Assembly (NCBI GenBank): GCA_007132225.1
Contig: SLPB01000027.1
Span: 1-59,272 of the forward strand
Source: Bacteroidales bacterium
GTDB taxonomy: Bacteria; Bacteroidota; Bacteroidia; Bacteroidales; PUMT01
Reading direction: 5' to 3'
DNA length: 59,272 nt
Shown: in pieces, positions 1 to 59,272 of the stretch
Position numbering within the stretch: position 1 is the first letter of the stretch
How the letters are laid out: each line of letters starts with the position of its first letter
Made by a program: the position numbers and the translations under genes
Notes under the pieces: generated by a model
Databases searched by the model: none
Told to the model about the DNA's origin: nothing
Seen by the model: the letters and a program-made list of their open reading frames with translations, nothing else

Positions 1-1154
1 CCGAAACCGGGATAGCGGAAAAGATCCATCCGGTGGTTCTGACGATGCCCGGGCTGCCAGGAGGTTGCATCAGACCCAGGGCCGTATCCCCAGGCCCAAA
101 GCCAGTCACGGGGTTGTTCGTTTAGATAATTGAATATAGCCTTATCATCCTCATTGTCAAATTTCTGGTTGGTAAAATAGATTTTTGTTTCTGGGTGGTA
201 ACTGTGGATGATTTTGGCCATCTCCTCTACCGTGTTAATGAAAGCAAGTCCGTAGGGCTTGCATTTATCACATTCACATCCTCCCCCGTCTCCTCCGTGA
301 AATTTTATAAAATCAAATGAAGGTGACTCTTTAAAATAATCTTCACATTTTTTTAACATGTATTGTTTTGCTTCAGGAACCGAAAGGCATACATAACCCA
401 GTCGACCGATAGATTCAGCGGCTTCCCAGTCTTCAGGCAGGCCCGGTCCGCCTGTGTTGGCACCGAAGCCGCCCTGTGTCATCAACCCGTAAGATTTAAT
501 GAACTCGAACATCGGCCCTGGCCGGCAGGTAATAGTGTTTGCTCCGGCGAGGGCATAGTCGAGGATCACCCGCCTGGTTTCTTCCTCTGTCCAGTCACGA
601 ACCTGAGCTACCCTCTTTGCTACATGGCTTTGTCCATATTGTGTACCCCTGATTTCAAATGCCGGAGCAGTTCTTACATACAGATCCTCTGGAATTGTAA
701 ATCCGTTGCCCTCAAAATTTATCTGACGCAACAATTCTCCTACTGCATACAGGCATCCACGTTCATCAACTCCTGCCGCAAGGATCCATTGTTTGCCGTT
801 TACTTTCAGTGACTTAAGTAAAAAACCTTCTTTACCCGGATCAAGCCAGGTTAAAGGGTCAATACGGTTATCATCAAACTGACTGGCAATTACAGAATTG
901 TTTTCAGGTATACCCAGTAGGATAAGCAATTCATCATCACCACTCTTCCTTTTTGGTTCTTTATCCAGGGAAACTTTAATACCCGGCATTTCCTCAAGAC
1001 GTGCTGCCAGCAGTTTAGCAACTCTTTTTTCTATTTCGGTGGCTTTTGGTTCAATTAGTATAACTACTCTATGGTATTTTTCAGCATTTAAATCTTTTAC
1101 TGAAAAAGTCGCGACAAATATCAAAAAGATGCTTATTTTGAATAACTTAGTCAT
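1..1154 (-). CDS. Secreted glycoside-hydrolase-like protein (3' end beyond window)
   Basis: An open frame runs on the minus strand from an ATG at 1154 to the window edge without a stop (384 codons visible), so the C-terminus is missing. Residues 1-24 form a typical signal peptide. The next part, with a segment reading LAAGVDERGCLYAVGELL, resembles the non-catalytic N-terminal alpha/beta domain found before GH20 and GH67 barrels. A barrel-like part follows, with HGGDGGG at residue 286 onward followed at once by CECDKC, a cysteine cluster also met in alpha-glucuronidase-like and DUF4838-like proteins. Inference: a periplasmic or surface enzyme acting on a glycan. The substrate cannot be read from the sequence. 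It lies 79 bp downstream of kdsB on the same strand. Confidence 0.75.
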   Translation of the reverse strand, partial: MTKLFKISIFLIFVATFSVKDLNAEKYHRVVILIEPKATEIEKRVAKLLAARLEEMPGIKVSLDKEPKRKSGDDELLILLGIPENNSVIASQFDDNRIDPLTWLDPGKEGFLLKSLKVNGKQWILAAGVDERGCLYAVGELLRQINFEGNGFTIPEDLYVRTAPAFEIRGTQYGQSHVAKRVAQVRDWTEEETRRVILDYALAGANTITCRPGPMFEFIKSYGLMTQGGFGANTGGPGLPEDWEAAESIGRLGYVCLSVPEAKQYMLKKCEDYFKESPSFDFIKFHGGDGGGCECDKCKPYGLAFINTVEEMAKIIHSYHPETKIYFTNQKFDNEDDKAIFNYLNEQPRDWLWAWGYGPGSDATSWQPGHRQNHRMDLFRYPGF

Positions 1155-1233
1155 TTTGTGTGTTTTATTAATGAGCAAAATAACAGATTTATTTTAATTT
1201 GAAAAAGAATATATCCGGGTGTTGTTTTTATTG

Positions 1234-1968
1234 CTACTTCATTTTCTCTATATCTTCAGGAATATCGATGCCTATGGTATCGAGAGTGGTCTCCTTTATT
1301 TTTATTGAGTATCCGTTTTCAATCCATCGGTTTTGCTCAAGGGATTCTGCCAGTTCAAGAGGAGTTGGCTCAAGCCTGGTTATTTTGTGTAAAATGTCGG
1401 GCCGGTATGCATACATCCCTATATGCCTGTAGAAATCGTGGGATTGTATCCAGTCTTTTTCTTCCTTGCCTCTTACAAAAGGCAGGGGTGAACGGCTGAA
1501 GTATATGGCATAACCATATTTATTGAAAATAGCTTTAGGAAAGTTAGGGTTAAATATATCATCTGCTGAATCAATCTTTTTTACCAGTGTAGCTATATCG
1601 ACTTTACCTTCATTAAAACAATCAGCCAGAAGTCTTATCTGCTCAGGTTGAATGAATGGCTCATCTCCCTGAATATTAATAATGATATCATACTTTTTAC
1701 CAGTGTTGGAAGAAAAAATATCTGCAGCCTCACCACAGCGCTCAGTACCGCTTTGATGACCCGATGAGGTCATAACCGCCATTCCTCCAAAATCATCAAC
1801 AGCCTTTTTTATCCTTTCATCATCTGTGGCTACCACAACATTTTCCAGGGCTTTCTTCACCTGCTCCCAGGTTCTTTGAATCATGGGCTTACCTTTTATT
1901 TCAACCAGTGGCTTCCCCGGGAAACGGGATGATTGATACCGGGCAGGTATTATTCCTAAGCATTCCAT
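1234..1968 (-). CDS. kdsB: 3-deoxy-manno-octulosonate cytidylyltransferase (CMP-Kdo synthetase)
   Basis: Cytoplasmic enzyme that activates Kdo with CTP to give CMP-Kdo for the inner core of lipopolysaccharide. The 244-residue length is typical of the family. The N-terminus IIPARYQSSRFPGKPL is the nucleotide-binding signature, and IQGDEPFI near residue 100 is the conserved metal and sugar binding loop. The start at 1968 is the first ATG before this signature. The gene is transcribed away from the sigma-54 activator at 2167, and 79 bp separate its stop from the glycoside-hydrolase-like gene downstream. With lptE and lptC also in the window, it supports a Gram-negative envelope with Kdo-containing LPS. 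Confidence 0.95.
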   Translation of the reverse strand: MECLGIIPARYQSSRFPGKPLVEIKGKPMIQRTWEQVKKALENVVVATDDERIKKAVDDFGGMAVMTSSGHQSGTERCGEAADIFSSNTGKKYDIIINIQGDEPFIQPEQIRLLADCFNEGKVDIATLVKKIDSADDIFNPNFPKAIFNKYGYAIYFSRSPLPFVRGKEEKDWIQSHDFYRHIGMYAYRPDILHKITRLEPTPLELAESLEQNRWIENGYSIKIKETTLDTIGIDIPEDIEKMK

Positions 1969-2077
1969 ACTATAAAAGATTAACTGCCAGTCACTTTTTC
2001 AGGACTTTACCTTAAAGGAAAGATCCGCTGTAGGCAAAATTTTAATTGGGCAAATTAGTAAAAAAGTATTAAAGTTG

Positions 2078-2085
2078 TAAATTTG
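2078..2085 (+). promoter_or_regulatory. Candidate Bacteroidota -7 promoter element
   Basis: TAAATTTG matches the Bacteroidota -7 consensus TAnnTTTG. A TTAG at 2055-2058 lies 19 bases upstream and only partly matches the -33 TTTG. It would give a leader of about 75 bases for the sigma-54 activator gene at 2167. Confidence 0.4.
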
Positions 2086-2166
2086 TCATGCATAATTGAT
2101 AATTAACCCGATCGATTGCGGGAATTATGCTATTTTGACATGTGAGTTACTGAAGAGTTATTAAAG

Positions 2167-3387
2167 ATGGATATTCAGAATATTAAGCAAAGATTTTCGA
2201 TAATCGGAAATTCAATAGTTTTAAACAGGGCTATAGAAGTAGCTTACAGGGTCGCTCCTACTGATCTTTCAGTTTTAATAACAGGTGAAAGCGGAGTGGG
2301 CAAGGAATCTTTTCCACAATTAATACATCAGTTCAGTGCAAGGAAACATGGGCCTTACATTGCTGTAAATTGTGGTGCTATACCCGAAGGTACGATTGAT
2401 TCGGAACTGTTCGGCCACCAGAAAGGGGCTTTTACAGGGGCTCATGAAAGCCGTAACGGATATTTTGAGGTTGCAAACAATGGTACTATTTTTCTTGATG
2501 AAGTATCCGAGCTGCCTCTTTCCACCCAGGTGAGGTTGCTGAGAGTACTCGAAACAGGTGAGTTTATAAAGGTAGGAACCTCTAAAGTGCTGAGAACAGA
2601 TGTCAGAATAATAGCGGCCACCAATGTTGATATTATTCATTTGCTGGGGCAGGGGAAATTCCGGGAAGATCTTTATTACCGGCTTAATACAGTGCCGGTT
2701 TTTGTTCCGCCCCTGAGGGAAAGGAAAGAAGATATCCTGTTATTATTCCGTAAGTTTTCGATGGATTTTGCAGAAAGATATCGAATGCCTGAAATAATTC
2801 TTGATGAAGAGGCCAAAAAGATTTTGGTCCAGTATGATTGGCCCGGAAATATCAGGCAGCTAAAAAACCTTACAGAGCAAATATCAATAATTGAAAAAAC
2901 CCGGGAGATAAATTCCGAAACTCTGCGTAAATACCTGCCCGATTATCTTGATAAAAAGCTGCCTGCGCTGATTAATTCACATGGAGATAAATCCTTCGCC
3001 TCAGAACGGGAGATTCTTTATAAAATCCTTTTTGATATGAAAAATGACATGAATGATTTGAAAAAACTCGTTCATGAAATAATTGAAAACAGTCCGCATG
3101 ATATAAATATTGAAGACAGACGGCTGATGGATAAGTTATATGAAGACACTGATTATCAATTTAATTCCGGGGCTTCCAATCTTCCTGATTTAATAAGGCC
3201 TGATTCACCGCATATTGAAGATACTGAGGAAATAATTGAAGAGTCTCTTTCGTTACAGGATAAGGAAGTCGAGCTAATTAAAAAAGCACTTGAAAAATAT
3301 GGTGGCAAAAGAAAGATGGCCGCCTACGAGTTGGGGATTTCTGAGCGTACATTGTACCGTAAGATAAAACAATATGATATCGAATAA
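2167..3387 (+). CDS. Sigma-54-dependent transcriptional activator (AAA+ and Fis-type HTH, no receiver domain)
   Basis: Bacterial enhancer-binding protein that remodels RNA polymerase bound to sigma-54. The AAA+ domain starts almost at the N-terminus: Walker A GESGVGKE at residues 40-47, the sigma-54 contact loop GAFTGA at 87-92, Walker B IFLDE ending at 112, and the arginine-rich second region of homology around LRERKEDI. A polar, acidic linker of about 100 residues follows, then a Fis-type helix-turn-helix at about 372-404. There is no receiver, GAF or PAS input domain, so activity must be controlled by level, by a partner or through the linker. The stop is only 3 bases before the lptE start, so the two are very probably co-transcribed. 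The targets cannot be read here. Confidence 0.92.
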   Translation: MDIQNIKQRFSIIGNSIVLNRAIEVAYRVAPTDLSVLITGESGVGKESFPQLIHQFSARKHGPYIAVNCGAIPEGTIDSELFGHQKGAFTGAHESRNGYFEVANNGTIFLDEVSELPLSTQVRLLRVLETGEFIKVGTSKVLRTDVRIIAATNVDIIHLLGQGKFREDLYYRLNTVPVFVPPLRERKEDILLLFRKFSMDFAERYRMPEIILDEEAKKILVQYDWPGNIRQLKNLTEQISIIEKTREINSETLRKYLPDYLDKKLPALINSHGDKSFASEREILYKILFDMKNDMNDLKKLVHEIIENSPHDINIEDRRLMDKLYEDTDYQFNSGASNLPDLIRPDSPHIEDTEEIIEESLSLQDKEVELIKKALEKYGGKRKMAAYELGISERTLYRKIKQYDIE

Positions 3388-3390
3388 ATT

Positions 3391-3897
3391 ATGAGAACCG
3401 GAATAATATATTTATTATTGATTTTTGTACTTGCTTTCAAAGGGTGCACTGTCAACTATTCATTTACCGGAGCATCTCTGCCACCACAATTGGAAACAGT
3501 ATCAGTGCAGTATTTTGACAACAGGGCTCCCATTGTTTACCCAGCTCTTAGTCAGGATATAACTGAAGAATTAAAGGACATGCTGCAGTCCAGGACCCGG
3601 CTGAAACTCATAAATGATATTGGTGATGCTGATTTTGAAGGAGTAATTGAGCAATACCGGACACAACCTGTTTCCGTACAGGCAGATGAGCGGGCCAGCC
3701 TGGAGCGACTTACAATCTCAGTAAGGGTTTCCTATACCAATATTGCCGATCCTGAGCTGGACTTTGAAGCAACTTTTTCCAGGCATGAGGACTACGATGC
3801 CAGAATGGGACTGGAGGCCGTTGAAAGCGAACTGGTAAGCAAGATCGTCAGCCAGTTGACAGAAGATATTTTTAACCGGGCCTTTGTTAACTGGTAA
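3391..3897 (+). CDS. lptE: LPS-assembly lipoprotein LptE
   Basis: Outer-membrane lipoprotein predicted to plug and assist the LptD barrel that delivers LPS to the cell surface. Residues 1-18 are a hydrophobic lipoprotein signal ending AFKG before the lipidated Cys19. The rest (168 residues in all) has the alternating pattern of the small alpha/beta LptE fold of Bacteroidota, with VQYFDNRAPIVYPALSQDITEELKDML as the recognisable core (quoted in pieces: VQYFDNRAPI, then ALSQDITEEL). It follows the sigma-54 activator by 3 bases, an arrangement commonly seen in Bacteroidales. Identification rests on position, lipobox and length. Confidence 0.85.
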   Translation: MRTGIIYLLLIFVLAFKGCTVNYSFTGASLPPQLETVSVQYFDNRAPIVYPALSQDITEELKDMLQSRTRLKLINDIGDADFEGVIEQYRTQPVSVQADERASLERLTISVRVSYTNIADPELDFEATFSRHEDYDARMGLEAVESELVSKIVSQLTEDIFNRAFVNW

Positions 3898-4026
3898 GGC
3901 AGAGGGGTGGAATACAGAGGTTTAAAAAACTACTTTCAGGCATGATCACATCAATGTTATTTTATCTGGCAAATTATATATGCGAATCATTCACGGGTGA
4001 ATTAATTAAAATATAACCGAAGAGTA

Positions 4027-5280
4027 ATGAACAGGGACAAATTCATAGATTATCTTGACAGGCCTGAAAAAATGGATGCTGATAATCTTGAACAAATACG
4101 GGAAGTTTTACAGGAATACCCTTATTTTCAGACTGCTCATATTTTACTTTTAAAAACTCTTGACAACCTCAAGGATATGAGGTTTAGCGGCCAGTTAAAA
4201 GTGTCCGCTGCTCATATTGGAAACAGGAATATTCTTTTTAATTTACTTCATAAACATCAGGTTATAGTTAAACCACAACCCGAAGAAGAAGGGGGGAGCA
4301 ATGACTCTGAAGTAATTTCTGCCGGGGAAGCTGAACCTGAAATAACTTCTTCAAGGGAAGCTGAACCTGAAGTAATTTCTGCCGGGGAAGCTGAACCTGA
4401 GTTAAATTCCTCTGAAGAAGATAAGCCTGAAACCTCGGTAAAAGCAACTGTTGAGGAAGTTCCGGTTCCTGATGATGATAAGGAGATTATCCAGGAAGAA
4501 AGTCTTGCAGATAAGATTCTCAGGGAAGTGGAACAGTTAAGAAAGTCAAAAGAAAGTCAAAAGAATGAACCCCCTGTTGAGAAGAAAAAGGAAGTTCTGG
4601 CAGACAGTGAAAAACAACCAGGGGGTGTTCCTGATCCCGGGACTGAAAAAACGGTTTCACCGGAAGAAACCGCCCGGGATGTTCTGCTTATTGATGAGAA
4701 GGCCGAAATTGACAGTACCCCTGAAGTTGAAAACACCCCTGAAATTGATTCCTCTGTTAAGAACAGGGAAGATGACAAAAGGGTTAAATCAGATAATGAT
4801 CTTCTTGAACTGGACAAATCAGATCAGGTGCCGGATAATCTGAAGGATCAGCCTGATAAGCTTCCAGGCGAAACCGAAGGAAAAAAAAAAATAAACCAGA
4901 CCGGATCTCATGATAATGAAGTACATTCATTTTCCGAGTGGCTTGATTTGTTTCAGGAAACTCCTTTCCAGCATGAGGAAGAACAGCGGGAAGAGACCGG
5001 TAATCCCAGAGATGACCTGATTGACAGATTCCTTAAGGAGAAGCCGCGCATTGAGCCACGCTCGCCCCTTGATAGTACTGATCATCCCGTTGACATGTCT
5101 GCTAACAGCACAAAGGATAATGAAGAGTTTTTTACAGAAACACTTGCAAAAATTTACATTCAGCAAAAACATTATAAAAAGGCAATTTACGCTTATGAAA
5201 AATTATGTTTGAAATATCCTGAAAAATATAGTTACTTTGCAGACCAAATTGATGAGATCAAACGTTTTATTAACCATTAA
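4027..5280 (+). CDS. Acidic low-complexity protein with C-terminal TPR-like helices
   Basis: Function unknown. The 417-residue product begins with a helical N-terminal domain (about 1-85; NREKFIDYL-like start, then REVLQEYPYFQTAHILLLKTL). A long region (about 90-330) follows, very rich in Glu, Asp, Pro and Ser, containing four copies of a 10-residue unit EVISAGEAEP or variants. It ends with one or two TPR-like helices (LAKIYIQQKHYKKAIYAYEKL). No signal peptide is evident, so a cytoplasmic protein with a disordered middle is likely. An 11-base A run at 4881-4891 lies in the coding sequence. It sits between lptE and secG in the same direction, 16 bp before secG, a position where Bacteroidales genomes usually have a TPR protein. 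Confidence 0.8.
   Translation: MNRDKFIDYLDRPEKMDADNLEQIREVLQEYPYFQTAHILLLKTLDNLKDMRFSGQLKVSAAHIGNRNILFNLLHKHQVIVKPQPEEEGGSNDSEVISAGEAEPEITSSREAEPEVISAGEAEPELNSSEEDKPETSVKATVEEVPVPDDDKEIIQEESLADKILREVEQLRKSKESQKNEPPVEKKKEVLADSEKQPGGVPDPGTEKTVSPEETARDVLLIDEKAEIDSTPEVENTPEIDSSVKNREDDKRVKSDNDLLELDKSDQVPDNLKDQPDKLPGETEGKKKINQTGSHDNEVHSFSEWLDLFQETPFQHEEEQREETGNPRDDLIDRFLKEKPRIEPRSPLDSTDHPVDMSANSTKDNEEFFTETLAKIYIQQKHYKKAIYAYEKLCLKYPEKYSYFADQIDEIKRFINH
4309..4428 (+). repeat. Four tandem 30-bp repeats inside a coding region
   Basis: Units begin at 4309, 4339, 4369 and 4399. Units 1 and 3 are identical over 30 bases, unit 2 differs in its first half, and unit 4 is degenerate. Because 30 is a multiple of three, copy-number change would keep the reading frame and alter only the length of the acidic linker. 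Confidence 0.85.
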
Positions 5281-5296
5281 TAACAAATAAAAAAAT

Positions 5297-5677
5297 ATGT
5301 TTACTCTTATTTCTGTACTGATATTTATTGTGGCAATTCTGCTGGTATTAATAGTGCTGGTTCAAAACTCCAAGGGGGGCGGACTTGCAGCCAATTTTTC
5401 TGCTTCCAATCAGGTTATGGGCGTAAGGAAAACTGCTGATTTTCTTGAAAAAGCAACGTGGACTCTCGCAGCAAGCCTTGTGTTTCTCAGTATTCTGGCT
5501 TCAGCAACCATTCCAAGGGGAACCGTTGAAGAACAGCGATCTCTTATTGAAGGACAGATTGAACAAACAATCGATCCAACAGTTCAACCTTCCTTTCCAA
5601 CAGCTGTTCCTGATTTGGCCCCTGATGCAGAGGCTCCGCCTCTTCCTCTGGATGAAGATGATGAAGAACAGAATTAA
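5297..5677 (+). CDS. secG: Protein translocase subunit SecG
   Basis: Inner-membrane subunit of the SecYEG translocon. The first membrane helix (about 1-22) ends in LIVLVQNSKGGGL, the hallmark SecG motif, and a second helix spans about 52-72. The loop between them carries a GVRKTADFLEKATW segment, as in Bacteroidota SecG. The tail after residue 75 is long, acidic and proline-rich, making the protein (126 residues) longer than the E. coli form, which is usual in this phylum. It follows the TPR protein by 16 bp and is followed by a strong terminator. Confidence 0.93.
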   Translation: MFTLISVLIFIVAILLVLIVLVQNSKGGGLAANFSASNQVMGVRKTADFLEKATWTLAASLVFLSILASATIPRGTVEEQRSLIEGQIEQTIDPTVQPSFPTAVPDLAPDAEAPPLPLDEDDEEQN

Positions 5678-5731
5678 AATACCGGGGTTTTTTCCAGGTT
5701 TCTTACTCCATATTTTAGATAAAAACAGGAG

Positions 5732-5768
5732 TGTCAGTATGTCATTACATACTGACATTTTTTTTTTT
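5732..5768 (+). terminator. Rho-independent terminator after secG
   Basis: A perfect 10-bp stem (TGTCAGTATG pairing with CATACTGACA), a 6-base loop and 11 Ts. It ends the lptE-TPR-secG transcription unit ahead of groESL. Confidence 0.92.
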
Positions 5769-5789
5769 ACTGACACACCCGTTGTCAGT
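5769..5789. repeat. Second inverted repeat reusing the terminator stem sequence
   Basis: ACTGACA and TGTCAGT arms with a 7-base spacer lie immediately after the T run of the secG terminator. The arms repeat the terminator's own stem sequence, so the two hairpins can also pair with each other. Confidence 0.6.
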
Positions 5790-5924
5790 CAGGTAAGCTG
5801 CTAAAAATTAGCATATTGGAGGCTTATCCATGTATTGTTCCCATAATTGAACCGGAAAAAGCTGTCAAATTTATCCTAATGCTAACCTGAATTGTGCCTT
5901 TTCACCCTTTGGCACAGAATATGA

Positions 5925-5954
5925 TCTGAGCGTATCAAAATTTAAATAAATTTG
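5925..5954 (+). promoter_or_regulatory. Candidate groES promoter
   Basis: A TCTG at 5925-5928 (one mismatch to the -33 TTTG), 18 bases, then TAAATTTG at 5947-5954, matching TAnnTTTG. The predicted leader before the groES ATG at 5978 is about 15 bases. Confidence 0.5.
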
Positions 5955-5977
5955 TTTAACCATTAAAACTTGAAAAA

Positions 5978-6259
5978 ATGGCTGATATTAAGCTAACACC
6001 TTTAAAAGACAGAGTACTTGTCGAGCCTCATGAAGCTGAAGTGAAAACATCCAGCGGTATCATAATCCCTGAATCTGCACAGGAAAAACCTCAGAAAGGT
6101 ACTGTAGTGGCAGTGGGAGAGGGAAAAAAAGATGAACCCATAACCGTAAAAGTCGGAGATGTTGTTTTATACGGAAAGTATGCCGGAACAGAGATCAGAT
6201 TTGAAGATAAGGATTACCTGATCATGCGGGAAGATGATATTTTACTGATCGAAAAGTAA
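5978..6259 (+). CDS. groES: Co-chaperonin GroES
   Basis: The 10-kDa heptameric lid of the GroEL folding chamber in the cytoplasm. The 93 residues cover the whole family: the N-terminal [10 protein letters not shown], the mobile loop around [17 protein letters not shown] that docks on Gro[11 protein letters not shown], and the C-terminal DILLIEK. The gene is 41 bp upstream of groEL and shares its transcript. No CIRCE repeat was seen, so heat control, if present, uses something else. Confidence 0.98.
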
Positions 6260-6288
6260 TTATTAATAAATCGTTAAACCAAAATTAA

Positions 6289-7941
<1,653 letters not shown>

Positions 7942-7957
7942 GACTGTTCTGCTCCTC

Positions 7958-7992
7958 AAAAAAACCCTTCCCTTTGCGGGAAGGGTTTTTTT
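7958..7992 (+). terminator. Rho-independent terminator after groEL
   Basis: A run of As and ACCCTTCCC pairs with GGGAAGGGT and a run of seven Ts, loop TTTGC. The A-rich 5' side means it may act in both directions. It lies 17 bases after the groEL stop. Confidence 0.93.
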
Positions 7993-8024
7993 GTACCTGT
8001 TATTGACAGTATTTTTGTAAGTGA

Positions 8025-8056
8025 TTTATAATTCCGGTTAAATTCAATTAACTTTG
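8025..8056 (+). promoter_or_regulatory. Candidate promoter of the leucyl aminopeptidase gene
   Basis: TTTA at 8025-8028, 20 bases, then TAACTTTG at 8049-8056, an exact match to TAnnTTTG. The leader to the ATG at 8128 would be about 65 bases. Confidence 0.5.
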
Positions 8057-8127
8057 GGGTAACTGGATTCAATAATTAAATTAAAATGTAATAACCATCT
8101 GCCGGTGCAGATATAAAAATATAACAG

Positions 8128-9573
8128 ATGCAGACCCGCCTCATAAAAAAAGATGAAATTTCTAATCAATTATCTGCTTTCTATATTGCCCGCAAAGGAA
8201 CTGACTTCACTACCTGTTCTTTTTCGGAAGAGGAACTTGAGTATGTAAGGAAAAAAATCGGCAAAGGAGATGACCTTATAACGGTGCATAAATTAGACAA
8301 GTTTACCTGTTTAGTAATTATTGATGAAGATAAAACATTCTTCAGCCAGCTTGAATCACTTAGAAAACACTCTTCCAAAGTTTTGTCAATTGTAAAAGAA
8401 AATGATTATGCGGAAATTATGGCGGGAGATCTTATCAATGAACCTGAATTTATCCTTGCTTTTATTGAAGGACTGGTGATGAGTAATTACTGTTTTGACA
8501 AACATCTCAGTAAACCAGCTGAAAAAGCAAATTTCCCTGCAACTATATCCATTTTTTGCCCCTACCTTCAGGAAGATGATGTAAAGCATCTACAAGCATC
8601 ATGTGAAGCGGTTTACCTGGCACGGGATCTCGTGAATGAGCCGTTGTCTCACCTGAATGCTGTCGGACTTGCTGATATTATTAAGGAGCTCGGCAGCAAA
8701 AAGGGATTTGCAGTTGAAGTGATGAACAAGCAAAAAATAGAAAGTCTTCGCATGGGAGGGCTACTGGCAGTTAATAAAGGAAGTATTGACCCTCCCACCT
8801 TTTCCATCATGGAATGGAAGCCGGAAAACTGTATAAATGAAAAACCTTTTGTTTTGGTAGGCAAGGGCGTTGTATTCGATACCGGTGGTTTAAGCCTGAA
8901 GCCCACAGCCAACAGCATGGATTATATGAAATGCGATATGGCCGGGGCAGCTGCCGTGATTGCTGCCATAGATGCCGTGGCAACCTGTAATCTCCCCCTC
9001 CATGTCATTGGACTGATACCCGCAACTGATAACAGGCCGGATGGCAATGCAATCGTCCCCGGCGATATAATTACCATGTTTGACGGAACAACTGTGGAGG
9101 TTATGAATACAGATGCTGAAGGCAGATTGATTCTGGCCGATGCACTGAGCTTTGCCAAACAGTATGATCCTGCCCTGGTAATAGATATGGCAACTCTCAC
9201 AGGTTCTGCTGCTGCTGCAATAGGCACGCAGGGAATGGTGGCAATGCATAACTCGGCAGACAAATGGCTTACTGCACTTGAAGAGAGCGGGTTTTATACT
9301 CATGAACGTATTGTATTGTTTCCTTTGTGGGAAGAATACCGGGAGATGCTGAAATCGGATGTTGCAGATATAAAGAATATTGGAGGGAAAGAAGCGGGAA
9401 CCATAACAGCAGGAAAATTTCTTGAACATTTCACTTCATTCCCCTGGATCCATCTTGATATTGCCGGACCCGCTTTCCTCCATACAGCAGATTCATACCG
9501 TACAAAGGGCGGTAGTGGTGTTGGAGTCAGACTTTTATTTGATTTTTTCCTTAAGTATGCACAAAAAGGGTGA
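8128..9573 (+). CDS. pepA: Leucyl aminopeptidase, M17 family
   Basis: Cytosolic two-metal exopeptidase that removes N-terminal residues from peptides. The 481 residues comprise a variable N-terminal domain (about 1-165) and the conserved catalytic domain. VGKGVVFDTGGLSLKP carries the active-site lysine and metal ligands, and the M17 signature NTDAEGRL is at residues 327-334. The C-terminal part ends with the usual TKGGSGVGVRLL. The gene stands behind the groEL terminator with its own candidate promoter, and pdxA follows 67 bp later in the same direction. Confidence 0.95.
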   Translation: MQTRLIKKDEISNQLSAFYIARKGTDFTTCSFSEEELEYVRKKIGKGDDLITVHKLDKFTCLVIIDEDKTFFSQLESLRKHSSKVLSIVKENDYAEIMAGDLINEPEFILAFIEGLVMSNYCFDKHLSKPAEKANFPATISIFCPYLQEDDVKHLQASCEAVYLARDLVNEPLSHLNAVGLADIIKELGSKKGFAVEVMNKQKIESLRMGGLLAVNKGSIDPPTFSIMEWKPENCINEKPFVLVGKGVVFDTGGLSLKPTANSMDYMKCDMAGAAAVIAAIDAVATCNLPLHVIGLIPATDNRPDGNAIVPGDIITMFDGTTVEVMNTDAEGRLILADALSFAKQYDPALVIDMATLTGSAAAAIGTQGMVAMHNSADKWLTALEESGFYTHERIVLFPLWEEYREMLKSDVADIKNIGGKEAGTITAGKFLEHFTSFPWIHLDIAGPAFLHTADSYRTKGGSGVGVRLLFDFFLKYAQKG

Positions 9574-9640
9574 GAATTGATTAAGATATACGGAACAGCT
9601 AAAAAGTAATTTAGTTAATTATTGCATTAATTTTTTTGTT

Positions 9641-10693
9641 ATGGAAACTTCCAAAATCAGATTAGGGATTTCGCATGGTGACATCAATGGGATTGGTTAC
9701 GAGGTCATTATCGGGAGCCTTACAGATAATAAAATGCTTGATTTTTGCACTCCTGTTATTTACGGATCCCCCAAAGTAGGTGCTTATCATCGCAAGGCCT
9801 TAAACATTAATAATTTCAGTTTTAACAATATAAAAACTGCAGTGGAAGCTAACCCTAAACGGGTTAACATAGTGGATTGCCTTGATGAAAATATCAGGGT
9901 TGAGCTTGGAAAATCTACTGAAATGGCCGGAGAAGCCTCAGTTAAATCGATTGAGTTTGCAGTAAATGATCTTAAACAGGGTTTGATTGACGTGCTGGTT
10001 ACCGGACCTATAAATAAATATAATATCCAGTCAGACAGGTTTCCATTCCGGGGACATACTGAGTATCTTGCCCACCATTTCAGCGCCGATGATGTAATAA
10101 TGGTCATGGTGAGTGATATGATGAGAGTTGCCGTAGCAACAGGCCATGTTCCGCTTTCTGAGGTTCCGGGATTATTATCTGCCGATATGCTTATTGGCAA
10201 GTTAAGACTGCTTAATGCATCTATGATAAGGGATTTTGGAATAAGAAAACCGAGGATTGCTGTTCTGGGTCTTAATCCTCATTCCGGGGAAGACGGGTTG
10301 ATCGGACATGAAGAGAACGATATTATCCGTCCTGCACTGGAAATTGCCAGGAAAGAAAAAATAATGGCTCTTGGCCCGTTTCCCTCAGACGGGTTTTTTA
10401 CATCCCCCAACTTTACTAAATTTGATGTCATTCTTGCAATGTACCATGATCAGGGGCTTACTCCCTTTAAAGCACTTGCCTTTGAAACCGGAGTTAATTT
10501 CACTGCAGGGTTACCTGTAGTGCGTACCTCACCTGCTCATGGAACTGCTTTTGAGCTTGCGGGCAAGGGCATTGCCACCCCAAATCCTTTCAGGAGCGCC
10601 ATATACCTGGCTTGTGATGTTTACAATAACAGACGCACTCATGATCAGCTTGTTGCCGGCTCTATCAATCCTGAAGAAGCTGCAAAAATATAA
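9641..10693 (+). CDS. pdxA: 4-hydroxythreonine-4-phosphate dehydrogenase
   Basis: Enzyme of the DXP-dependent vitamin B6 pathway. It oxidises and decarboxylates 4-phosphohydroxy-threonine with NAD to the amine that PdxJ condenses. The product has 350 residues, a little longer than the E. coli enzyme as usual in this phylum. Conserved parts are [17 protein letters not shown] at the N-terminus, [30 protein letters not shown], and the metal site [12 protein letters not shown] followed by [16 protein letters not shown]. pdxJ is not in the window. The malic-enzyme gene follows 32 bp later, so co-transcription is possible. Confidence 0.95.
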
Positions 10694-10725
10694 AAACTGT
10701 TTGGCCCCCTAAATATAATGTACAT

Positions 10726-13014
10726 ATGATTAAAATCAGCAAACAGGAAGCATTGAAGTATCATAGCAAGGGAAGGCCTGGAAAGATAGAGGTTGTACCC
10801 ACAAAGCCCTACAGTACTCAGCGTGATCTTTCCATGGCCTATTCTCCGGGAGTTGCGGCACCCTGTGAAGAGATTCAAAAGAATCCGGAGCTGGCATATA
10901 AATACACTGCCAAGGGCAATCTTGTGGCAGTTATTTCAAACGGCACTGCAGTCCTGGGGCTTGGTGATATCGGAGCTTTGGCCGGAAAACCGGTAATGGA
11001 GGGGAAGGGTTTATTGTTTAAGGTTTTTGCAGATATAGATGTGTTTGATATTGAGGTTGACTGTAAAAATATTGATAAATTTATTGAGATTGTAAAAGCG
11101 ATTTCTCCTACATTCGGCGGAATTAACCTGGAAGATATCAAAGCCCCTGAATGTTTTGAGATCGAGAACAGGTTAAAGAAGGAACTTGATATCCCTGTTT
11201 TTCATGATGATCAGCATGGAACAGCTATAATTTCAGGTGCAGCAATGTTAAATGCACTGGATATTAATGGCAAGAGAATATCGGATCTGAAAGTTGTTGT
11301 AAATGGAGCCGGTGCATCGGCTGTTGCATGTTCCAGGTTTTATTTTTCTCTCGGGATAAGGCCCGAGAACCTTATTATGGTGGACAGGAAAGGAGTGATC
11401 CATGGAGAACGAACCGACCTGAATGATATTAAAAAGAAGTTTGTGTCTGATACACCGGCACGAACACTTGCAGAGGCAATGAGGGGAGCGGATCTTTTCC
11501 TTGGATTATCAGTTGGTAATGTAGTCACAGCCGATATGGTACGAAGCATGGCCGAGAATCCGGTTGTTTTTGCCATGGCCAATCCCACTCCGGAGATTTC
11601 TTATGAAGATGCTGTTACAGCAAGAAGTGATGTAATAATGGCTACCGGCCGTTCCGACTATCCGAACCAGGTAAACAATGTTCTCGGCTTTCCCTTCATA
11701 TTTCGCGGTGCTCTTGATGTGCGTGCTTCAACTATAAACGAAGAGATGAAGATTGCTGCATGCAATGCTCTGGCATCTTTGGCGAAAGAACTTGTTCCTG
11801 ATGATGTTAACAGGGCTTACGGATTGGAGAATCTCACTTTTGGCCGTGAATATCTTATTCCCAAACCGCTTGATCCCAGACTGATAGCCACTGTTTCTTT
11901 TGCTGTTGCCAAAGCCGCTGTTGATTCGGGAGTGGCACGCAGGGAGATAGGGGACTGGGAGGCATATAAACTTGAACTAAACACCCGGCTTGGATATGAT
12001 AATAAGCTGATCAATTCTGTCACTGATAAGGCCAGGCAAAATCCCAAACGACTTGTATTTGCTGAAGCCAACAACCTAAAGATACTTAAGGCCGCGCAGG
12101 GGGTGCTGATTGACGGCATAGCCAGGCCTGTACTTTTGGGAAACAAGGAGTGGATAAGAAAGCTGATATCAGAAAACTGTCTCCAACTTGACGGTGTGCC
12201 GGTTATAGATCTCCATAGCAAGGAGGAACAGGAACGCCGGGAAAGATTTGCCGGAATTTTGTTCAAAAAAAGACAAAGAAAAGGCATGCTCCATGATGAG
12301 GCACTTGAAAAGATGTACAATCGCGATTATTTTGGTGTGATGATGGTTGAGACAGGGGAAGCAGACGCTTTTCTTTCCGGCTTCTCGTCTAGATACTCTG
12401 AAACAATCCGTCCGGCGCTTCAGATAGCGGGGACCAATAATCCGATGAATCATATAGCAGGTATGTACCTGTTAATGACCAAAAAAGGCCCCTTCTTTTT
12501 TGCCGATGCTACTGTTAATATTCAACCCTCTGTCCGCACACTGGTAGGTACTACATTACTTGTTGCCGATGCAATAAAGAAGTTCAACATAGAGCCCAGA
12601 ATAGCCATGTTGTCCTATTCCAACTTCGGTTCAATCAAAACTGGTAGTCCACAGCGTGTGCACGAAGCCGTTGAGATTCTTCACAAGGAGCACCCGGACC
12701 TGTTAGTTGATGGTGAGATGCAGGCAAACTTTGCTTTTAACAAGGAAATGCGCAAAGCACGATTTCCTTTTTCAAGCCTGGCAGACCGGGATATCAATAC
12801 CGTGATTTTTCCTAACCTGAGTTCAGGTAACATTGCCTACAAGATGATGCAGGAGATTGGCGGAGCAGAGGCAGTTGGCCCTATCCTCCTTGGTTTGAGT
12901 AAACCCATACATGTTCTGCAGATTGATAGCTCGGTAAGGGAGATAGTAAACATGGCCGCAATTGCAGTGGTTGATGCACAATATACTGATCGTGGTGAAG
13001 TATTAGACATTTAG
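10726..13014 (+). CDS. maeB: NADP-dependent malic enzyme with phosphotransacetylase-like C-terminal domain
   Basis: Oxidative decarboxylation of malate to pyruvate with NADP. The 762-residue product has two parts. Residues 1-425 are the malic enzyme domain, with YSPGVAAPC, the catalytic region [11 protein letters not shown] and the dinucleotide-binding [12 protein letters not shown]. Residues about 430-762 resemble phosphate acetyltransferase ([16 protein letters not shown] at its start, [11 protein letters not shown] later). This fused MaeB architecture is common, and the C-terminal part is generally viewed as regulatory (acetyl-CoA binding) rather than catalytic. The gene converges on tadA, with only 16 bp between the two stops. 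Confidence 0.95.
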
Positions 13015-13030
13015 GAGAAACCGGGCAGGT

Positions 13031-13480
13031 TTATTTTCTTTTGCCTTTAAAAAATTCCTTAAGCAGCGTGGCGCATTCATTTTCCATTATGCCTGTGATG
13101 ATTTTAGTTTTAGGGTGAAGGAGTTTGCCGTTGATCAGGGTAAAGCCCCGTTTTTCATCTGCTGCCCCCCATACTATTTTACCTGTCCTTGTCCAGTATG
13201 CCGCGCCGGCGCACATGTTGCAGGGTTCAAGGGTAACGTACAGGGTACAATCATCCAGGTATTTCCCTCCCAGGTAGCTTGCTGCCGAGGTAAAGGCCTG
13301 CATTTCGGCATGTGCTGTTGTATCATTGAGGGTTTCGGTAAGGTTATGTGCCCTTGCAATTATAATGTTATTGGAAACTATTACGGCTCCAACCGGCACT
13401 TCATCTTTTTCCATGGCTTTTTCTGCCTCCTTTAAGGCTTCCTTCATGAAGTGTGTATCGGAGAAAAGAGGGATTTCCAT
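13031..13480 (-). CDS. tadA: tRNA-specific adenosine deaminase TadA
   Basis: Deaminates adenosine 34 of tRNA-Arg(ACG) to inosine, the wobble base. The 149-residue protein has both zinc motifs of the cytidine-deaminase fold: HAE at residues 57-59 (zinc-binding His57 and catalytic Glu59) and PCNMC at 86-90 (zinc ligands Cys87 and Cys90). The spacing and the ARAHNLTETLNDTTAHAEM context match TadA rather than guanine or cytosine deaminases. It converges with maeB and diverges from aspS, with 157 bp on the aspS side for both promoters. Confidence 0.93.
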   Translation of the reverse strand: MEIPLFSDTHFMKEALKEAEKAMEKDEVPVGAVIVSNNIIIARAHNLTETLNDTTAHAEMQAFTSAASYLGGKYLDDCTLYVTLEPCNMCAGAAYWTRTGKIVWGAADEKRGFTLINGKLLHPKTKIITGIMENECATLLKEFFKGKRK

Positions 13481-13637
13481 TTCAGGCTTATTTAGTCAGA
13501 TTCAACGGCAATATTGTTATGGCAGAAAAAGTAAAAGCAGATTGTCGTGGCTAAAGACCTCTTCATTGTTTTTTCTGCAGTTTAAAAAGTAAGTGCAAAA
13601 ATATTCTTATTTTCGCAAACAAACTAAATATTTTAAA

Positions 13638-15395
13638 ATGTACAGGACACACACTTGCGGAGAGCTGAATCTGCAGCATAAGGGGACAGAGGTAACACTG
13701 AGTGGCTGGGTACAACGCTCACGTGACCACGGAGGAATGACTTTCATTGATCTGCGTGACCGGTATGGAATTACACAGCTTGTTTTCGATCTTGAAACTG
13801 ATGCTGCATTATGCGGTGAAGCAAGAAAGCTGGGGCGTGAATTTGTTATCAAGGTAGTTGGACTGGTAAGGGAAAGATCCAATAAGAACCCGGGAATATC
13901 TACCGGTGATATTGAAATAGAGGTAAAATCTTTTAAATTGCTCAATGCCTCACTTCTTCCTCCTTTTACCATTGAGGACAGGACAGATGGCGGCGAGGAA
14001 CTGAGAATGAAATTCCGTTACCTGGATCTGCGCCGCAATTTAATGAAAAGAAATCTGGAATTACGGCACAGAATGGCCATGGAGATAAGGAAATACCTTG
14101 ATAGGCAGGATTTTATAGAAATAGAAACACCTGTCATGATAAAATCAACACCCGAGGGGGCAAGGGATTTTATTGTACCCTCAAGAATGAATCCCGGAGA
14201 GTTCTATGCTTTGCCCCAGTCACCCCAAATATTTAAGCAGTTGCTGATGGTGGGGGGCTATGATAAATATTTTCAAATTGTGAAATGCTTTCGGGATGAA
14301 GATCTTCGTGCCGACCGCCAGCCGGAATTTACCCAGGTTGATTGTGAAATGTCATTTGCGGGTCAGGAAGATATCCTGAATATTTTTGAAGGACTGGTCA
14401 GGCATCTTTTTTCGGAAATTAAAAATACAAATTTTACCGGGCCCTTTCCAAGGATCACATTTAAGGATGCCATGGACAGGTATGGGACCGACAAGCCGGA
14501 TATACGTTTTGGGATGGAGATTGCTGAAATAACAGAATATACCCGGGGATTTGGCTTTGCTGTTTTCGATAATGCCGAATATGTCGGCTCTATTTGTGCT
14601 GAAAATTGCGCATCCTTTTCGCGCAAGCAGATAGATCAGCTTACAGATTTTGTAAAGAGGCCTCAGATAGGAGCTAAAGGTCTGGCTTATGTAAAATACA
14701 ATAAAGACGGAACCATAAAGTCTTCGGTGGACAAGTTTTATGATAAGGATGTTATTCAAAAATGGATTGGGTTGTCAGGAGGCCGCCCCGGGGACCTTAT
14801 TCTCATACTTGCCGGTGACAGGGTAGCGACACAGGAAGCCTTATCGGAGCTAAGGCTTGAAATGGAACGACAGCTCCGGCTGGTAAAGGAAGATGATTTT
14901 GCACCATTATGGGTGGTTGACTTTCCTTTGTTTGAATGGGATGAAGAAACAGGAAGGTTTTATGCAAAACATCATCCTTTTACTTCACCCAGGGATGAAG
15001 ATATTCATCTTCTTGATAACGATCCGGTTTCTGTTTGCGCCAATGCATATGATCTTGTTATAAATGGCGTTGAAATTGGCGGAGGATCGGTACGTATCCA
15101 TGACAAAGACCTGCAGAAAAAAATGTTTGAAAAACTGGGGTTTACAGATGAGCAGGCAAACGAACAGTTTGGATTTCTCATGGAAGCATTCCGGTATGGG
15201 GCCCCTCCTCATGCAGGTATTGCATTTGGATTCGACCGATGGGTTGCTGTTTTTTCCGGTTCAGATTCCATTAGAGATGTAATAGCATTTCCAAAGAATA
15301 ATTCCGGCCGTGATCTGATGATAGATTCTCCATCCGCCCTGGCCCCGGAACAATTGAAAGAACTTGGCCTGTCAACTGACAGGAATTATGATTAA
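13638..15395 (+). CDS. aspS: Aspartyl-tRNA synthetase
   Basis: Class II enzyme charging tRNA-Asp. I chose the ATG at 13638 (585 residues), because the protein then starts [16 protein letters not shown], the normal family N-terminus. An in-frame upstream ATG-less extension to 13593 would add 15 unlike residues. Visible: the OB-fold anticodon domain with [20 protein letters not shown], motif 1 around [17 protein letters not shown], motif 2 [16 protein letters not shown], the bacterial GAD insertion domain in the middle, and motif 3 [10 protein letters not shown] near the end. A terminator follows at 15438. Bacterial-type AspRS, stand-alone transcript. Confidence 0.96.
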
Positions 15396-15437
15396 AGGCA
15401 AAAAGGAGCACTTCGCTTTGCTATTTCTTTTGGGCAG

Positions 15438-15465
15438 CTATTCCACTATTTGGGATAGTTTTTTT
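15438..15465 (+). terminator. Rho-independent terminator after aspS
   Basis: CTATTCC pairs with GGGATAG (one G-U pair, extendable by two pairs) around a 7-base loop, followed by seven Ts. It lies 43 bases after the aspS stop. Confidence 0.8.
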
Positions 15466-15537
15466 GATTAAAAAGTTGCATATGTTAAAAAACTATATTT
15501 CTTTTAAAGACTTTTTTATTAACCTAAATCGGATACA

Positions 15538-16098
15538 ATGAAAAATTTACTTAAAATTACTTTTATAGCGCTACTCGGACTTTTTATTATTATTCCTTTA
15601 AAAGCACAGGAAGGGAATTCCAGTGAAAACATTGTCAAAGTCAATCTTTTCAGTCCCCTTGTCCGCACCGGCTCCTTTTTTTATGAAAGGGTTGTGGGTG
15701 AGTATTACAGTGTGCAACTGGGCTTTTTCTACACCGGCGCATCCTTTCTTGATACCAAATTCAGAGGAATAGGGATTACTCCTGAATTCCGTTATTATCT
15801 GACTGAGGCCAGATCTGCTCCTTCAGGAACATTTGTGGCCCCCTATCTCCGCTATCAGAGTTTCACCGTATCATCCGATGAAGCAAACGGAGAGGGTTCA
15901 TTTTCCGGGCTTGGCGGTGGACTGCTGGTTGGGTATCAGAGGCTTCTAAGGGACAGGATCAGCCTCGAGGGATTTATAGGACCTTCCTATACCTCTGGGA
16001 AGCTTAATGTTACAGATGGTGACCAGGAGGACTTTGATATAGGCTTCTTTGATGGCTTTGGTGTACGTTTCGGATTTACAGCCGGAATAGCCTTTTAG
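15538..16098 (+). CDS. Predicted outer-membrane beta-barrel protein
   Basis: Unrecognised beyond fold class. The 186-residue product has a signal peptide (about 1-23, ending PLKAQ, then EGNSS) and after it alternating hydrophobic and polar strands with frequent aromatic residues: VKVNLFSPLVRTGSFFYERV, YSVQLGFFYTG, ITPEFRYYLTEA, FVAPYLRYQSF, GLGGGLLVGYQRL, and a final strand GVRFGFTAGIAF. This is the look of a small 8-stranded OmpA/OmpW-type barrel with DUF3575-like features. It stands alone between the aspS terminator and the DUF362 gene. Confidence 0.75.
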   Translation: MKNLLKITFIALLGLFIIIPLKAQEGNSSENIVKVNLFSPLVRTGSFFYERVVGEYYSVQLGFFYTGASFLDTKFRGIGITPEFRYYLTEARSAPSGTFVAPYLRYQSFTVSSDEANGEGSFSGLGGGLLVGYQRLLRDRISLEGFIGPSYTSGKLNVTDGDQEDFDIGFFDGFGVRFGFTAGIAF

Positions 16099-16212
16099 AT
16101 TAATTCAGTATTAAAGCAGAGCGGGTTCCGGTTGTGAGTATAGTATTTCAATTAGTAACTTGCAGCTAATTCCAGAATATGTAATTTATGACCATTTTAC
16201 TAACCAGGCATT

Positions 16213-17373
16213 ATGGATAAAGGACGCCGGAATTTTTTCAAACTGGTAGCTGCAGGAAGTATAGGGGCTGGATTCACGCCCGTTATGCCTGCCAGCCTGG
16301 CTAATATTTCTTCAGTTCAGCCAACAAAAACAAACATTGCTGACGCGCTTAATTATCCGCGAAATGAAAACTCCCTGCCGGGCAGGTATCCCGGCAGGGT
16401 AGTCAGGATTACTGACAATAAGTCAGTTGCCGGCAATATAATACAGGAAGATGCTGTATTTGGGATGTTGCGCGAGGGCATGATGAAGCTGACCGGGTCA
16501 GGCGGGGTTTCTTCAGCATGGCGTCAGTTCGTATCTCCCGGGGAGGTAATAGGTCTTAAGGTCAATCCTATCGGAGGCAGACTTCTTTCCACCAGTCACG
16601 CGCTGGTTGGATCGGTCATCTCCCAGCTCGAGGAGAGCGGCATTTCAAGGGGAAACATTATTATTTTTGACCGCAGGAAGAAGCAGCTGCTCGATGCCGG
16701 GTTCACACCTGAAAATTACCCCGGGATCAAAATAATGGGAACCGAGCATGTTGATGAGAACGGTTCTTACTATAATGAAAAGGGCGAGTTATACAGTTTG
16801 TCCAGGATTGACAGGGACTGGTTTTACTGGGCGGACTGCGAGATGGAGTATGGTGAGAACCTGTTGCCGCATATGGTCAACCAGGGTAAATATTCATATT
16901 TTTCCAAGATTGTAACTCGGCAGCTGGATAAGATAATTAACCTGCCGGTGATGAAAAATGCAGGTGCATCAATTACTTTATGCCTGAAGAACCTGGGGTA
17001 TGGTGTGATAACCAATACCAGCAGGCTGCATTCCACACTTTGGGCCGAGACCAGTGCACAGGTTTGTGCATTTCCCCCTGTCCGCGATAAGGTGGTGCTG
17101 AATATCGCCGACGGGATCAAGGGATGCTATGATGGCGGCCCCGGGGCAAACCCACAGTTTTTTACTGACTACAAGACATTGTTGCTTGGTACCGACCCGG
17201 TGGCAGTTGATATGACCGGGTATGATATAATTATAGGAAAAAGAATTAAGATGGGAAGGCAGGATGATTTCTCAGATGCAGGGCTCAGGCAGATGGTGCT
17301 TGCCGGGCAGCTTGGGTTGGGCGTTGCAGAACGGGAAAGAATTGACCTGAGAACCATAGGCCGGAGCAGTTGA
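16213..17373 (+). CDS. DUF362 family exported protein with Tat-type signal
   Basis: Function not established. The N-terminus KGRRNFFKLVAAGSIGAGF is a twin-arginine-type signal (RRNFFK then a hydrophobic stretch), suggesting export of a folded, possibly cofactor-carrying protein. The body matches the DUF362 layout: GEVIGLKVNPIGG, a segment on strategic conserved aspartates (NIIIFDRRKKQLLDAGF), KIINLPVMKNAGASITLCLKNLGYGV, and NIADGIKGCYDGGPG. DUF362 proteins sometimes carry ferredoxin domains, but no CxxCxxC cluster is visible here. Length 386. A DUF6599-like exported protein follows 63 bp later on the same strand, so the pair may act together. Confidence 0.8.
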   Translation: MDKGRRNFFKLVAAGSIGAGFTPVMPASLANISSVQPTKTNIADALNYPRNENSLPGRYPGRVVRITDNKSVAGNIIQEDAVFGMLREGMMKLTGSGGVSSAWRQFVSPGEVIGLKVNPIGGRLLSTSHALVGSVISQLEESGISRGNIIIFDRRKKQLLDAGFTPENYPGIKIMGTEHVDENGSYYNEKGELYSLSRIDRDWFYWADCEMEYGENLLPHMVNQGKYSYFSKIVTRQLDKIINLPVMKNAGASITLCLKNLGYGVITNTSRLHSTLWAETSAQVCAFPPVRDKVVLNIADGIKGCYDGGPGANPQFFTDYKTLLLGTDPVAVDMTGYDIIIGKRIKMGRQDDFSDAGLRQMVLAGQLGLGVAERERIDLRTIGRSS

Positions 17374-17436
17374 TCTTTAACTGTCATAATCATTCACTTT
17401 TCTTTACCGATCATTTTATTTCCTTATCTATTGATA

Positions 17437-18270
17437 ATGAAACTATCAATTACCACTCTTTTTATTTGCCTTTACTCGCTGTGTTTGATTGCAAATGATA
17501 TGCCTGTCCCCCATGCCACCGATATGCCGGGTTCTGAAATTACCAGGGAGGAGATATATATTGGCGGAGAGCTGTGGGGACTTATTAACGGGGGTGCAGA
17601 TATTTTTTATGAATATGGCTTAGAGCGGATGGCACTGCAGGAGTTTACCTGGCAGGATGAAGAGTTCAGGCTCGAGCTTTATCGCATGGACAGCCCTGCG
17701 GCAGCGTTTGGCATTTTTTCTGTTTCCATGCACGGATGTGATGAGGGTGGACCTGCTGGCACGGGAGATTGCCTGAACAAGTATCAGTACCAGTTATACA
17801 CCGGTAACTATTATCTCTCCCTCATTAACTACTCGGGGAGTACCAGGGCCCGCAAACTATCGTTGGAAATAGGCAATCTTATTGCATCAGCAACCAGTAA
17901 CAGCAGGATTGAATTACCCAGGCTTCTCAGGCTGGATATGTTCAGTGAAATTATTGATGAGGTAAAATTCATTAAAGGTTTGCTGGGTTTGCAAAATGTT
18001 CTCCCTAATGCAGTGCCTTTTTATGAGGGAGTGGATTTTTATAATTTGTGGTTTCTGAAATTTCAGGAGGCGGGGGGAGAGGTTGAGATCATGCTGACTG
18101 AACAGGGTGATACGGGCGACAGACATATGACTGATACATTGATAACACGACTGGTGAAGGCCGGATATGTTACAGGCACTGCCAATAAACATATTCTGGC
18201 GGTTAAATCGGCAGCTGGCAGAAAGCACGGTGAAAAGTTAATTAAACGAATACTTGCCAGCGGTAATTAA
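17437..18270 (+). CDS. DUF6599-like exported protein
   Basis: Unknown function. I start at the ATG at 17437 (277 residues); a TTG two codons upstream is less likely. Residues 1-18 are a signal peptide. The mature part begins with a recognisable block (EEIYIGGELWGLINGGADIFYEYGLERM, in pieces GELWGLINGGADIFYEYG) and continues with a segment describing a compact alpha/beta domain (YRMDSPAAAFGIFSVSMHG). I believe this is the family labelled DUF6599, but this is recall and not a search. It is co-directional with and 63 bp after the Tat-signal DUF362 gene, and converges with miaB. Confidence 0.7.
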   Translation: MKLSITTLFICLYSLCLIANDMPVPHATDMPGSEITREEIYIGGELWGLINGGADIFYEYGLERMALQEFTWQDEEFRLELYRMDSPAAAFGIFSVSMHGCDEGGPAGTGDCLNKYQYQLYTGNYYLSLINYSGSTRARKLSLEIGNLIASATSNSRIELPRLLRLDMFSEIIDEVKFIKGLLGLQNVLPNAVPFYEGVDFYNLWFLKFQEAGGEVEIMLTEQGDTGDRHMTDTLITRLVKAGYVTGTANKHILAVKSAAGRKHGEKLIKRILASGN

Positions 18271-18378
18271 ATTATATTTCCCGGAAACAACTGTTTTACC
18301 ACTGTTACAGTTCCTGCACTCATACTAAAAACCCACTATTTCTGTTCATAGGTTAAATAAGGGTGCTTAATTTAATTA

Positions 18379-19737
18379 TCAATGATTGTTGCTGGCGCCG
18401 GTGGTGTTTTCCGTAACACCTATCAGTGTAGCAGGGGTAACCCTGGTAATGCGGACATTTACATAATCTCCTGGTTTGAAATGGCCCGAGGGAAAAACTA
18501 CAACCTTGTTTCCGGATGTCCTTCCGTATAGTTCTTTATTTGACTTTTTTGATGTTCCCTCGACAAGGACCTCAAAGGTTTTTCCCATATCAGCCTTCTT
18601 GCTTACAGCCGAAGAAGATCCCTGCAGTGTTATTATTTCGTTAAGCCTTTTTGTCTTGACATCTTCCGGAACATCATCCTTTAGTTTGCTGGCTGCAAAA
18701 GTGCCCGGCCTTTCGCTATACTTGAACATGTAAGCAAAATCGTAACCTGCTTCCTCCATAAGACTCAGTGTTTGCTGATGATCATCTTCTGTCTCGCTGC
18801 AAAAACCGGTAATGATATCGGTCGATAACGCACAACCGGGAATGATTGTTCGGATGGCTTCTATCCTCTCCAGGTATTTTTCCCTGCTGTATCCTCTGTT
18901 CATCAGTTTAAGTATCCTGCTGCTCCCGGATTGTGCGGGGAGATGTATATGCTTGCATATATTTGAATTCCGTGCCATGACATGCAGAAGTTCGTCGCTT
19001 ATGTCCCTGGGGTGGGAGGTTGAGAATCTCAAGCGGATGCCGGGAAAACGAAGGGCAGTCTTTTCAAGCAGATCTGCAAAACTTATCACTGCCTCCTTTG
19101 TGCCGTTTTTCCATAGGTAGGAGTTAACATTCTGCCCAAGCAAAGTGACTTCCCTGTATCCCTTTTCGTCCAGCTCATTTATCTCCCCCAGTATTGATTC
19201 CGGATCCCTGCTTCGCTCCCTGCCTCTGGTATAGGGTACCACACAATAAGCACAAAAGTTATTGCATCCCCTCATGATGGAGACAAATGCAGACACCCTG
19301 TTTTTTCCGGTTCTTACCGGGTTTATATCGGCATAGGTCTCCTCTCTGCTCAGAAGAACATTGATGGCCTGCTGACCGGCTTCTGCCTCTTCCATCAGCG
19401 CGGGAAGTTCACGATAGGCATCGGGCCCGACGACTATATCGACCAGTTTCTCCTTTTCCAGAAGTCTTTCCTTCAGCCTTTCTGCCATGCATCCGATAAC
19501 ACCTACAAGCACATCCGGCCTTTTTTTCTTAACCTGCCTGAAAACATCAAGCCTGCCCCATACACGCTGCTCGGCATTTTCCCTGATGGAACAGGTATTG
19601 ATAAGGATGATGTCGGCCTGATCGATACATGATGTGATACCGATATCCTTTTCCTGCATTATAGAAACAACAACCTCACTGTCGCTGACATTCATCTGAC
19701 AGCCGTAAGTTTCAATGTAAAGCCTGCGTTTATTCAA
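18379..19737 (-). CDS. miaB: tRNA-2-methylthio-N6-dimethylallyladenosine synthase MiaB
   Basis: Radical-SAM methylthiotransferase that adds a methylthio group at C2 of i6A37 in tRNAs. The 452 residues show the three family domains. The N-terminal UPF0004 domain has cluster ligands Cys13, Cys49 and Cys83. The radical-SAM domain has the CNNFCAYC motif (Cys158, Cys162, Cys165) followed by [14 protein letters not shown]-terminal TRAM domain (about 380-440) binds RNA. The YGCQMN start and RGRE segment favour MiaB over RimO or MtaB. It has its own candidate promoter at 19761-19791 and converges with the DUF6599-like gene. Confidence 0.95.
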
Positions 19738-19760
19738 GTTGGGTGATATTTATATGAATG

Positions 19761-19791
19761 TAAAGTTACATCTTGCATATTGAATTGCAAA
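19761..19791 (-). promoter_or_regulatory. Candidate miaB promoter
   Basis: Read on the minus strand: TTTG (19791-19788), 19 bases, then TAACTTTA (19768-19761), one mismatch from TAnnTTTG. The leader to the ATG at 19737 would be about 18 bases. Confidence 0.6.
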
Positions 19792-19914
19792 GGGAAAAAT
19801 ATACCTCAAGAGGGACCGCTGTGATGCTGATTTTTGTGAAATATTGTGTAGCTGATTTAATTACATTCATTTTTTACAAATTCCTGCCTTCTGTTTTTAA
19901 CAGAATAGTTAACA

Positions 19915-19947
19915 TTTGGTATCCATAGACATTTATTATTATCTTTA
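19915..19947 (+). promoter_or_regulatory. Candidate promoter of the beta-helix gene
   Basis: TTTG at 19915-19918, 21 bases, then TATCTTTA at 19940-19947, one mismatch from TAnnTTTG. It would start a leader of about 100 bases that contains the inverted repeat at 19977-20013. Confidence 0.5.
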
Positions 19948-19976
19948 AAGGTGTCGATTATTTGCTTTTATTCCTG

Positions 19977-20013
19977 ATTAACCTTAATTATTAACTAAAT
20001 AATTAAGGTTAAT
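19977..20013 (+). promoter_or_regulatory. Perfect 16-bp inverted repeat in the leader of the beta-helix gene
   Basis: Arms ATTAACCTTAATTATT and AATAATTAAGGTTAAT are perfectly complementary around the 5-base loop AACTA. A second short stem (AATTTT, CGGG loop, AAAATT; 20011-20026) overlaps its end by three bases and is followed by TTAATT. It could be an operator for a dimeric regulator or an RNA hairpin that controls transcription or translation of the gene starting at 20053. Confidence 0.75.
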
Positions 20014-20052
20014 TTTCGGGAAAATTTTTTAATTAAAACAATTTGTCTGATT

Positions 20053-21159
20053 ATGAAAATTAAAGAGATGCAATCAGGGAGTATAGTTAAAAGAGTTACA
20101 CATTTATTGGTTATTGTTATTATGGCAGTTGGTTTGTCAGCTTTTAAATACCTTGACCCTGATTTTTATAGTTATTCGGCATCGGAGCTCAGACAAGGAT
20201 CCGCACCGGTTATAAAAGCTGGCGATCGTAATTTGCACGATGTTATTGCTGAGGCGCCTCCGTATTCCATTATTCTATTCGACCGTGTTCAATGCGTTGA
20301 GCTTGATAACACTCTTGTAATTGACAAACCTCTTACCTTGCGTGGTCTGAATGCCAGCCTGGCTAAAGGTGTAAGTCTTACTCAACTGGTTCTTGTCACC
20401 TCTGAGAATGTTACGATTACCGATTTCGAATTGCACGGTAATGTAGGCACGGTGGAGTATGCTGAACGGGCCTCGTTGATATCAATTCAGGCCAGCAATT
20501 TTGTGGTTGAGCGTGGTCTGGTAACTAAAGCTTCAAAGCATGGATTGGAGGTCAGGAACCGGGGGGGAGTTGTTAAAAACGGTGTAATACGTGATATAGT
20601 TGCCCGGGACATCGCCAGGGACGGGGTTTCTATTGTGGGTACCGGCGGAACTACTAAAAATATTCTTATAGAGAATGTGCGTGCCTACAACAGTCATGAC
20701 CGGGGTGCAGTAGAAGCTTCCGATGGCTCAGATAATATTACGATTCGTAATATATATGCTGAAGATTGTGTGTACGCTGTTGATGTAATACATGATCACG
20801 GAAGGCCCGATCAGGTCTGTAATAACCATCTTGTGGAGAATGTACATGCCGTTCGCTGCTCCCGTGCTGTTCAAACCAGCAACAAGCCACTCGGCCATAG
20901 CGGACTTATTTTGCGTAATATTATTGCCGAGCAGGTTGACTTGCCGGTGCAGGTTTCAAATACAGCAGGAGTGATTATAGACGGCGTGCATGTTTTCGGC
21001 CATGAGAAAGGCGGTCCGTTGATTAGAATTAGTGATTGCCGGGGTGTAAGGGTTAGCAATGTCACTATTTTAAGTGGAAACTTTGAAGGCCCGGCGATTT
21101 TGGTAAGTAATTCCACTCATACTGAGATTGATGATATTCTTGACGCCAGGATCGATTAA
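20053..21159 (+). CDS. Secreted right-handed parallel beta-helix protein
   Basis: The 368-residue product has a basic start and a membrane-spanning or signal segment (about 17-36: LLVIVIMAVGLSAFKYL). The rest is a right-handed parallel beta-helix. Repeating short strands are punctuated by Asn and Gly turns: ENVTITDFELHGN, SNFVVERGLVTKASKHGLEV, NILIENVRAYN, DNITIRNIYAEDC, HLVENVHAVRC, LILRNIIAEQ, GVIIDGVHVFG, GVRVSNVTILSG. It resembles the PL6 chondroitinase-B and alginate-lyase-like group and pectate-lyase-fold proteins, starting with a PVIKAGDRNLHDVIAEAPP segment typical of that group. Catalytic residues of PL6 cannot be assigned safely, so a structural or glycan-binding role is also possible. 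It stands alone with a hairpin-rich leader. Confidence 0.75.
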   Translation: MKIKEMQSGSIVKRVTHLLVIVIMAVGLSAFKYLDPDFYSYSASELRQGSAPVIKAGDRNLHDVIAEAPPYSIILFDRVQCVELDNTLVIDKPLTLRGLNASLAKGVSLTQLVLVTSENVTITDFELHGNVGTVEYAERASLISIQASNFVVERGLVTKASKHGLEVRNRGGVVKNGVIRDIVARDIARDGVSIVGTGGTTKNILIENVRAYNSHDRGAVEASDGSDNITIRNIYAEDCVYAVDVIHDHGRPDQVCNNHLVENVHAVRCSRAVQTSNKPLGHSGLILRNIIAEQVDLPVQVSNTAGVIIDGVHVFGHEKGGPLIRISDCRGVRVSNVTILSGNFEGPAILVSNSTHTEIDDILDARID

Positions 21160-21212
21160 CAGCCATTTATGGATATGAACAGGATTTTTTCACATCCAGG
21201 TGAAGGGGTTAT

Positions 21213-21244
21213 GTTGGGATAAAATCCGGAAACTTTTATCTTTA
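21213..21244 (+). promoter_or_regulatory. Candidate promoter of the YebC gene
   Basis: GTTG at 21213-21216, 20 bases, then TATCTTTA at 21237-21244. The -7 box is identical to that proposed for the beta-helix gene. The leader to the ATG at 21262 would be about 11 bases. Confidence 0.45.
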
Positions 21245-21261
21245 CCTTAAATTAAAATGTT

Positions 21262-22005
21262 ATGTCGGGACACAGTAAATGGTCAACCATTAAAAGGAAA
21301 AAGGGAGCCCTTGATGCCAAGCGCAGCAAAATTTTTTCCCGTATTGTCAAGGAGATTGATATTTCTGTAAAAGAAGGAGGCCCTGATCCGGAAGCCAATC
21401 CCCGTTTAAGGCTTGCCGTTGCCAATGCAAAGGGAGTTAACATGCCCAAGGACAATATTGAAAGAGCCATTAATAAAGCTGACAAAGATCCTTCAAACCT
21501 GCAGGAAATGACTTTTGAAGGCTATGCACCTAACGGAGTAGCGGTTTTTATAGAGTGCCTTACAGATAATCATCTTCGTACTGTTGGAAATATAAAGTCA
21601 ATTTTCAATAAAAGAGGCGGTAATCTGGGAACCCACGGATCGCTGACTTTTCTTTTTGACCGGAAGGGGATTATCACCGTGCCCACCGATAAAATTAATG
21701 ATGACGAATCGTTTGAGCTTGAAATAATTGATGCAGGAGCTGAAGATATTGAGATCAGCGATAATGTATACTATATAACCACGTCAATGGAGGATTTCGG
21801 AAAAGTGAGGAAAAAGGTTGAAGATATGGGGATAGAGCCCGAAAATGCCGGCCTGGAGCGCATCCCAAACGATCTTAAGCGGCTGGAGGTTGATGACGCC
21901 CTGAAAGTACTGAAAATGGTCGAGGAGTTTGAGGATGATGATGATGTACAAAATGTATATCACAACCTTGAGGTAACTGATGAGGTTGCAAATGCCATGC
22001 AATAA
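21262..22005 (+). CDS. YebC/PmpR family protein (TACO1-like)
   Basis: Widely conserved cytoplasmic protein of 247 residues. It begins MSGHSKWSTIKRKKGALDAKRSKIFSR, the family signature (in pieces GHSKWSTIKRKK and DAKRSKIF), and continues with GPDPEANPRLRLAVANAKGVNMPKDNIERAI, EGYAPNGVAVFIECLTDN and an acidic C-terminal domain. Members have been described both as DNA-binding regulators and, more recently, as factors that relieve ribosome stalling at proline-rich stretches; the sequence cannot decide between these. It converges with the transporter gene downstream, with 43 bp between stops. Confidence 0.93.
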   Translation: MSGHSKWSTIKRKKGALDAKRSKIFSRIVKEIDISVKEGGPDPEANPRLRLAVANAKGVNMPKDNIERAINKADKDPSNLQEMTFEGYAPNGVAVFIECLTDNHLRTVGNIKSIFNKRGGNLGTHGSLTFLFDRKGIITVPTDKINDDESFELEIIDAGAEDIEISDNVYYITTSMEDFGKVRKKVEDMGIEPENAGLERIPNDLKRLEVDDALKVLKMVEEFEDDDDVQNVYHNLEVTDEVANAMQ

Positions 22006-22048
22006 ACATGAAATTTTGACTTACTTACCGGATAAATTTACTGTTTTT

Positions 22049-23593
22049 TTACTGAATATAAATTGGTCCGTCAGGTCCGAGAGGAATTCCCAGATAGACC
22101 CAAAGAACCATCAGTAATGTCCAGAAAATAGTAAGAAAAATGGTATAGGGTAACATTGTTGATATGATTGTCCCTATTCCATAACGCTCATCATATTTCT
22201 GTGCAAAAGTAACTATAAGGGCAAAGTAACTCATCATGGGAGTTATCAGGTTGGTGAGCGAATCTCCTATTCTGAATGCTGCCTGGGTTATGCCGGGATG
22301 GTAAGGATTATCCAGGAGCATCAGCATGGGGATAAACACCGGTGCTATTATTGCCCACTTGGCAGAGGCACTGCCCATGAACAGGTTGATAAATGCCGAC
22401 AGAAACACGAAAGCAACGATGAGCATCGGACCGGTAAACCCTATATCTCTTAGCCCTGATGCTCCTTTGATTGCGATGATAAGCCCCAGGTTACTTTGAT
22501 TGAAAAAATAGACGAATTGAGCAGCGAAAAATACCAGGACTATATAACCACCCATGCCCGACATTGACTTTATGATATGTTTCATAAGGTCTTTGTCGTT
22601 TTTTATTGTACCCACCACAGAGCCGTATACCAGCGCGGGGATGAAGAAAAACAAAAGAATACCAATTATTATCCCGTCAAAAAACGGTGAATGAAGTACT
22701 GAACCTGTTTCGGGGTCACGCAGCAGCCCGTTTTCAGGAATTACTGACATTGCCATAATTGCTACAAAAACAAGTACAGAAATACCTGCCCATCTCAGTC
22801 CCTTGTTCTCTTGTCCGGTCAAGTTCTCTATGGTAAATTTTTCTGTGGCACCTTCGTATTTCCCGAGCCTTGGCTCAACAATCCTGTCAGTTACCCATGT
22901 GCCTACAAATAAAACTACAAAGCTGGAAGCTATCATAAAATAATAGTTCACAGCGGGGTTAATAACCATGTCTGGAATAATAAGCTGAGCGGCAGAAGTG
23001 GATATGCCTGCAAGTATTGGATCTACAGAGCCTATAAGGAAGTTTGCACCAAATCCGCCACTTACACCGCAGAACGCTGCTGCAAGCCCTGCCATGGGGT
23101 GCCTCCCCAGTGCATGAAAGAGCATCGCTCCCAGGGGAATAAGTATGACATAACCTGCTTCAACAGCCAGTCCGCTGATAATACCTGCCAGTACAATCGC
23201 ATAAGTTATAAGCTTCGGAGGGGCACTCAATACAAGAGACCTGATCATCACCGCAAAAAGACCTGTTCCCTCAGCAAGGCCTATTCCAATCATTACTACC
23301 AGTACATATCCAAGTGGAGGGAACCTGAGAAAATTATCCAGAATATTAGTGTATATCCATCTTATTCCGTCGGCGCTCAAAAGATTGTTCACCTGAACAA
23401 CGCTCTGATCTACCGGGTGAACGGCGGAAGTTCCCAGCCAGTATGTAAGTGTGGACAACAGTACTACCAAAAGAGCAAGCATTGCAAAAATAGTTGCCGG
23501 ATGAGGAAGTTTGTTTCCTATTATTTCAATATAATCAAGTGACCTTGCAAAAGCTGTGGATAAAAATTTCCTGGATTTTTTTAATACCTTCAT
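22049..23593 (-). CDS. AbgT family transporter
   Basis: Inner-membrane transporter of the AbgT (p-aminobenzoyl-glutamate) family, 514 residues. About ten or more hydrophobic helices are visible, including the first after the basic N-terminus (PATIFAMLALLVVLLSTLTYW) and the conserved re-entrant parts AAFCGVSGGFGANFLIGSVDP and FMGSASAKWAIIAPVFIPM. Those two blocks line the substrate path in the family. Characterised members import p-aminobenzoyl-glutamate or export sulfonamides; the substrate here is unknown. No amidohydrolase (AbgA/AbgB) gene lies nearby. It converges with yebC and is preceded by the 640-bp gap. Confidence 0.92.
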   Translation of the reverse strand: MKVLKKSRKFLSTAFARSLDYIEIIGNKLPHPATIFAMLALLVVLLSTLTYWLGTSAVHPVDQSVVQVNNLLSADGIRWIYTNILDNFLRFPPLGYVLVVMIGIGLAEGTGLFAVMIRSLVLSAPPKLITYAIVLAGIISGLAVEAGYVILIPLGAMLFHALGRHPMAGLAAAFCGVSGGFGANFLIGSVDPILAGISTSAAQLIIPDMVINPAVNYYFMIASSFVVLFVGTWVTDRIVEPRLGKYEGATEKFTIENLTGQENKGLRWAGISVLVFVAIMAMSVIPENGLLRDPETGSVLHSPFFDGIIIGILLFFFIPALVYGSVVGTIKNDKDLMKHIIKSMSGMGGYIVLVFFAAQFVYFFNQSNLGLIIAIKGASGLRDIGFTGPMLIVAFVFLSAFINLFMGSASAKWAIIAPVFIPMLMLLDNPYHPGITQAAFRIGDSLTNLITPMMSYFALIVTFAQKYDERYGIGTIISTMLPYTIFLTIFWTLLMVLWVYLGIPLGPDGPIYIQ

Positions 23594-24233
23594 TATAAGT
23601 TATCAGTTTTTTTATCAAAATATTTCTGTGTAATAGCTGAAAATATTGCTTTCATTCCATTTAGCCTCTCCATGATTTATGGACATTCGGTCAAACTCAC
23701 ATTCAGTGAATTCAGCAATTACAAATGTCCCCCGATGGTATCATCATTACTTTTTGTGAGATTCATATCATTTACTCTTATTGGCATTATGTTTGTAGCT
23801 TTACTGCTTCAGAATATATGTTGCCATAAAATGTCAGACTTTATGTTTAAGACTGACTGAAATCTGATCATTTACTGAGGGCATGCATTGCTGTTTAGTT
23901 ATTTCTAAACCAGAGTGGTTTGTAGACAGACATTGATTAAAAGTTTGAATAATACTAAAAAAAACAGTCAAATATAATAAGTTAAAAAGAAATTATACCG
24001 TAGATTAATACCGGCCATTTATATCAGCACGCTTTTTTGATAAAAAAAGCTTAATTTCATCTTTTAATTTTACTATTTTAGCGACCGGATATATTTCTTT
24101 ATTAGGTTATGTCAACAGTCGCAATCTCAACAACTTGAAAATATTGACAAACGAATATTCAGGTGTACATGAGCAGGACCGAAGGCGAATTTTTTAAAAT
24201 GGCTGATTTTATCATTATTACAGGAAAAGGACC
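23594..24233. other. Long A+T-rich non-coding region
   Basis: These 640 bp separate two divergently read genes. I see a weak hairpin at 24031-24050 (GCTTTTTT, GATA, AAAAAAGC), a possible 22-codon upstream ORF at 24169-24237, and no tRNA or convincing promoter. A 62-codon ORF at 23672-23860 lacks recognisable features. It may contain a decayed gene or a small RNA, but the sequence gives no positive support. Confidence 0.5.
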
Positions 24234-24237
24234 ATGA
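24169..24237 (+). CDS. Possible 22-residue leader peptide overlapping the LEA14-like gene
   Basis: An ATG at 24169 opens 22 codons ending at TGA 24235-24237. The stop overlaps the ATG of the next gene (ATGA), the arrangement of translational coupling. The peptide is MSRTEGEFFKMADFIIITGK plus GP. The same bases include AGGAAAAGGA, which could be a ribosome binding site for the downstream gene. Low confidence: short ORFs with such overlaps arise by chance. Confidence 0.25.
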   Translation: MSRTEGEFFKMADFIIITGKGP

Positions 24238-24689
24238 GATTTCTCCATTTTTTTATTCTTGGAATAATAGTCACCACGGCCATATCTTGCTCTGAATTTG
24301 AAAATATTGATGTTGGCGAGATCCAGGATGTTAATTTTAACAGATTTTCCGGCAGGGAAATTGAATTTGAGGTTATAATGCCAATTGATAATCCCTCTGC
24401 TCTCAGATTCCGGATTGTTAATGTGGATCTTGATGTATATGTGAATAATGAATATTTTGGGAAGATAACCAATGTTGACAATGTATCAGTACCTTCAAGG
24501 TCTAATGAAATGTATTCCTTTCCGATGAAAGTGGAGCTTTCCAATATATTAAAGGGAGCTTTATCAATGTACAATTTTTACCTTGACCGGCAGGCGGAAG
24601 TAGTGATTAAGGGCAAAATAAGCGCCCGCTCCTTTCCGTTTACAAGGAGTATAAATGTTGATGAAAAAACTAATTTAAGATTAAACTAA
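24234..24689 (+). CDS. LEA14-like (WHy domain) lipoprotein
   Basis: Predicted lipoprotein of 151 residues. The signal peptide ends TAIS before Cys19 (lipobox AISC). The mature part has the WHy or LEA-2 type beta-sandwich pattern: FSGREIEFEVIMPIDNPSAL with the characteristic N-P pair, then FRIVNVDLDVYVNNEYFGKI, a VSVPSRSN turn and a final strand VVIKGKISARSFPFTRSINV. Such proteins are found in the envelope of many Bacteroidota, role unknown. It is followed after 124 bp by the SPOR-like gene in the same direction. Confidence 0.75.
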   Translation: MRFLHFFILGIIVTTAISCSEFENIDVGEIQDVNFNRFSGREIEFEVIMPIDNPSALRFRIVNVDLDVYVNNEYFGKITNVDNVSVPSRSNEMYSFPMKVELSNILKGALSMYNFYLDRQAEVVIKGKISARSFPFTRSINVDEKTNLRLN

Positions 24690-24813
24690 TTTTTTCTCCC
24701 TTATGTTTTTTGGTTTTTCATCAGATTCAGAAATTAATTGTGAGCCGGATATTATGGCCTGGTTAAAGCTAGCTGAGTTTTTTATTAATTATTAATCTAT
24801 TTAGTAATTTATT

Positions 24814-25266
24814 ATGCGATATATGCGTTCAATTTATTTTATTTTTTACTTATTTCTAATTCCCACTTATATTCTTTTCTCACAACCTTATTCTTCTGAT
24901 ATTATTCAGGGGAGGCAGGATGATAATGGCAGACTGATTATTAATCAGGATACACGTATTGAGGAGCTCGTTAACCGGCATATAACGATTAATAAAGATA
25001 AGGAGGGTATACAGGGTTATCGCATAAGGATCTTTTCTGAGTCGGGACAGGATGCACGACCTAAAGCGACTGAAACCAGAGCCAAATTTTACAATCTGTT
25101 TCCGGATATTGAGGCTTATATGGATTATAATCCTCCTACCTGGAGAATTTATGTTGGGGATTTCAGAACCAGGAGTGAGGCACTGAAAATGCAAAAGAAA
25201 ATTAGCCGCGAATATCCCAATTCATTTATTATTAGTGACCGGATCAATTTCCCTCCTTTGGATTAA
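24814..25266 (+). CDS. SPOR-domain-like exported protein
   Basis: A small exported protein of 150 residues: signal peptide about 1-23 ending LFSQ, a linker with RIEELVNRHITINKDKEG, then a SPOR-like domain at about 67-145. The domain shows the usual opening GYRIRIFSESGQDARPKA, a middle FYNLFPDIEAYMDYNPPTW and the closing strand WRIYVGDFRTRSEALKMQKKI. SPOR domains bind denuded glycan strands at the septum, which would fit the cell-wall genes nearby. It precedes the PurF-like gene by 39 bp and may share its transcript. Confidence 0.8.
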   Translation: MRYMRSIYFIFYLFLIPTYILFSQPYSSDIIQGRQDDNGRLIINQDTRIEELVNRHITINKDKEGIQGYRIRIFSESGQDARPKATETRAKFYNLFPDIEAYMDYNPPTWRIYVGDFRTRSEALKMQKKISREYPNSFIISDRINFPPLD

Positions 25267-25305
25267 TTTACAAGGGTTACAGCTCCAATTTTAATATTTT
25301 TTCAG

Positions 25306-27216
25306 ATGATCGACATAATTAAGCATGAGTGTGGCATTGCTCTTATACGGCTTCTAAAGCCGCTTGAATACTATAAGGAAAAATATGGTTCATGGAAGTA
25401 TGGACTTGACAAACTGTACCTGCTTATGGAGAAACAGCATAATCGCGGACAGGATGGTGCAGGAGTTGTAAACATCAAGTTTGATCTCTCTCCGGGCAAA
25501 CCCTACCTCTTCAGGCACCGCTCGAATATTCCATCTTCCATAAATGATGTTTTTAACAAGATAAATAAACAAATCAGCCAGGTTGAGGAAAAAAATCCAG
25601 GATTACATAATGATCCTGCATATGCCCGTGATAATATTCCCTTTGCCGGAGAGATATATCTTGGTCATCTCAGGTACGGCACCTTCGGAAACACCAGTAT
25701 TCAGCATGTTCATCCCGTAATGCGTGAAAATAACTGGAAGTCCCGTAACCTTGTTCTTGCCGGGAATTTCAACCTCACCAATACTGATGAATTATTTAAT
25801 AAACTCATTGAACTTGGTCAGCATCCCAAAGCTTATTCGGATACTGTCACCATTCTCGAGAAGGTGGGACATTTTCTTGATGAGGAAAATCAATACCTTT
25901 TCAGAAAGTATAAGGATGAGGGGTACACTAATCAGGAAATATCAGGGCTCATTGAATCCAATCTTGATATTCACAAGGTATTGGAAGATTCGAGCAAGGA
26001 TTGGGACGGAGGATATACCGTTGCCGGTATAGTTGGTCATGGAGATATGTTTGTAGCCCGTGATCCATGGGGAATCAGGCCGGCATTTTATTATTCGGAC
26101 GATGAAGTGGTTATTGTTACCTCTGAACGGCCGGTCATACAAACTGTGATGAATGTTACACTGGATCAGATAACCGAACTTAAGCCGGGGAATGCACTTC
26201 TGGTAAAAAAGGATGGAAGAATAATTGATAAAATGATCCGGGTGCCCCATGAGCGTCGTGCCTGCTCATTTGAAAGGATATATTTTTCCCGGGGAAGTGA
26301 TGCAGATATATATCGCGAGAGAAAAATGCTTGGAGAGCTCTTAACCCCCCAGATACTAAAAGCCATCAATAATGATTTGGTGAATACCGTTTTTTCATAT
26401 ATTCCCAATACCGCTGAGTCTGCATTCTATGGCATGGTCAAAGGTATAGAGAATCATATGCTTGATCAAAAGATCAGTACATTTAAAGAACATGGTAGTA
26501 AAATGTCGGAGGAAGATTTCACGCAGTTGCTTGCTGCAAGGCCCCGAGTTGAAAAGATAGCCATTAAGGATGTAAAACTGCGAACCTTCATTTCACAGGA
26601 AAATACAAGAGATGACCTGGCCGGTCATGTTTATGATATCACATATGGGACTATTAAGGAAAATGTTGATAATCTGGTTATAATTGACGATTCTATTGTA
26701 AGAGGTACTACATTAAAACGTAGTATTTTGAGAATACTTGACAGGCTTAATCCCAAAAAAATAGTAATTGTATCATCATCACCCCAGATCAGGTATCCTG
26801 ACTGTTATGGAATTGATATGACCAAGTTGACCGATTTTGTTGCTTTCCATGCCGCTATATCCCTGTTAAAGGAGAATGGGAAAGAGGATTTGATCACCGA
26901 GGTATACAGGCTTTCTAAAGACCAGCAGAATCTGCCGAGAGAGCAAATTGTTAATTATGTAAAAGAGCTATACAATCCATTCACCCCGGAACAAATTTCT
27001 TCCAGGATTACTTCTCTGCTTAAGCCTGAGGATATTAATTCTGAAGTTGAAATTGTTTACCAGACAATTGAAAATCTTCATAAGGCTTGCCCTGATAATA
27101 CAGGGGACTGGTATTTTACGGGGAATTACCCCACTCCCGGAGGGAATAAAGTGGTTAATACCTCTTTTGTGAATTATATTGAATCCCGTAACCAAAGATC
27201 TTACTGCGACGAATAA
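25306..27216 (+). CDS. Amidophosphoribosyltransferase-like protein, long Bacteroidota form
   Basis: Class II glutamine amidotransferase joined to a phosphoribosyltransferase domain, as in PurF, which makes phosphoribosylamine in purine synthesis. The presumed catalytic cysteine is Cys9 (IKHECGIALIRLL), so eight residues would have to be removed to expose it. Visible: MEKQHNRGQDGAG, LGHLRYGTFGNTS, AGNFNLTNTDELF, a WGIRPAFYY segment, and the PRPP loop VIIDDSIVRGTTLK at about residue 463-476. At 636 residues it exceeds the usual PurF (about 470-505), with an extra C-terminal region of about 100 residues. Bacteroidota often have both this form and an ordinary PurF; whether it carries the main PurF activity is not shown here. 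Confidence 0.88.
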   Translation: MIDIIKHECGIALIRLLKPLEYYKEKYGSWKYGLDKLYLLMEKQHNRGQDGAGVVNIKFDLSPGKPYLFRHRSNIPSSINDVFNKINKQISQVEEKNPGLHNDPAYARDNIPFAGEIYLGHLRYGTFGNTSIQHVHPVMRENNWKSRNLVLAGNFNLTNTDELFNKLIELGQHPKAYSDTVTILEKVGHFLDEENQYLFRKYKDEGYTNQEISGLIESNLDIHKVLEDSSKDWDGGYTVAGIVGHGDMFVARDPWGIRPAFYYSDDEVVIVTSERPVIQTVMNVTLDQITELKPGNALLVKKDGRIIDKMIRVPHERRACSFERIYFSRGSDADIYRERKMLGELLTPQILKAINNDLVNTVFSYIPNTAESAFYGMVKGIENHMLDQKISTFKEHGSKMSEEDFTQLLAARPRVEKIAIKDVKLRTFISQENTRDDLAGHVYDITYGTIKENVDNLVIIDDSIVRGTTLKRSILRILDRLNPKKIVIVSSSPQIRYPDCYGIDMTKLTDFVAFHAAISLLKENGKEDLITEVYRLSKDQQNLPREQIVNYVKELYNPFTPEQISSRITSLLKPEDINSEVEIVYQTIENLHKACPDNTGDWYFTGNYPTPGGNKVVNTSFVNYIESRNQRSYCDE

Positions 27217-27262
27217 ATCAGGAAGTGTTCTTTAGGGTTTCATTAAGGAATAAGGGCCGGAA

Positions 27263-28210
27263 TCAATATTTTTTGCTGATGTAATACTTAACTCTCTGAT
27301 AGGTAGATACATGGCGATTGACTTTTTTCTCGTACAGGTCACTCATTGTTATCATAATACCCGTTTCCTCAACATCCCCGAAACTATCATTTATAACTGT
27401 ACCAAAGACTCTCATGGAAGGGGAGAGGTTCATATAAGCGTTGATAAGGGGCGGAATAACTTCAGAATGACTTCTAACATATTGTGAAAGCTTTTTGTAG
27501 TCCTCCTGGTAATCACGCCCATTAAGAATCTTCCCGAGCTTTGAAATATTTGCCTCTGTGTCCAGTGGTTTTTTAGGCCAGATCAATTGATCCGGGTCAG
27601 GAAAGTATTTCATAAGAAAATAAAGAATCAGGTTTCTTGATTCTCTGTTAAATTTGGGGTACATGGTAACCTTGCCAAAAAAATATTTCATTTTGGGGTT
27701 GTCAACCATAATGGCCCCGAGTCCATCCCAAAGGTTGTCAAGTGCAAATAAGCCTTTTCTGGCTCTGGCGGTGGACTGGTAAGCGGGTTGCACAAAAGAC
27801 CTTCCAAGTTCAATCAGGTAGGGAAGGTATTCAGTTTTGAATTTATCAGAAAAATGAAATAGTTTTGAAGTAGCAAATCTTTCAATATTAACGGGCTTGT
27901 CGGCAGGAGGTATATAGTACCTGTATCCCCCAAGTATTTCCCGGTGTTTGGGGTCCCAGACTATAAGCTGTTTGTATGGTTCATCGGATGTGTCAAAAGC
28001 GTCCAGGTCAATTTTTTTTCCTGTTCCTCCTCCGGCACGCCGGAAGCTAAGCTCTCTTAATCTGCCTATTTCAGTTATAATTTCAGGGGAGTCAATATGA
28101 TCAACAATATACAGCTCATTGCCGGCATTGTTTGTTTTCCTAACAAATTTAGAAGGATCAAGTTCTTTTTCTATTTTCTTCGGACTGACTGGAGCTATAA
28201 TCGGTTCCAT
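27263..28210 (-). CDS. GNAT-fold N-acyltransferase, GlsB-like (glycine/ornithine lipid type)
   Basis: A 315-residue protein of the hemolysin-like or OlsB-like acyltransferase family: IGRLRELSFRRAGGGTGKKIDLDAFD, GGYRYYIPPA, ERFATSKLFHFS, LIELGRSFVQPAYQS and KYFFGKVTMYP. In Bacteroides thetaiotaomicron a neighbouring pair, GlsB (N-acyltransferase) and GlsA (O-acyltransferase), makes N-acyl-glycine lipids; the adjacent PlsC-like gene here fits that pair, and the assignment is by homology and context. It lies 417 bp downstream of the PlsC-like gene on the same strand, an unusually long gap with nested inverted repeats. It converges with the PurF-like gene. Confidence 0.8.
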   Translation of the reverse strand: MEPIIAPVSPKKIEKELDPSKFVRKTNNAGNELYIVDHIDSPEIITEIGRLRELSFRRAGGGTGKKIDLDAFDTSDEPYKQLIVWDPKHREILGGYRYYIPPADKPVNIERFATSKLFHFSDKFKTEYLPYLIELGRSFVQPAYQSTARARKGLFALDNLWDGLGAIMVDNPKMKYFFGKVTMYPKFNRESRNLILYFLMKYFPDPDQLIWPKKPLDTEANISKLGKILNGRDYQEDYKKLSQYVRSHSEVIPPLINAYMNLSPSMRVFGTVINDSFGDVEETGIMITMSDLYEKKVNRHVSTYQRVKYYISKKY

Positions 28211-28627
28211 GATAATTTCAAAGGTTCGTAATTTTTGTTATTTGAGATACTACATGAATCCCCATGTTACCGTGTAACACAAAAAGCCATGAATAAAACA
28301 GGGGGATTCATCCATTTGAAACATTTAACATGAATTACCTGCAAAAAATAATTAACTGATTATTAATTTGATTAACCTGTTTTATTAGGATGAAACCCGC
28401 ATCAGCCTTTGGTTGAACATGCATTCAGTTTAAAGAAAGCTTGCCAGTTAATCTGTTTCGGATCCTTAAATAAACTAAAGCATAAAAACCTGCCTGGTTT
28501 GCGTGCTAAAATAACACTTTTATCGAATGGATTTTGAAAAAGTTCAAATAAATTTATTTTTATCCGGTAAAATTAATCAGAATTTATGTAAAACGGGAGC
28601 CAGCCGGTATTTTAATTTTATGGGGTA
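28211..28627. other. Intergenic region between the two acyltransferase genes
   Basis: These 417 bp hold the nested inverted repeats at 28254-28311 and otherwise A+T-rich sequence. I found no gene, tRNA or good terminator in it, and no full promoter match on the minus strand. Confidence 0.5.
28254..28311 (-). repeat. Nested inverted repeats before the GlsB-like gene
   Basis: Outer arms ATGAATCCCC (28254-28263) and GGGGATTCAT (28302-28311) are perfectly complementary. Inside lies a second repeat, TGTTAC (28265-28270) and GTAACA (28274-28279) with loop CGT. The set ends 43 bp before the GlsB-like start on the minus strand, a likely position for its leader RNA or an operator. Confidence 0.7.
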
Positions 28628-29467
28628 TTACTTGGTATCAGGAAGGCTGTAAACTTTGGCTTTCACCTCTTCAGCCCATTCAGCAAGAGATTTTGATTTG
28701 TCTAAATGAGTCCAGGGAATTGGTTTGCCAATGGTAACATGAATTTTATGGTGCTTTTGCCTGAACATCTCATCCGGCAGATAGAACATTTCAATGTTGG
28801 TTTTAATACCCGTTCTTTGCCGCAGGTTTGCCAGGCGGTAAAAAAAATTGGAGTTCCTCCCTTCAAAATGAACGGGTACAATATCACGTTTATAGTCCCT
28901 TGCTTTTTTTATGAAGCTTTTTTTCCATTCCAGGTCCATTATCCTGCCACCCTGTTTACGGGAGCATAACCCGGCCGGAAAGTACAGAACCTGGGAATCT
29001 GATTTATAAAGCTCTTCAATCTTTCTTACATATTCTGAAGACTGCCGTCCGTGTTTGTTTACGGGTACAAAGAGGGGCTCCAGGTTTTTCAGGTTGAGCA
29101 ACAGATCATTAACTATGAATTTTACATTTTTGTGATATTTGCCTATTATATCCATGAAAACCATTCCATCAAGACCCCCCAGCGGATGGTTGGAGACAAA
29201 GATATGTCTTCCCTCAGGAGGTATGTTTTCTTCACCTGACACAGCATATTGTATCCCCATATAATCAAGTATATGGGATAAAAACTCCAGCCCCTCTTTA
29301 TCCTTAAATTTGATAATGGCTTCATTTAATTCTTCCTGGTGCAGAGTACGCTTGATGTAATTAATTACAAACCCGGGCATAAGCCTGTAAACCTGGGGGC
29401 TTTTTTTCTTAAAAATAGCATCTACATCAATAATTCCGGATTCCCGGGGTAGTTGTTTGTCTGTCAT
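28628..29467 (-). CDS. PlsC-like acyltransferase, GlsA-like
   Basis: Lysophospholipid-type acyltransferase of 279 residues that would transfer an acyl group to a lysolipid acceptor in the inner membrane. Motif I reads NHPLGGLD (His94 to Asp100), so five residues separate His and Asp instead of the usual four. LFVPVNKHGR probably corresponds to motif II and FPAGLCSRKQGG to motif III (commonly FPEGTRS). The context with a GNAT-type N-acyltransferase suggests the second step (O-acylation) of glycine lipid synthesis. It has a near-ideal promoter at 29488-29518, is divergent from mraZ and is likely expressed with, but 417 bp before, the GNAT gene. Confidence 0.82.
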   Translation of the reverse strand: MTDKQLPRESGIIDVDAIFKKKSPQVYRLMPGFVINYIKRTLHQEELNEAIIKFKDKEGLEFLSHILDYMGIQYAVSGEENIPPEGRHIFVSNHPLGGLDGMVFMDIIGKYHKNVKFIVNDLLLNLKNLEPLFVPVNKHGRQSSEYVRKIEELYKSDSQVLYFPAGLCSRKQGGRIMDLEWKKSFIKKARDYKRDIVPVHFEGRNSNFFYRLANLRQRTGIKTNIEMFYLPDEMFRQKHHKIHVTIGKPIPWTHLDKSKSLAEWAEEVKAKVYSLPDTK

Positions 29468-29487
29468 TTACATAATTTAATTTGGTG

Positions 29488-29518
29488 CAAAATTATAAAA
29501 TAATGACAATTGATCAAA
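29488..29518 (-). promoter_or_regulatory. Strong Bacteroidota-type promoter of the PlsC-like gene
   Basis: Read on the minus strand: TTTG (29518-29515), exactly 19 bases, then TAATTTTG (29495-29488), a perfect match to TTTG-N19-TAnnTTTG. The leader to the ATG at 29467 would be about 14 bases. Confidence 0.75.
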
Positions 29519-29530
29519 AAGTTATCAACA

Positions 29531-29570
29531 ATGGTGGAGAAAAGTGGTATAAAGTGGTATAAAGTGGATA
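29531..29570 (+). promoter_or_regulatory. MraZ operator: four GTGG repeats at 10-bp spacing
   Basis: AAAGTGGTAT occurs at 29541 and 29551, AAAGTGGATA at 29561, and a degenerate ATGGTGGAGA at 29531. The GTGG core recurs exactly every 10 bases. In E. coli and Mycoplasma, MraZ binds phased direct repeats of this kind (TGGGN or AAAGTG boxes) just before its own gene and represses the dcw cluster. The site is 37 bp before the mraZ start. Confidence 0.88.
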
Positions 29571-29606
29571 AAATTTATTTATTTTTACCTATTCAAATAA
29601 AAAGTT

Positions 29607-30068
29607 ATGGCAACATTTATAGGTGATTATAACTGCAGGGTTGATGCAAAGGGAAGGGTTATGCTTCCTGCGGCATTTAAAAAGCAAATGCCGGCAGCAG
29701 CCATGGCAAAGTTTGTTGTCAAGAAAGATATTTTTGAAAAGTGTCTGGTATTATACCCAATGGATGAGTGGGACAGGCAGAATAATATAATCAGGTCAAA
29801 AATAAATCCATATAATAAGGAACACAGCCGATTTCTCAGAGGGTTCTACAAGGGAACGGCCGAAGTTGTACTCGATGCAAGCAACAGAATACTGGTGCCA
29901 AGAAGATTGCTGGATCTTGTGGGGATTGAAAGTGAAGCAGTGCTGGCCGGGCAGGATGGCAAGATAGAGATATGGAGCAGTGATTTGTATATCAAGCTTG
30001 AGAGTGAAGCAGATGGTTTTGCTTTACTTGCCGAAAAGATAATGGGTGACGACGGAAATAATAAGTAA
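29607..30068 (+). CDS. mraZ: Transcriptional regulator MraZ
   Basis: DNA-binding protein heading the division and cell-wall cluster. The 153 residues hold two SpoVT/AbrB-like swapped-hairpin domains, the first with DAKGRVMLPAAFKKQM, the second with LDASNRILVPRRLLDLVGI, both with the R and P residues of the family; the C-terminus is acidic. MraZ forms ring-shaped oligomers that bind phased repeats, present 37 bp upstream. The stop is 3 bp before the rsmH start. Confidence 0.95.
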   Translation: MATFIGDYNCRVDAKGRVMLPAAFKKQMPAAAMAKFVVKKDIFEKCLVLYPMDEWDRQNNIIRSKINPYNKEHSRFLRGFYKGTAEVVLDASNRILVPRRLLDLVGIESEAVLAGQDGKIEIWSSDLYIKLESEADGFALLAEKIMGDDGNNK

Positions 30069-30071
30069 GTA

Positions 30072-30974
30072 ATGGATTACCATAAGCCGGTTCTTCTGAA
30101 AGAGAGCATTGACGGGTTGAATATCCATCAGGATGGAACATATGTGGATTTGACTTTTGGAGGTGGAGGACATTCACGGGAGATACTTTCAAGACTTGAT
30201 AAAGGCAGGCTTATTGCATTTGACCAGGATGCAGATGCTGAAGCCGAGTCAAAGCAAATATCAGATAGCCGGTTTACCTTTATCAGGAGTAACTTCAGGT
30301 TCTTTCGCAATTTTTTGAGATACCTGAAAATTGATCAGGTTGACGGGATAATAGCTGACCTGGGAATTTCCTCGCATCATATTGATGATCCTGAAAGGGG
30401 GTTTACTTTCAGGGGAGCAGCTGGTCCCGATATGCGCATGAACAGGGACAGCACTGTTACCGCTCTTGATATAATAAATAAATATAGTTTTGATGATCTT
30501 AGAAAGATTATGAGACAGTATGGTGAGGTTCATAATGCAGGAAAAGTAGCAGCCTCAATTATTAAGGCACGCGAAAACCAGGATTTCAAAGATACAAAAG
30601 AGCTTCTTGAAGCGATATCTTCCTGTGTGCCTCCAAGACAGGAAAGTAAATATCTGGCCAGGGTATTTCAGGCTTTGCGCATTGAAGTCAATAATGAGAT
30701 CGAGATTCTTAAACAGATGCTTTTGCAGGTATTATTTAGTTTAGAAAAAGGGGGACGTTTAGTGATAATTTCATATCATTCACTTGAAGACCGGATCGTG
30801 AAGAATTTCATGCGAACCGGTAAACCTGAAGGGAGCCTTGATAAGGATTTTTTTGGTAATCCGCTGGTTCCTTTTGAGGTTTTGACCAGGAAAGTTATTG
30901 TTGCCGGCCAAAAGGAAGTAGAAGACAACAAGCGCGCCAGGAGCGCAAGATTAAGAATAGCCAAACGTATTTAA
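30072..30974 (+). CDS. rsmH: 16S rRNA (cytosine(1402)-N(4))-methyltransferase RsmH
   Basis: Formerly MraW. SAM-dependent methylation of C1402 in the decoding site of 16S rRNA. The 300 residues show HKPVLLKESIDGL, the SAM-binding VDLTFGGGGHS, LIAFDQDADAE, IIADLGISSHHIDDPERGF, MRMNRDS, and the C-terminal VIISYHSLEDRIVKNFM with RARSARLRIAKR. It follows mraZ by 3 bp and precedes ftsL by 14 bp, so it is part of the dcw operon. Confidence 0.95.
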   Translation: MDYHKPVLLKESIDGLNIHQDGTYVDLTFGGGGHSREILSRLDKGRLIAFDQDADAEAESKQISDSRFTFIRSNFRFFRNFLRYLKIDQVDGIIADLGISSHHIDDPERGFTFRGAAGPDMRMNRDSTVTALDIINKYSFDDLRKIMRQYGEVHNAGKVAASIIKARENQDFKDTKELLEAISSCVPPRQESKYLARVFQALRIEVNNEIEILKQMLLQVLFSLEKGGRLVIISYHSLEDRIVKNFMRTGKPEGSLDKDFFGNPLVPFEVLTRKVIVAGQKEVEDNKRARSARLRIAKRI

Positions 30975-30988
30975 AACCAATTATTGCC

Positions 30989-31381
30989 ATGGATGATAAA
31001 TATGAAGAATTTGACTTAATTGAAGAACAGCAGGCTGAAAAGAAACAAGAGTTTAAAGGTGGAAATGTAAAGGACTTCATTGACGGGAGTGTTCTGACCA
31101 GGGATTTTGTTATCAGGCAACTGCCCTTTATAATTTTCCTGTCTGTTTTAGCCATTTTTTATATTGGAAACCGTTACCATGCTGAAAAGCTCTTCAGGCG
31201 ATCAGGAGAACTGCAGTCTGAATTAAAGGAACTTCGTGCCGAAGCTATTACGGTTTCTGCTGAACTTATGCACCTGAGCCGGCAGTCTGAGGTTTTGAAA
31301 TTATTACGTGAAAATGAGCTGGACCTTATGGAGTCTTTGGATCCTCCGCAAAAGATTGTAGTGAGAAAAAAAAGAAGATAA
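30989..31381 (+). CDS. ftsL: FtsL-like division protein
   Basis: Bitopic inner-membrane protein of 130 residues. An acidic and basic cytoplasmic part (1-45, ending RDFVIRQL) precedes one transmembrane helix at about 48-65 (PFIIFLSVLAIFYIG). A periplasmic coiled-coil follows (about 72-115, AEKLFRRSGELQSELKELRAEA), then a basic tail. FtsL works with FtsB and FtsQ to control FtsWI. Sequence identity is weak in this family; assignment rests on topology and on position between rsmH and ftsI. Confidence 0.85.
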   Translation: MDDKYEEFDLIEEQQAEKKQEFKGGNVKDFIDGSVLTRDFVIRQLPFIIFLSVLAIFYIGNRYHAEKLFRRSGELQSELKELRAEAITVSAELMHLSRQSEVLKLLRENELDLMESLDPPQKIVVRKKRR

Positions 31382-31505
31382 CACATTTCAGTGCCCCGGC
31401 AGGCATTGTCCGGGAAAACAGAACTGATAAACTGCAGGAAGAATGGATTTTAAAAACTTATAAATAATGCATTGGTAAATGATTTGCTAACTGTAAGTGT
31501 GATTA

Positions 31506-33620
31506 ATGAAAAAGGATATTCTTTGGAGAGTGGCCCTGGTCTATTTCGGCATATTGGTTCTTGCCGTTGCGATAATCGGCAAGTTGTTTTATATACAGTT
31601 TGCCGAGGGGAATATGTGGCAGGAAAAAGCAAACCGGATGACAATCCGCGACATTACCATTGAACCTAACCGTGGCGATATCTATGCATCCGGCAACAGG
31701 CTACTGGCCACCTCGATGCCATATTATGAAATAAGAATGGATCTAAGGGCTGCCGGCCTTACCAATCATATCTTTAATAATAATGTAGATTCTTTATCTC
31801 TTGCCCTGTCAGCCATGTTCAGAGATAAATCTGCATCTGCCTACAGGGTTGAGCTTACTAAAGCCAGGCAGGAAAATAAAAGATTTCACCTTATACAACG
31901 CAGGGTGTCATTTAACCAGCTGAAAGAGCTGAAAAACTTTCCGATTTTCCGGCATGGACAGAATACAGGGGGACTAATTGTCATACAGGATAATCAAAGA
32001 ATTCAGCCTCACGGAAATCTGGCTTCACGGACAATCGGCTATACAACCAAAGGGGAGACAGGAAATATTGTTGGAATTGAAGGAGCATATGATCAGCATC
32101 TCAGGGGAGTGATGGGACTGAAACTTATGCAGAGAATATCCGGAAATGCATGGATGCCTATTAGTGACCGTAATGAGGTTGAACCACGTGATGGAATAGA
32201 TGTAATTACTACAGTGGATATAGAGATTCAGGATGTTGCAACCAATGCATTGTTAAAACAATTAATTGCACACAGGGCACACCATGGCACAGCAATCCTG
32301 ATGGAGGTGCAAACCGGCAATATTAAAGCAATAGCCAACCTGGAGCGAAACAGCAGGGGAAAATATTCTGAAACCTACAATTATGCACTGGGTGAAAGCA
32401 CTGAACCCGGTTCAACATTTAAATTAATGTCACTGATGACAGCTCTTGAGGATGGCTATATCAGACTGGAAGACAGTATAGATACCGGTAAAGGGGAGAT
32501 GTATTTTTTTGATCAGCGTATTGCAGATTCACGTAAGGGGGGCTATGGCAAGCTTTCCGTAAAGGAGGTTTTTGAAATGTCTTCCAACGTCGGTGTTTCC
32601 ACGATTATTGATCGTTTTTACAAGGGCAGGGAGCAGGATTTTATTAATCATCTTTACCGCATGAATCTTAATGATAAAACCGGAGTTGAAATTCGCGGGG
32701 AAGGATCACCGGATATTAAGTATCCCGGTGACAGGCTATGGTCAGGTATATCATTGCCAATGATGTCAATCGGCTATGAGGTGAGAATGACTCCTCTTCA
32801 GATCCTTACATTTTATAACGCCGTTGCTAATAACGGGAAGATGGTCAGACCAAAATTTGTAAGCGCTCTGCAATACCATGGCAATATAGTAGAAGAGTTT
32901 CCTACTCAAGTTATAAATCCTTCAATTGCTTCTCCTGCAACTATAAAAAGCGCCCAGAAGATGCTTAAAGGTGTTGTAAAGTCAGGAACGGCAATAAACC
33001 TTGGGAATGCTAATTACAGCATTGCAGGAAAAACCGGCACTGCACAGATAGCCAATGAGAAATACGGATATGTAATGAACTCCCGTGTTTCTCATCAGGC
33101 CTCTTTTGTGGGATATTTTCCCGCCGACAATCCCCGCTATTCCTGTATAGTTGTTGTAAATTCACCTTCCAACAATGTTTATTACGGAAATCTTGTAGCC
33201 GGACCTATTTTCAAGGAGATAGCAGATAAGGTTTATGCCACCAGCCTCGATATGCATGAGCCACTGATTGCAAAAAGAAGTGTTTCATACGATCCTCCTT
33301 TCTCCAAGTCAGGAAATATTCACGATTTGAAAAGAGTTTTTGACCACTTTGGTTTGCCCCATAAAACAACTGGCGATCTATACGATTGGGTAACCACCAC
33401 CCGGCAGGATTCTTTTATTGAATTACAGGAAAGGATTATTATTGATGCATTTGTCCCCAATGTTGTTGATATGGCACTTAGTGATGCATTGTATTTGCTA
33501 GAAAATCAGGGTTTGCAGGTGGAGGTGAGAGGAAGGGGTAAGGTCAGTTCGCAATCTGTCCCTCCGGGTGCACTGGCTGGAAATTGGCAGAAAATCGTTT
33601 TGGAAATGAGTATAAACTAA
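31506..33620 (+). CDS. ftsI: Penicillin-binding protein, FtsI type, with C-terminal PASTA domain
   Basis: Septal peptidoglycan transpeptidase. The 704-residue protein has one N-terminal membrane helix (about 8-28), a pedestal domain, and the transpeptidase domain with all three motifs: SxxK as STFK (Ser303, Lys306), SxN as SSN at 359-361, and KTG at 509-511. A single PASTA domain (about 645-703, starting VPNVVDMALSDALYLLENQG) closes the protein, common in this phylum. 124 bp separate it from ftsL, the largest gap within the early operon. murE follows 7 bp later. Confidence 0.94.
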   Translation: MKKDILWRVALVYFGILVLAVAIIGKLFYIQFAEGNMWQEKANRMTIRDITIEPNRGDIYASGNRLLATSMPYYEIRMDLRAAGLTNHIFNNNVDSLSLALSAMFRDKSASAYRVELTKARQENKRFHLIQRRVSFNQLKELKNFPIFRHGQNTGGLIVIQDNQRIQPHGNLASRTIGYTTKGETGNIVGIEGAYDQHLRGVMGLKLMQRISGNAWMPISDRNEVEPRDGIDVITTVDIEIQDVATNALLKQLIAHRAHHGTAILMEVQTGNIKAIANLERNSRGKYSETYNYALGESTEPGSTFKLMSLMTALEDGYIRLEDSIDTGKGEMYFFDQRIADSRKGGYGKLSVKEVFEMSSNVGVSTIIDRFYKGREQDFINHLYRMNLNDKTGVEIRGEGSPDIKYPGDRLWSGISLPMMSIGYEVRMTPLQILTFYNAVANNGKMVRPKFVSALQYHGNIVEEFPTQVINPSIASPATIKSAQKMLKGVVKSGTAINLGNANYSIAGKTGTAQIANEKYGYVMNSRVSHQASFVGYFPADNPRYSCIVVVNSPSNNVYYGNLVAGPIFKEIADKVYATSLDMHEPLIAKRSVSYDPPFSKSGNIHDLKRVFDHFGLPHKTTGDLYDWVTTTRQDSFIELQERIIIDAFVPNVVDMALSDALYLLENQGLQVEVRGRGKVSSQSVPPGALAGNWQKIVLEMSIN

Positions 33621-33627
33621 TTTTTTT

Positions 33628-35085
33628 GTGCAAAAATTAAACAAAATATTTAAAGGAATTGATTACCTGGATATGCTTGGTGATCCTGAGGTAAGCATTG
33701 TTAATATTGAACAGGATTCCCGCAAGGTCATTCCCGGAAGTTTATTTTTTGCAATTCAGGGTACTGTCAGTGATGGACACGATTTTATAGACCGAGCCAT
33801 AAAATCAGGAGCCATAGCTGTAGTATGTGAACAATTGCCTGAGAAGCTCCATGATAAGGTAACTTACATAAAGGTGAAGGAGAGCAACAAATCACTAGGA
33901 TTGGCTGCATCTGCCTATTACGGTCATCCTTCCCGTAAGCTTAAACTTACTGGCGTTACTGGAACCAATGGCAAAACAACGACAGTTACTTTATTGTACC
34001 ATCTGTTTCGTAATTTGGGATACAGGACGGGATTAATTTCAACGGTAAGCTATTTTATTCATGACAGTAAACTGCCCTCAACCCATACAACTCCTGATCC
34101 GGTGAAAATTAACAGGCTGCTTTCGCAGATGGTTCAGGATGATTGCGAACACTGTTTTATGGAGGTAAGCAGTCACGCGATTGTACAGCAGCGCATTGCC
34201 GGCCTCCATTTTGCCGGAGGCATATTTACAAATATTAGCCATGATCATCTTGACTATCATAAAACCTTTAGTGAATATCTGAGAGTTAAAAAGCAGTTTT
34301 TTGACCACCTTGATGGTAATTCATTTGCCCTGATCAACAGGGACGACAGGAACGCTGCATATATGGTTCAGAACTCAAAAGCCAATGTGAAGACTTTTGC
34401 CCTTAAGTCCATGGCAGATTTTAAATGCAGTATTCTTGAAAGAAATTTTGAGGGTATGCTTTTAAAAATTGATGGGAAAGAGCTGTGGACAAGCTTGATT
34501 GGGGATTTTAGTGCTTATAATATACTTGCTGTTTTTGCGGCCGCAAAACTTTTTGGAATAAACGGGGATAAAATATTGAAAATAATCAGTTCGCTCAGCC
34601 CTGTAGAAGGGCGTTTTGAAACAATACGATCATCCGGTCAGGTGACTGCCATTATCGATTATGCTCATACACCAGATGCCCTGGACAATGTTATTACTGC
34701 TTTGAAACAGCTTAAGAGAACAAATAGTCAGTTGATTACAGTGGCAGGGGCCGGTGGTGACCGCGACAGGGATAAAAGACCTTTGATGGCCGGGATTGCA
34801 GCAGGAAAAAGTGATAAACTTATTCTGACTTCAGATAATCCCCGTTCTGAAGATCCTGAGTTAATTATTAGGGATATGCTGGAGGGGGTTGATGAAATTT
34901 ACCGCAGCAGGGTTATTTGCATCACTGACAGAAAGGAAGCCATAAGGACTGCCTGTATCATGGCCAGGGCAGGTGATTTTGTTCTTGTTAGCGGGAAAGG
35001 GCATGAGACATATCAGGAAATAAAAGGAGTAAAGCACCACTTTGACGACAGGGAAATAGTCAGGTCAGTGTTTAGTTCAATATAA
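33628..35085 (+). CDS. murE: UDP-N-acetylmuramoyl-L-alanyl-D-glutamate--2,6-diaminopimelate ligase
   Basis: Adds the third residue of the peptide stem to UDP-MurNAc-Ala-Glu using ATP. I use the GTG start at 33628, since the next in-frame ATG (residue 16) would trim the conserved N-terminal domain. The ATP loop GTNGKTT is at residues 112-118. DNPR at 403-406 is the motif that goes with meso-diaminopimelate and not lysine, so the wall is of the DAP type. The C-terminal part has GAGGDRDRDKRP and the closing VLVSGKGHETYQ. Length 485. It follows ftsI by 7 bp and precedes mraY by 12 bp. Confidence 0.95.
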   Translation: MQKLNKIFKGIDYLDMLGDPEVSIVNIEQDSRKVIPGSLFFAIQGTVSDGHDFIDRAIKSGAIAVVCEQLPEKLHDKVTYIKVKESNKSLGLAASAYYGHPSRKLKLTGVTGTNGKTTTVTLLYHLFRNLGYRTGLISTVSYFIHDSKLPSTHTTPDPVKINRLLSQMVQDDCEHCFMEVSSHAIVQQRIAGLHFAGGIFTNISHDHLDYHKTFSEYLRVKKQFFDHLDGNSFALINRDDRNAAYMVQNSKANVKTFALKSMADFKCSILERNFEGMLLKIDGKELWTSLIGDFSAYNILAVFAAAKLFGINGDKILKIISSLSPVEGRFETIRSSGQVTAIIDYAHTPDALDNVITALKQLKRTNSQLITVAGAGGDRDRDKRPLMAGIAAGKSDKLILTSDNPRSEDPELIIRDMLEGVDEIYRSRVICITDRKEAIRTACIMARAGDFVLVSGKGHETYQEIKGVKHHFDDREIVRSVFSSI

Positions 35086-35097
35086 AAAATATATATA

Positions 35098-36351
35098 ATG
35101 CTCTATTATCTTTTCGACTGGTTACAGGATATGGATTTTCCGGGAGCAGGAGTGTTTTATTTCATCTCCTTCAGGGCCTCTATGGCAATAATTCTCTCAC
35201 TTATAATATCTCTTTTGTTTGGTAAACTGATTATTGAGTTGCTTAGAAAAAAGCAGATAGGTGAAACTGTGCGAGATCTTGGTATTAGCGGACAGATTGA
35301 GAAAAAGGGAACCCCTACCATGGGAGGTATAATTATACTTATTTCAATAATAATCCCTATTCTCCTTCTGGGCGATCTCACAAATATCTATATAATTCTG
35401 ATGCTTGCAACTACGGTATGGCTTGGCATTGTTGGATTAGCAGATGATTATATAAAGGTTTTTAAAAAAGACAAGAAGGGCCTCAGCGGATGGGTGAAAG
35501 TATTGGGACAGGTGTTGCTTGGACTGGTTGTTGGAATAACCATGCTGGTTCATGATGATATTGTTGTAAGAGAAAGAATTGCCTCACCGGAAACCATGGC
35601 AGGGGTTGAAATTAACGATAATAATGATGAATTACCGGGTCTCCAGCCTGGATATACCACAGTAGATGTAAAGAACACTAAAACAACCATTCCTTTCTTA
35701 AAGGAAAATGAGTTTGATTATGCCGCTTTGTTGTGGTTTCTCGGTGATAAAGCCATTAAATGGAGCTGGATTGTATTTATTCCCGGGATTATACTAATTG
35801 TTACTGCCGTTTCAAATGGAGCAAATATGACCGACGGACTGGACGGGCTGGCAACCGGACTCTCAGCGATAATAGGAACTACACTTGGTATCCTCGCATA
35901 TCTTTCCGGTAATATTATATATGCCGATTATCTGAACATTATGTATATCCCATTTACCGGTGAGCTGGTTATATTCATGGCAGCTTTCATAGGTGCCACC
36001 ATTGGATTCATGTGGTATAATTCATATCCTGCGCAGGTGTTTATGGGAGATACAGGAAGCCTGTCATTAGGAGGTATAATTGCCGTATATGCCATCCTGA
36101 TCCGCAAGGAGCTTTTAATACCCGTCTTGTGCGGGATATTTTTTATTGAAAGCCTCTCGGTTGTTATTCAGGTTAGCTATTTCAAATATACCAAAAGAAA
36201 ATATGGAGAAGGGCGGCGTATTTTTATGATGGCTCCCCTGCATCATCATTATCAATTAAAGGGATATCCTGAACCCAAAATTGTTACAAGATTCCTGATC
36301 GTTGGTATATTATTGGCAGTAATTTCGGTTGTAACCCTTAAAATAAGGTAA
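35098..36351 (+). CDS. mraY: Phospho-N-acetylmuramoyl-pentapeptide-transferase MraY
   Basis: Transfers phospho-MurNAc-pentapeptide to undecaprenyl phosphate, making lipid I. About ten membrane helices and the family motifs are visible: GTPTMGGI near residue 75, GLADDYIK, the catalytic [27 protein letters not shown] and the C-terminal [12 protein letters not shown]. At 417 residues it is about 55 longer than E. coli MraY (360), mostly from an insertion at about 160-215 carrying charged residues ([19 protein letters not shown], then [20 protein letters not shown]). This insertion seems typical of Bacteroidota. It follows murE by 12 bp. Confidence 0.95.
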
Positions 36352-36366
36352 ACAAGTTAAGTATTA

Positions 36367-37704
36367 ATGATTAAAAGGATTGTCATATTAGGGGGGGGAG
36401 AAAGCGGAACTGGGGCAGCAGTTCTTGCAAAGAAAATGGGATTCGATGTCTTCCTCTCTGACAAGGGAGCATTGATGTCCCACTACAGGGAATTGCTAGT
36501 TAAATACGATATTGACTGGGAAGAGGGGAAACATAACAAGAAGTTATTCGCCGGGGCTGCAGAAGTGATTAAAAGCCCGGGAATTCCTGATTCAGCGCCT
36601 GTTGTCAGGGAAGCTAAAGAAACAGGGTTGCCTGTGATCTCCGAGATTGAATTTGCAGGCCGCTATACGTCTGCTTTTACTGTATGTGTAACCGGGAGCA
36701 ACGGAAAAACCACCACAAGCTCACTTATATACCATATAATGAAAAAGGCCGGACTGAAGGCCGGACTTGCCGGAAACGTCGGGACCAGCTTTGCCAGGAT
36801 GGTGGCTGAACATGATTATGATTACTACAGCCTTGAATTAAGCAGTTTTCAGCTTGAAGGAATAGTTGATTTTAAACCCGGTGTTGCAATTCTTCTTAAC
36901 ATCACGGCTGATCATATGGATCGTTACAATAATGTTTTGCAAAATTACGTGGATGCAAAATTCATGATTACTAAAAATATTAAAGATTCGGATGCTTTCA
37001 TATGGTGCGGGGATGATAAGATCACTTCCGGTGAAATGGAAAAAAGAGATATAATGGCCACACTGTATCCTTTTTCACTAAAAAAAAAGTATAACAGAGG
37101 AGCCTATGCAGAAAATAATAAAATTATCATACTAACACAAAATAACTCGATGGAAATGACAATGGAGGAATTAGCTTTAAGGGGCAGGCATAACATATAT
37201 AATTCTATGGCGGCAGGTATTGCAGCTCAATTGCTTAATATCAGAAAGGGAGTAATCAGGGAGTGTCTTTCAGACTTTCAGGGAATTGAGCACAGGCTGG
37301 AACCGGTTCTCAGGGTTCATGGAATTGAATTTATAAATGATTCCAAAGCAACAAACGTCAACTCGTCCTGGTATGCACTGGAAAGCCTGAATAAGCAGGT
37401 TGTATGGATAGCCGGAGGCGTTGATAAGGGTAATGATTATTCCGAGCTGGAGGATTTGGTACGCGAGAAGGTACGTGCCATAGTTTGCCTTGGAAAGGAT
37501 AATTCAAAATTGATTAAGGCTTTTTCAAATATTGTGCCCACAGTGGTTGAGGCTACATCAATGCAGGAAGCTGTGCGTTCTGCCTATTATCTTGCAAAAA
37601 ATGGTGATGCGGTACTGCTTTCACCTTCATGTGCAAGTTTTGATCTTTTTGATAATTATGAAGACAGGGGAAGACAGTTTAAGAATTGTGTCAGGGATCT
37701 TTAA
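36367..37704 (+). CDS. murD: UDP-N-acetylmuramoylalanine--D-glutamate ligase
   Basis: Adds D-glutamate to UDP-MurNAc-L-Ala with ATP in the cytoplasm. The 445-residue sequence has the N-terminal substrate loop GGGESGTG (residues 9-16), the ATP loop GSNGKTT at 110-116, LELSSFQLEGI, NITADHMDRY and the C-terminal IAGGVDKGNDYSEL and LLSPSCASFDLFDNYEDRG. A run of eight Gs (36391-36398) encodes the first glycine triplet and is a spot worth checking for sequence errors. It follows mraY by 15 bp and precedes ftsW by 10 bp. Confidence 0.96.
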   Translation: MIKRIVILGGGESGTGAAVLAKKMGFDVFLSDKGALMSHYRELLVKYDIDWEEGKHNKKLFAGAAEVIKSPGIPDSAPVVREAKETGLPVISEIEFAGRYTSAFTVCVTGSNGKTTTSSLIYHIMKKAGLKAGLAGNVGTSFARMVAEHDYDYYSLELSSFQLEGIVDFKPGVAILLNITADHMDRYNNVLQNYVDAKFMITKNIKDSDAFIWCGDDKITSGEMEKRDIMATLYPFSLKKKYNRGAYAENNKIIILTQNNSMEMTMEELALRGRHNIYNSMAAGIAAQLLNIRKGVIRECLSDFQGIEHRLEPVLRVHGIEFINDSKATNVNSSWYALESLNKQVVWIAGGVDKGNDYSELEDLVREKVRAIVCLGKDNSKLIKAFSNIVPTVVEATSMQEAVRSAYYLAKNGDAVLLSPSCASFDLFDNYEDRGRQFKNCVRDL

Positions 37705-37714
37705 TTGATTTTTA

Positions 37715-38887
37715 ATGAAAGGAGTATACAAATATCTGAAAGGAGATAAAGTGATCTGGGCTGTGGTCATGTTTTTGTCCATTGTATCACTTCTTGCCGT
37801 ATATAGTTCAACGGGAACTCTTGCCTACAGGTCTCAGGGCGGAAATACAACCTATTATATCCTGAAACACTCTTCTATTTTGATAGTCAGCCTTGGTATC
37901 ATTTTCATTACCCATATGATACCCTTTAAATTTTACTCCCGGTTGTCACAGCTCTTCCTCTTTCTTTCAGTAATAATGCTTGTTATTACGCTCATAATGG
38001 GTACCACTATTAATGAGGCTTCAAGGTGGCTGACACTTCCCGGACTTGGCTTTACCATCCAGACAAGTGATTTTGCCAAACTCTCTCTTATTATGTACCT
38101 TGCCAGGGTGCTTTCACGTAAGCAATATGCGATAAAAGACCTTCATGATTCTTTCTTCAGACTGCTGGTTCCTATACTTGTTGTGTGCGGGTTAATTATG
38201 CCGGCCAACCTTTCAACATCTCTAATCCTCTTTGCCACTTGCATAATCCTGATGTTTATCGGGCGGGTGAGGACCAGATACCTGATTGGACTGGTTCTTT
38301 CGGGAATCCTGTTTTTATCAATTTTTATTGCTATTGCCCTTTATAGCCAGTCAGAGGGAAGGCTTGGCACATGGCGTAACCGTATTGAAAGCTTTGTCAC
38401 CAAATCCGGGGAGGGAAGCTACCAGGTGGAGCAGTCAAAGATCGCAATTGCTACAGGCGGACTGCTTGGAAAGGGTCCGGGAAACAGTTCACAAAGGAAT
38501 TTTCTTCCCCATCCATATTCAGATTTTATTTATGCTATTATTGTTGAAGAATACGGGCTTGTCGGGGGACTGATTGTGTTGTTTTTTTATCTTTGGCTGC
38601 TCTACAGAGCCGGAATAATAGTTAAAAGAAGCTCCCGGACTTTTCCTGCCTTTCTTGCGACAGGACTGACTTTAAGTATTGTTATCCAGGCAATGATCAA
38701 TATGGCAGTGGTGGTTAATCTTTTTCCCGTTACCGGACAGCCACTGCCCCTGGTAAGTATGGGTGGTTCATCTTTGGTTTTTACAAGTATCGCTCTGGGA
38801 ATAATATTAAGCGTCAGTACAGGGGTGCAGAAGGCAACTAAAGCTGAACCTGAAATTGAAGACAACGGCCATGAAGCAGGAAATTAA
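37715..38887 (+). CDS. ftsW: SEDS glycosyltransferase FtsW
   Basis: Septal peptidoglycan polymerase of the SEDS family, partner of FtsI. The 390 residues form about ten helices. The conserved parts are LAVYSSTGTLAY, EASRWLTLPG (catalytic region near the large loop), FAKLSLIMYLAR, the loop with GSYQVEQSKIAIATGGLLGKGPGNSSQRNFLP, and the final GQPLPLVSMGGSSLV. It sits between murD and murG, as is usual, which favours FtsW over RodA. Its 3' end overlaps the murG start by 17 bp. Confidence 0.95.
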   Translation: MKGVYKYLKGDKVIWAVVMFLSIVSLLAVYSSTGTLAYRSQGGNTTYYILKHSSILIVSLGIIFITHMIPFKFYSRLSQLFLFLSVIMLVITLIMGTTINEASRWLTLPGLGFTIQTSDFAKLSLIMYLARVLSRKQYAIKDLHDSFFRLLVPILVVCGLIMPANLSTSLILFATCIILMFIGRVRTRYLIGLVLSGILFLSIFIAIALYSQSEGRLGTWRNRIESFVTKSGEGSYQVEQSKIAIATGGLLGKGPGNSSQRNFLPHPYSDFIYAIIVEEYGLVGGLIVLFFYLWLLYRAGIIVKRSSRTFPAFLATGLTLSIVIQAMINMAVVVNLFPVTGQPLPLVSMGGSSLVFTSIALGIILSVSTGVQKATKAEPEIEDNGHEAGN

Positions 38888-39986
38888 AATAGTAATCAGC
38901 GGAGGTGGAACGGGGGGACACGTTTTTCCTGCCATCGCTATTGCTGATGCTTTAAGGCAAAAGGATAAAAACATCAATATCTTGTTTGTTGGCGCCAAAG
39001 ATAAATTGGAGATGGAGCGCGTTCCTGCTGCCGGGTATTCAATCGAAGGACTTCCCGTTACAGGATTTCAGCGGAGGCTTACCTATAAAAATATATTGTT
39101 TTTCTATAATCTGTTGTTAAGCATGATAAGGGCCGTGAAAATACTGCGAAAATTTAAGCCTGATGTTGTTGTAGGCGTGGGAGGATATGCCAGCGGCCCG
39201 GTTGTCAGGGCGGCAGCGACAAGAGGTATTCCTGTCCTTATCCAGGAACAGAATTCATATGCCGGGGTGACCAACCGGTTACTTGCAAATAAAGCTGATC
39301 GCATATGTGTTGCCTATGAAGGAATGGAAAAATATTTTCCTGCTGAAAAAGTTTTGCTTACAGGAAATCCGGTTCGACTTGATTTACATGATATTTATGG
39401 TAAGCGCCCAGAGGCTAAAAAATTTTTCAGGATTAAAGGTGACAAAAAGATAATGCTTGTGCTGGGCGGAAGCCTGGGAGCAGGAAGCATAAATCAGGTT
39501 ATTTCAAAAAATATTGGAATAATAATAGAAAACGGGATAGAATTAATATGGCAAACCGGAAGAGCAGGGTTTAACTCTGCGAAATTAGTGGCCGACAAAA
39601 CCGGATCAGAAGCAGTTCATGCTTATGAGTTTGTTTCAAGAATGGACCTTGCCTATGCAGCGGCAGACCTGGTAATTTCAAGGGCAGGAGCAATTACTGT
39701 CTCGGAATTGTGCCTTACCGGGAAACCGGCAATACTGGTACCTTCACCAAATGTTGCCGAAGATCATCAGACAAAAAATGCAATGGCCCTGGTTGGTGAA
39801 AATGCTGCATTAATGGTTAAAGATGCTGAATCAGCAGAAAAACTTATTCCCACAGCTATTGACCTGATGAATGACGATAAAAAAATGGAAGATCTGAAGA
39901 AGAATATATCAAAGATGGCTTTACCAGGCTCCGCCGGACAAATAGCAGATGAGATTCTGAAACTTGTTAAACCTGAGCAAGAGTGA
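38871..39986 (+). CDS. murG: UDP-GlcNAc transferase MurG (lipid II synthesis)
   Basis: Membrane-associated GT-B enzyme that adds GlcNAc to lipid I, giving lipid II. I chose the ATG at 38871 (371 residues); a TTG at 38856 would add only five residues. Family motifs: GGGTGGHVFPA (residues 11-21), VVGVGGYASGPVV, QEQNSYAGVTNRLLA, LVLGGSLGAGSIN, the donor-binding SRAGAITVSEL and LVPSPNVAEDHQTKNA. It overlaps ftsW by 17 bp and murC by 4 bp, both signs of translational coupling. Confidence 0.96.
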   Translation: MKQEIKIVISGGGTGGHVFPAIAIADALRQKDKNINILFVGAKDKLEMERVPAAGYSIEGLPVTGFQRRLTYKNILFFYNLLLSMIRAVKILRKFKPDVVVGVGGYASGPVVRAAATRGIPVLIQEQNSYAGVTNRLLANKADRICVAYEGMEKYFPAEKVLLTGNPVRLDLHDIYGKRPEAKKFFRIKGDKKIMLVLGGSLGAGSINQVISKNIGIIIENGIELIWQTGRAGFNSAKLVADKTGSEAVHAYEFVSRMDLAYAAADLVISRAGAITVSELCLTGKPAILVPSPNVAEDHQTKNAMALVGENAALMVKDAESAEKLIPTAIDLMNDDKKMEDLKKNISKMALPGSAGQIADEILKLVKPEQE

Positions 39987-41389
39987 ATATTGATAAAATA
40001 AATATGGTCTATTTTATCGGAGCCGGAGGCATTGGTATGTCTGCTATGGCAAGATATTTTAATGCGCTTGGTAAAAGCACTGCCGGCTATGATCTGACCC
40101 GGACGTCCTTGACCGATAAGCTTATTGCAGAGGGTATAGATATTTCCTTTAATGATGATGAAAAAGTGATACCTCCACCTTTTCTTGATGAAAATTCCAG
40201 GGAGAGTGTTTTGGTTGTATATACTCCCGCTATACCTTCAAAGAATAAAATATTCAGATTCTTTAGAAACAATGGATATAAAGTTATTAAAAGATCAGAA
40301 CTCCTCGGCATACTGGTCAATGAGGGAAAAGGAATAGCTGTGGCGGGGACTCATGGGAAAACTTCTGTTTCCACTTTGATTGCCCATATGCTGAGTCAGT
40401 CAGGCTTTAAATGCAATGCTTTTCTGGGTGGTGTGTCAAAAAACCACAATTCTAATCTGATCTTGTCTGATGATGCCGAACTAATAGTTGTTGAGGCAGA
40501 TGAGTATGACAGGTCCTTTTTGCAGCTATTCCCTTCCACGGCAGTTATTACATCTATGGATCCTGATCACCTTGATATTTACGGGAGCTATGACTTTATG
40601 AAAGTTGCGTTCATGGAATTTTTGCAGCAGGTAAAGCCTGGTGGTACAGTTATATACAGGTATGGGCTCGGGGTTGACAGGGGTTTAAAAAGGGATGTTG
40701 CATCATTTAGTTACGGGCTTGATAACCGTGCTGATTTTTTTGCGGGTAATATTAGAATACCTTGTGACGGATTGCCGGTTTTTGACCTGTTTGCTCCCGA
40801 TTTGGAGTATGAAAATCTGAAGCTTGGGGTTCCCGGACGCTTCAATGTTGAGAATGCCGTGGCTGCTGTTGCAGTTGCCCTTTTTTCAGGTATGAAGGAA
40901 AAAGGGATAAGAGAGGGACTTGAAAATTTTTCAGGGATATACCGCCGGTTTGAAATAAAGATAAATACCCCGGAATGTGTATTTATCGACGATTATGCCC
41001 ATCATCCTGCAGAGCTCCGGGCATCAATTGCGGCAGTCAGGGAAACCTTTCCCGGAAGAAGAATAACAGGGATATTTCAACCACACCTTTATACACGGAC
41101 ACGTGACTTTGCCGGTGAATTTGCTGACAGCCTTGAAGAACTGGATGATCTGATACTTCTTGAGATTTATCCTGCCAGGGAAGAACCTCTGCCCGGTGTT
41201 TCATCTGAATTGATCTACAGCAAAATGAATATGAAAAATAAAATTCTTTGTACCAGAGAAGGGCTTCTGTCTATTATTGCCGGAAAGAAGAATACGGATG
41301 TCCTGATTACTCTGGGTGCAGGGAATATTGATGTTATGGTTGAACCAATAAGGCAGCTTTTGTTAACAAAAATAAAACAGGGTTTATGA
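39983..41389 (+). CDS. murC: UDP-N-acetylmuramate--L-alanine ligase
   Basis: First peptide-stem ligase, adding L-alanine to UDP-MurNAc. The start codon is a GTG at 39983 that overlaps the murG stop (GTGA); an ATG at 40004 would remove only the first seven residues. Visible: FIGAGGIGMSAMA near the N-terminus, ATP loop GTHGKT at 122-127, VVEADEYDRSFLQL, and the C-terminal FIDDYAHHPAELRASI with FQPHLYTRT. Length 468. The stop overlaps the ftsQ ATG (ATGA). Confidence 0.95.
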   Translation: MNIDKINMVYFIGAGGIGMSAMARYFNALGKSTAGYDLTRTSLTDKLIAEGIDISFNDDEKVIPPPFLDENSRESVLVVYTPAIPSKNKIFRFFRNNGYKVIKRSELLGILVNEGKGIAVAGTHGKTSVSTLIAHMLSQSGFKCNAFLGGVSKNHNSNLILSDDAELIVVEADEYDRSFLQLFPSTAVITSMDPDHLDIYGSYDFMKVAFMEFLQQVKPGGTVIYRYGLGVDRGLKRDVASFSYGLDNRADFFAGNIRIPCDGLPVFDLFAPDLEYENLKLGVPGRFNVENAVAAVAVALFSGMKEKGIREGLENFSGIYRRFEIKINTPECVFIDDYAHHPAELRASIAAVRETFPGRRITGIFQPHLYTRTRDFAGEFADSLEELDDLILLEIYPAREEPLPGVSSELIYSKMNMKNKILCTREGLLSIIAGKKNTDVLITLGAGNIDVMVEPIRQLLLTKIKQGL

Positions 41390-42177
41390 GACTTTTAAAA
41401 TTGCTGCTCATATGGGTTGGAATTACTGCCTACCTGATTTTTGCCCTGAGCTTTGTCTCCGACAGACTTGGCACGCAGGTGTGTGGAAAAGTGAGGGTAC
41501 ATATAAAAGACAGTCTGAATAACAATTTTATTTCCAAAGAAGATGCAACAGATATTTTACTTGAAAAAGATCGTAAAATTCTGGGATATCCATTAAGCAA
41601 AATCAATACCCTGGAACTTGAAAAGATTTTGGTCGGAGAATCATTTATTAAAGAAGCTGATGTTTACAAAACAGTTAATGGAGAACTAAGGGTGGATATT
41701 CTGCAGCGAAAGCCCATTTTAAGGATAATCAACAGGCATGGGAAGAGTTATTACCTGGATAGAGAAGGTGTGATATTGCCTGTTTCGCAAAAATATACAA
41801 GCAGGGTTCTTGTTGCAAATGGAAATATTACTGAACCATTTATTGAGGAGAGCACGAGATCAATTTTTGATCTTGATGTACCTGAAGGAATGAGAAATTC
41901 CGTAATCTATAATCTCCATTCACTGGCTTCATTTATATCTGATTCTGAACTCTGGAGGGCCCAGATAGCTCAGATATACGTAAACAGCAAATATGAGTAT
42001 GAATTAATACCAAGGGTTGGAGCTCATATCATATATCTCGGAGATGCACAGGATTATGAAATTAAATTTCATAAGCTGGAAGCTTTTTATTTATACGGAC
42101 TCAATAATAAAGGCTGGAATAGTTATGACAGGATCAACCTTAAATATGAAAATCAGATAGTTTGCACAAAAAGATAA
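41386..42177 (+). CDS. ftsQ: Cell division protein FtsQ
   Basis: Bitopic membrane protein that links FtsL-FtsB to the rest of the divisome. The 263 residues have a very short cytoplasmic end, a membrane helix (about 3-22), a POTRA-like domain (about 32-100; DILLEKDRKILGYPLSKINT then FIKEADVYKTVNGELRVDILQRKP) and a beta domain with DREGVILPV. The ATG overlaps the murC stop by 4 bp, and ftsA starts 4 bp after the stop. Identification relies on POTRA pattern and dcw position; overall conservation is low, as always for FtsQ. Confidence 0.9.
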   Translation: MRLLKLLLIWVGITAYLIFALSFVSDRLGTQVCGKVRVHIKDSLNNNFISKEDATDILLEKDRKILGYPLSKINTLELEKILVGESFIKEADVYKTVNGELRVDILQRKPILRIINRHGKSYYLDREGVILPVSQKYTSRVLVANGNITEPFIEESTRSIFDLDVPEGMRNSVIYNLHSLASFISDSELWRAQIAQIYVNSKYEYELIPRVGAHIIYLGDAQDYEIKFHKLEAFYLYGLNNKGWNSYDRINLKYENQIVCTKR

Positions 42178-42181
42178 TATT

Positions 42182-43519
42182 ATGGGTAAAATAAATAATG
42201 TAGTAGCTGCAATTGACATTGGTACAACTAAGATTGTATCCATTGTAGGCAGAAAAAATGAAAAGAATAAGATCGACATTCTTGCATTTAGCAAGGCTGA
42301 ATCCCGGGGCGTTAAGCGGGGTACTGTTTTGAATATTGAAGATACGGTAAATGCTATCCAGAAAACAGTGGATGAGGTCAGGCAGCATACCGGCAACCCC
42401 GTTTCAGAAGTTTTCGTTGGCATTGCCGGTCAACATGTTAAAAGTATCAGGAACAGGGGTTATATTAACCGGGATTCCTATGATGAGGAGATTACCAGAT
42501 CTGATATACAGGCTCTTGTTGATGATATGTTTAAGATACCCATAGATATTGGAGAGGAAATCATACATGTCCTGCCCCAGAGTTACATTGTCGATAATGA
42601 GCACAATATTAAAAATCCCGTCGGCATGACAGGCAAAAGGCTCGAGGCAAATTTCAATATTGTGATAGGACATGTTGCTTCTGCCAGGAATATTGAGAAA
42701 TGCATCAGCCGGGTAGGCCTCAAAGTCAGGGACCTGATACTTGAGCCCCTGGCTTCTGCTGAGGCTGTACTTACTGAAGATGAAAAAGAAGCAGGTGTCG
42801 CACTAATAGATATTGGAGGCGGCACAACTGATCTGGCAGTCTACTATGACGGAATAATCAGACATACTGCTGTTATTCCCTTTGGTGGTAATGTAGTGAC
42901 TGATGATATTAAACAGGGTTGTTCAATTTTGATGAGGCAGGCTGAATTGCTTAAAATCCAGTTTGGCTCGGCTTTGGGAGAAATTGCACCCGACGACAAG
43001 GTTGTTACCATACCGGGCATCAGTGGCCGTGAACCTAAAGAGATCTCATTTAAGAATCTTGCATATATCATTCAGAGCAGAATGGAAGAGATTATCGATG
43101 CTGCCTCTTTTGAGATTGAGAACTCCGGGTTCTTTGATCATATCAGTGCGGGAATAGTGCTGACGGGAGGAGGTGCATTACTTACCCACCTGTCCCAGCT
43201 GGTAAAATTCCGGACGGGACATGATGTAAGGATTGGTCTTCCCAATGAACACCTGGCCGGGGATCCTGAAGACGAGATCAACCACCCTATGTACTCTACT
43301 GCAGTGGGACTTCTGCTTAAAGCCTATGAGCAGATTGACCATGACAGTTCCGACTTTGATAAATCATCTCACAGAGCAGAAGTTGATCAGGTAGCAGAAG
43401 ATAATCAGGAAGATGAGCTTGTGACCGAAAATAAAAGAGACAGGACAAAAAATAATATATTTGAAAACCTTAAAACAACCATAACCAAAATATTCGAGGA
43501 AGATGATATAAAAATGTGA
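42182..43519 (+). CDS. ftsA: Cell division protein FtsA
   Basis: Actin-like protein that tethers FtsZ filaments to the membrane. The 445 residues carry the phosphate-1 loop AAIDIGTTKIVSIVG near the N-terminus, a 1C (SHS2) domain at about 85-160, the phosphate-2 motif VALIDIGGGTTDLAV, and the adenosine motif GIVLTGGGALL. After a charged, variable linker the C-terminus has a short amphipathic helix (NIFENLKTTITKIFEE), the likely membrane anchor. It follows ftsQ by 4 bp; ftsZ starts 150 bp later, behind two overlapping palindromes. Confidence 0.95.
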   Translation: MGKINNVVAAIDIGTTKIVSIVGRKNEKNKIDILAFSKAESRGVKRGTVLNIEDTVNAIQKTVDEVRQHTGNPVSEVFVGIAGQHVKSIRNRGYINRDSYDEEITRSDIQALVDDMFKIPIDIGEEIIHVLPQSYIVDNEHNIKNPVGMTGKRLEANFNIVIGHVASARNIEKCISRVGLKVRDLILEPLASAEAVLTEDEKEAGVALIDIGGGTTDLAVYYDGIIRHTAVIPFGGNVVTDDIKQGCSILMRQAELLKIQFGSALGEIAPDDKVVTIPGISGREPKEISFKNLAYIIQSRMEEIIDAASFEIENSGFFDHISAGIVLTGGGALLTHLSQLVKFRTGHDVRIGLPNEHLAGDPEDEINHPMYSTAVGLLLKAYEQIDHDSSDFDKSSHRAEVDQVAEDNQEDELVTENKRDRTKNNIFENLKTTITKIFEEDDIKM

Positions 43520-43578
43520 GATAAACATAGCAATTAACCATATAGAGAAAGAGTCTTTTATTACACCCGAAAATAATG

Positions 43579-43598
43579 TAACATGTTATTATAATAAC
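43579..43598 (+). promoter_or_regulatory. Overlapping palindromes in the ftsA-ftsZ gap
   Basis: TAACATGTTA (43579-43588) and GTTATTATAATAAC (43585-43598) are each perfect palindromes and share the bases GTTA. They lie 71 bp before the ftsZ ATG, in the only sizeable gap in the late dcw operon, where an internal ftsZ promoter would be expected. Confidence 0.6.
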
Positions 43599-43669
43599 GG
43601 AACTTTGTTTATTTGAAGCTGACATTTCAAAAAATTCCTGAAAATATATTGAACAATAATTTGATAGTT

Positions 43670-45154
43670 ATGACAAAAAAAAGTGAAATAATGAATTTCG
43701 ATTTGCCCGTTGAACATTCTTCAATCATAAAAGTAATAGGAGTTGGTGGGGGTGGGAGCAATGCAGTTAATCACATGTTCCAGTCGGGCATTAAAGATGT
43801 GAATTTTATTGTTTGCAATACCGATGCACAGGCATTGGAAAACAGTAAAGTTCCTGTTAAAATTCAACTCGGTGAGTCTTTGACCGAAGGCAGGGGGGCC
43901 GGTAACAAACCCGAGATAGGTAAACAGGCCGCCATAGAAAATCTTGATGATGTCATTGAAGGGTTATCTGGCAATACAAAGATGGTCTTTATCACCGCCG
44001 GCCTGGGAGGCGGTACCGGAACAGGTGCTGCTCCTGTTATTGCGAGAGCTGCCAGGGAGATGGGGTTACTGACTATAGCTATTGTAACCATACCATTTAA
44101 ATTTGAAGGTAAAGTGAGAATTAATCAGGCCATTGACGGGATAAATGAGCTCAGAGAGCATGTCGATTCGCTTCTGGTTATTAATAATGAAAAATTGCGT
44201 GAGGTTTTCGGAGATCTTAAGATTAGTGAAGCTTTTTCACAGGCAGATAATGTTCTGACCAGTGCGGCTAAAGGTATTGCTGAGATCATCACTGTTCATG
44301 GTCATGTAAATGTTGACTTTGCAGATGTTAATACGGTAATGTCAGACAGTGGGGTAGCTATTTTAGGGTCAGGAATAGCTGCGGGTGAAGGTCGGGCCAT
44401 TAAGGCTATACAGGATGCTATTTCTTCACCACTGCTTAATAATAATGATATTCGCGGGGCTAAAAATATTTTACTTAATATCACTTCAGGTATTGATGAG
44501 GTAAGTATGGATGAGGTAGGCGAAATAACTGATTTTGTGACTGCAGAGACTGCTGCGAATACTAATATTATTTGGGGTACATGTACGGAGGAGTCACTGG
44601 GAGAGCAAATATCCGTTACAATTATAGCAACAGGTTTTGAATCCAACTCTATCCCGGAACTTTACGCCCGGAGAAAAGATATAGAGAGACTCACACTGAA
44701 TGATTTTCCTGCTCCTGATATCGGATCAGTCAAAGGTGGATTTACTGTAAAAGACAGAAAACAAAAAACATCTGATAGTTTTGAATATGATAATTTGCAA
44801 AGGAGAATTGAATTTGATCTGCGTGGTTCGGGAAGGGATATATATTCCGTTAAGGATGATAGTGCATCCCGAGAAGAAGAGCCGGGATTACATGATCAGC
44901 GAATAAGTGAACGGGCAGAGAAAATAAAGGAGTCGGGCAGCCGGCTTAAAGAAAAAAGCTATTTGGCTGTTAATGAAAGGGAAGAGATAGAGGAGATGGA
45001 ACATCAACCAGCTTTCGAGAGAAAAAAGATAAATATAAATCTTTCCAAAAAATCATCTGATAACCCGGTAAGCCGGTATACTCTTTCAGACGAAGGGGGC
45101 AAAGGCCCGAAGTTCCGGCCGGACAATGGTTACTTGCACGATAATGTGGATTGA
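43670..45154 (+). CDS. ftsZ: Cell division GTPase FtsZ
   Basis: Tubulin-like GTPase that forms the Z-ring. I take the ATG at 43670 (494 residues); the in-frame TTG at 43613 would add a 19-residue extension unlike FtsZ. The GTP-binding domain shows [24 protein letters not shown], the tubulin signature GGGTGTG at 113-119, and [10 protein letters not shown] charged variable linker (about 345-470) follows. The final residues GYLHDNVD resemble the conserved tail I recall for FtsZ of this phylum, used to bind FtsA. Last gene of the dcw cluster, converging with nadB. Confidence 0.96.
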
Positions 45155-45199
45155 TAAGGGGGCACTGTTCTTCGGGGGGTGTCAAATAATAAAACCGGA

Positions 45200-46765
45200 T
45201 TATTCGCTGATATAATGACAGCCAACGGAGCGGGTGTTTTTGAGAGCTGCTGCAATTATCAGCTGCGAACTTACTACTGCATTCCGCAGTTCAATTATCT
45301 GTTTGGTTATTTCAGCGCTTTTATAGAATTTAATTATTCGGTGGGCAAAGTAGTCCATATCCGATTCCGCCCTCCGGAGTCCCTTTTGTGTCCGGATAAT
45401 ACCTGCATAATTCCACATGGTAAGCTGGATGGTTTGCATGTCCTGATCTATTAGCAATGGGTCAAAGGGTTCCGCATTAAGGGGATTTTTCCAGTCAGGA
45501 ATGTTTTCATAATGTTCTTTTCTGATTTCATTGCGGTTAAGGATAATCTCCTCAGCTGCGGATTTACCCCAAAGCAGTCCCTCAAGCAATGAGGACGAAG
45601 CAAGCCTGTTCGCTCCATGAAGTCCGGTGCAGGAAACTTCACCAACTGCAAAAAGATTCTTTAATGAAGTCTTGCCTTTCAGGTCGGTTTTTATTCCCCC
45701 GCAAAAATAATGGGCGGCCGGGGTAATTGGAATAGGTTCTTTTGTTATGTCAATACCTCCTTGTTTACAGGTGGAAAAAACTCTTGGAAACCTCTTTTCC
45801 AGTGGTATGCTGCCCTTGTAATGGGATGCAATATCGAGCAACATATATTCCTTGCCGGTTTTGCATATTCTGTCATATACACCACGAGATACCACGTCCC
45901 TGGGTGCCAGGTCTCCCATCTCCGAGTATTCTTTCATAAACTCCTTCCCCTTATGATCCTTCAGCCGGCCACCCTCCCCTCTTAATGACTCTGTAATAAG
46001 AAACCTTTTTATATCCTTGTGAAACAGGCATGTAGGGTGAAACTGTACAAATTCCGCATTGATTATATCTGCACCCGCCCTGTATGCCATGCTTATTCCA
46101 TCTCCTGTTCCTGATACCTGGTTGGTACTGTGATAATAAAGGTTTCCTGTACCACCTGTTGCCAGAATTACTTTATCTGAGAAAAAGGTTTCTGTTTCAC
46201 CCTTATAATTGTTCAGTGCATATACACCGAGAACTTTCCTTTCACGATAAACTTCCTGGGGATCACGTGAATGGTGATTATTTGTTATCAGGTCAATGGC
46301 CGTATAATCGGTCATGAATTTCACTCCCATCTTTTTGGCATGGCTGATGAGGGAATCCTCTATTTTATCACCTGTGTGGTCTTCGTAATGTACTATTCGT
46401 CTTTTGCTGTGAGCAGCTTCCTCTGTGTAATCAATATTTCCCTCTTCTGATTTACTGAATTGAATACCAGCCTCATCTACTAAAAAATCAAATACCAGGG
46501 AAGGCCCCTGTTTTACAAAAAAATCAACCGCTTTCAGATTATTATAGCCCGAACCTGCCCTTAATAAATCATTGCGTAATAATTCAGCAGTATCGCCATC
46601 TGTTGAGGCAATTATTCCACCCTGGGCATAAAAGGTGTTGGTTTCGCTGATGTTTGATTCCTTGGTTATTACAACGACATTAAGATTCTCTTTTTTTAGA
46701 TATATGGCGCAGGTTAATCCCGCCAGGCCTGATCCCACAATTACTGCATCGTAATAATGTCGCAT
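45200..46765 (-). CDS. nadB: L-aspartate oxidase
   Basis: FAD enzyme that oxidises L-aspartate to iminoaspartate, the first step of de novo NAD synthesis. The 521 residues begin with the FAD-binding DAVIVGSGLAGLTCAIYL. They also have the succinate-dehydrogenase-type FYAQGGIIA, FVQFHPTCL, LRGEGGRLKDHKG, LAPRDVVSRGVYD and the late HGANRLASSSLLEGL. It follows nadC by 8 bp on the same strand. nadA (quinolinate synthase) is not in the window. Confidence 0.96.
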   Translation of the reverse strand: MRHYYDAVIVGSGLAGLTCAIYLKKENLNVVVITKESNISETNTFYAQGGIIASTDGDTAELLRNDLLRAGSGYNNLKAVDFFVKQGPSLVFDFLVDEAGIQFSKSEEGNIDYTEEAAHSKRRIVHYEDHTGDKIEDSLISHAKKMGVKFMTDYTAIDLITNNHHSRDPQEVYRERKVLGVYALNNYKGETETFFSDKVILATGGTGNLYYHSTNQVSGTGDGISMAYRAGADIINAEFVQFHPTCLFHKDIKRFLITESLRGEGGRLKDHKGKEFMKEYSEMGDLAPRDVVSRGVYDRICKTGKEYMLLDIASHYKGSIPLEKRFPRVFSTCKQGGIDITKEPIPITPAAHYFCGGIKTDLKGKTSLKNLFAVGEVSCTGLHGANRLASSSLLEGLLWGKSAAEEIILNRNEIRKEHYENIPDWKNPLNAEPFDPLLIDQDMQTIQLTMWNYAGIIRTQKGLRRAESDMDYFAHRIIKFYKSAEITKQIIELRNAVVSSQLIIAAALKNTRSVGCHYISE

Positions 46766-46773
46766 ACCAAAAT

Positions 46774-47604
46774 TTATTTTTCTTTTAAGCTAAAATCAAA
46801 TGCTTTAATTGAGTTGGTCAGATCTCCGGATGAAATATAATCCACTCCCGTACGTGCAACCGACTTAATGTTTTCCAGTGTTATATTTCCGGAGGCTTCT
46901 GTTTCACAGTTTCCGCCTATAATTCTTACTGCTTGAATCATTTCAGCCTCTTTCATGTTATCAAGTAAGATCCTGTCGACTTTACAGCTCAGGGCCGCTT
47001 TTACCTCAGCCATATTCCTGGTTTCAACCACAATTTTATACCTGTCGCCCCACCTGCTTCTGACTTTATCAACTGCTGCACTTATTCCTCCCGAGGCATC
47101 AATGTGGTTATCCTTGATCATTATCATATCAAAAAGGCCCATCCTGTGGTTTCCGCCCCCGCCACATCTGACTGCATATTTCTGCAGCTCCCTAAATGCG
47201 GGAATGGTTTTTCTGGTATCAATCACCAGTGAACGTTTTTCGGCTTCTTTTACATACATGGCGGTCTTTGTAGCAACTCCGGAAAGTATAGACAGGAAAT
47301 TAAGCGCTGTGCGCTCTGCTTTCAATATTGAGGAAACATTTCCGGTAACCTCTGCAATTACATCCTTTTCATTTATGACATCCCCATCATTGAAATATCT
47401 GGAGATTGTTATATTGCGGTCTGTTTTTTTAATTACCCTTTCAAATATATCAATGCCGCAAAGTATACCCTTATCTTTAGCAATTAATTTAAACAAATGC
47501 TGCTCCCTGGTAAAAACCGACTCGGATGTTATGTCACCAATATCATGGAGGTCTTCCTTAAGCGCAAGATCAATCAGAATATCAATTGATGCTGTATAAT
47601 CCAT
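46774..47604 (-). CDS. nadC: Nicotinate-nucleotide pyrophosphorylase (carboxylating)
   Basis: Converts quinolinate and PRPP to nicotinate mononucleotide, with loss of CO2. The 276-residue product has the type II phosphoribosyltransferase layout: ALKEDLHDIGDITSE at the N-terminus, RTALNFLSILSGVAT, DTRKTIPAFRELQKYAVRCGGGGNHRMGLFD (in pieces DTRKTIPAFR, then GGNHRMGLFDMIMIKDNH), and the barrel end EASGNITLENI with GVDYISSGDLTNS. It starts 3 bp after the ppiD stop and ends 8 bp before nadB, so the NAD genes are in one unit with ppiD. Confidence 0.95.
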   Translation of the reverse strand: MDYTASIDILIDLALKEDLHDIGDITSESVFTREQHLFKLIAKDKGILCGIDIFERVIKKTDRNITISRYFNDGDVINEKDVIAEVTGNVSSILKAERTALNFLSILSGVATKTAMYVKEAEKRSLVIDTRKTIPAFRELQKYAVRCGGGGNHRMGLFDMIMIKDNHIDASGGISAAVDKVRSRWGDRYKIVVETRNMAEVKAALSCKVDRILLDNMKEAEMIQAVRIIGGNCETEASGNITLENIKSVARTGVDYISSGDLTNSIKAFDFSLKEK

Positions 47605-47607
47605 CCT

Positions 47608-49710
47608 TTAAAAGAATTTATGGCGATTGTCCTTAATATCGGCCTCTTCTTTTAATGCTTCAAATACTTCAAAATTTACTCTTGCTCTTTTACTTTGTTT
47701 CAGCCTGTTTCTTTCGGTTTCCAGGTCCATTTCATCAGGAATCTCAACAGATCTTACCTGTAGAGTGTAAACGCCATTTTCTCCGACTACCGGAAGGGAG
47801 AGAATGTTCTCATCCAGATACATGGCTGTTCCTATAAGTCGTGGTTCAATGCCCGCTCCCGGAACTGAAAATGAGGTAAAACGTATATTGTCGGCTTGTT
47901 CAATTTTGGTATCAAGTGCTTTGGCAAGTGATGCAATATCAGCTTCATCGGCTATTTTTTCCTGAAGCCTTGATACTAATATTTCACCTTTCTTCTTCCT
48001 TTTAAGAATTGATTCGATCTCGTTGCTTGCCTCTTCAAGCGGCTGATATCCGTCCCTGCGAACCTTGGTAAGTGCAGCAATAACAAACCTATCTTCTATT
48101 TCAAAGATTGGTGAGATAGATTCTTCACGTGCTTCAAATGCCCATCTGACAAGTTCCCTTGCAGATTCTATTCCCGGGACCTGTTTATCGTTAATGAGAA
48201 TATTGTTAGCCACCCTGATTGTCAAGTCTTCTTCCCTGGCAGCGGCAGTGAATTCATCATAGCTAGTATTCATACCGGCAAAATGACTGGCTTTGGAGTA
48301 AATACGCTGATAAGTGGCTGAGCCAGGTGTAACTTCCCTTGCCAGAGTGGCATAGCGGACTTTTTTCAATTCTCTTGAACGACCTGTTACTTCGGCCACA
48401 TGGAATCCGAACTGGGTCTCTACAACAAAAGGTTCTCCCTGGTCTGCTGTAAAACAAGCCTCATCGAATTCGGGAACCATCATCCCTTCAGTGAACCAAC
48501 CCAGATTGCCTCCGTCAAAACGAGATCCGGTATCATCAGAATATTGTATGGCCAAAGTCTCGAAGTTTCCTCCTCTGCGAAGCACTCCCAATAAACTGTC
48601 AGCTTTGCTGCCTGCCTGCTGGTAATCCAGTTCAGGGCCTGGTTGTATGAGAATATGCCTGGCTCTAACCGAGTCAGGCACAAAGTTTATTTCTACAAGC
48701 CTGGACAGCTTATAACTGTTGTCTTCAAAATAGGGACCATAGATATCTCCCGGATCTGCGGCAAACATGAAATCAGCAATGTTTTCAGGCAATTCGTCAT
48801 AACTGTAGTTAGTTTGATCGTAAGGTATATCAGAGTTAAGATTAATAAACTGCCTTACTTCTTCAACCTCAGTAAATTCCTCCTTCATCCTTTCTATCCA
48901 TTCCTGTGCAAGTCTGTCGTCTTCATCTGAAGGATCGACATTGAAGGCTATATATTCAATATCTCTTGATGCTGTCTGAAGAAAGTCTTCCCTGTTTTGA
49001 CGATAATAACGTCTTATTTCTGACGGAGAAACCTGTGCCAGGCTGTCGTGAACAGTATTGAACCGCTGCACTATGAAATCAAAGCTTACACTTTTATTAT
49101 TTTCCTCCCAGGCTTGTTTTGCCTGAAAGTTCGGAACATATAATCCCTGACTGATTAAGCTATTGTACTTTGACTCTTTTCTGTTTTTTGTAATTTCATT
49201 TTCAATATGCATCCAATAGGCTCTTTGCTGGCCGGTAGGATCCTGCTGCATGGACCTGAGGAACTGAATGACGTAAGCCTGATTGAAGGTGCCGGTTTCA
49301 GGATCAGTAAATAACTGGCGCACTATCGGGTGTATATTTGCACCCTGAACCATATCAAATAACTCTTCAGGGCTGATTTGAATTCCAAGTCGGTCATATT
49401 CCTGTTCAAGAATAATTTCTCTTGTCAGTGTCTGCCAGGCTTGTTCCATAATGTTTTCATAGGTTTCAGAATCAAGTGATTGTTCTCCTGTATTCAGCAT
49501 GTACATTTCTGAAATGTTATCAACCTTATTCTGAAAATTCTGATATGAAACTGATTCCCCTGCGATTTCAGCAATTTCAAATTGAGTATCAGTAAATAGT
49601 GAGGGACCCGATCCCAGTATATCTCCCAGTATAAAAGCAACAAGGGCCAGTCCAATCACTATTGATACCAATACTCCTGCACGGTTTCTAATTTTTTCAA
49701 GTGTAGCCAT
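47608..49710 (-). CDS. ppiD: PpiD/SurA-type peptidyl-prolyl isomerase
   Basis: Membrane-anchored periplasmic chaperone and isomerase helping newly exported envelope proteins. The 700 residues show one N-terminal membrane helix (about 12-32, AGVLVSIVIGLALVAFILGDIL), a SurA-N-like chaperone domain (about 40-230), and a parvulin domain at about 345-445 (ARHILIQPGPEL, then GGNLGWFTEGMMVPEFDEACF and VETQFGFHVAEVTGR). A second, degenerate region follows to the end. It is preceded by 82 bp after the TPR gene and followed at once by nadC. Confidence 0.93.
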   Translation of the reverse strand: MATLEKIRNRAGVLVSIVIGLALVAFILGDILGSGPSLFTDTQFEIAEIAGESVSYQNFQNKVDNISEMYMLNTGEQSLDSETYENIMEQAWQTLTREIILEQEYDRLGIQISPEELFDMVQGANIHPIVRQLFTDPETGTFNQAYVIQFLRSMQQDPTGQQRAYWMHIENEITKNRKESKYNSLISQGLYVPNFQAKQAWEENNKSVSFDFIVQRFNTVHDSLAQVSPSEIRRYYRQNREDFLQTASRDIEYIAFNVDPSDEDDRLAQEWIERMKEEFTEVEEVRQFINLNSDIPYDQTNYSYDELPENIADFMFAADPGDIYGPYFEDNSYKLSRLVEINFVPDSVRARHILIQPGPELDYQQAGSKADSLLGVLRRGGNFETLAIQYSDDTGSRFDGGNLGWFTEGMMVPEFDEACFTADQGEPFVVETQFGFHVAEVTGRSRELKKVRYATLAREVTPGSATYQRIYSKASHFAGMNTSYDEFTAAAREEDLTIRVANNILINDKQVPGIESARELVRWAFEAREESISPIFEIEDRFVIAALTKVRRDGYQPLEEASNEIESILKRKKKGEILVSRLQEKIADEADIASLAKALDTKIEQADNIRFTSFSVPGAGIEPRLIGTAMYLDENILSLPVVGENGVYTLQVRSVEIPDEMDLETERNRLKQSKRARVNFEVFEALKEEADIKDNRHKFF

Positions 49711-49792
49711 TTATAAGGATGTCAATTAAAAAGTTGTGATTATTTTTTAAAGCTACGAATATACTACTTTAAAATGATGTTCTTACTCACTT

Positions 49793-51130
49793 TTATCTCG
49801 CTCTTACCCGGGTATTTTCATTTATCCAGCAACCTACCCGGTAAGAGTCCCCTTCGGTATATCCGTGAAAGAATATTGTTTCATTATCAGGGAAATAAGC
49901 CGAATATATCTCAATTGCACGATCTGCAGCGGAAGCAAGCGTGGGATCTACCTGTTTAGCTTGCATGAACCTGTCTACTGCTGCCCAGTAAACAGTCCTG
50001 TTCTTGAAATCAGCATCTTCAGCACCAGCAAAGCAATCAGTTTCAGACACATAAAGGTTTCCTATGTGCATATGAGCGCGTCCCAGTGCGGGATTGTCCT
50101 GAAGTGCCTGGCGTGCATACTCCCGGGACAGCTGTTTGTCATTCTTTACGTTCTGCGCAATGATGGCAAGTTCCAGGTAATAATTTGCACGTTCCTCAGG
50201 ATCTTTTTGAAGGTCAACAGCCTCTTTAAGGAATCTAATCACCTGATCATCATTGTTTAGATCCCTGTACATTGCTGAAAGTGTCAGTGCTGACCTGGGG
50301 GAAGGATCCAAAACATGGAGCTTCTCTGTAATATCCAGGTAAAGTTTAGTCTCTGTGCAGCCTGCATTAGCCAGTAGTTCATAAACTTTATTCAGCAGTT
50401 CAACATTTTCCGGCGACTCACTTACCTCATCTGCAAAAATCCTGGTAATTGCATCACAATCAGCTGCGCCACTATCGGCAAAAATCGACTCAACATATTC
50501 CTGTGCCTGTAAAAGGCCTTTGCGTGATCTTACTTTCAGTGATTCTTCTATTATCTCCGTCAGATATGTGTAAGTATCAATTACAGCATCGCTGTCAACA
50601 AGCCCTGCCCTGAACTTGGCTGAAGTAACAGTCATATAGGTTGTTATAACTGCAGGCGAAGGATTGGTTCCGGATAGTTCCAGGGCCTCTCTTAACGCCT
50701 CGTATCCCGGTGCGGCCTCTTCAATAATGTTGTTATGGGTGAAATAAAACAACCCTTTTCTGCCAAGTACATTGGCCGCATCTCCGAAATATTCAATACG
50801 CTGGTCAAACATCATCATCGCAGTATCCAGATAGGCTTGCTTTTCTTCCTCTGTTTCTGCATTTTCAATAAAGTGACTCAGAAGATCAACACCCCAGATG
50901 TATATATTCCTGCTTGACTGAGGAAATTCATCCATTAATGTTCTCCAATAGGGAAGGGCTTCTTCAAAATTTTCCTGCCTGTGGTGGCTTGAATAGAGGG
51001 AAAGGTTACGCAGGCACCTTATACTGTCTTCAGGCGTATCACCATACCTCCCGCTTTGGCCAGACATATCGGTCTGGACCAGCATAATGCTCAATAAAAC
51101 TAAGCCCCCCTTTATAATTAAACTTTTCAT
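49793..51130 (-). CDS. Exported TPR-repeat protein
   Basis: Function unknown. The 445 residues begin with a signal peptide (about 1-24, ending MSGQ) and go on in helical repeats of the TPR type, for example RQENFEEALPYWRTLMDEFPQSSRN, DPSPRSALTLSAMYRDLNNDDQVIRFLKEAV, and a last one NPALGRAHMHIGNLYVSETDCF. The last 60 residues (AAVDRFMQAKQVDPTLASAADRAIEIYSAYFPDNETIFFHGY, in pieces FMQAKQVDPTLASAA and FPDNETIFFHGY) are typical of Bacteroidota proteins at this locus. It has its own candidate promoter (51168-51198). It probably acts in the periplasm as a scaffold. Confidence 0.8.
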   Translation of the reverse strand: MKSLIIKGGLVLLSIMLVQTDMSGQSGRYGDTPEDSIRCLRNLSLYSSHHRQENFEEALPYWRTLMDEFPQSSRNIYIWGVDLLSHFIENAETEEEKQAYLDTAMMMFDQRIEYFGDAANVLGRKGLFYFTHNNIIEEAAPGYEALREALELSGTNPSPAVITTYMTVTSAKFRAGLVDSDAVIDTYTYLTEIIEESLKVRSRKGLLQAQEYVESIFADSGAADCDAITRIFADEVSESPENVELLNKVYELLANAGCTETKLYLDITEKLHVLDPSPRSALTLSAMYRDLNNDDQVIRFLKEAVDLQKDPEERANYYLELAIIAQNVKNDKQLSREYARQALQDNPALGRAHMHIGNLYVSETDCFAGAEDADFKNRTVYWAAVDRFMQAKQVDPTLASAADRAIEIYSAYFPDNETIFFHGYTEGDSYRVGCWINENTRVRAR

Positions 51131-51167
51131 TATTCTGTTATTGAATTAAAATTTCAGGAAATTCCGA

Positions 51168-51198
51168 CAAATATAAAAACTATCTTGAAAAAATCAGA
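51168..51198 (-). promoter_or_regulatory. Candidate promoter of the exported TPR gene
   Basis: Read on the minus strand: TCTG (51198-51195), 19 bases, then TATATTTG (51175-51168), an exact -7 match. The leader to the ATG at 51130 would be about 30 bases. Confidence 0.55.
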
Positions 51199-51408
51199 AA
51201 GTCTCCCGGGTAATTAAATATTTTTAAATGTTAATTGTTATGTAATAATGTATTTAACAAAAGCTGTGCCAAATAAACAAAAATGGTCAGATATGGGTAA
51301 AAGTCTCATTGTGTCAGGTTGTTATGATACGGCTAATTAATTAAGTATTTACTTATGAAAAAATAATATTCTATTTTAACTGCTTTTATTCCTGATGCAT
51401 AATAAATA

Positions 51409-52671
51409 TTAACTCTTCTTAGGAATTGTAAGCTTTACAAGCTCTATTCTTGTTTTGCTCATTCTCAATATTTCAAATATGAAGTGGTCAATATCCAATT
51501 TCTGACTTTCCTTGGGGATACTCTCATAATGAAAAATGATAAATCCGGCGAGTGTTTCATAATCATCTGTTTTTGGAATACCCAGATTGTATTTATTGTT
51601 AAGATAATCTATTTCTAATCTTCCGGAAAAAATAAATTCATTTTCAGATATTTGCTTTTCTTCAAGGTCAACAGTATCATGTTCATCTTCTATCTCCCCG
51701 AAAATCTCTTCCATGATATCCTCAATGGTAACCATTCCTGCGGTGCCCCCAAATTCATCCACAACAACCGCCACACTTTTCTTCTCTTTGATAAAGAGAC
51801 TCAGTAACTTGTGAGCAACCATTGTTTCGGGTACAATTATGATCCTGTTAAGCATGGATCTGATATTTTTTGGATTCTTGAAAAAATCTTTTGAATTTAT
51901 GTACCCTATAATATTATCTATAGAATTCTTGTAGATAAGTATTCGTGCATATCCTGTTTCTATAAAAGTTTGCTTAATATCTTCCATTGGAGTATCTATT
52001 TCAAAGGCCATTATCTCCGGCCTGGGCACCATGCATTCCCTTAGCTTGACAGTTGAAAAATCCAGTGCATTTTGAAACAGCTTAATATCATCTTTCAAAT
52101 TGTCTTCCTCATTGAATTCATCATGACTCTCTTTCACAAAATGATCAAGATCGACTTTGCTGAAAGCATTTTTGCTTTTTTTTGAAACATCTGCTCCTGT
52201 CGCAAATTTTAAAAGGAAACTCCCAATTCCGATTATACTTTTACTGATGGGATACAGTATAATATAAAACACCATAACAGGTAAGGAAAGGGCATTTAAA
52301 ATTAAATTTGGTTTTAACCTGAATATGGCCTTGGGAATAAATTCGGCGGTAACCAGTATAATAAATGTGGCAATCACTGTTTGTATAAGAAAAATCAGGA
52401 ACTCTGAACTGACAAATTTATGTATTTGAGGTTCAAGTATCATTGCCATAGTTATCCCATATACCACGAGAGCTATGTTGTTACCAACCAGCATTGTGGT
52501 AATATACTGACCGGGATTTTTTGCAAAAACCGATGTTATTCTTGAGGTAAAAGATCCCTGTTTCTTCTCCAGCTCGAGACGAAGCTTATTTGAAGAGATA
52601 AATGCTATCTCCATACCTGAGAAAAAGGCAGAAAACACCAGGCTTATGATAATAATTGCAAACGTACTCAT
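51409..52671 (-). CDS. CNNM/CorC-type hemolysin-family transporter
   Basis: Membrane protein of the CNNM (DUF21) family, 420 residues. The N-terminal DUF21 domain has four hydrophobic segments with FSAFFSGMEIAFISSNKLRLE and a VTAEFIPKAIFR motif. Two CBS domains follow (about 200-320, with MVPRPEIMAFEIDTPMEDI and VAVVVDEFGGTAGMVTIEDIMEEIFGEIEDEHD, in pieces VDEFGGTAGMVTIEDIMEEI). A CorC/HlyC domain closes it. Members are implicated in magnesium or cobalt efflux; despite the name there is no evidence of haemolysis. It is 12 bp after the small membrane protein gene in the coaX-lptC operon. Confidence 0.92.
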   Translation of the reverse strand: MSTFAIIIISLVFSAFFSGMEIAFISSNKLRLELEKKQGSFTSRITSVFAKNPGQYITTMLVGNNIALVVYGITMAMILEPQIHKFVSSEFLIFLIQTVIATFIILVTAEFIPKAIFRLKPNLILNALSLPVMVFYIILYPISKSIIGIGSFLLKFATGADVSKKSKNAFSKVDLDHFVKESHDEFNEEDNLKDDIKLFQNALDFSTVKLRECMVPRPEIMAFEIDTPMEDIKQTFIETGYARILIYKNSIDNIIGYINSKDFFKNPKNIRSMLNRIIIVPETMVAHKLLSLFIKEKKSVAVVVDEFGGTAGMVTIEDIMEEIFGEIEDEHDTVDLEEKQISENEFIFSGRLEIDYLNNKYNLGIPKTDDYETLAGFIIFHYESIPKESQKLDIDHFIFEILRMSKTRIELVKLTIPKKS

Positions 52672-52683
52672 AAGTATCTTGAG

Positions 52684-52875
52684 CTAGGGATTTTGGGATC
52701 TTCTTAGATGCCTGCGGTAAAAATACATCATTAGTGCAATAAAAGTAATTGCAAAAAACATTAAACTTTCCTGAAGGCCCAGTTTATAGAAGTTATAGAG
52801 GCCAGCCAGAAAGCTTATGATCGCAAGGCTCAGCCATACTAATTCAAGAATATGTATTATTTTATTTTGCATCAT
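52684..52875 (-). CDS. Small two-helix membrane protein
   Basis: A 63-residue protein with two predicted helices (about 8-27 and 36-54) and a basic C-terminus (YRRHLRRSQNP), inside-positive. Its start lies 14 bp inside the lptC coding region and the CNNM gene begins 12 bp after its stop, so it is very likely a true, translationally coupled gene. Function unknown. Its constant place between lptC and the CNNM gene suggests an envelope role. Confidence 0.75.
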   Translation of the reverse strand: MMQNKIIHILELVWLSLAIISFLAGLYNFYKLGLQESLMFFAITFIALMMYFYRRHLRRSQNP

Positions 52876-53452
52876 CTATGTAAATAGTTCCCTGGATCTT
52901 TTTTATTTTCCAACGGTTAAAGGTTTGATCAGCTTCGAATCCCTCACCCATTATGACTTCGTTCGGGCGGGTTATTTTGACAAAACTGCTTGAATAGATA
53001 ATCTTTTTTTCTTCGTCCCAGAATAACTGCTCGGTATTTAAGATCTCCCCGTCTTTATTGATAACCACCACACTGTCTCTCGCTTCCCAAAGATTTTTAT
53101 CGGTGTTGTAAATTGCATAATTTGAACTAAGATGAGATTCAATATTTCCCTGTCTGTCAAAAAATTCTGCGAGAATACCGCGTGGAAATTCTGTGTATTT
53201 TTCAGTTGATTGTGAATAGTTATGAATTTCAGGAGCTGTAAGCCTGAGTTGAAGCCTGGCTGAATCAGTATATTGTATTTTGGCATTTACCATTGACTGG
53301 CTTGGCATATGTTCATCTTCCGGGAAGGATTTAATAACTTCCAGATCTGTTTCACACGAGATTAAAATCTGCCAGAGTAATAAAACAGAGAATAATTTGA
53401 CAGTAAAAGCAAAAGGATCATGGTGTCCCTGATATTTTTTTTCAGGCATCAT
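52862..53452 (-). CDS. lptC: LptC-like LPS-transport protein, predicted lipoprotein
   Basis: Periplasmic bridge protein of LPS export, linking the inner-membrane ABC complex to LptA. The 196-residue product has the LptC/LptA beta-jelly-roll pattern: VNAKIQYTDSARLQLRLTAPEIHNY, SHLSSNYAIYNTDKNLWEARDSVVV, EILNTEQLFWDEEKKIIYSSSFVKIT and GEGFEADQTFNRWKI. The N-terminus ends in a lipobox-like ILISC (Cys32), so it would be lipid-anchored instead of using the transmembrane helix of E. coli LptC. Two adjacent ATGs (53452 and 53449) are possible starts. It lies 6 bp after the barrel protein gene. Confidence 0.85.
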   Translation of the reverse strand: MMPEKKYQGHHDPFAFTVKLFSVLLLWQILISCETDLEVIKSFPEDEHMPSQSMVNAKIQYTDSARLQLRLTAPEIHNYSQSTEKYTEFPRGILAEFFDRQGNIESHLSSNYAIYNTDKNLWEARDSVVVINKDGEILNTEQLFWDEEKKIIYSSSFVKITRPNEVIMGEGFEADQTFNRWKIKKIQGTIYIDDAK

Positions 53453-53458
53453 AAACTA

Positions 53459-54727
53459 CTAGTCGATTCTGCGTTGGAAAAACCAAAAGTCATACAGCGA
53501 CAGACTGAAATTAAATCTGATGTAATTCTCCTCTATCAGGTTAAGATCTGTTGTACCCCTGCGGCCAAGATCAACCGCAAAATTGAATGTCGTCTTGGCA
53601 TTTCTGTAAGGCAAACCCATTCCCAGCGTAATTCCGTAGTCTTTTAACTGGTGGCCTCTTAACTGAAGATAAGTATCTGAATAATGAAATCCCATACGGT
53701 AATGAATTCTCCTGAGGTAGCTCTGGAAATCTGCGGGATCAGGAATATACTGAGCACCTATATTAAATGAGGAACTGTTAACAAGTGACTCGCTGGACTG
53801 ATTTAAAAAACTTGTTTCAGACCACTGCCTGAAAGAATAGTCAGCCCCGATAAGGAAATTGTTATCCGTGCGGAAAGAAGCACCGATACCGTAATGTGCC
53901 GGCAAATCAATGTGATTATTGGTAATGAAATCGCCCGGAACTGTATCTCTTACAAGACCTGCTGATGTTAGCAATTCATTTACGGTGAGCAATTCCTGTT
54001 CAGTATTAAGGGACGTTTTGTTTTCGTAGATTACTCCTATAGTATAAGTGTAATCTTCCATTATCCGGTTGGTATACTGGAGACCATACCTGATATGAAA
54101 ATCACCTACAGTATTTCTTGATCTGCTGTTAACAGAGAATATGTTTTCCTGGGCCGGAAAAACCAGCCTCCTTGACTGGTTAAGTGATCCGAACATGTAG
54201 GAGACACTAATTCCCGCAGAAATATTTTGGGTTAGATTAAAAGCGTTTCCCAGGAAGAACTGGTTTATCCCGCCTGACCCTTCATGGAAATATTCAACAC
54301 CAAGATTCCTGTCCTCACCAACTATATCATATCCCATCTGACTGTAAGGAACGAGTCCCAGGCTGGTTTTCCACCAGTGGCTTATGGGGAATCCTATTGC
54401 CAGATGGCTCAGAGTGATATTGCTTACATTATGACTGCTTTCACTGCTTGCAAGTTGCATTGCATTACCGGCCACCCCTGTTGAGAAAATAAAAGACATT
54501 GTATCCTGTGCAGAATTGGAGGCCGGATTAAGATAATTGAGATGGTTAGGGTCGCGGAGCCCTATGCCGATCCCACCAAGGGCCTGATTTCGACCGAACC
54601 CTTCTTTTGTGATGTTGCCGATCCCAAAGCGTGAGTAAGGAGAGTAAGTGTTGTTTTGTGCCTGCAAATCCGTTAAAAATAGAATTGCGGGCAGAATCAA
54701 TAAAAAATATTTAATTGTTTTTGACAT
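53459..54727 (-). CDS. Predicted outer-membrane beta-barrel protein, FadL/PorV-like
   Basis: A 422-residue protein with signal peptide (about 1-23, ending DLQAQ) and a start to the mature part, NNTYSPYSRFGIGNITKEGFGRNQALGGIGIG, recurrent in Bacteroidota barrels (pieces NTYSPYSRFGIGN and RNQALGGIGIGLRD). Many amphipathic strands follow, for instance LAIGFPISHWWKTSLGLVPYS and AGISVSYMFGSLN, ending SLSLYDFWFFQRRID with the terminal-strand aromatic residues. The role is not known; the nearest fold class is the FadL/OMPP1/PorV group. Its start overlaps the end of coaX by 17 bp and lptC follows after 6 bp, so it is in the same operon. Confidence 0.8.
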   Translation of the reverse strand: MSKTIKYFLLILPAILFLTDLQAQNNTYSPYSRFGIGNITKEGFGRNQALGGIGIGLRDPNHLNYLNPASNSAQDTMSFIFSTGVAGNAMQLASSESSHNVSNITLSHLAIGFPISHWWKTSLGLVPYSQMGYDIVGEDRNLGVEYFHEGSGGINQFFLGNAFNLTQNISAGISVSYMFGSLNQSRRLVFPAQENIFSVNSRSRNTVGDFHIRYGLQYTNRIMEDYTYTIGVIYENKTSLNTEQELLTVNELLTSAGLVRDTVPGDFITNNHIDLPAHYGIGASFRTDNNFLIGADYSFRQWSETSFLNQSSESLVNSSSFNIGAQYIPDPADFQSYLRRIHYRMGFHYSDTYLQLRGHQLKDYGITLGMGLPYRNAKTTFNFAVDLGRRGTTDLNLIEENYIRFNFSLSLYDFWFFQRRID

Positions 54728-55445
54728 TATGTATTAATATTCTGTTTAATCCGGTGAATATTAGAAAAGGATCCACAAAGATGGTGTTTTTTAGTTTTTT
54801 ATCAAAGTATTTGGCATCTCCTCCGGTAAAAATTATTATCAAGTTCCTGTACTGTTTTTCCAAAATATTGATGTATGATTGAATTTCAAAAATAATTCCC
54901 TTCTCCACGCCGGCTGCAATAGCATCTTTAGTATTATTTGCAAGAAGCTCAGTATTATGACCTGGCTTCAGCAGGGGCAGGTTCCCGGTGAACTCATGGA
55001 GAGCCCTGAACCGTAAAGTCATGCCCGGCGAAATGTTCCCACCGAGATAACGGTTGAATTCATCAACAAGATCATATGTAATAGCTGTACCTAAATCAAC
55101 TACCAGAACGTTTTTGTCGGGGTAATTATTGTTTGCTCCGGTAACTGCTGCCAGCCTGTCTTTGCCAAGGGTTTTACTTGTCCGGTAAAGATTTTCAAGC
55201 GGTATTTCCGTGGTTTCATTAAAAACCAGCAGATAATGAAAATTTCTTTCCAGTTGATCAATCAAATCAAGATTTTCCGGCCTTACCGAACAGAGTATAA
55301 CATTTTTTATTTCAGGATATTTCGATTTAAGTTCGAAAATTTCAGTAAGGCCTATCTTTTGCCAGTTGGCAGTCTCCTGAATTTTCAGGCCTGAAAAGAG
55401 AGCAGTTTTAATGATTGAGTTGCCAATATCAATGCACAGGTTCAT
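54711..55445 (-). CDS. coaX: Type III pantothenate kinase
   Basis: First step of coenzyme A synthesis: phosphorylation of pantothenate. I start at the ATG at 55445 (244 residues), giving MNLCIDIGNSIIKTALF with the phosphate loop DIGN at residues 6-9. The longer in-frame start at 55484 adds 13 residues not expected in the family. ASKHA-type motifs VVDLGTAITYDLVD, YLGGNISPGMTLRFRAL and IIIFTGGDAKYF follow. It heads the operon coaX, barrel protein, lptC, small membrane protein, CNNM transporter. Confidence 0.93.
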   Translation of the reverse strand: MNLCIDIGNSIIKTALFSGLKIQETANWQKIGLTEIFELKSKYPEIKNVILCSVRPENLDLIDQLERNFHYLLVFNETTEIPLENLYRTSKTLGKDRLAAVTGANNNYPDKNVLVVDLGTAITYDLVDEFNRYLGGNISPGMTLRFRALHEFTGNLPLLKPGHNTELLANNTKDAIAAGVEKGIIFEIQSYINILEKQYRNLIIIFTGGDAKYFDKKLKNTIFVDPFLIFTGLNRILIHNVKNN

Positions 55446-55602
55446 AAATATATGATTTATAAACAATAAGTTTGTCCGGATCATTCCGGTAGTTGCCGGA
55501 GCTGAAACTTTAAGGTCGTAAAATTATCCAATTTTGCAAAGTTTATGTATATTTACGTACCATATTAATACTTTTTATTTTAAACGTTTAAAGATTTTTG
55601 TT

Positions 55603-56085
55603 ATGAAAAGATATTTTATTTATTTTTTTATGTTTTTTCTTTTTGCCGGAGGGGGAATATCCACTTATGGGCAGCTTTATAAAACTGGCGTAGGAGCAAG
55701 GCTTGGTACTTTTAACGGGCTGACCGTTAAGCATTTCACCGCTGAGGGGCAGGCTATTGAAGGTATTCTATCCACCAGATGGAATGGGTTTGTTATTGCA
55801 GGACTATATGAATTTCAACGACAATTTCCAGATGTCAATAATCTTGAATGGTTTTTCGGAGGAGGAGCTCATGTCGGATTCTGGCATTCTGGAAGCAGAT
55901 ACCCTCACCTGGGAAATTCCTCAGCCAGCGTTGTTGGTGTTGATCTGATAATAGGGGTTGAATATACATTTGATGAATTTCCATTTTCCGCAAGCCTGGA
56001 CTGGAAACCTGCCTTTAATATTATAGGTCATACGGGATGGTGGGGTGATGTTGCCGCACTTTCAATAAGGTATACTTTCAGGTAG
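55603..56085 (+). CDS. Small predicted outer-membrane barrel protein
   Basis: I start at the ATG at 55603 (160 residues); earlier TTG starts would put extra residues in front of an evident signal peptide (MKRYFIYFFMFFLFAGGGI and STYGQ). The mature part has strands typical of a small barrel: GVGARLGTFNGLTVKHFT, VIAGLYEFQRQF, EWFFGGGAHVGFWH, GVDLIIGVEYTFDEFPFSASLDW and a last strand VAALSIRYTFR ending in an aromatic residue plus Arg. No specific family is recognised beyond an OmpA/OmpW-like barrel. Followed by a strong terminator. Confidence 0.75.
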   Translation: MKRYFIYFFMFFLFAGGGISTYGQLYKTGVGARLGTFNGLTVKHFTAEGQAIEGILSTRWNGFVIAGLYEFQRQFPDVNNLEWFFGGGAHVGFWHSGSRYPHLGNSSASVVGVDLIIGVEYTFDEFPFSASLDWKPAFNIIGHTGWWGDVAALSIRYTFR

Positions 56086-56147
56086 AGGAGCTTGTTGAAA
56101 TATTCTCACAGCCTGACAGCCTGTAATACCTAAGAAAATAGTATAAT

Positions 56148-56198
56148 AAAAAGTGGTTTGTCCATTGCGATAACTGATTCCGGGCAAATCACTTTTTT
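56148..56198 (+). terminator. Rho-independent terminator after the small barrel gene
   Basis: A 16-bp stem (AAAAAGTGGTTTGTCC pairing with GGGCAAATCACTTTTT, two G-U pairs) around an 18-base loop, followed by more Ts. The symmetric A and T flanks mean it could also end transcripts from the minus strand. Confidence 0.85.
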
Positions 56199-56377
56199 AT
56201 TGGAATAACCCACCGTTCGGTGAGTGACCACATAATTTTATTTTTTATCCGGTATTGTGTTAGAAAAAAAATCTGATGACTTTATAAATTAAAACATAGC
56301 TGCTTCTTTGGTTGGAATGATTTAAAAAAAGGTTTTATTACTTTTCAGTAAAATTTTTTCGCAGCAGCTGCTTCGTA

Positions 56378-57346
56378 TCAGTAAAAAAAACTATAATCGT
56401 AACGGTATAAAACCTGAAACTGGTAACTTGCATAATAAGATGCAACACTGGTAACATTTCCCTGATTATCCCATGAAAACTCTCTGGTAGAATAATCATC
56501 TGCATTCTTATTATACCAGGCTTCTTTGATCAGGTTTCCATTTTCATCATAAGTATAGTAGTTGGTAACAACATCCACTCCTGTTCGGTCTGTTTTAATA
56601 ATCTTTTGAAGCAGGTTGTTATCATATAAAAACCTTTTCCTGTATTGCATTTCTGATCCGTTATATCGTCTTTCTTCAGTTTTTTTTCCAGCCCGGTTAT
56701 AAGTGTACTCGATCTTCCGACGCAGATTATCCTGGTTGTCATAATAAGCTTCTTCAATCATTTCTCCGGTTGAATTATGAAGAAGTCTTATTTTTTCGGC
56801 AATACTGTTGTCTGGAAGAACAACGGTAATAAGGGTCTTGTTGTCAGAATAATCAAAAACTCTTTCTTCTTTTAGCCGTCCCTGTGTTGTATAGTGTATC
56901 TCACTTACACTGCCATCCGGATTGAGCTGATATTTATTACGGTAATTACCGAGCCCGTCAAAACCCCATTCAGCAATTTTGTTTCCCTGTTCATCAAACC
57001 CGGCCATTTGACTGAATGTTATCCGGTTATTTTTGCTGTCAAAAACAGTATGCCCGATCCTGTTTCCCTTATTATCATAGCGATTGGTGATTTTCCTGGA
57101 CTCCTGTCCCCGTGAATCGAAAGTGATTTCTTCCAGGGTATATCCGTTTTTATCATAACGAGCCCTGAGGCTTATGGTTCCCGTTTCAGAGGGATTCCCT
57201 CCCTTGTACTCGTGGTTCCATTCTGTTACTCCGCTTATTCCATTTTCCTTTATTAAGTTCTGGTCTAACCGGGATATATTATTTTGGGGAAAAAGCGGAT
57301 TCCCTGAAATAAAAAGTATAAGGCATAAAACAATTAACAACCTCAT
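56378..57346 (-). CDS. Exported YD-like repeat protein
   Basis: A 322-residue protein with a signal peptide (about 1-20, ending LFPQ). The whole mature part is made of about ten to twelve repeats of 20-25 residues resembling YD/RHS or MORN-like hairpins: ARYDKNGYTLEEITFDSRGQ, NRYDNKGNRIGHTVFDSKNN, AGFDEQGNKIAEWGFDGLGN, YTYNRAGKKTEERRYNGSEM, YTYDENGNLIKEAWYNKNAD, FSWDNQGNVTSVASYYAS. There is no toxin-like C-terminal domain and no large RHS core, so it is not a polymorphic toxin in the usual sense. It probably forms a beta-rich elongated structure in the periplasm or on the surface. Function unknown. Confidence 0.75.
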   Translation of the reverse strand: MRLLIVLCLILFISGNPLFPQNNISRLDQNLIKENGISGVTEWNHEYKGGNPSETGTISLRARYDKNGYTLEEITFDSRGQESRKITNRYDNKGNRIGHTVFDSKNNRITFSQMAGFDEQGNKIAEWGFDGLGNYRNKYQLNPDGSVSEIHYTTQGRLKEERVFDYSDNKTLITVVLPDNSIAEKIRLLHNSTGEMIEEAYYDNQDNLRRKIEYTYNRAGKKTEERRYNGSEMQYRKRFLYDNNLLQKIIKTDRTGVDVVTNYYTYDENGNLIKEAWYNKNADDYSTREFSWDNQGNVTSVASYYASYQFQVLYRYDYSFFY

Positions 57347-57547
57347 GATTGTGAATATTTTTAACTATTATTTTGTATTGGGTTCATCCACCACCTGGTT
57401 TGCCTGGTTAAGGATACACCCGGCTAATCTGCTGTAAATATGACTTTTAATGCAGCATGGCTTCTGCGTGGACCTGTTGCCCCGAACCTATGGTTTACAG
57501 ACGGACTCCAATTATTATCTTTTAACTGATAAAAGGGAATTTTTGTT

Positions 57548-59272
57548 TCAAATGGAATGCAACTTATTCAATATTTCAAGGGCAACTTCCACAGATTTAA
57601 TGTTTTTAATGCTCAGAGTAAGCTTATTCCTGTGCTCTTTGATTTTCATTCTTTTTTGCTGCTGAATATGGTTTATCAGATCTGAAAAAAGTGATGACTG
57701 GTAGTATGCAGACCTTTGGTCTGAAATAAAATAGATAATCATTTGATCATTTTTCAGAACTATGCGTTCAAATCCCAAGGAAATTGCCATTCTGCGAAGC
57801 CGGACAATATTTAGCAATTCCCTGGTTTGTTGAGGAAGTGGACCGAACCGGTCAATAAGATTCTTTTCGAATTTTATCAGGGATTCTTCATCTGTAGTGT
57901 TGTCCAGTATGCGGTACAAGCTAATACGTTCTTTGTTTCCGGGTATATATTCTTCCGGGAAAAGCACCTCCATATCTGTATCTACCAGGCAGTCCTTTAC
58001 GTATGTGTGTGAAGCATCCCTTCCCGTTTCATCTGATGCAAATAATTCGCTGAATTCACTCTCTCTCAGCTCCTGAACAGCCTCGTCAAGGATCTTGTGG
58101 TAGGTTTCAAATCCTATGTCTGCTATAAATCCACTTTGTTCGCTGCCGAGCAGATTTCCCGCGCCTCTTATATCCAGGTCCTGCATCGCAATACTGAAGC
58201 CGCTTCCCAACTCCGAAAAATCCTCAATTGCTTTCAAGCGCTGCCTTGCCTCTTTTGTAATTAATTGGGGGGGAGGGGCAAGCAAATAGCAGAATGCTTT
58301 CTTGTTTGATCTTCCCACCCTTCCCCTTAACTGATGAAGATCACTCAGTCCGAAATTATGGGCATTATTTATTATTATTGTGTTTGCATTTGTTATATCG
58401 AGGCCGGATTCAATTATTGTAGTAGCTATAAGTACATCAAATTCCCCGGAAATAAAGCCAAGCATTATTTTTTCCAGCTTGCTGCCGTCCATCTGTCCGT
58501 GTGCCACAATGGTTTTAACTCCGGGACACTCTTTCCGGATGATATCTTCCATGGCTTTAATATTCACCACCCTGTTATGGATGAAAAATACCTGTCCCCC
58601 ACGCTGCACTTCATATTCTATTGCTTCGCGTATGATTTCCTTATCAAACTGATGCAGCCTGGTAAGGATCGGGTGCCGGTTCGGAGGAGGAGTGTTAATA
58701 ATGGCGAGATCCCTGGCTCCCATAAGTGAAAACTGAAGGGTTCTTGGTATTGGTGTAGCTGTAAGGGTCAGGGTATCCACATTAAGTTTAAGCGTTTTCA
58801 GTTTTTCCTTTATGGTGACCCCAAATTTTTGTTCTTCATCAATAATCAGCAGTCCCATATCTTTAAACCGGACGTCTTTTCCAATTAACCGGTGTGTTCC
58901 TATAATTATATCCAATTTTCCTTCAGCAATTTCTCCAATAATCTCCTTTTGTTTTTTAGCCGATCTTAGTCGGCTTAAATGCTCTACTTTACATGGGAAC
59001 TCCTTTAGTCGCTCCCTGAATGTGTTGTAATGCTGCAAAGCAAGAATTGTTGTGGGAACAAGCATGGCTACCTGCTTGCTGTCTGCAACTGCCTTAAACG
59101 CAGCCCTGATGGCAACCTCTGTCTTGCCAAAACCTACATCGCCGCATACAAGAAGGTCCATAGGCACATTGGATTCCATCTGCTCTTTTACCATATTCGT
59201 TGCCTTTATCTGGTCAGGGGTGTCCTCATAAATAAAAGAGGCTTCAAGCTCCCTTTGAAGGTAGGAATCGCC
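57548..59272 (-). CDS. mfd: Transcription-repair coupling factor Mfd (C-terminal part; 5' end beyond window)
   Basis: Translocase that removes RNA polymerase stalled at DNA damage and recruits UvrA. The frame stays open to the right window edge (575 codons), reading ELEASFIYEDTPDQIKA before VKEQMES; the N-terminal UvrB-homology and RNAP-binding parts lie outside. Visible: Walker A GDVGFGKTE, motif II DEEQKFGV, motif III TATPIPRTL, motif VI QLRGRVGRS, and SGFIADIGFETYHKILDEAV, followed by the C-terminal TRCF domain (FPEEYIPGNKERISLYRIL). It ends at 57548 and is followed after 201 bp by the YD-like gene on the same strand. Confidence 0.95.
   Translation of the reverse strand, partial: GDSYLQRELEASFIYEDTPDQIKATNMVKEQMESNVPMDLLVCGDVGFGKTEVAIRAAFKAVADSKQVAMLVPTTILALQHYNTFRERLKEFPCKVEHLSRLRSAKKQKEIIGEIAEGKLDIIIGTHRLIGKDVRFKDMGLLIIDEEQKFGVTIKEKLKTLKLNVDTLTLTATPIPRTLQFSLMGARDLAIINTPPPNRHPILTRLHQFDKEIIREAIEYEVQRGGQVFFIHNRVVNIKAMEDIIRKECPGVKTIVAHGQMDGSKLEKIMLGFISGEFDVLIATTIIESGLDITNANTIIINNAHNFGLSDLHQLRGRVGRSNKKAFCYLLAPPPQLITKEARQRLKAIEDFSELGSGFSIAMQDLDIRGAGNLLGSEQSGFIADIGFETYHKILDEAVQELRESEFSELFASDETGRDASHTYVKDCLVDTDMEVLFPEEYIPGNKERISLYRILDNTTDEESLIKFEKNLIDRFGPLPQQTRELLNIVRLRRMAISLGFERIVLKNDQMIIYFISDQRSAYYQSSLFSDLINHIQQQKRMKIKEHRNKLTLSIKNIKSVEVALEILNKLHSI

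Follow-up and report, generated by a model that had tools for sequence, protein, structure and literature searches.

How the expression of division genes is tied to chromosome replication is an open question in most bacteria. It is raised here by the DNA ahead of a dcw cluster in a Bacteroidales bacterium: which proteins might read the repeats in front of mraZ? The window (all 59,272 nt of contig SLPB01000027.1, from assembly GCA_007132225.1) encodes, on the plus strand, mraZ (29607-30068, with its ATG at 29607), rsmH (or mraW; 30072-30974), an FtsL-like protein (PF19579; 30989-31381), and a division transpeptidase, which is a penicillin-binding protein with PASTA (31506-33620). This succession of genes identifies the dcw cluster. 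The 153-amino-acid MraZ has two MraZ domains and scores 78.4 bits against PF02381 (cut-off 23). Its scores are below the cut-offs of the NCBIfam equivalogs (91.2 of 98.35 for TIGR00242 and 127 of 239 for NF001483). Four distinct sequences among the MraZ chains in the PDB are related to it (E = 4e-10 to 1e-9).

The initial annotation described four GTGG motifs in exact 10-bp phase at 29531-29570 and read them as an MraZ operator. We confirmed these coordinates. On the plus strand, a degenerate box 1 (ATGGTGGAGA, 29531-29540) is followed by two copies of AAAGTGGTAT (box 2 at 29541-29550 and box 3 at 29551-29560) and then by box 4 (AAAGTGGATA, 29561-29570); the GTGG motifs themselves are at 29534-29537, 29544-29547, 29554-29557, and 29564-29567. 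Across the 3,323,822 bases of the organism's own genome, GTGGN6GTGGN6GTGG has two overlapping matches, both at the array, and the reversed pattern has none. The array is the sole exact phased GTGG run in these 3.32 Mb. If two mismatches are allowed, the window has two matches, both of them exact, which is no excess over the mean of 2.26 in shuffled sequences. Searching the window against Rfam, at gathering scores, gave no match.

We examined the distribution of the array in the relatives of this organism. (The nearest named relatives are metagenome-assembled genomes of Bacteroidales, several of which are labelled CSSed or Sed10.) mraZ is present in 51 of 60 genomes, including the organism's own, and 40 of the 50 relatives have at least two GTGG motifs in 10-bp phase upstream of it. 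The ten misses include one artefact, G004: its first upstream region (L021) is at a contig end and gave an artefactual value, and it was left out in favor of the true one (L264). Across all 51 upstream regions, two motifs in phase were never found at periods of 7, 8, 9, or 11, and were found in one genome each at periods of 12 and 13. The 10-bp phase occurs on the reverse strand in three genomes, and with the reversed motif in one.

The pattern is sharper in 80 Bacteroidales loci from named genomes, of which we left out two with mraZ at a contig end (L059 and L107). Four RTGK boxes at exactly 10-bp spacing precede mraZ in 77 of the 78 assessable loci; the exception, L130, has three. Four such boxes lie within 200 bp of mraZ in 75 of 77 loci, versus a mean of 0.01 in shuffled sequences. 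In the same 77 loci, no such array was found at periods of 9, 11, or 12 or on the reverse strand, and one locus had an array at period 8. In a wider set of 80 genomes from the phylum, 76 (the organism's own included) contain mraZ, and we examined the upstream regions of every one of the 18 genomes in other orders of the class and of 32 of the 57 genomes elsewhere in the phylum. At least three GTGG motifs run in phase in 12/18 and 9/32 of these, respectively, and at least two in 15/18 and 28/32. Shuffled means were at most 0.10, and the other periods gave runs of two in 4/32 (period 9) and 1/18 (period 11). The initial annotation named absence of the repeats from relatives as grounds to refute the operator reading; instead, the array is kept through the order, the class, and the phylum.

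A degenerate three-box pattern matched at 38 places in 22 of the 60 genomes, and 35 of these places are at mraZ, two of them at the G004 contig end; the control matched at one place. The pattern is strict and misses many of the arrays at mraZ, so the one conclusion from these counts is that runs of this kind are uncommon at other places. The matches away from mraZ are in G020 (two) and G011 (one). Two stretches of G020 (L265 and L266) contain short 10-bp simple repeats of the TGGTTCAAAG type, which mimic the boxes.

Runs of A also recur every 10 bp in the array, as would be seen if phased A-tracts bent the promoter and no protein bound there. Because the RTGK search pattern itself demands T and G, we measured the conservation of the boxes in an alignment that was anchored on an upstream element (described below) instead of on the boxes (73 of the 78 loci). 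In each of the four boxes, the T and both Gs are conserved at 89-99%; for the A-runs that precede boxes 3 and 4, the figure is 68-92%. Also, several outgroups keep the phased GTGG and have weaker A-runs. We consider it very improbable that the array is only a bend.

The core of the E. coli MraZ box is TGGG, and the array differs from the E. coli dcw boxes in both core and number. It resembles them as a predicted autoregulatory site upstream of dcw: E. coli MraZ is summarized as having autoregulatory boxes there and as repressing itself (Eraso 2014, as cited in PMC8475190). In Mollicutes, the MraZ boxes are direct repeats of AAAGTG[T/G], according to Fisunov 2016 (cited in PMC8475190). Here too, an AAAGTGG core is found in direct repeats before mraZ, and the genome has one such site, as reported for M. 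genitalium. Unlike in the Mollicutes boxes as summarized there, the boxes here almost always number four, and a second conserved element adjoins box 1. Other papers report a LexA site at an mraZ homolog from the gut, tested with LexA from B. subtilis (PMC3998124), and a putative MraZ site in Burkholderia (PMC7761207). From its sequence and its conservation, we predict with high confidence that the four-box array is an MraZ operator.

We placed a promoter for mraZ, and another for the divergent gene discussed below, with the Bacteroidota consensus (TTG at -33 and TAnnTTT at -7). The inferred -7 element of mraZ is TATTTTTA (29580-29587, plus strand). It lies 12 nt after box 4, where the TAnnTTT columns are conserved across 77 loci. 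Counting back 19 nt leads to a -33 trinucleotide in the spacer between boxes 3 and 4; the window has TAT at this position (29558-29560), and several relatives from the genus have the expected TTG. Because the array overlaps this inferred promoter, it is likely that MraZ represses its own operon. MraZ would read the four GTGG motifs on one face of the helix, one for each 10-bp turn. Bound at the array, where boxes 3 and 4 flank the inferred -33 element, it would block RNA polymerase.

The second conserved element, which was absent from the initial annotation, is AAAAAGTTATCAACA in the window (29516-29530, plus strand). Its core, TTATCAACA (29522-29530), is a candidate clade-specific DnaA box. 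Of the 77 loci with the array, 72 have this AAAAGTTWTYAACA element with a TTWTYAACA core that ends 1-4 bp before box 1, and in 65 of the 77 the core is AAAGTTWTYAACA. In 39 of 51 genomes (the organism's own and the 50 relatives), TTWTYAACA is found no more than 45 bp upstream of the array. Among the 18 upstream regions from other orders of the class, six contain TTWTYAACA, five contain the canonical DnaA box, and seven contain neither; beyond the class, the element precedes the array in none of the 32 upstream regions. TTWTYAACA is also frequent in the genome at large: it occurs 574 times in the organism's own genome, versus 315 for the reversed control. The longer AGTTATYAACA occurs 7 times there, versus 16 for its reversed control, and by eye, from the open reading frames, we saw no shared gene at its six other places.

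The consensus for the DnaA box is TTWTNCACA (quoted in PMC7561715). The core of the element agrees with this consensus at eight of nine positions and has the same variable positions, but at position 6 an A replaces the C, both in the window and in the majority of the Bacteroidales loci that we read, so the window's core departs from the canonical pattern. This departure is one reason to consider that the locus is a plain MraZ operator and that the AAAAGTTWTYAACA element is another regulator's site, or an upstream promoter element, with no role for DnaA. However, the core varies at W3 and Y5, the same positions at which TTWTNCACA is variable, and two relatives have a canonical box in this place, oriented the same way (G112, AAAAAGTTATCCACA, with core TTATCCACA; and G104, AAGTTTTCCACA, with core TTTTCCACA). 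Also, a few relatives (G045, G055, and G034) have the core in the opposite orientation, which would be unusual for a promoter element. The canonical boxes of G061, G066, and G076 are flipped; as they include GTGG, they are less certain and may be stray boxes of the MraZ type.

Further evidence comes from dnaA. In 33 dnaA upstream regions from the order, we found 32 occurrences of TTWTYAACA, versus 4.6 expected and at most 10 in any of 100 shuffles; TTWTRAACA was found twice (4.6 expected). The canonical TTWTNCACA is enriched as well (9 seen, 2.6 expected). In a ranking of 9-mers from 41 dnaA upstream regions, TTATTAACA came fifth. This enrichment could also arise if a third protein controlled both dnaA and mraZ, and two control words with one change each exceed all 100 shuffles too, if less strongly (TTWTYTACA, 11 versus 4.4 expected; TTWAYAACA, 8 versus 2.8).

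The DnaA protein may have changed along with the box. In 28 of 33 dnaA loci (L135-L140 and L149-L175), its recognition helix has the residues HATV; the DnaA in PDB entry 1j1v has DHTTV there. When we aligned one of these DnaA proteins to 1j1v, it had QAR where 1j1v has RPR. Entry 1j1v is E. coli DnaA on its box, and the differing helix residue contacts the box. Across genomes, helices that read DHATV or NHATV tend to accompany an A at position 6 of the core, and those that read DHSTV or DHTTV a C (37:2 versus 1:4; Fisher p = 5e-4, which is optimistic because the genomes are related and not independent). This table was made partly by hand: we added G018, G019, G034, G045, G066, and G071 from their DnaA sequences, and we left out G023, whose match is box 1 itself (with G023, the second ratio is 1:5 and p = 1e-4). 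The exceptions to the pattern, namely G104 and G042 (DHATV with C) and G071 (DHSTV with A), speak for the plain-operator reading. Overall, we think it fairly likely that the abutting element is a DnaA site, as predicted from these sequence comparisons, and unlikely that the locus is a plain MraZ operator beside another regulator's site or a promoter element.

If this is correct, then the changed DnaA box would matter for locating replication origins in Bacteroidota. Close pairs of TTATYAACA occur at nine places in 6 of 12 genomes, versus three places for the control. In G052 (L176:7910-8033), there are five copies of TTATYAACA within 124 bp of AT-rich intergenic DNA, with no canonical DnaA box nearby. 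This cluster is a candidate replication origin; the sign of the GC skew does not change over 16 kb there. We also asked whether clustered TTATCCACA could mark oriC and rejected this: no clear cluster was seen in four genomes, and the closest case, three sites in G030, is inside an open reading frame. A tandem pair of TTATTAACA in G039 (L177:7192-7211) precedes a parA-parB-like operon by about 90 bp (the genes were named by eye).

There is a precedent for pairing the two proteins: according to Eraso 2014 (cited in PMC4446571), an MraZ site overlaps a DnaA box at the mioC promoter of E. coli. This makes a pairing of DnaA and MraZ more plausible and less novel. As at mioC, a probable MraZ site and a DnaA-like box would share one promoter here. 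Unlike at mioC, which is beside oriC, the pairing is at mraZ itself, has a fixed spacing in many genomes, and involves a changed box. In the parts of the papers that it returned, our literature search uncovered no description of either a DnaA box at mraZ or an altered DnaA box in Bacteroidota.

We propose that the stretch 29516-29587 probably controls the dcw cluster as a composite site for DnaA and MraZ. DnaA would bind AAAAGTTATCAACA, upstream of box 1, via the form of its site found in Bacteroidia (TTWTYAACA instead of TTWTNCACA). It would then compete or cooperate with MraZ, and the expression of the division genes would answer to the replication cycle. We give roughly even chances to such coupling of replication and division through the abutting element. 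We are similarly divided about a broader form of this proposal: that in much of Bacteroidia, DnaA with the altered helix (DHATV) binds a TTWTYAACA site that abuts the MraZ operator, so that the initiation of replication would directly set the expression of the division genes. This conserved combination of a DnaA-like box and an MraZ operator provides a concrete target of 70 bp for a link between replication and division.

The initial annotation also suggested that the repeats lie 13 bp from the promoter of a divergent PlsC-like gene and that one operator might influence both this gene and the division cluster. The divergent gene is glsA, which encodes lyso-glycine lipid O-acyltransferase (28628-29467, minus strand; NF053697, 403.2 bits, cut-off 260), and behind it is glsB, for glycine N-acyltransferase (27263-28210, minus strand; NF053696, 461.2 bits, cut-off 300). 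The distance of 13 bp holds for a promoter that we placed by eye from the consensus: its -33 TTG is at 29515-29517 and its -7 element, TAATTTTG, is at 29495-29488, 19 nt from the TTG, both on the minus strand. The conserved element fills most of this gap. A generic sigma-70 scan gave 3 sites, versus 1.4 (standard deviation 1.2) in shuffles, and none of them is the inferred glsA promoter. The conserved core is kept in 56 of 60 loci with divergent glsA. Where no glsA was found, it is kept in 13 of 14 loci whose flank spans at least 1.5 kb and in all three with shorter flanks. Since the core is kept where no glsA was found, the element is not simply the promoter of glsA.

The idea of a shared operator, by which MraZ (and the second factor) would also control glsA-glsB, draws on the nearness of the inferred -33 element to box 1 in the window and on the head-to-head arrangement of glsA and mraZ, seen in 61 of the 80 Bacteroidales loci from named genomes (L055-L134). 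But the spacing varies: the edge of the tblastn match to glsA is 137-465 bp from mraZ and is within 170 bp in just 8 of the 61 loci, seven of which are among the ten closest (L055-L064). The shared geometry is thus confined mostly to close relatives, and co-regulation of glsA is a local possibility. Sharing of the operator with glsA-glsB is plausible mainly in those relatives; as a general reading, we consider it rather unlikely.

The gap between glsA and glsB (28211-28627, minus strand) is 417 bp and has no open reading frame of at least 90 amino acids in our list. The glsA-glsB pair, for glycine lipids, is described as widespread in Bacteroidota (PMC12746155). Its position beside dcw forms a conserved neighborhood of lipid-synthesis and division genes.
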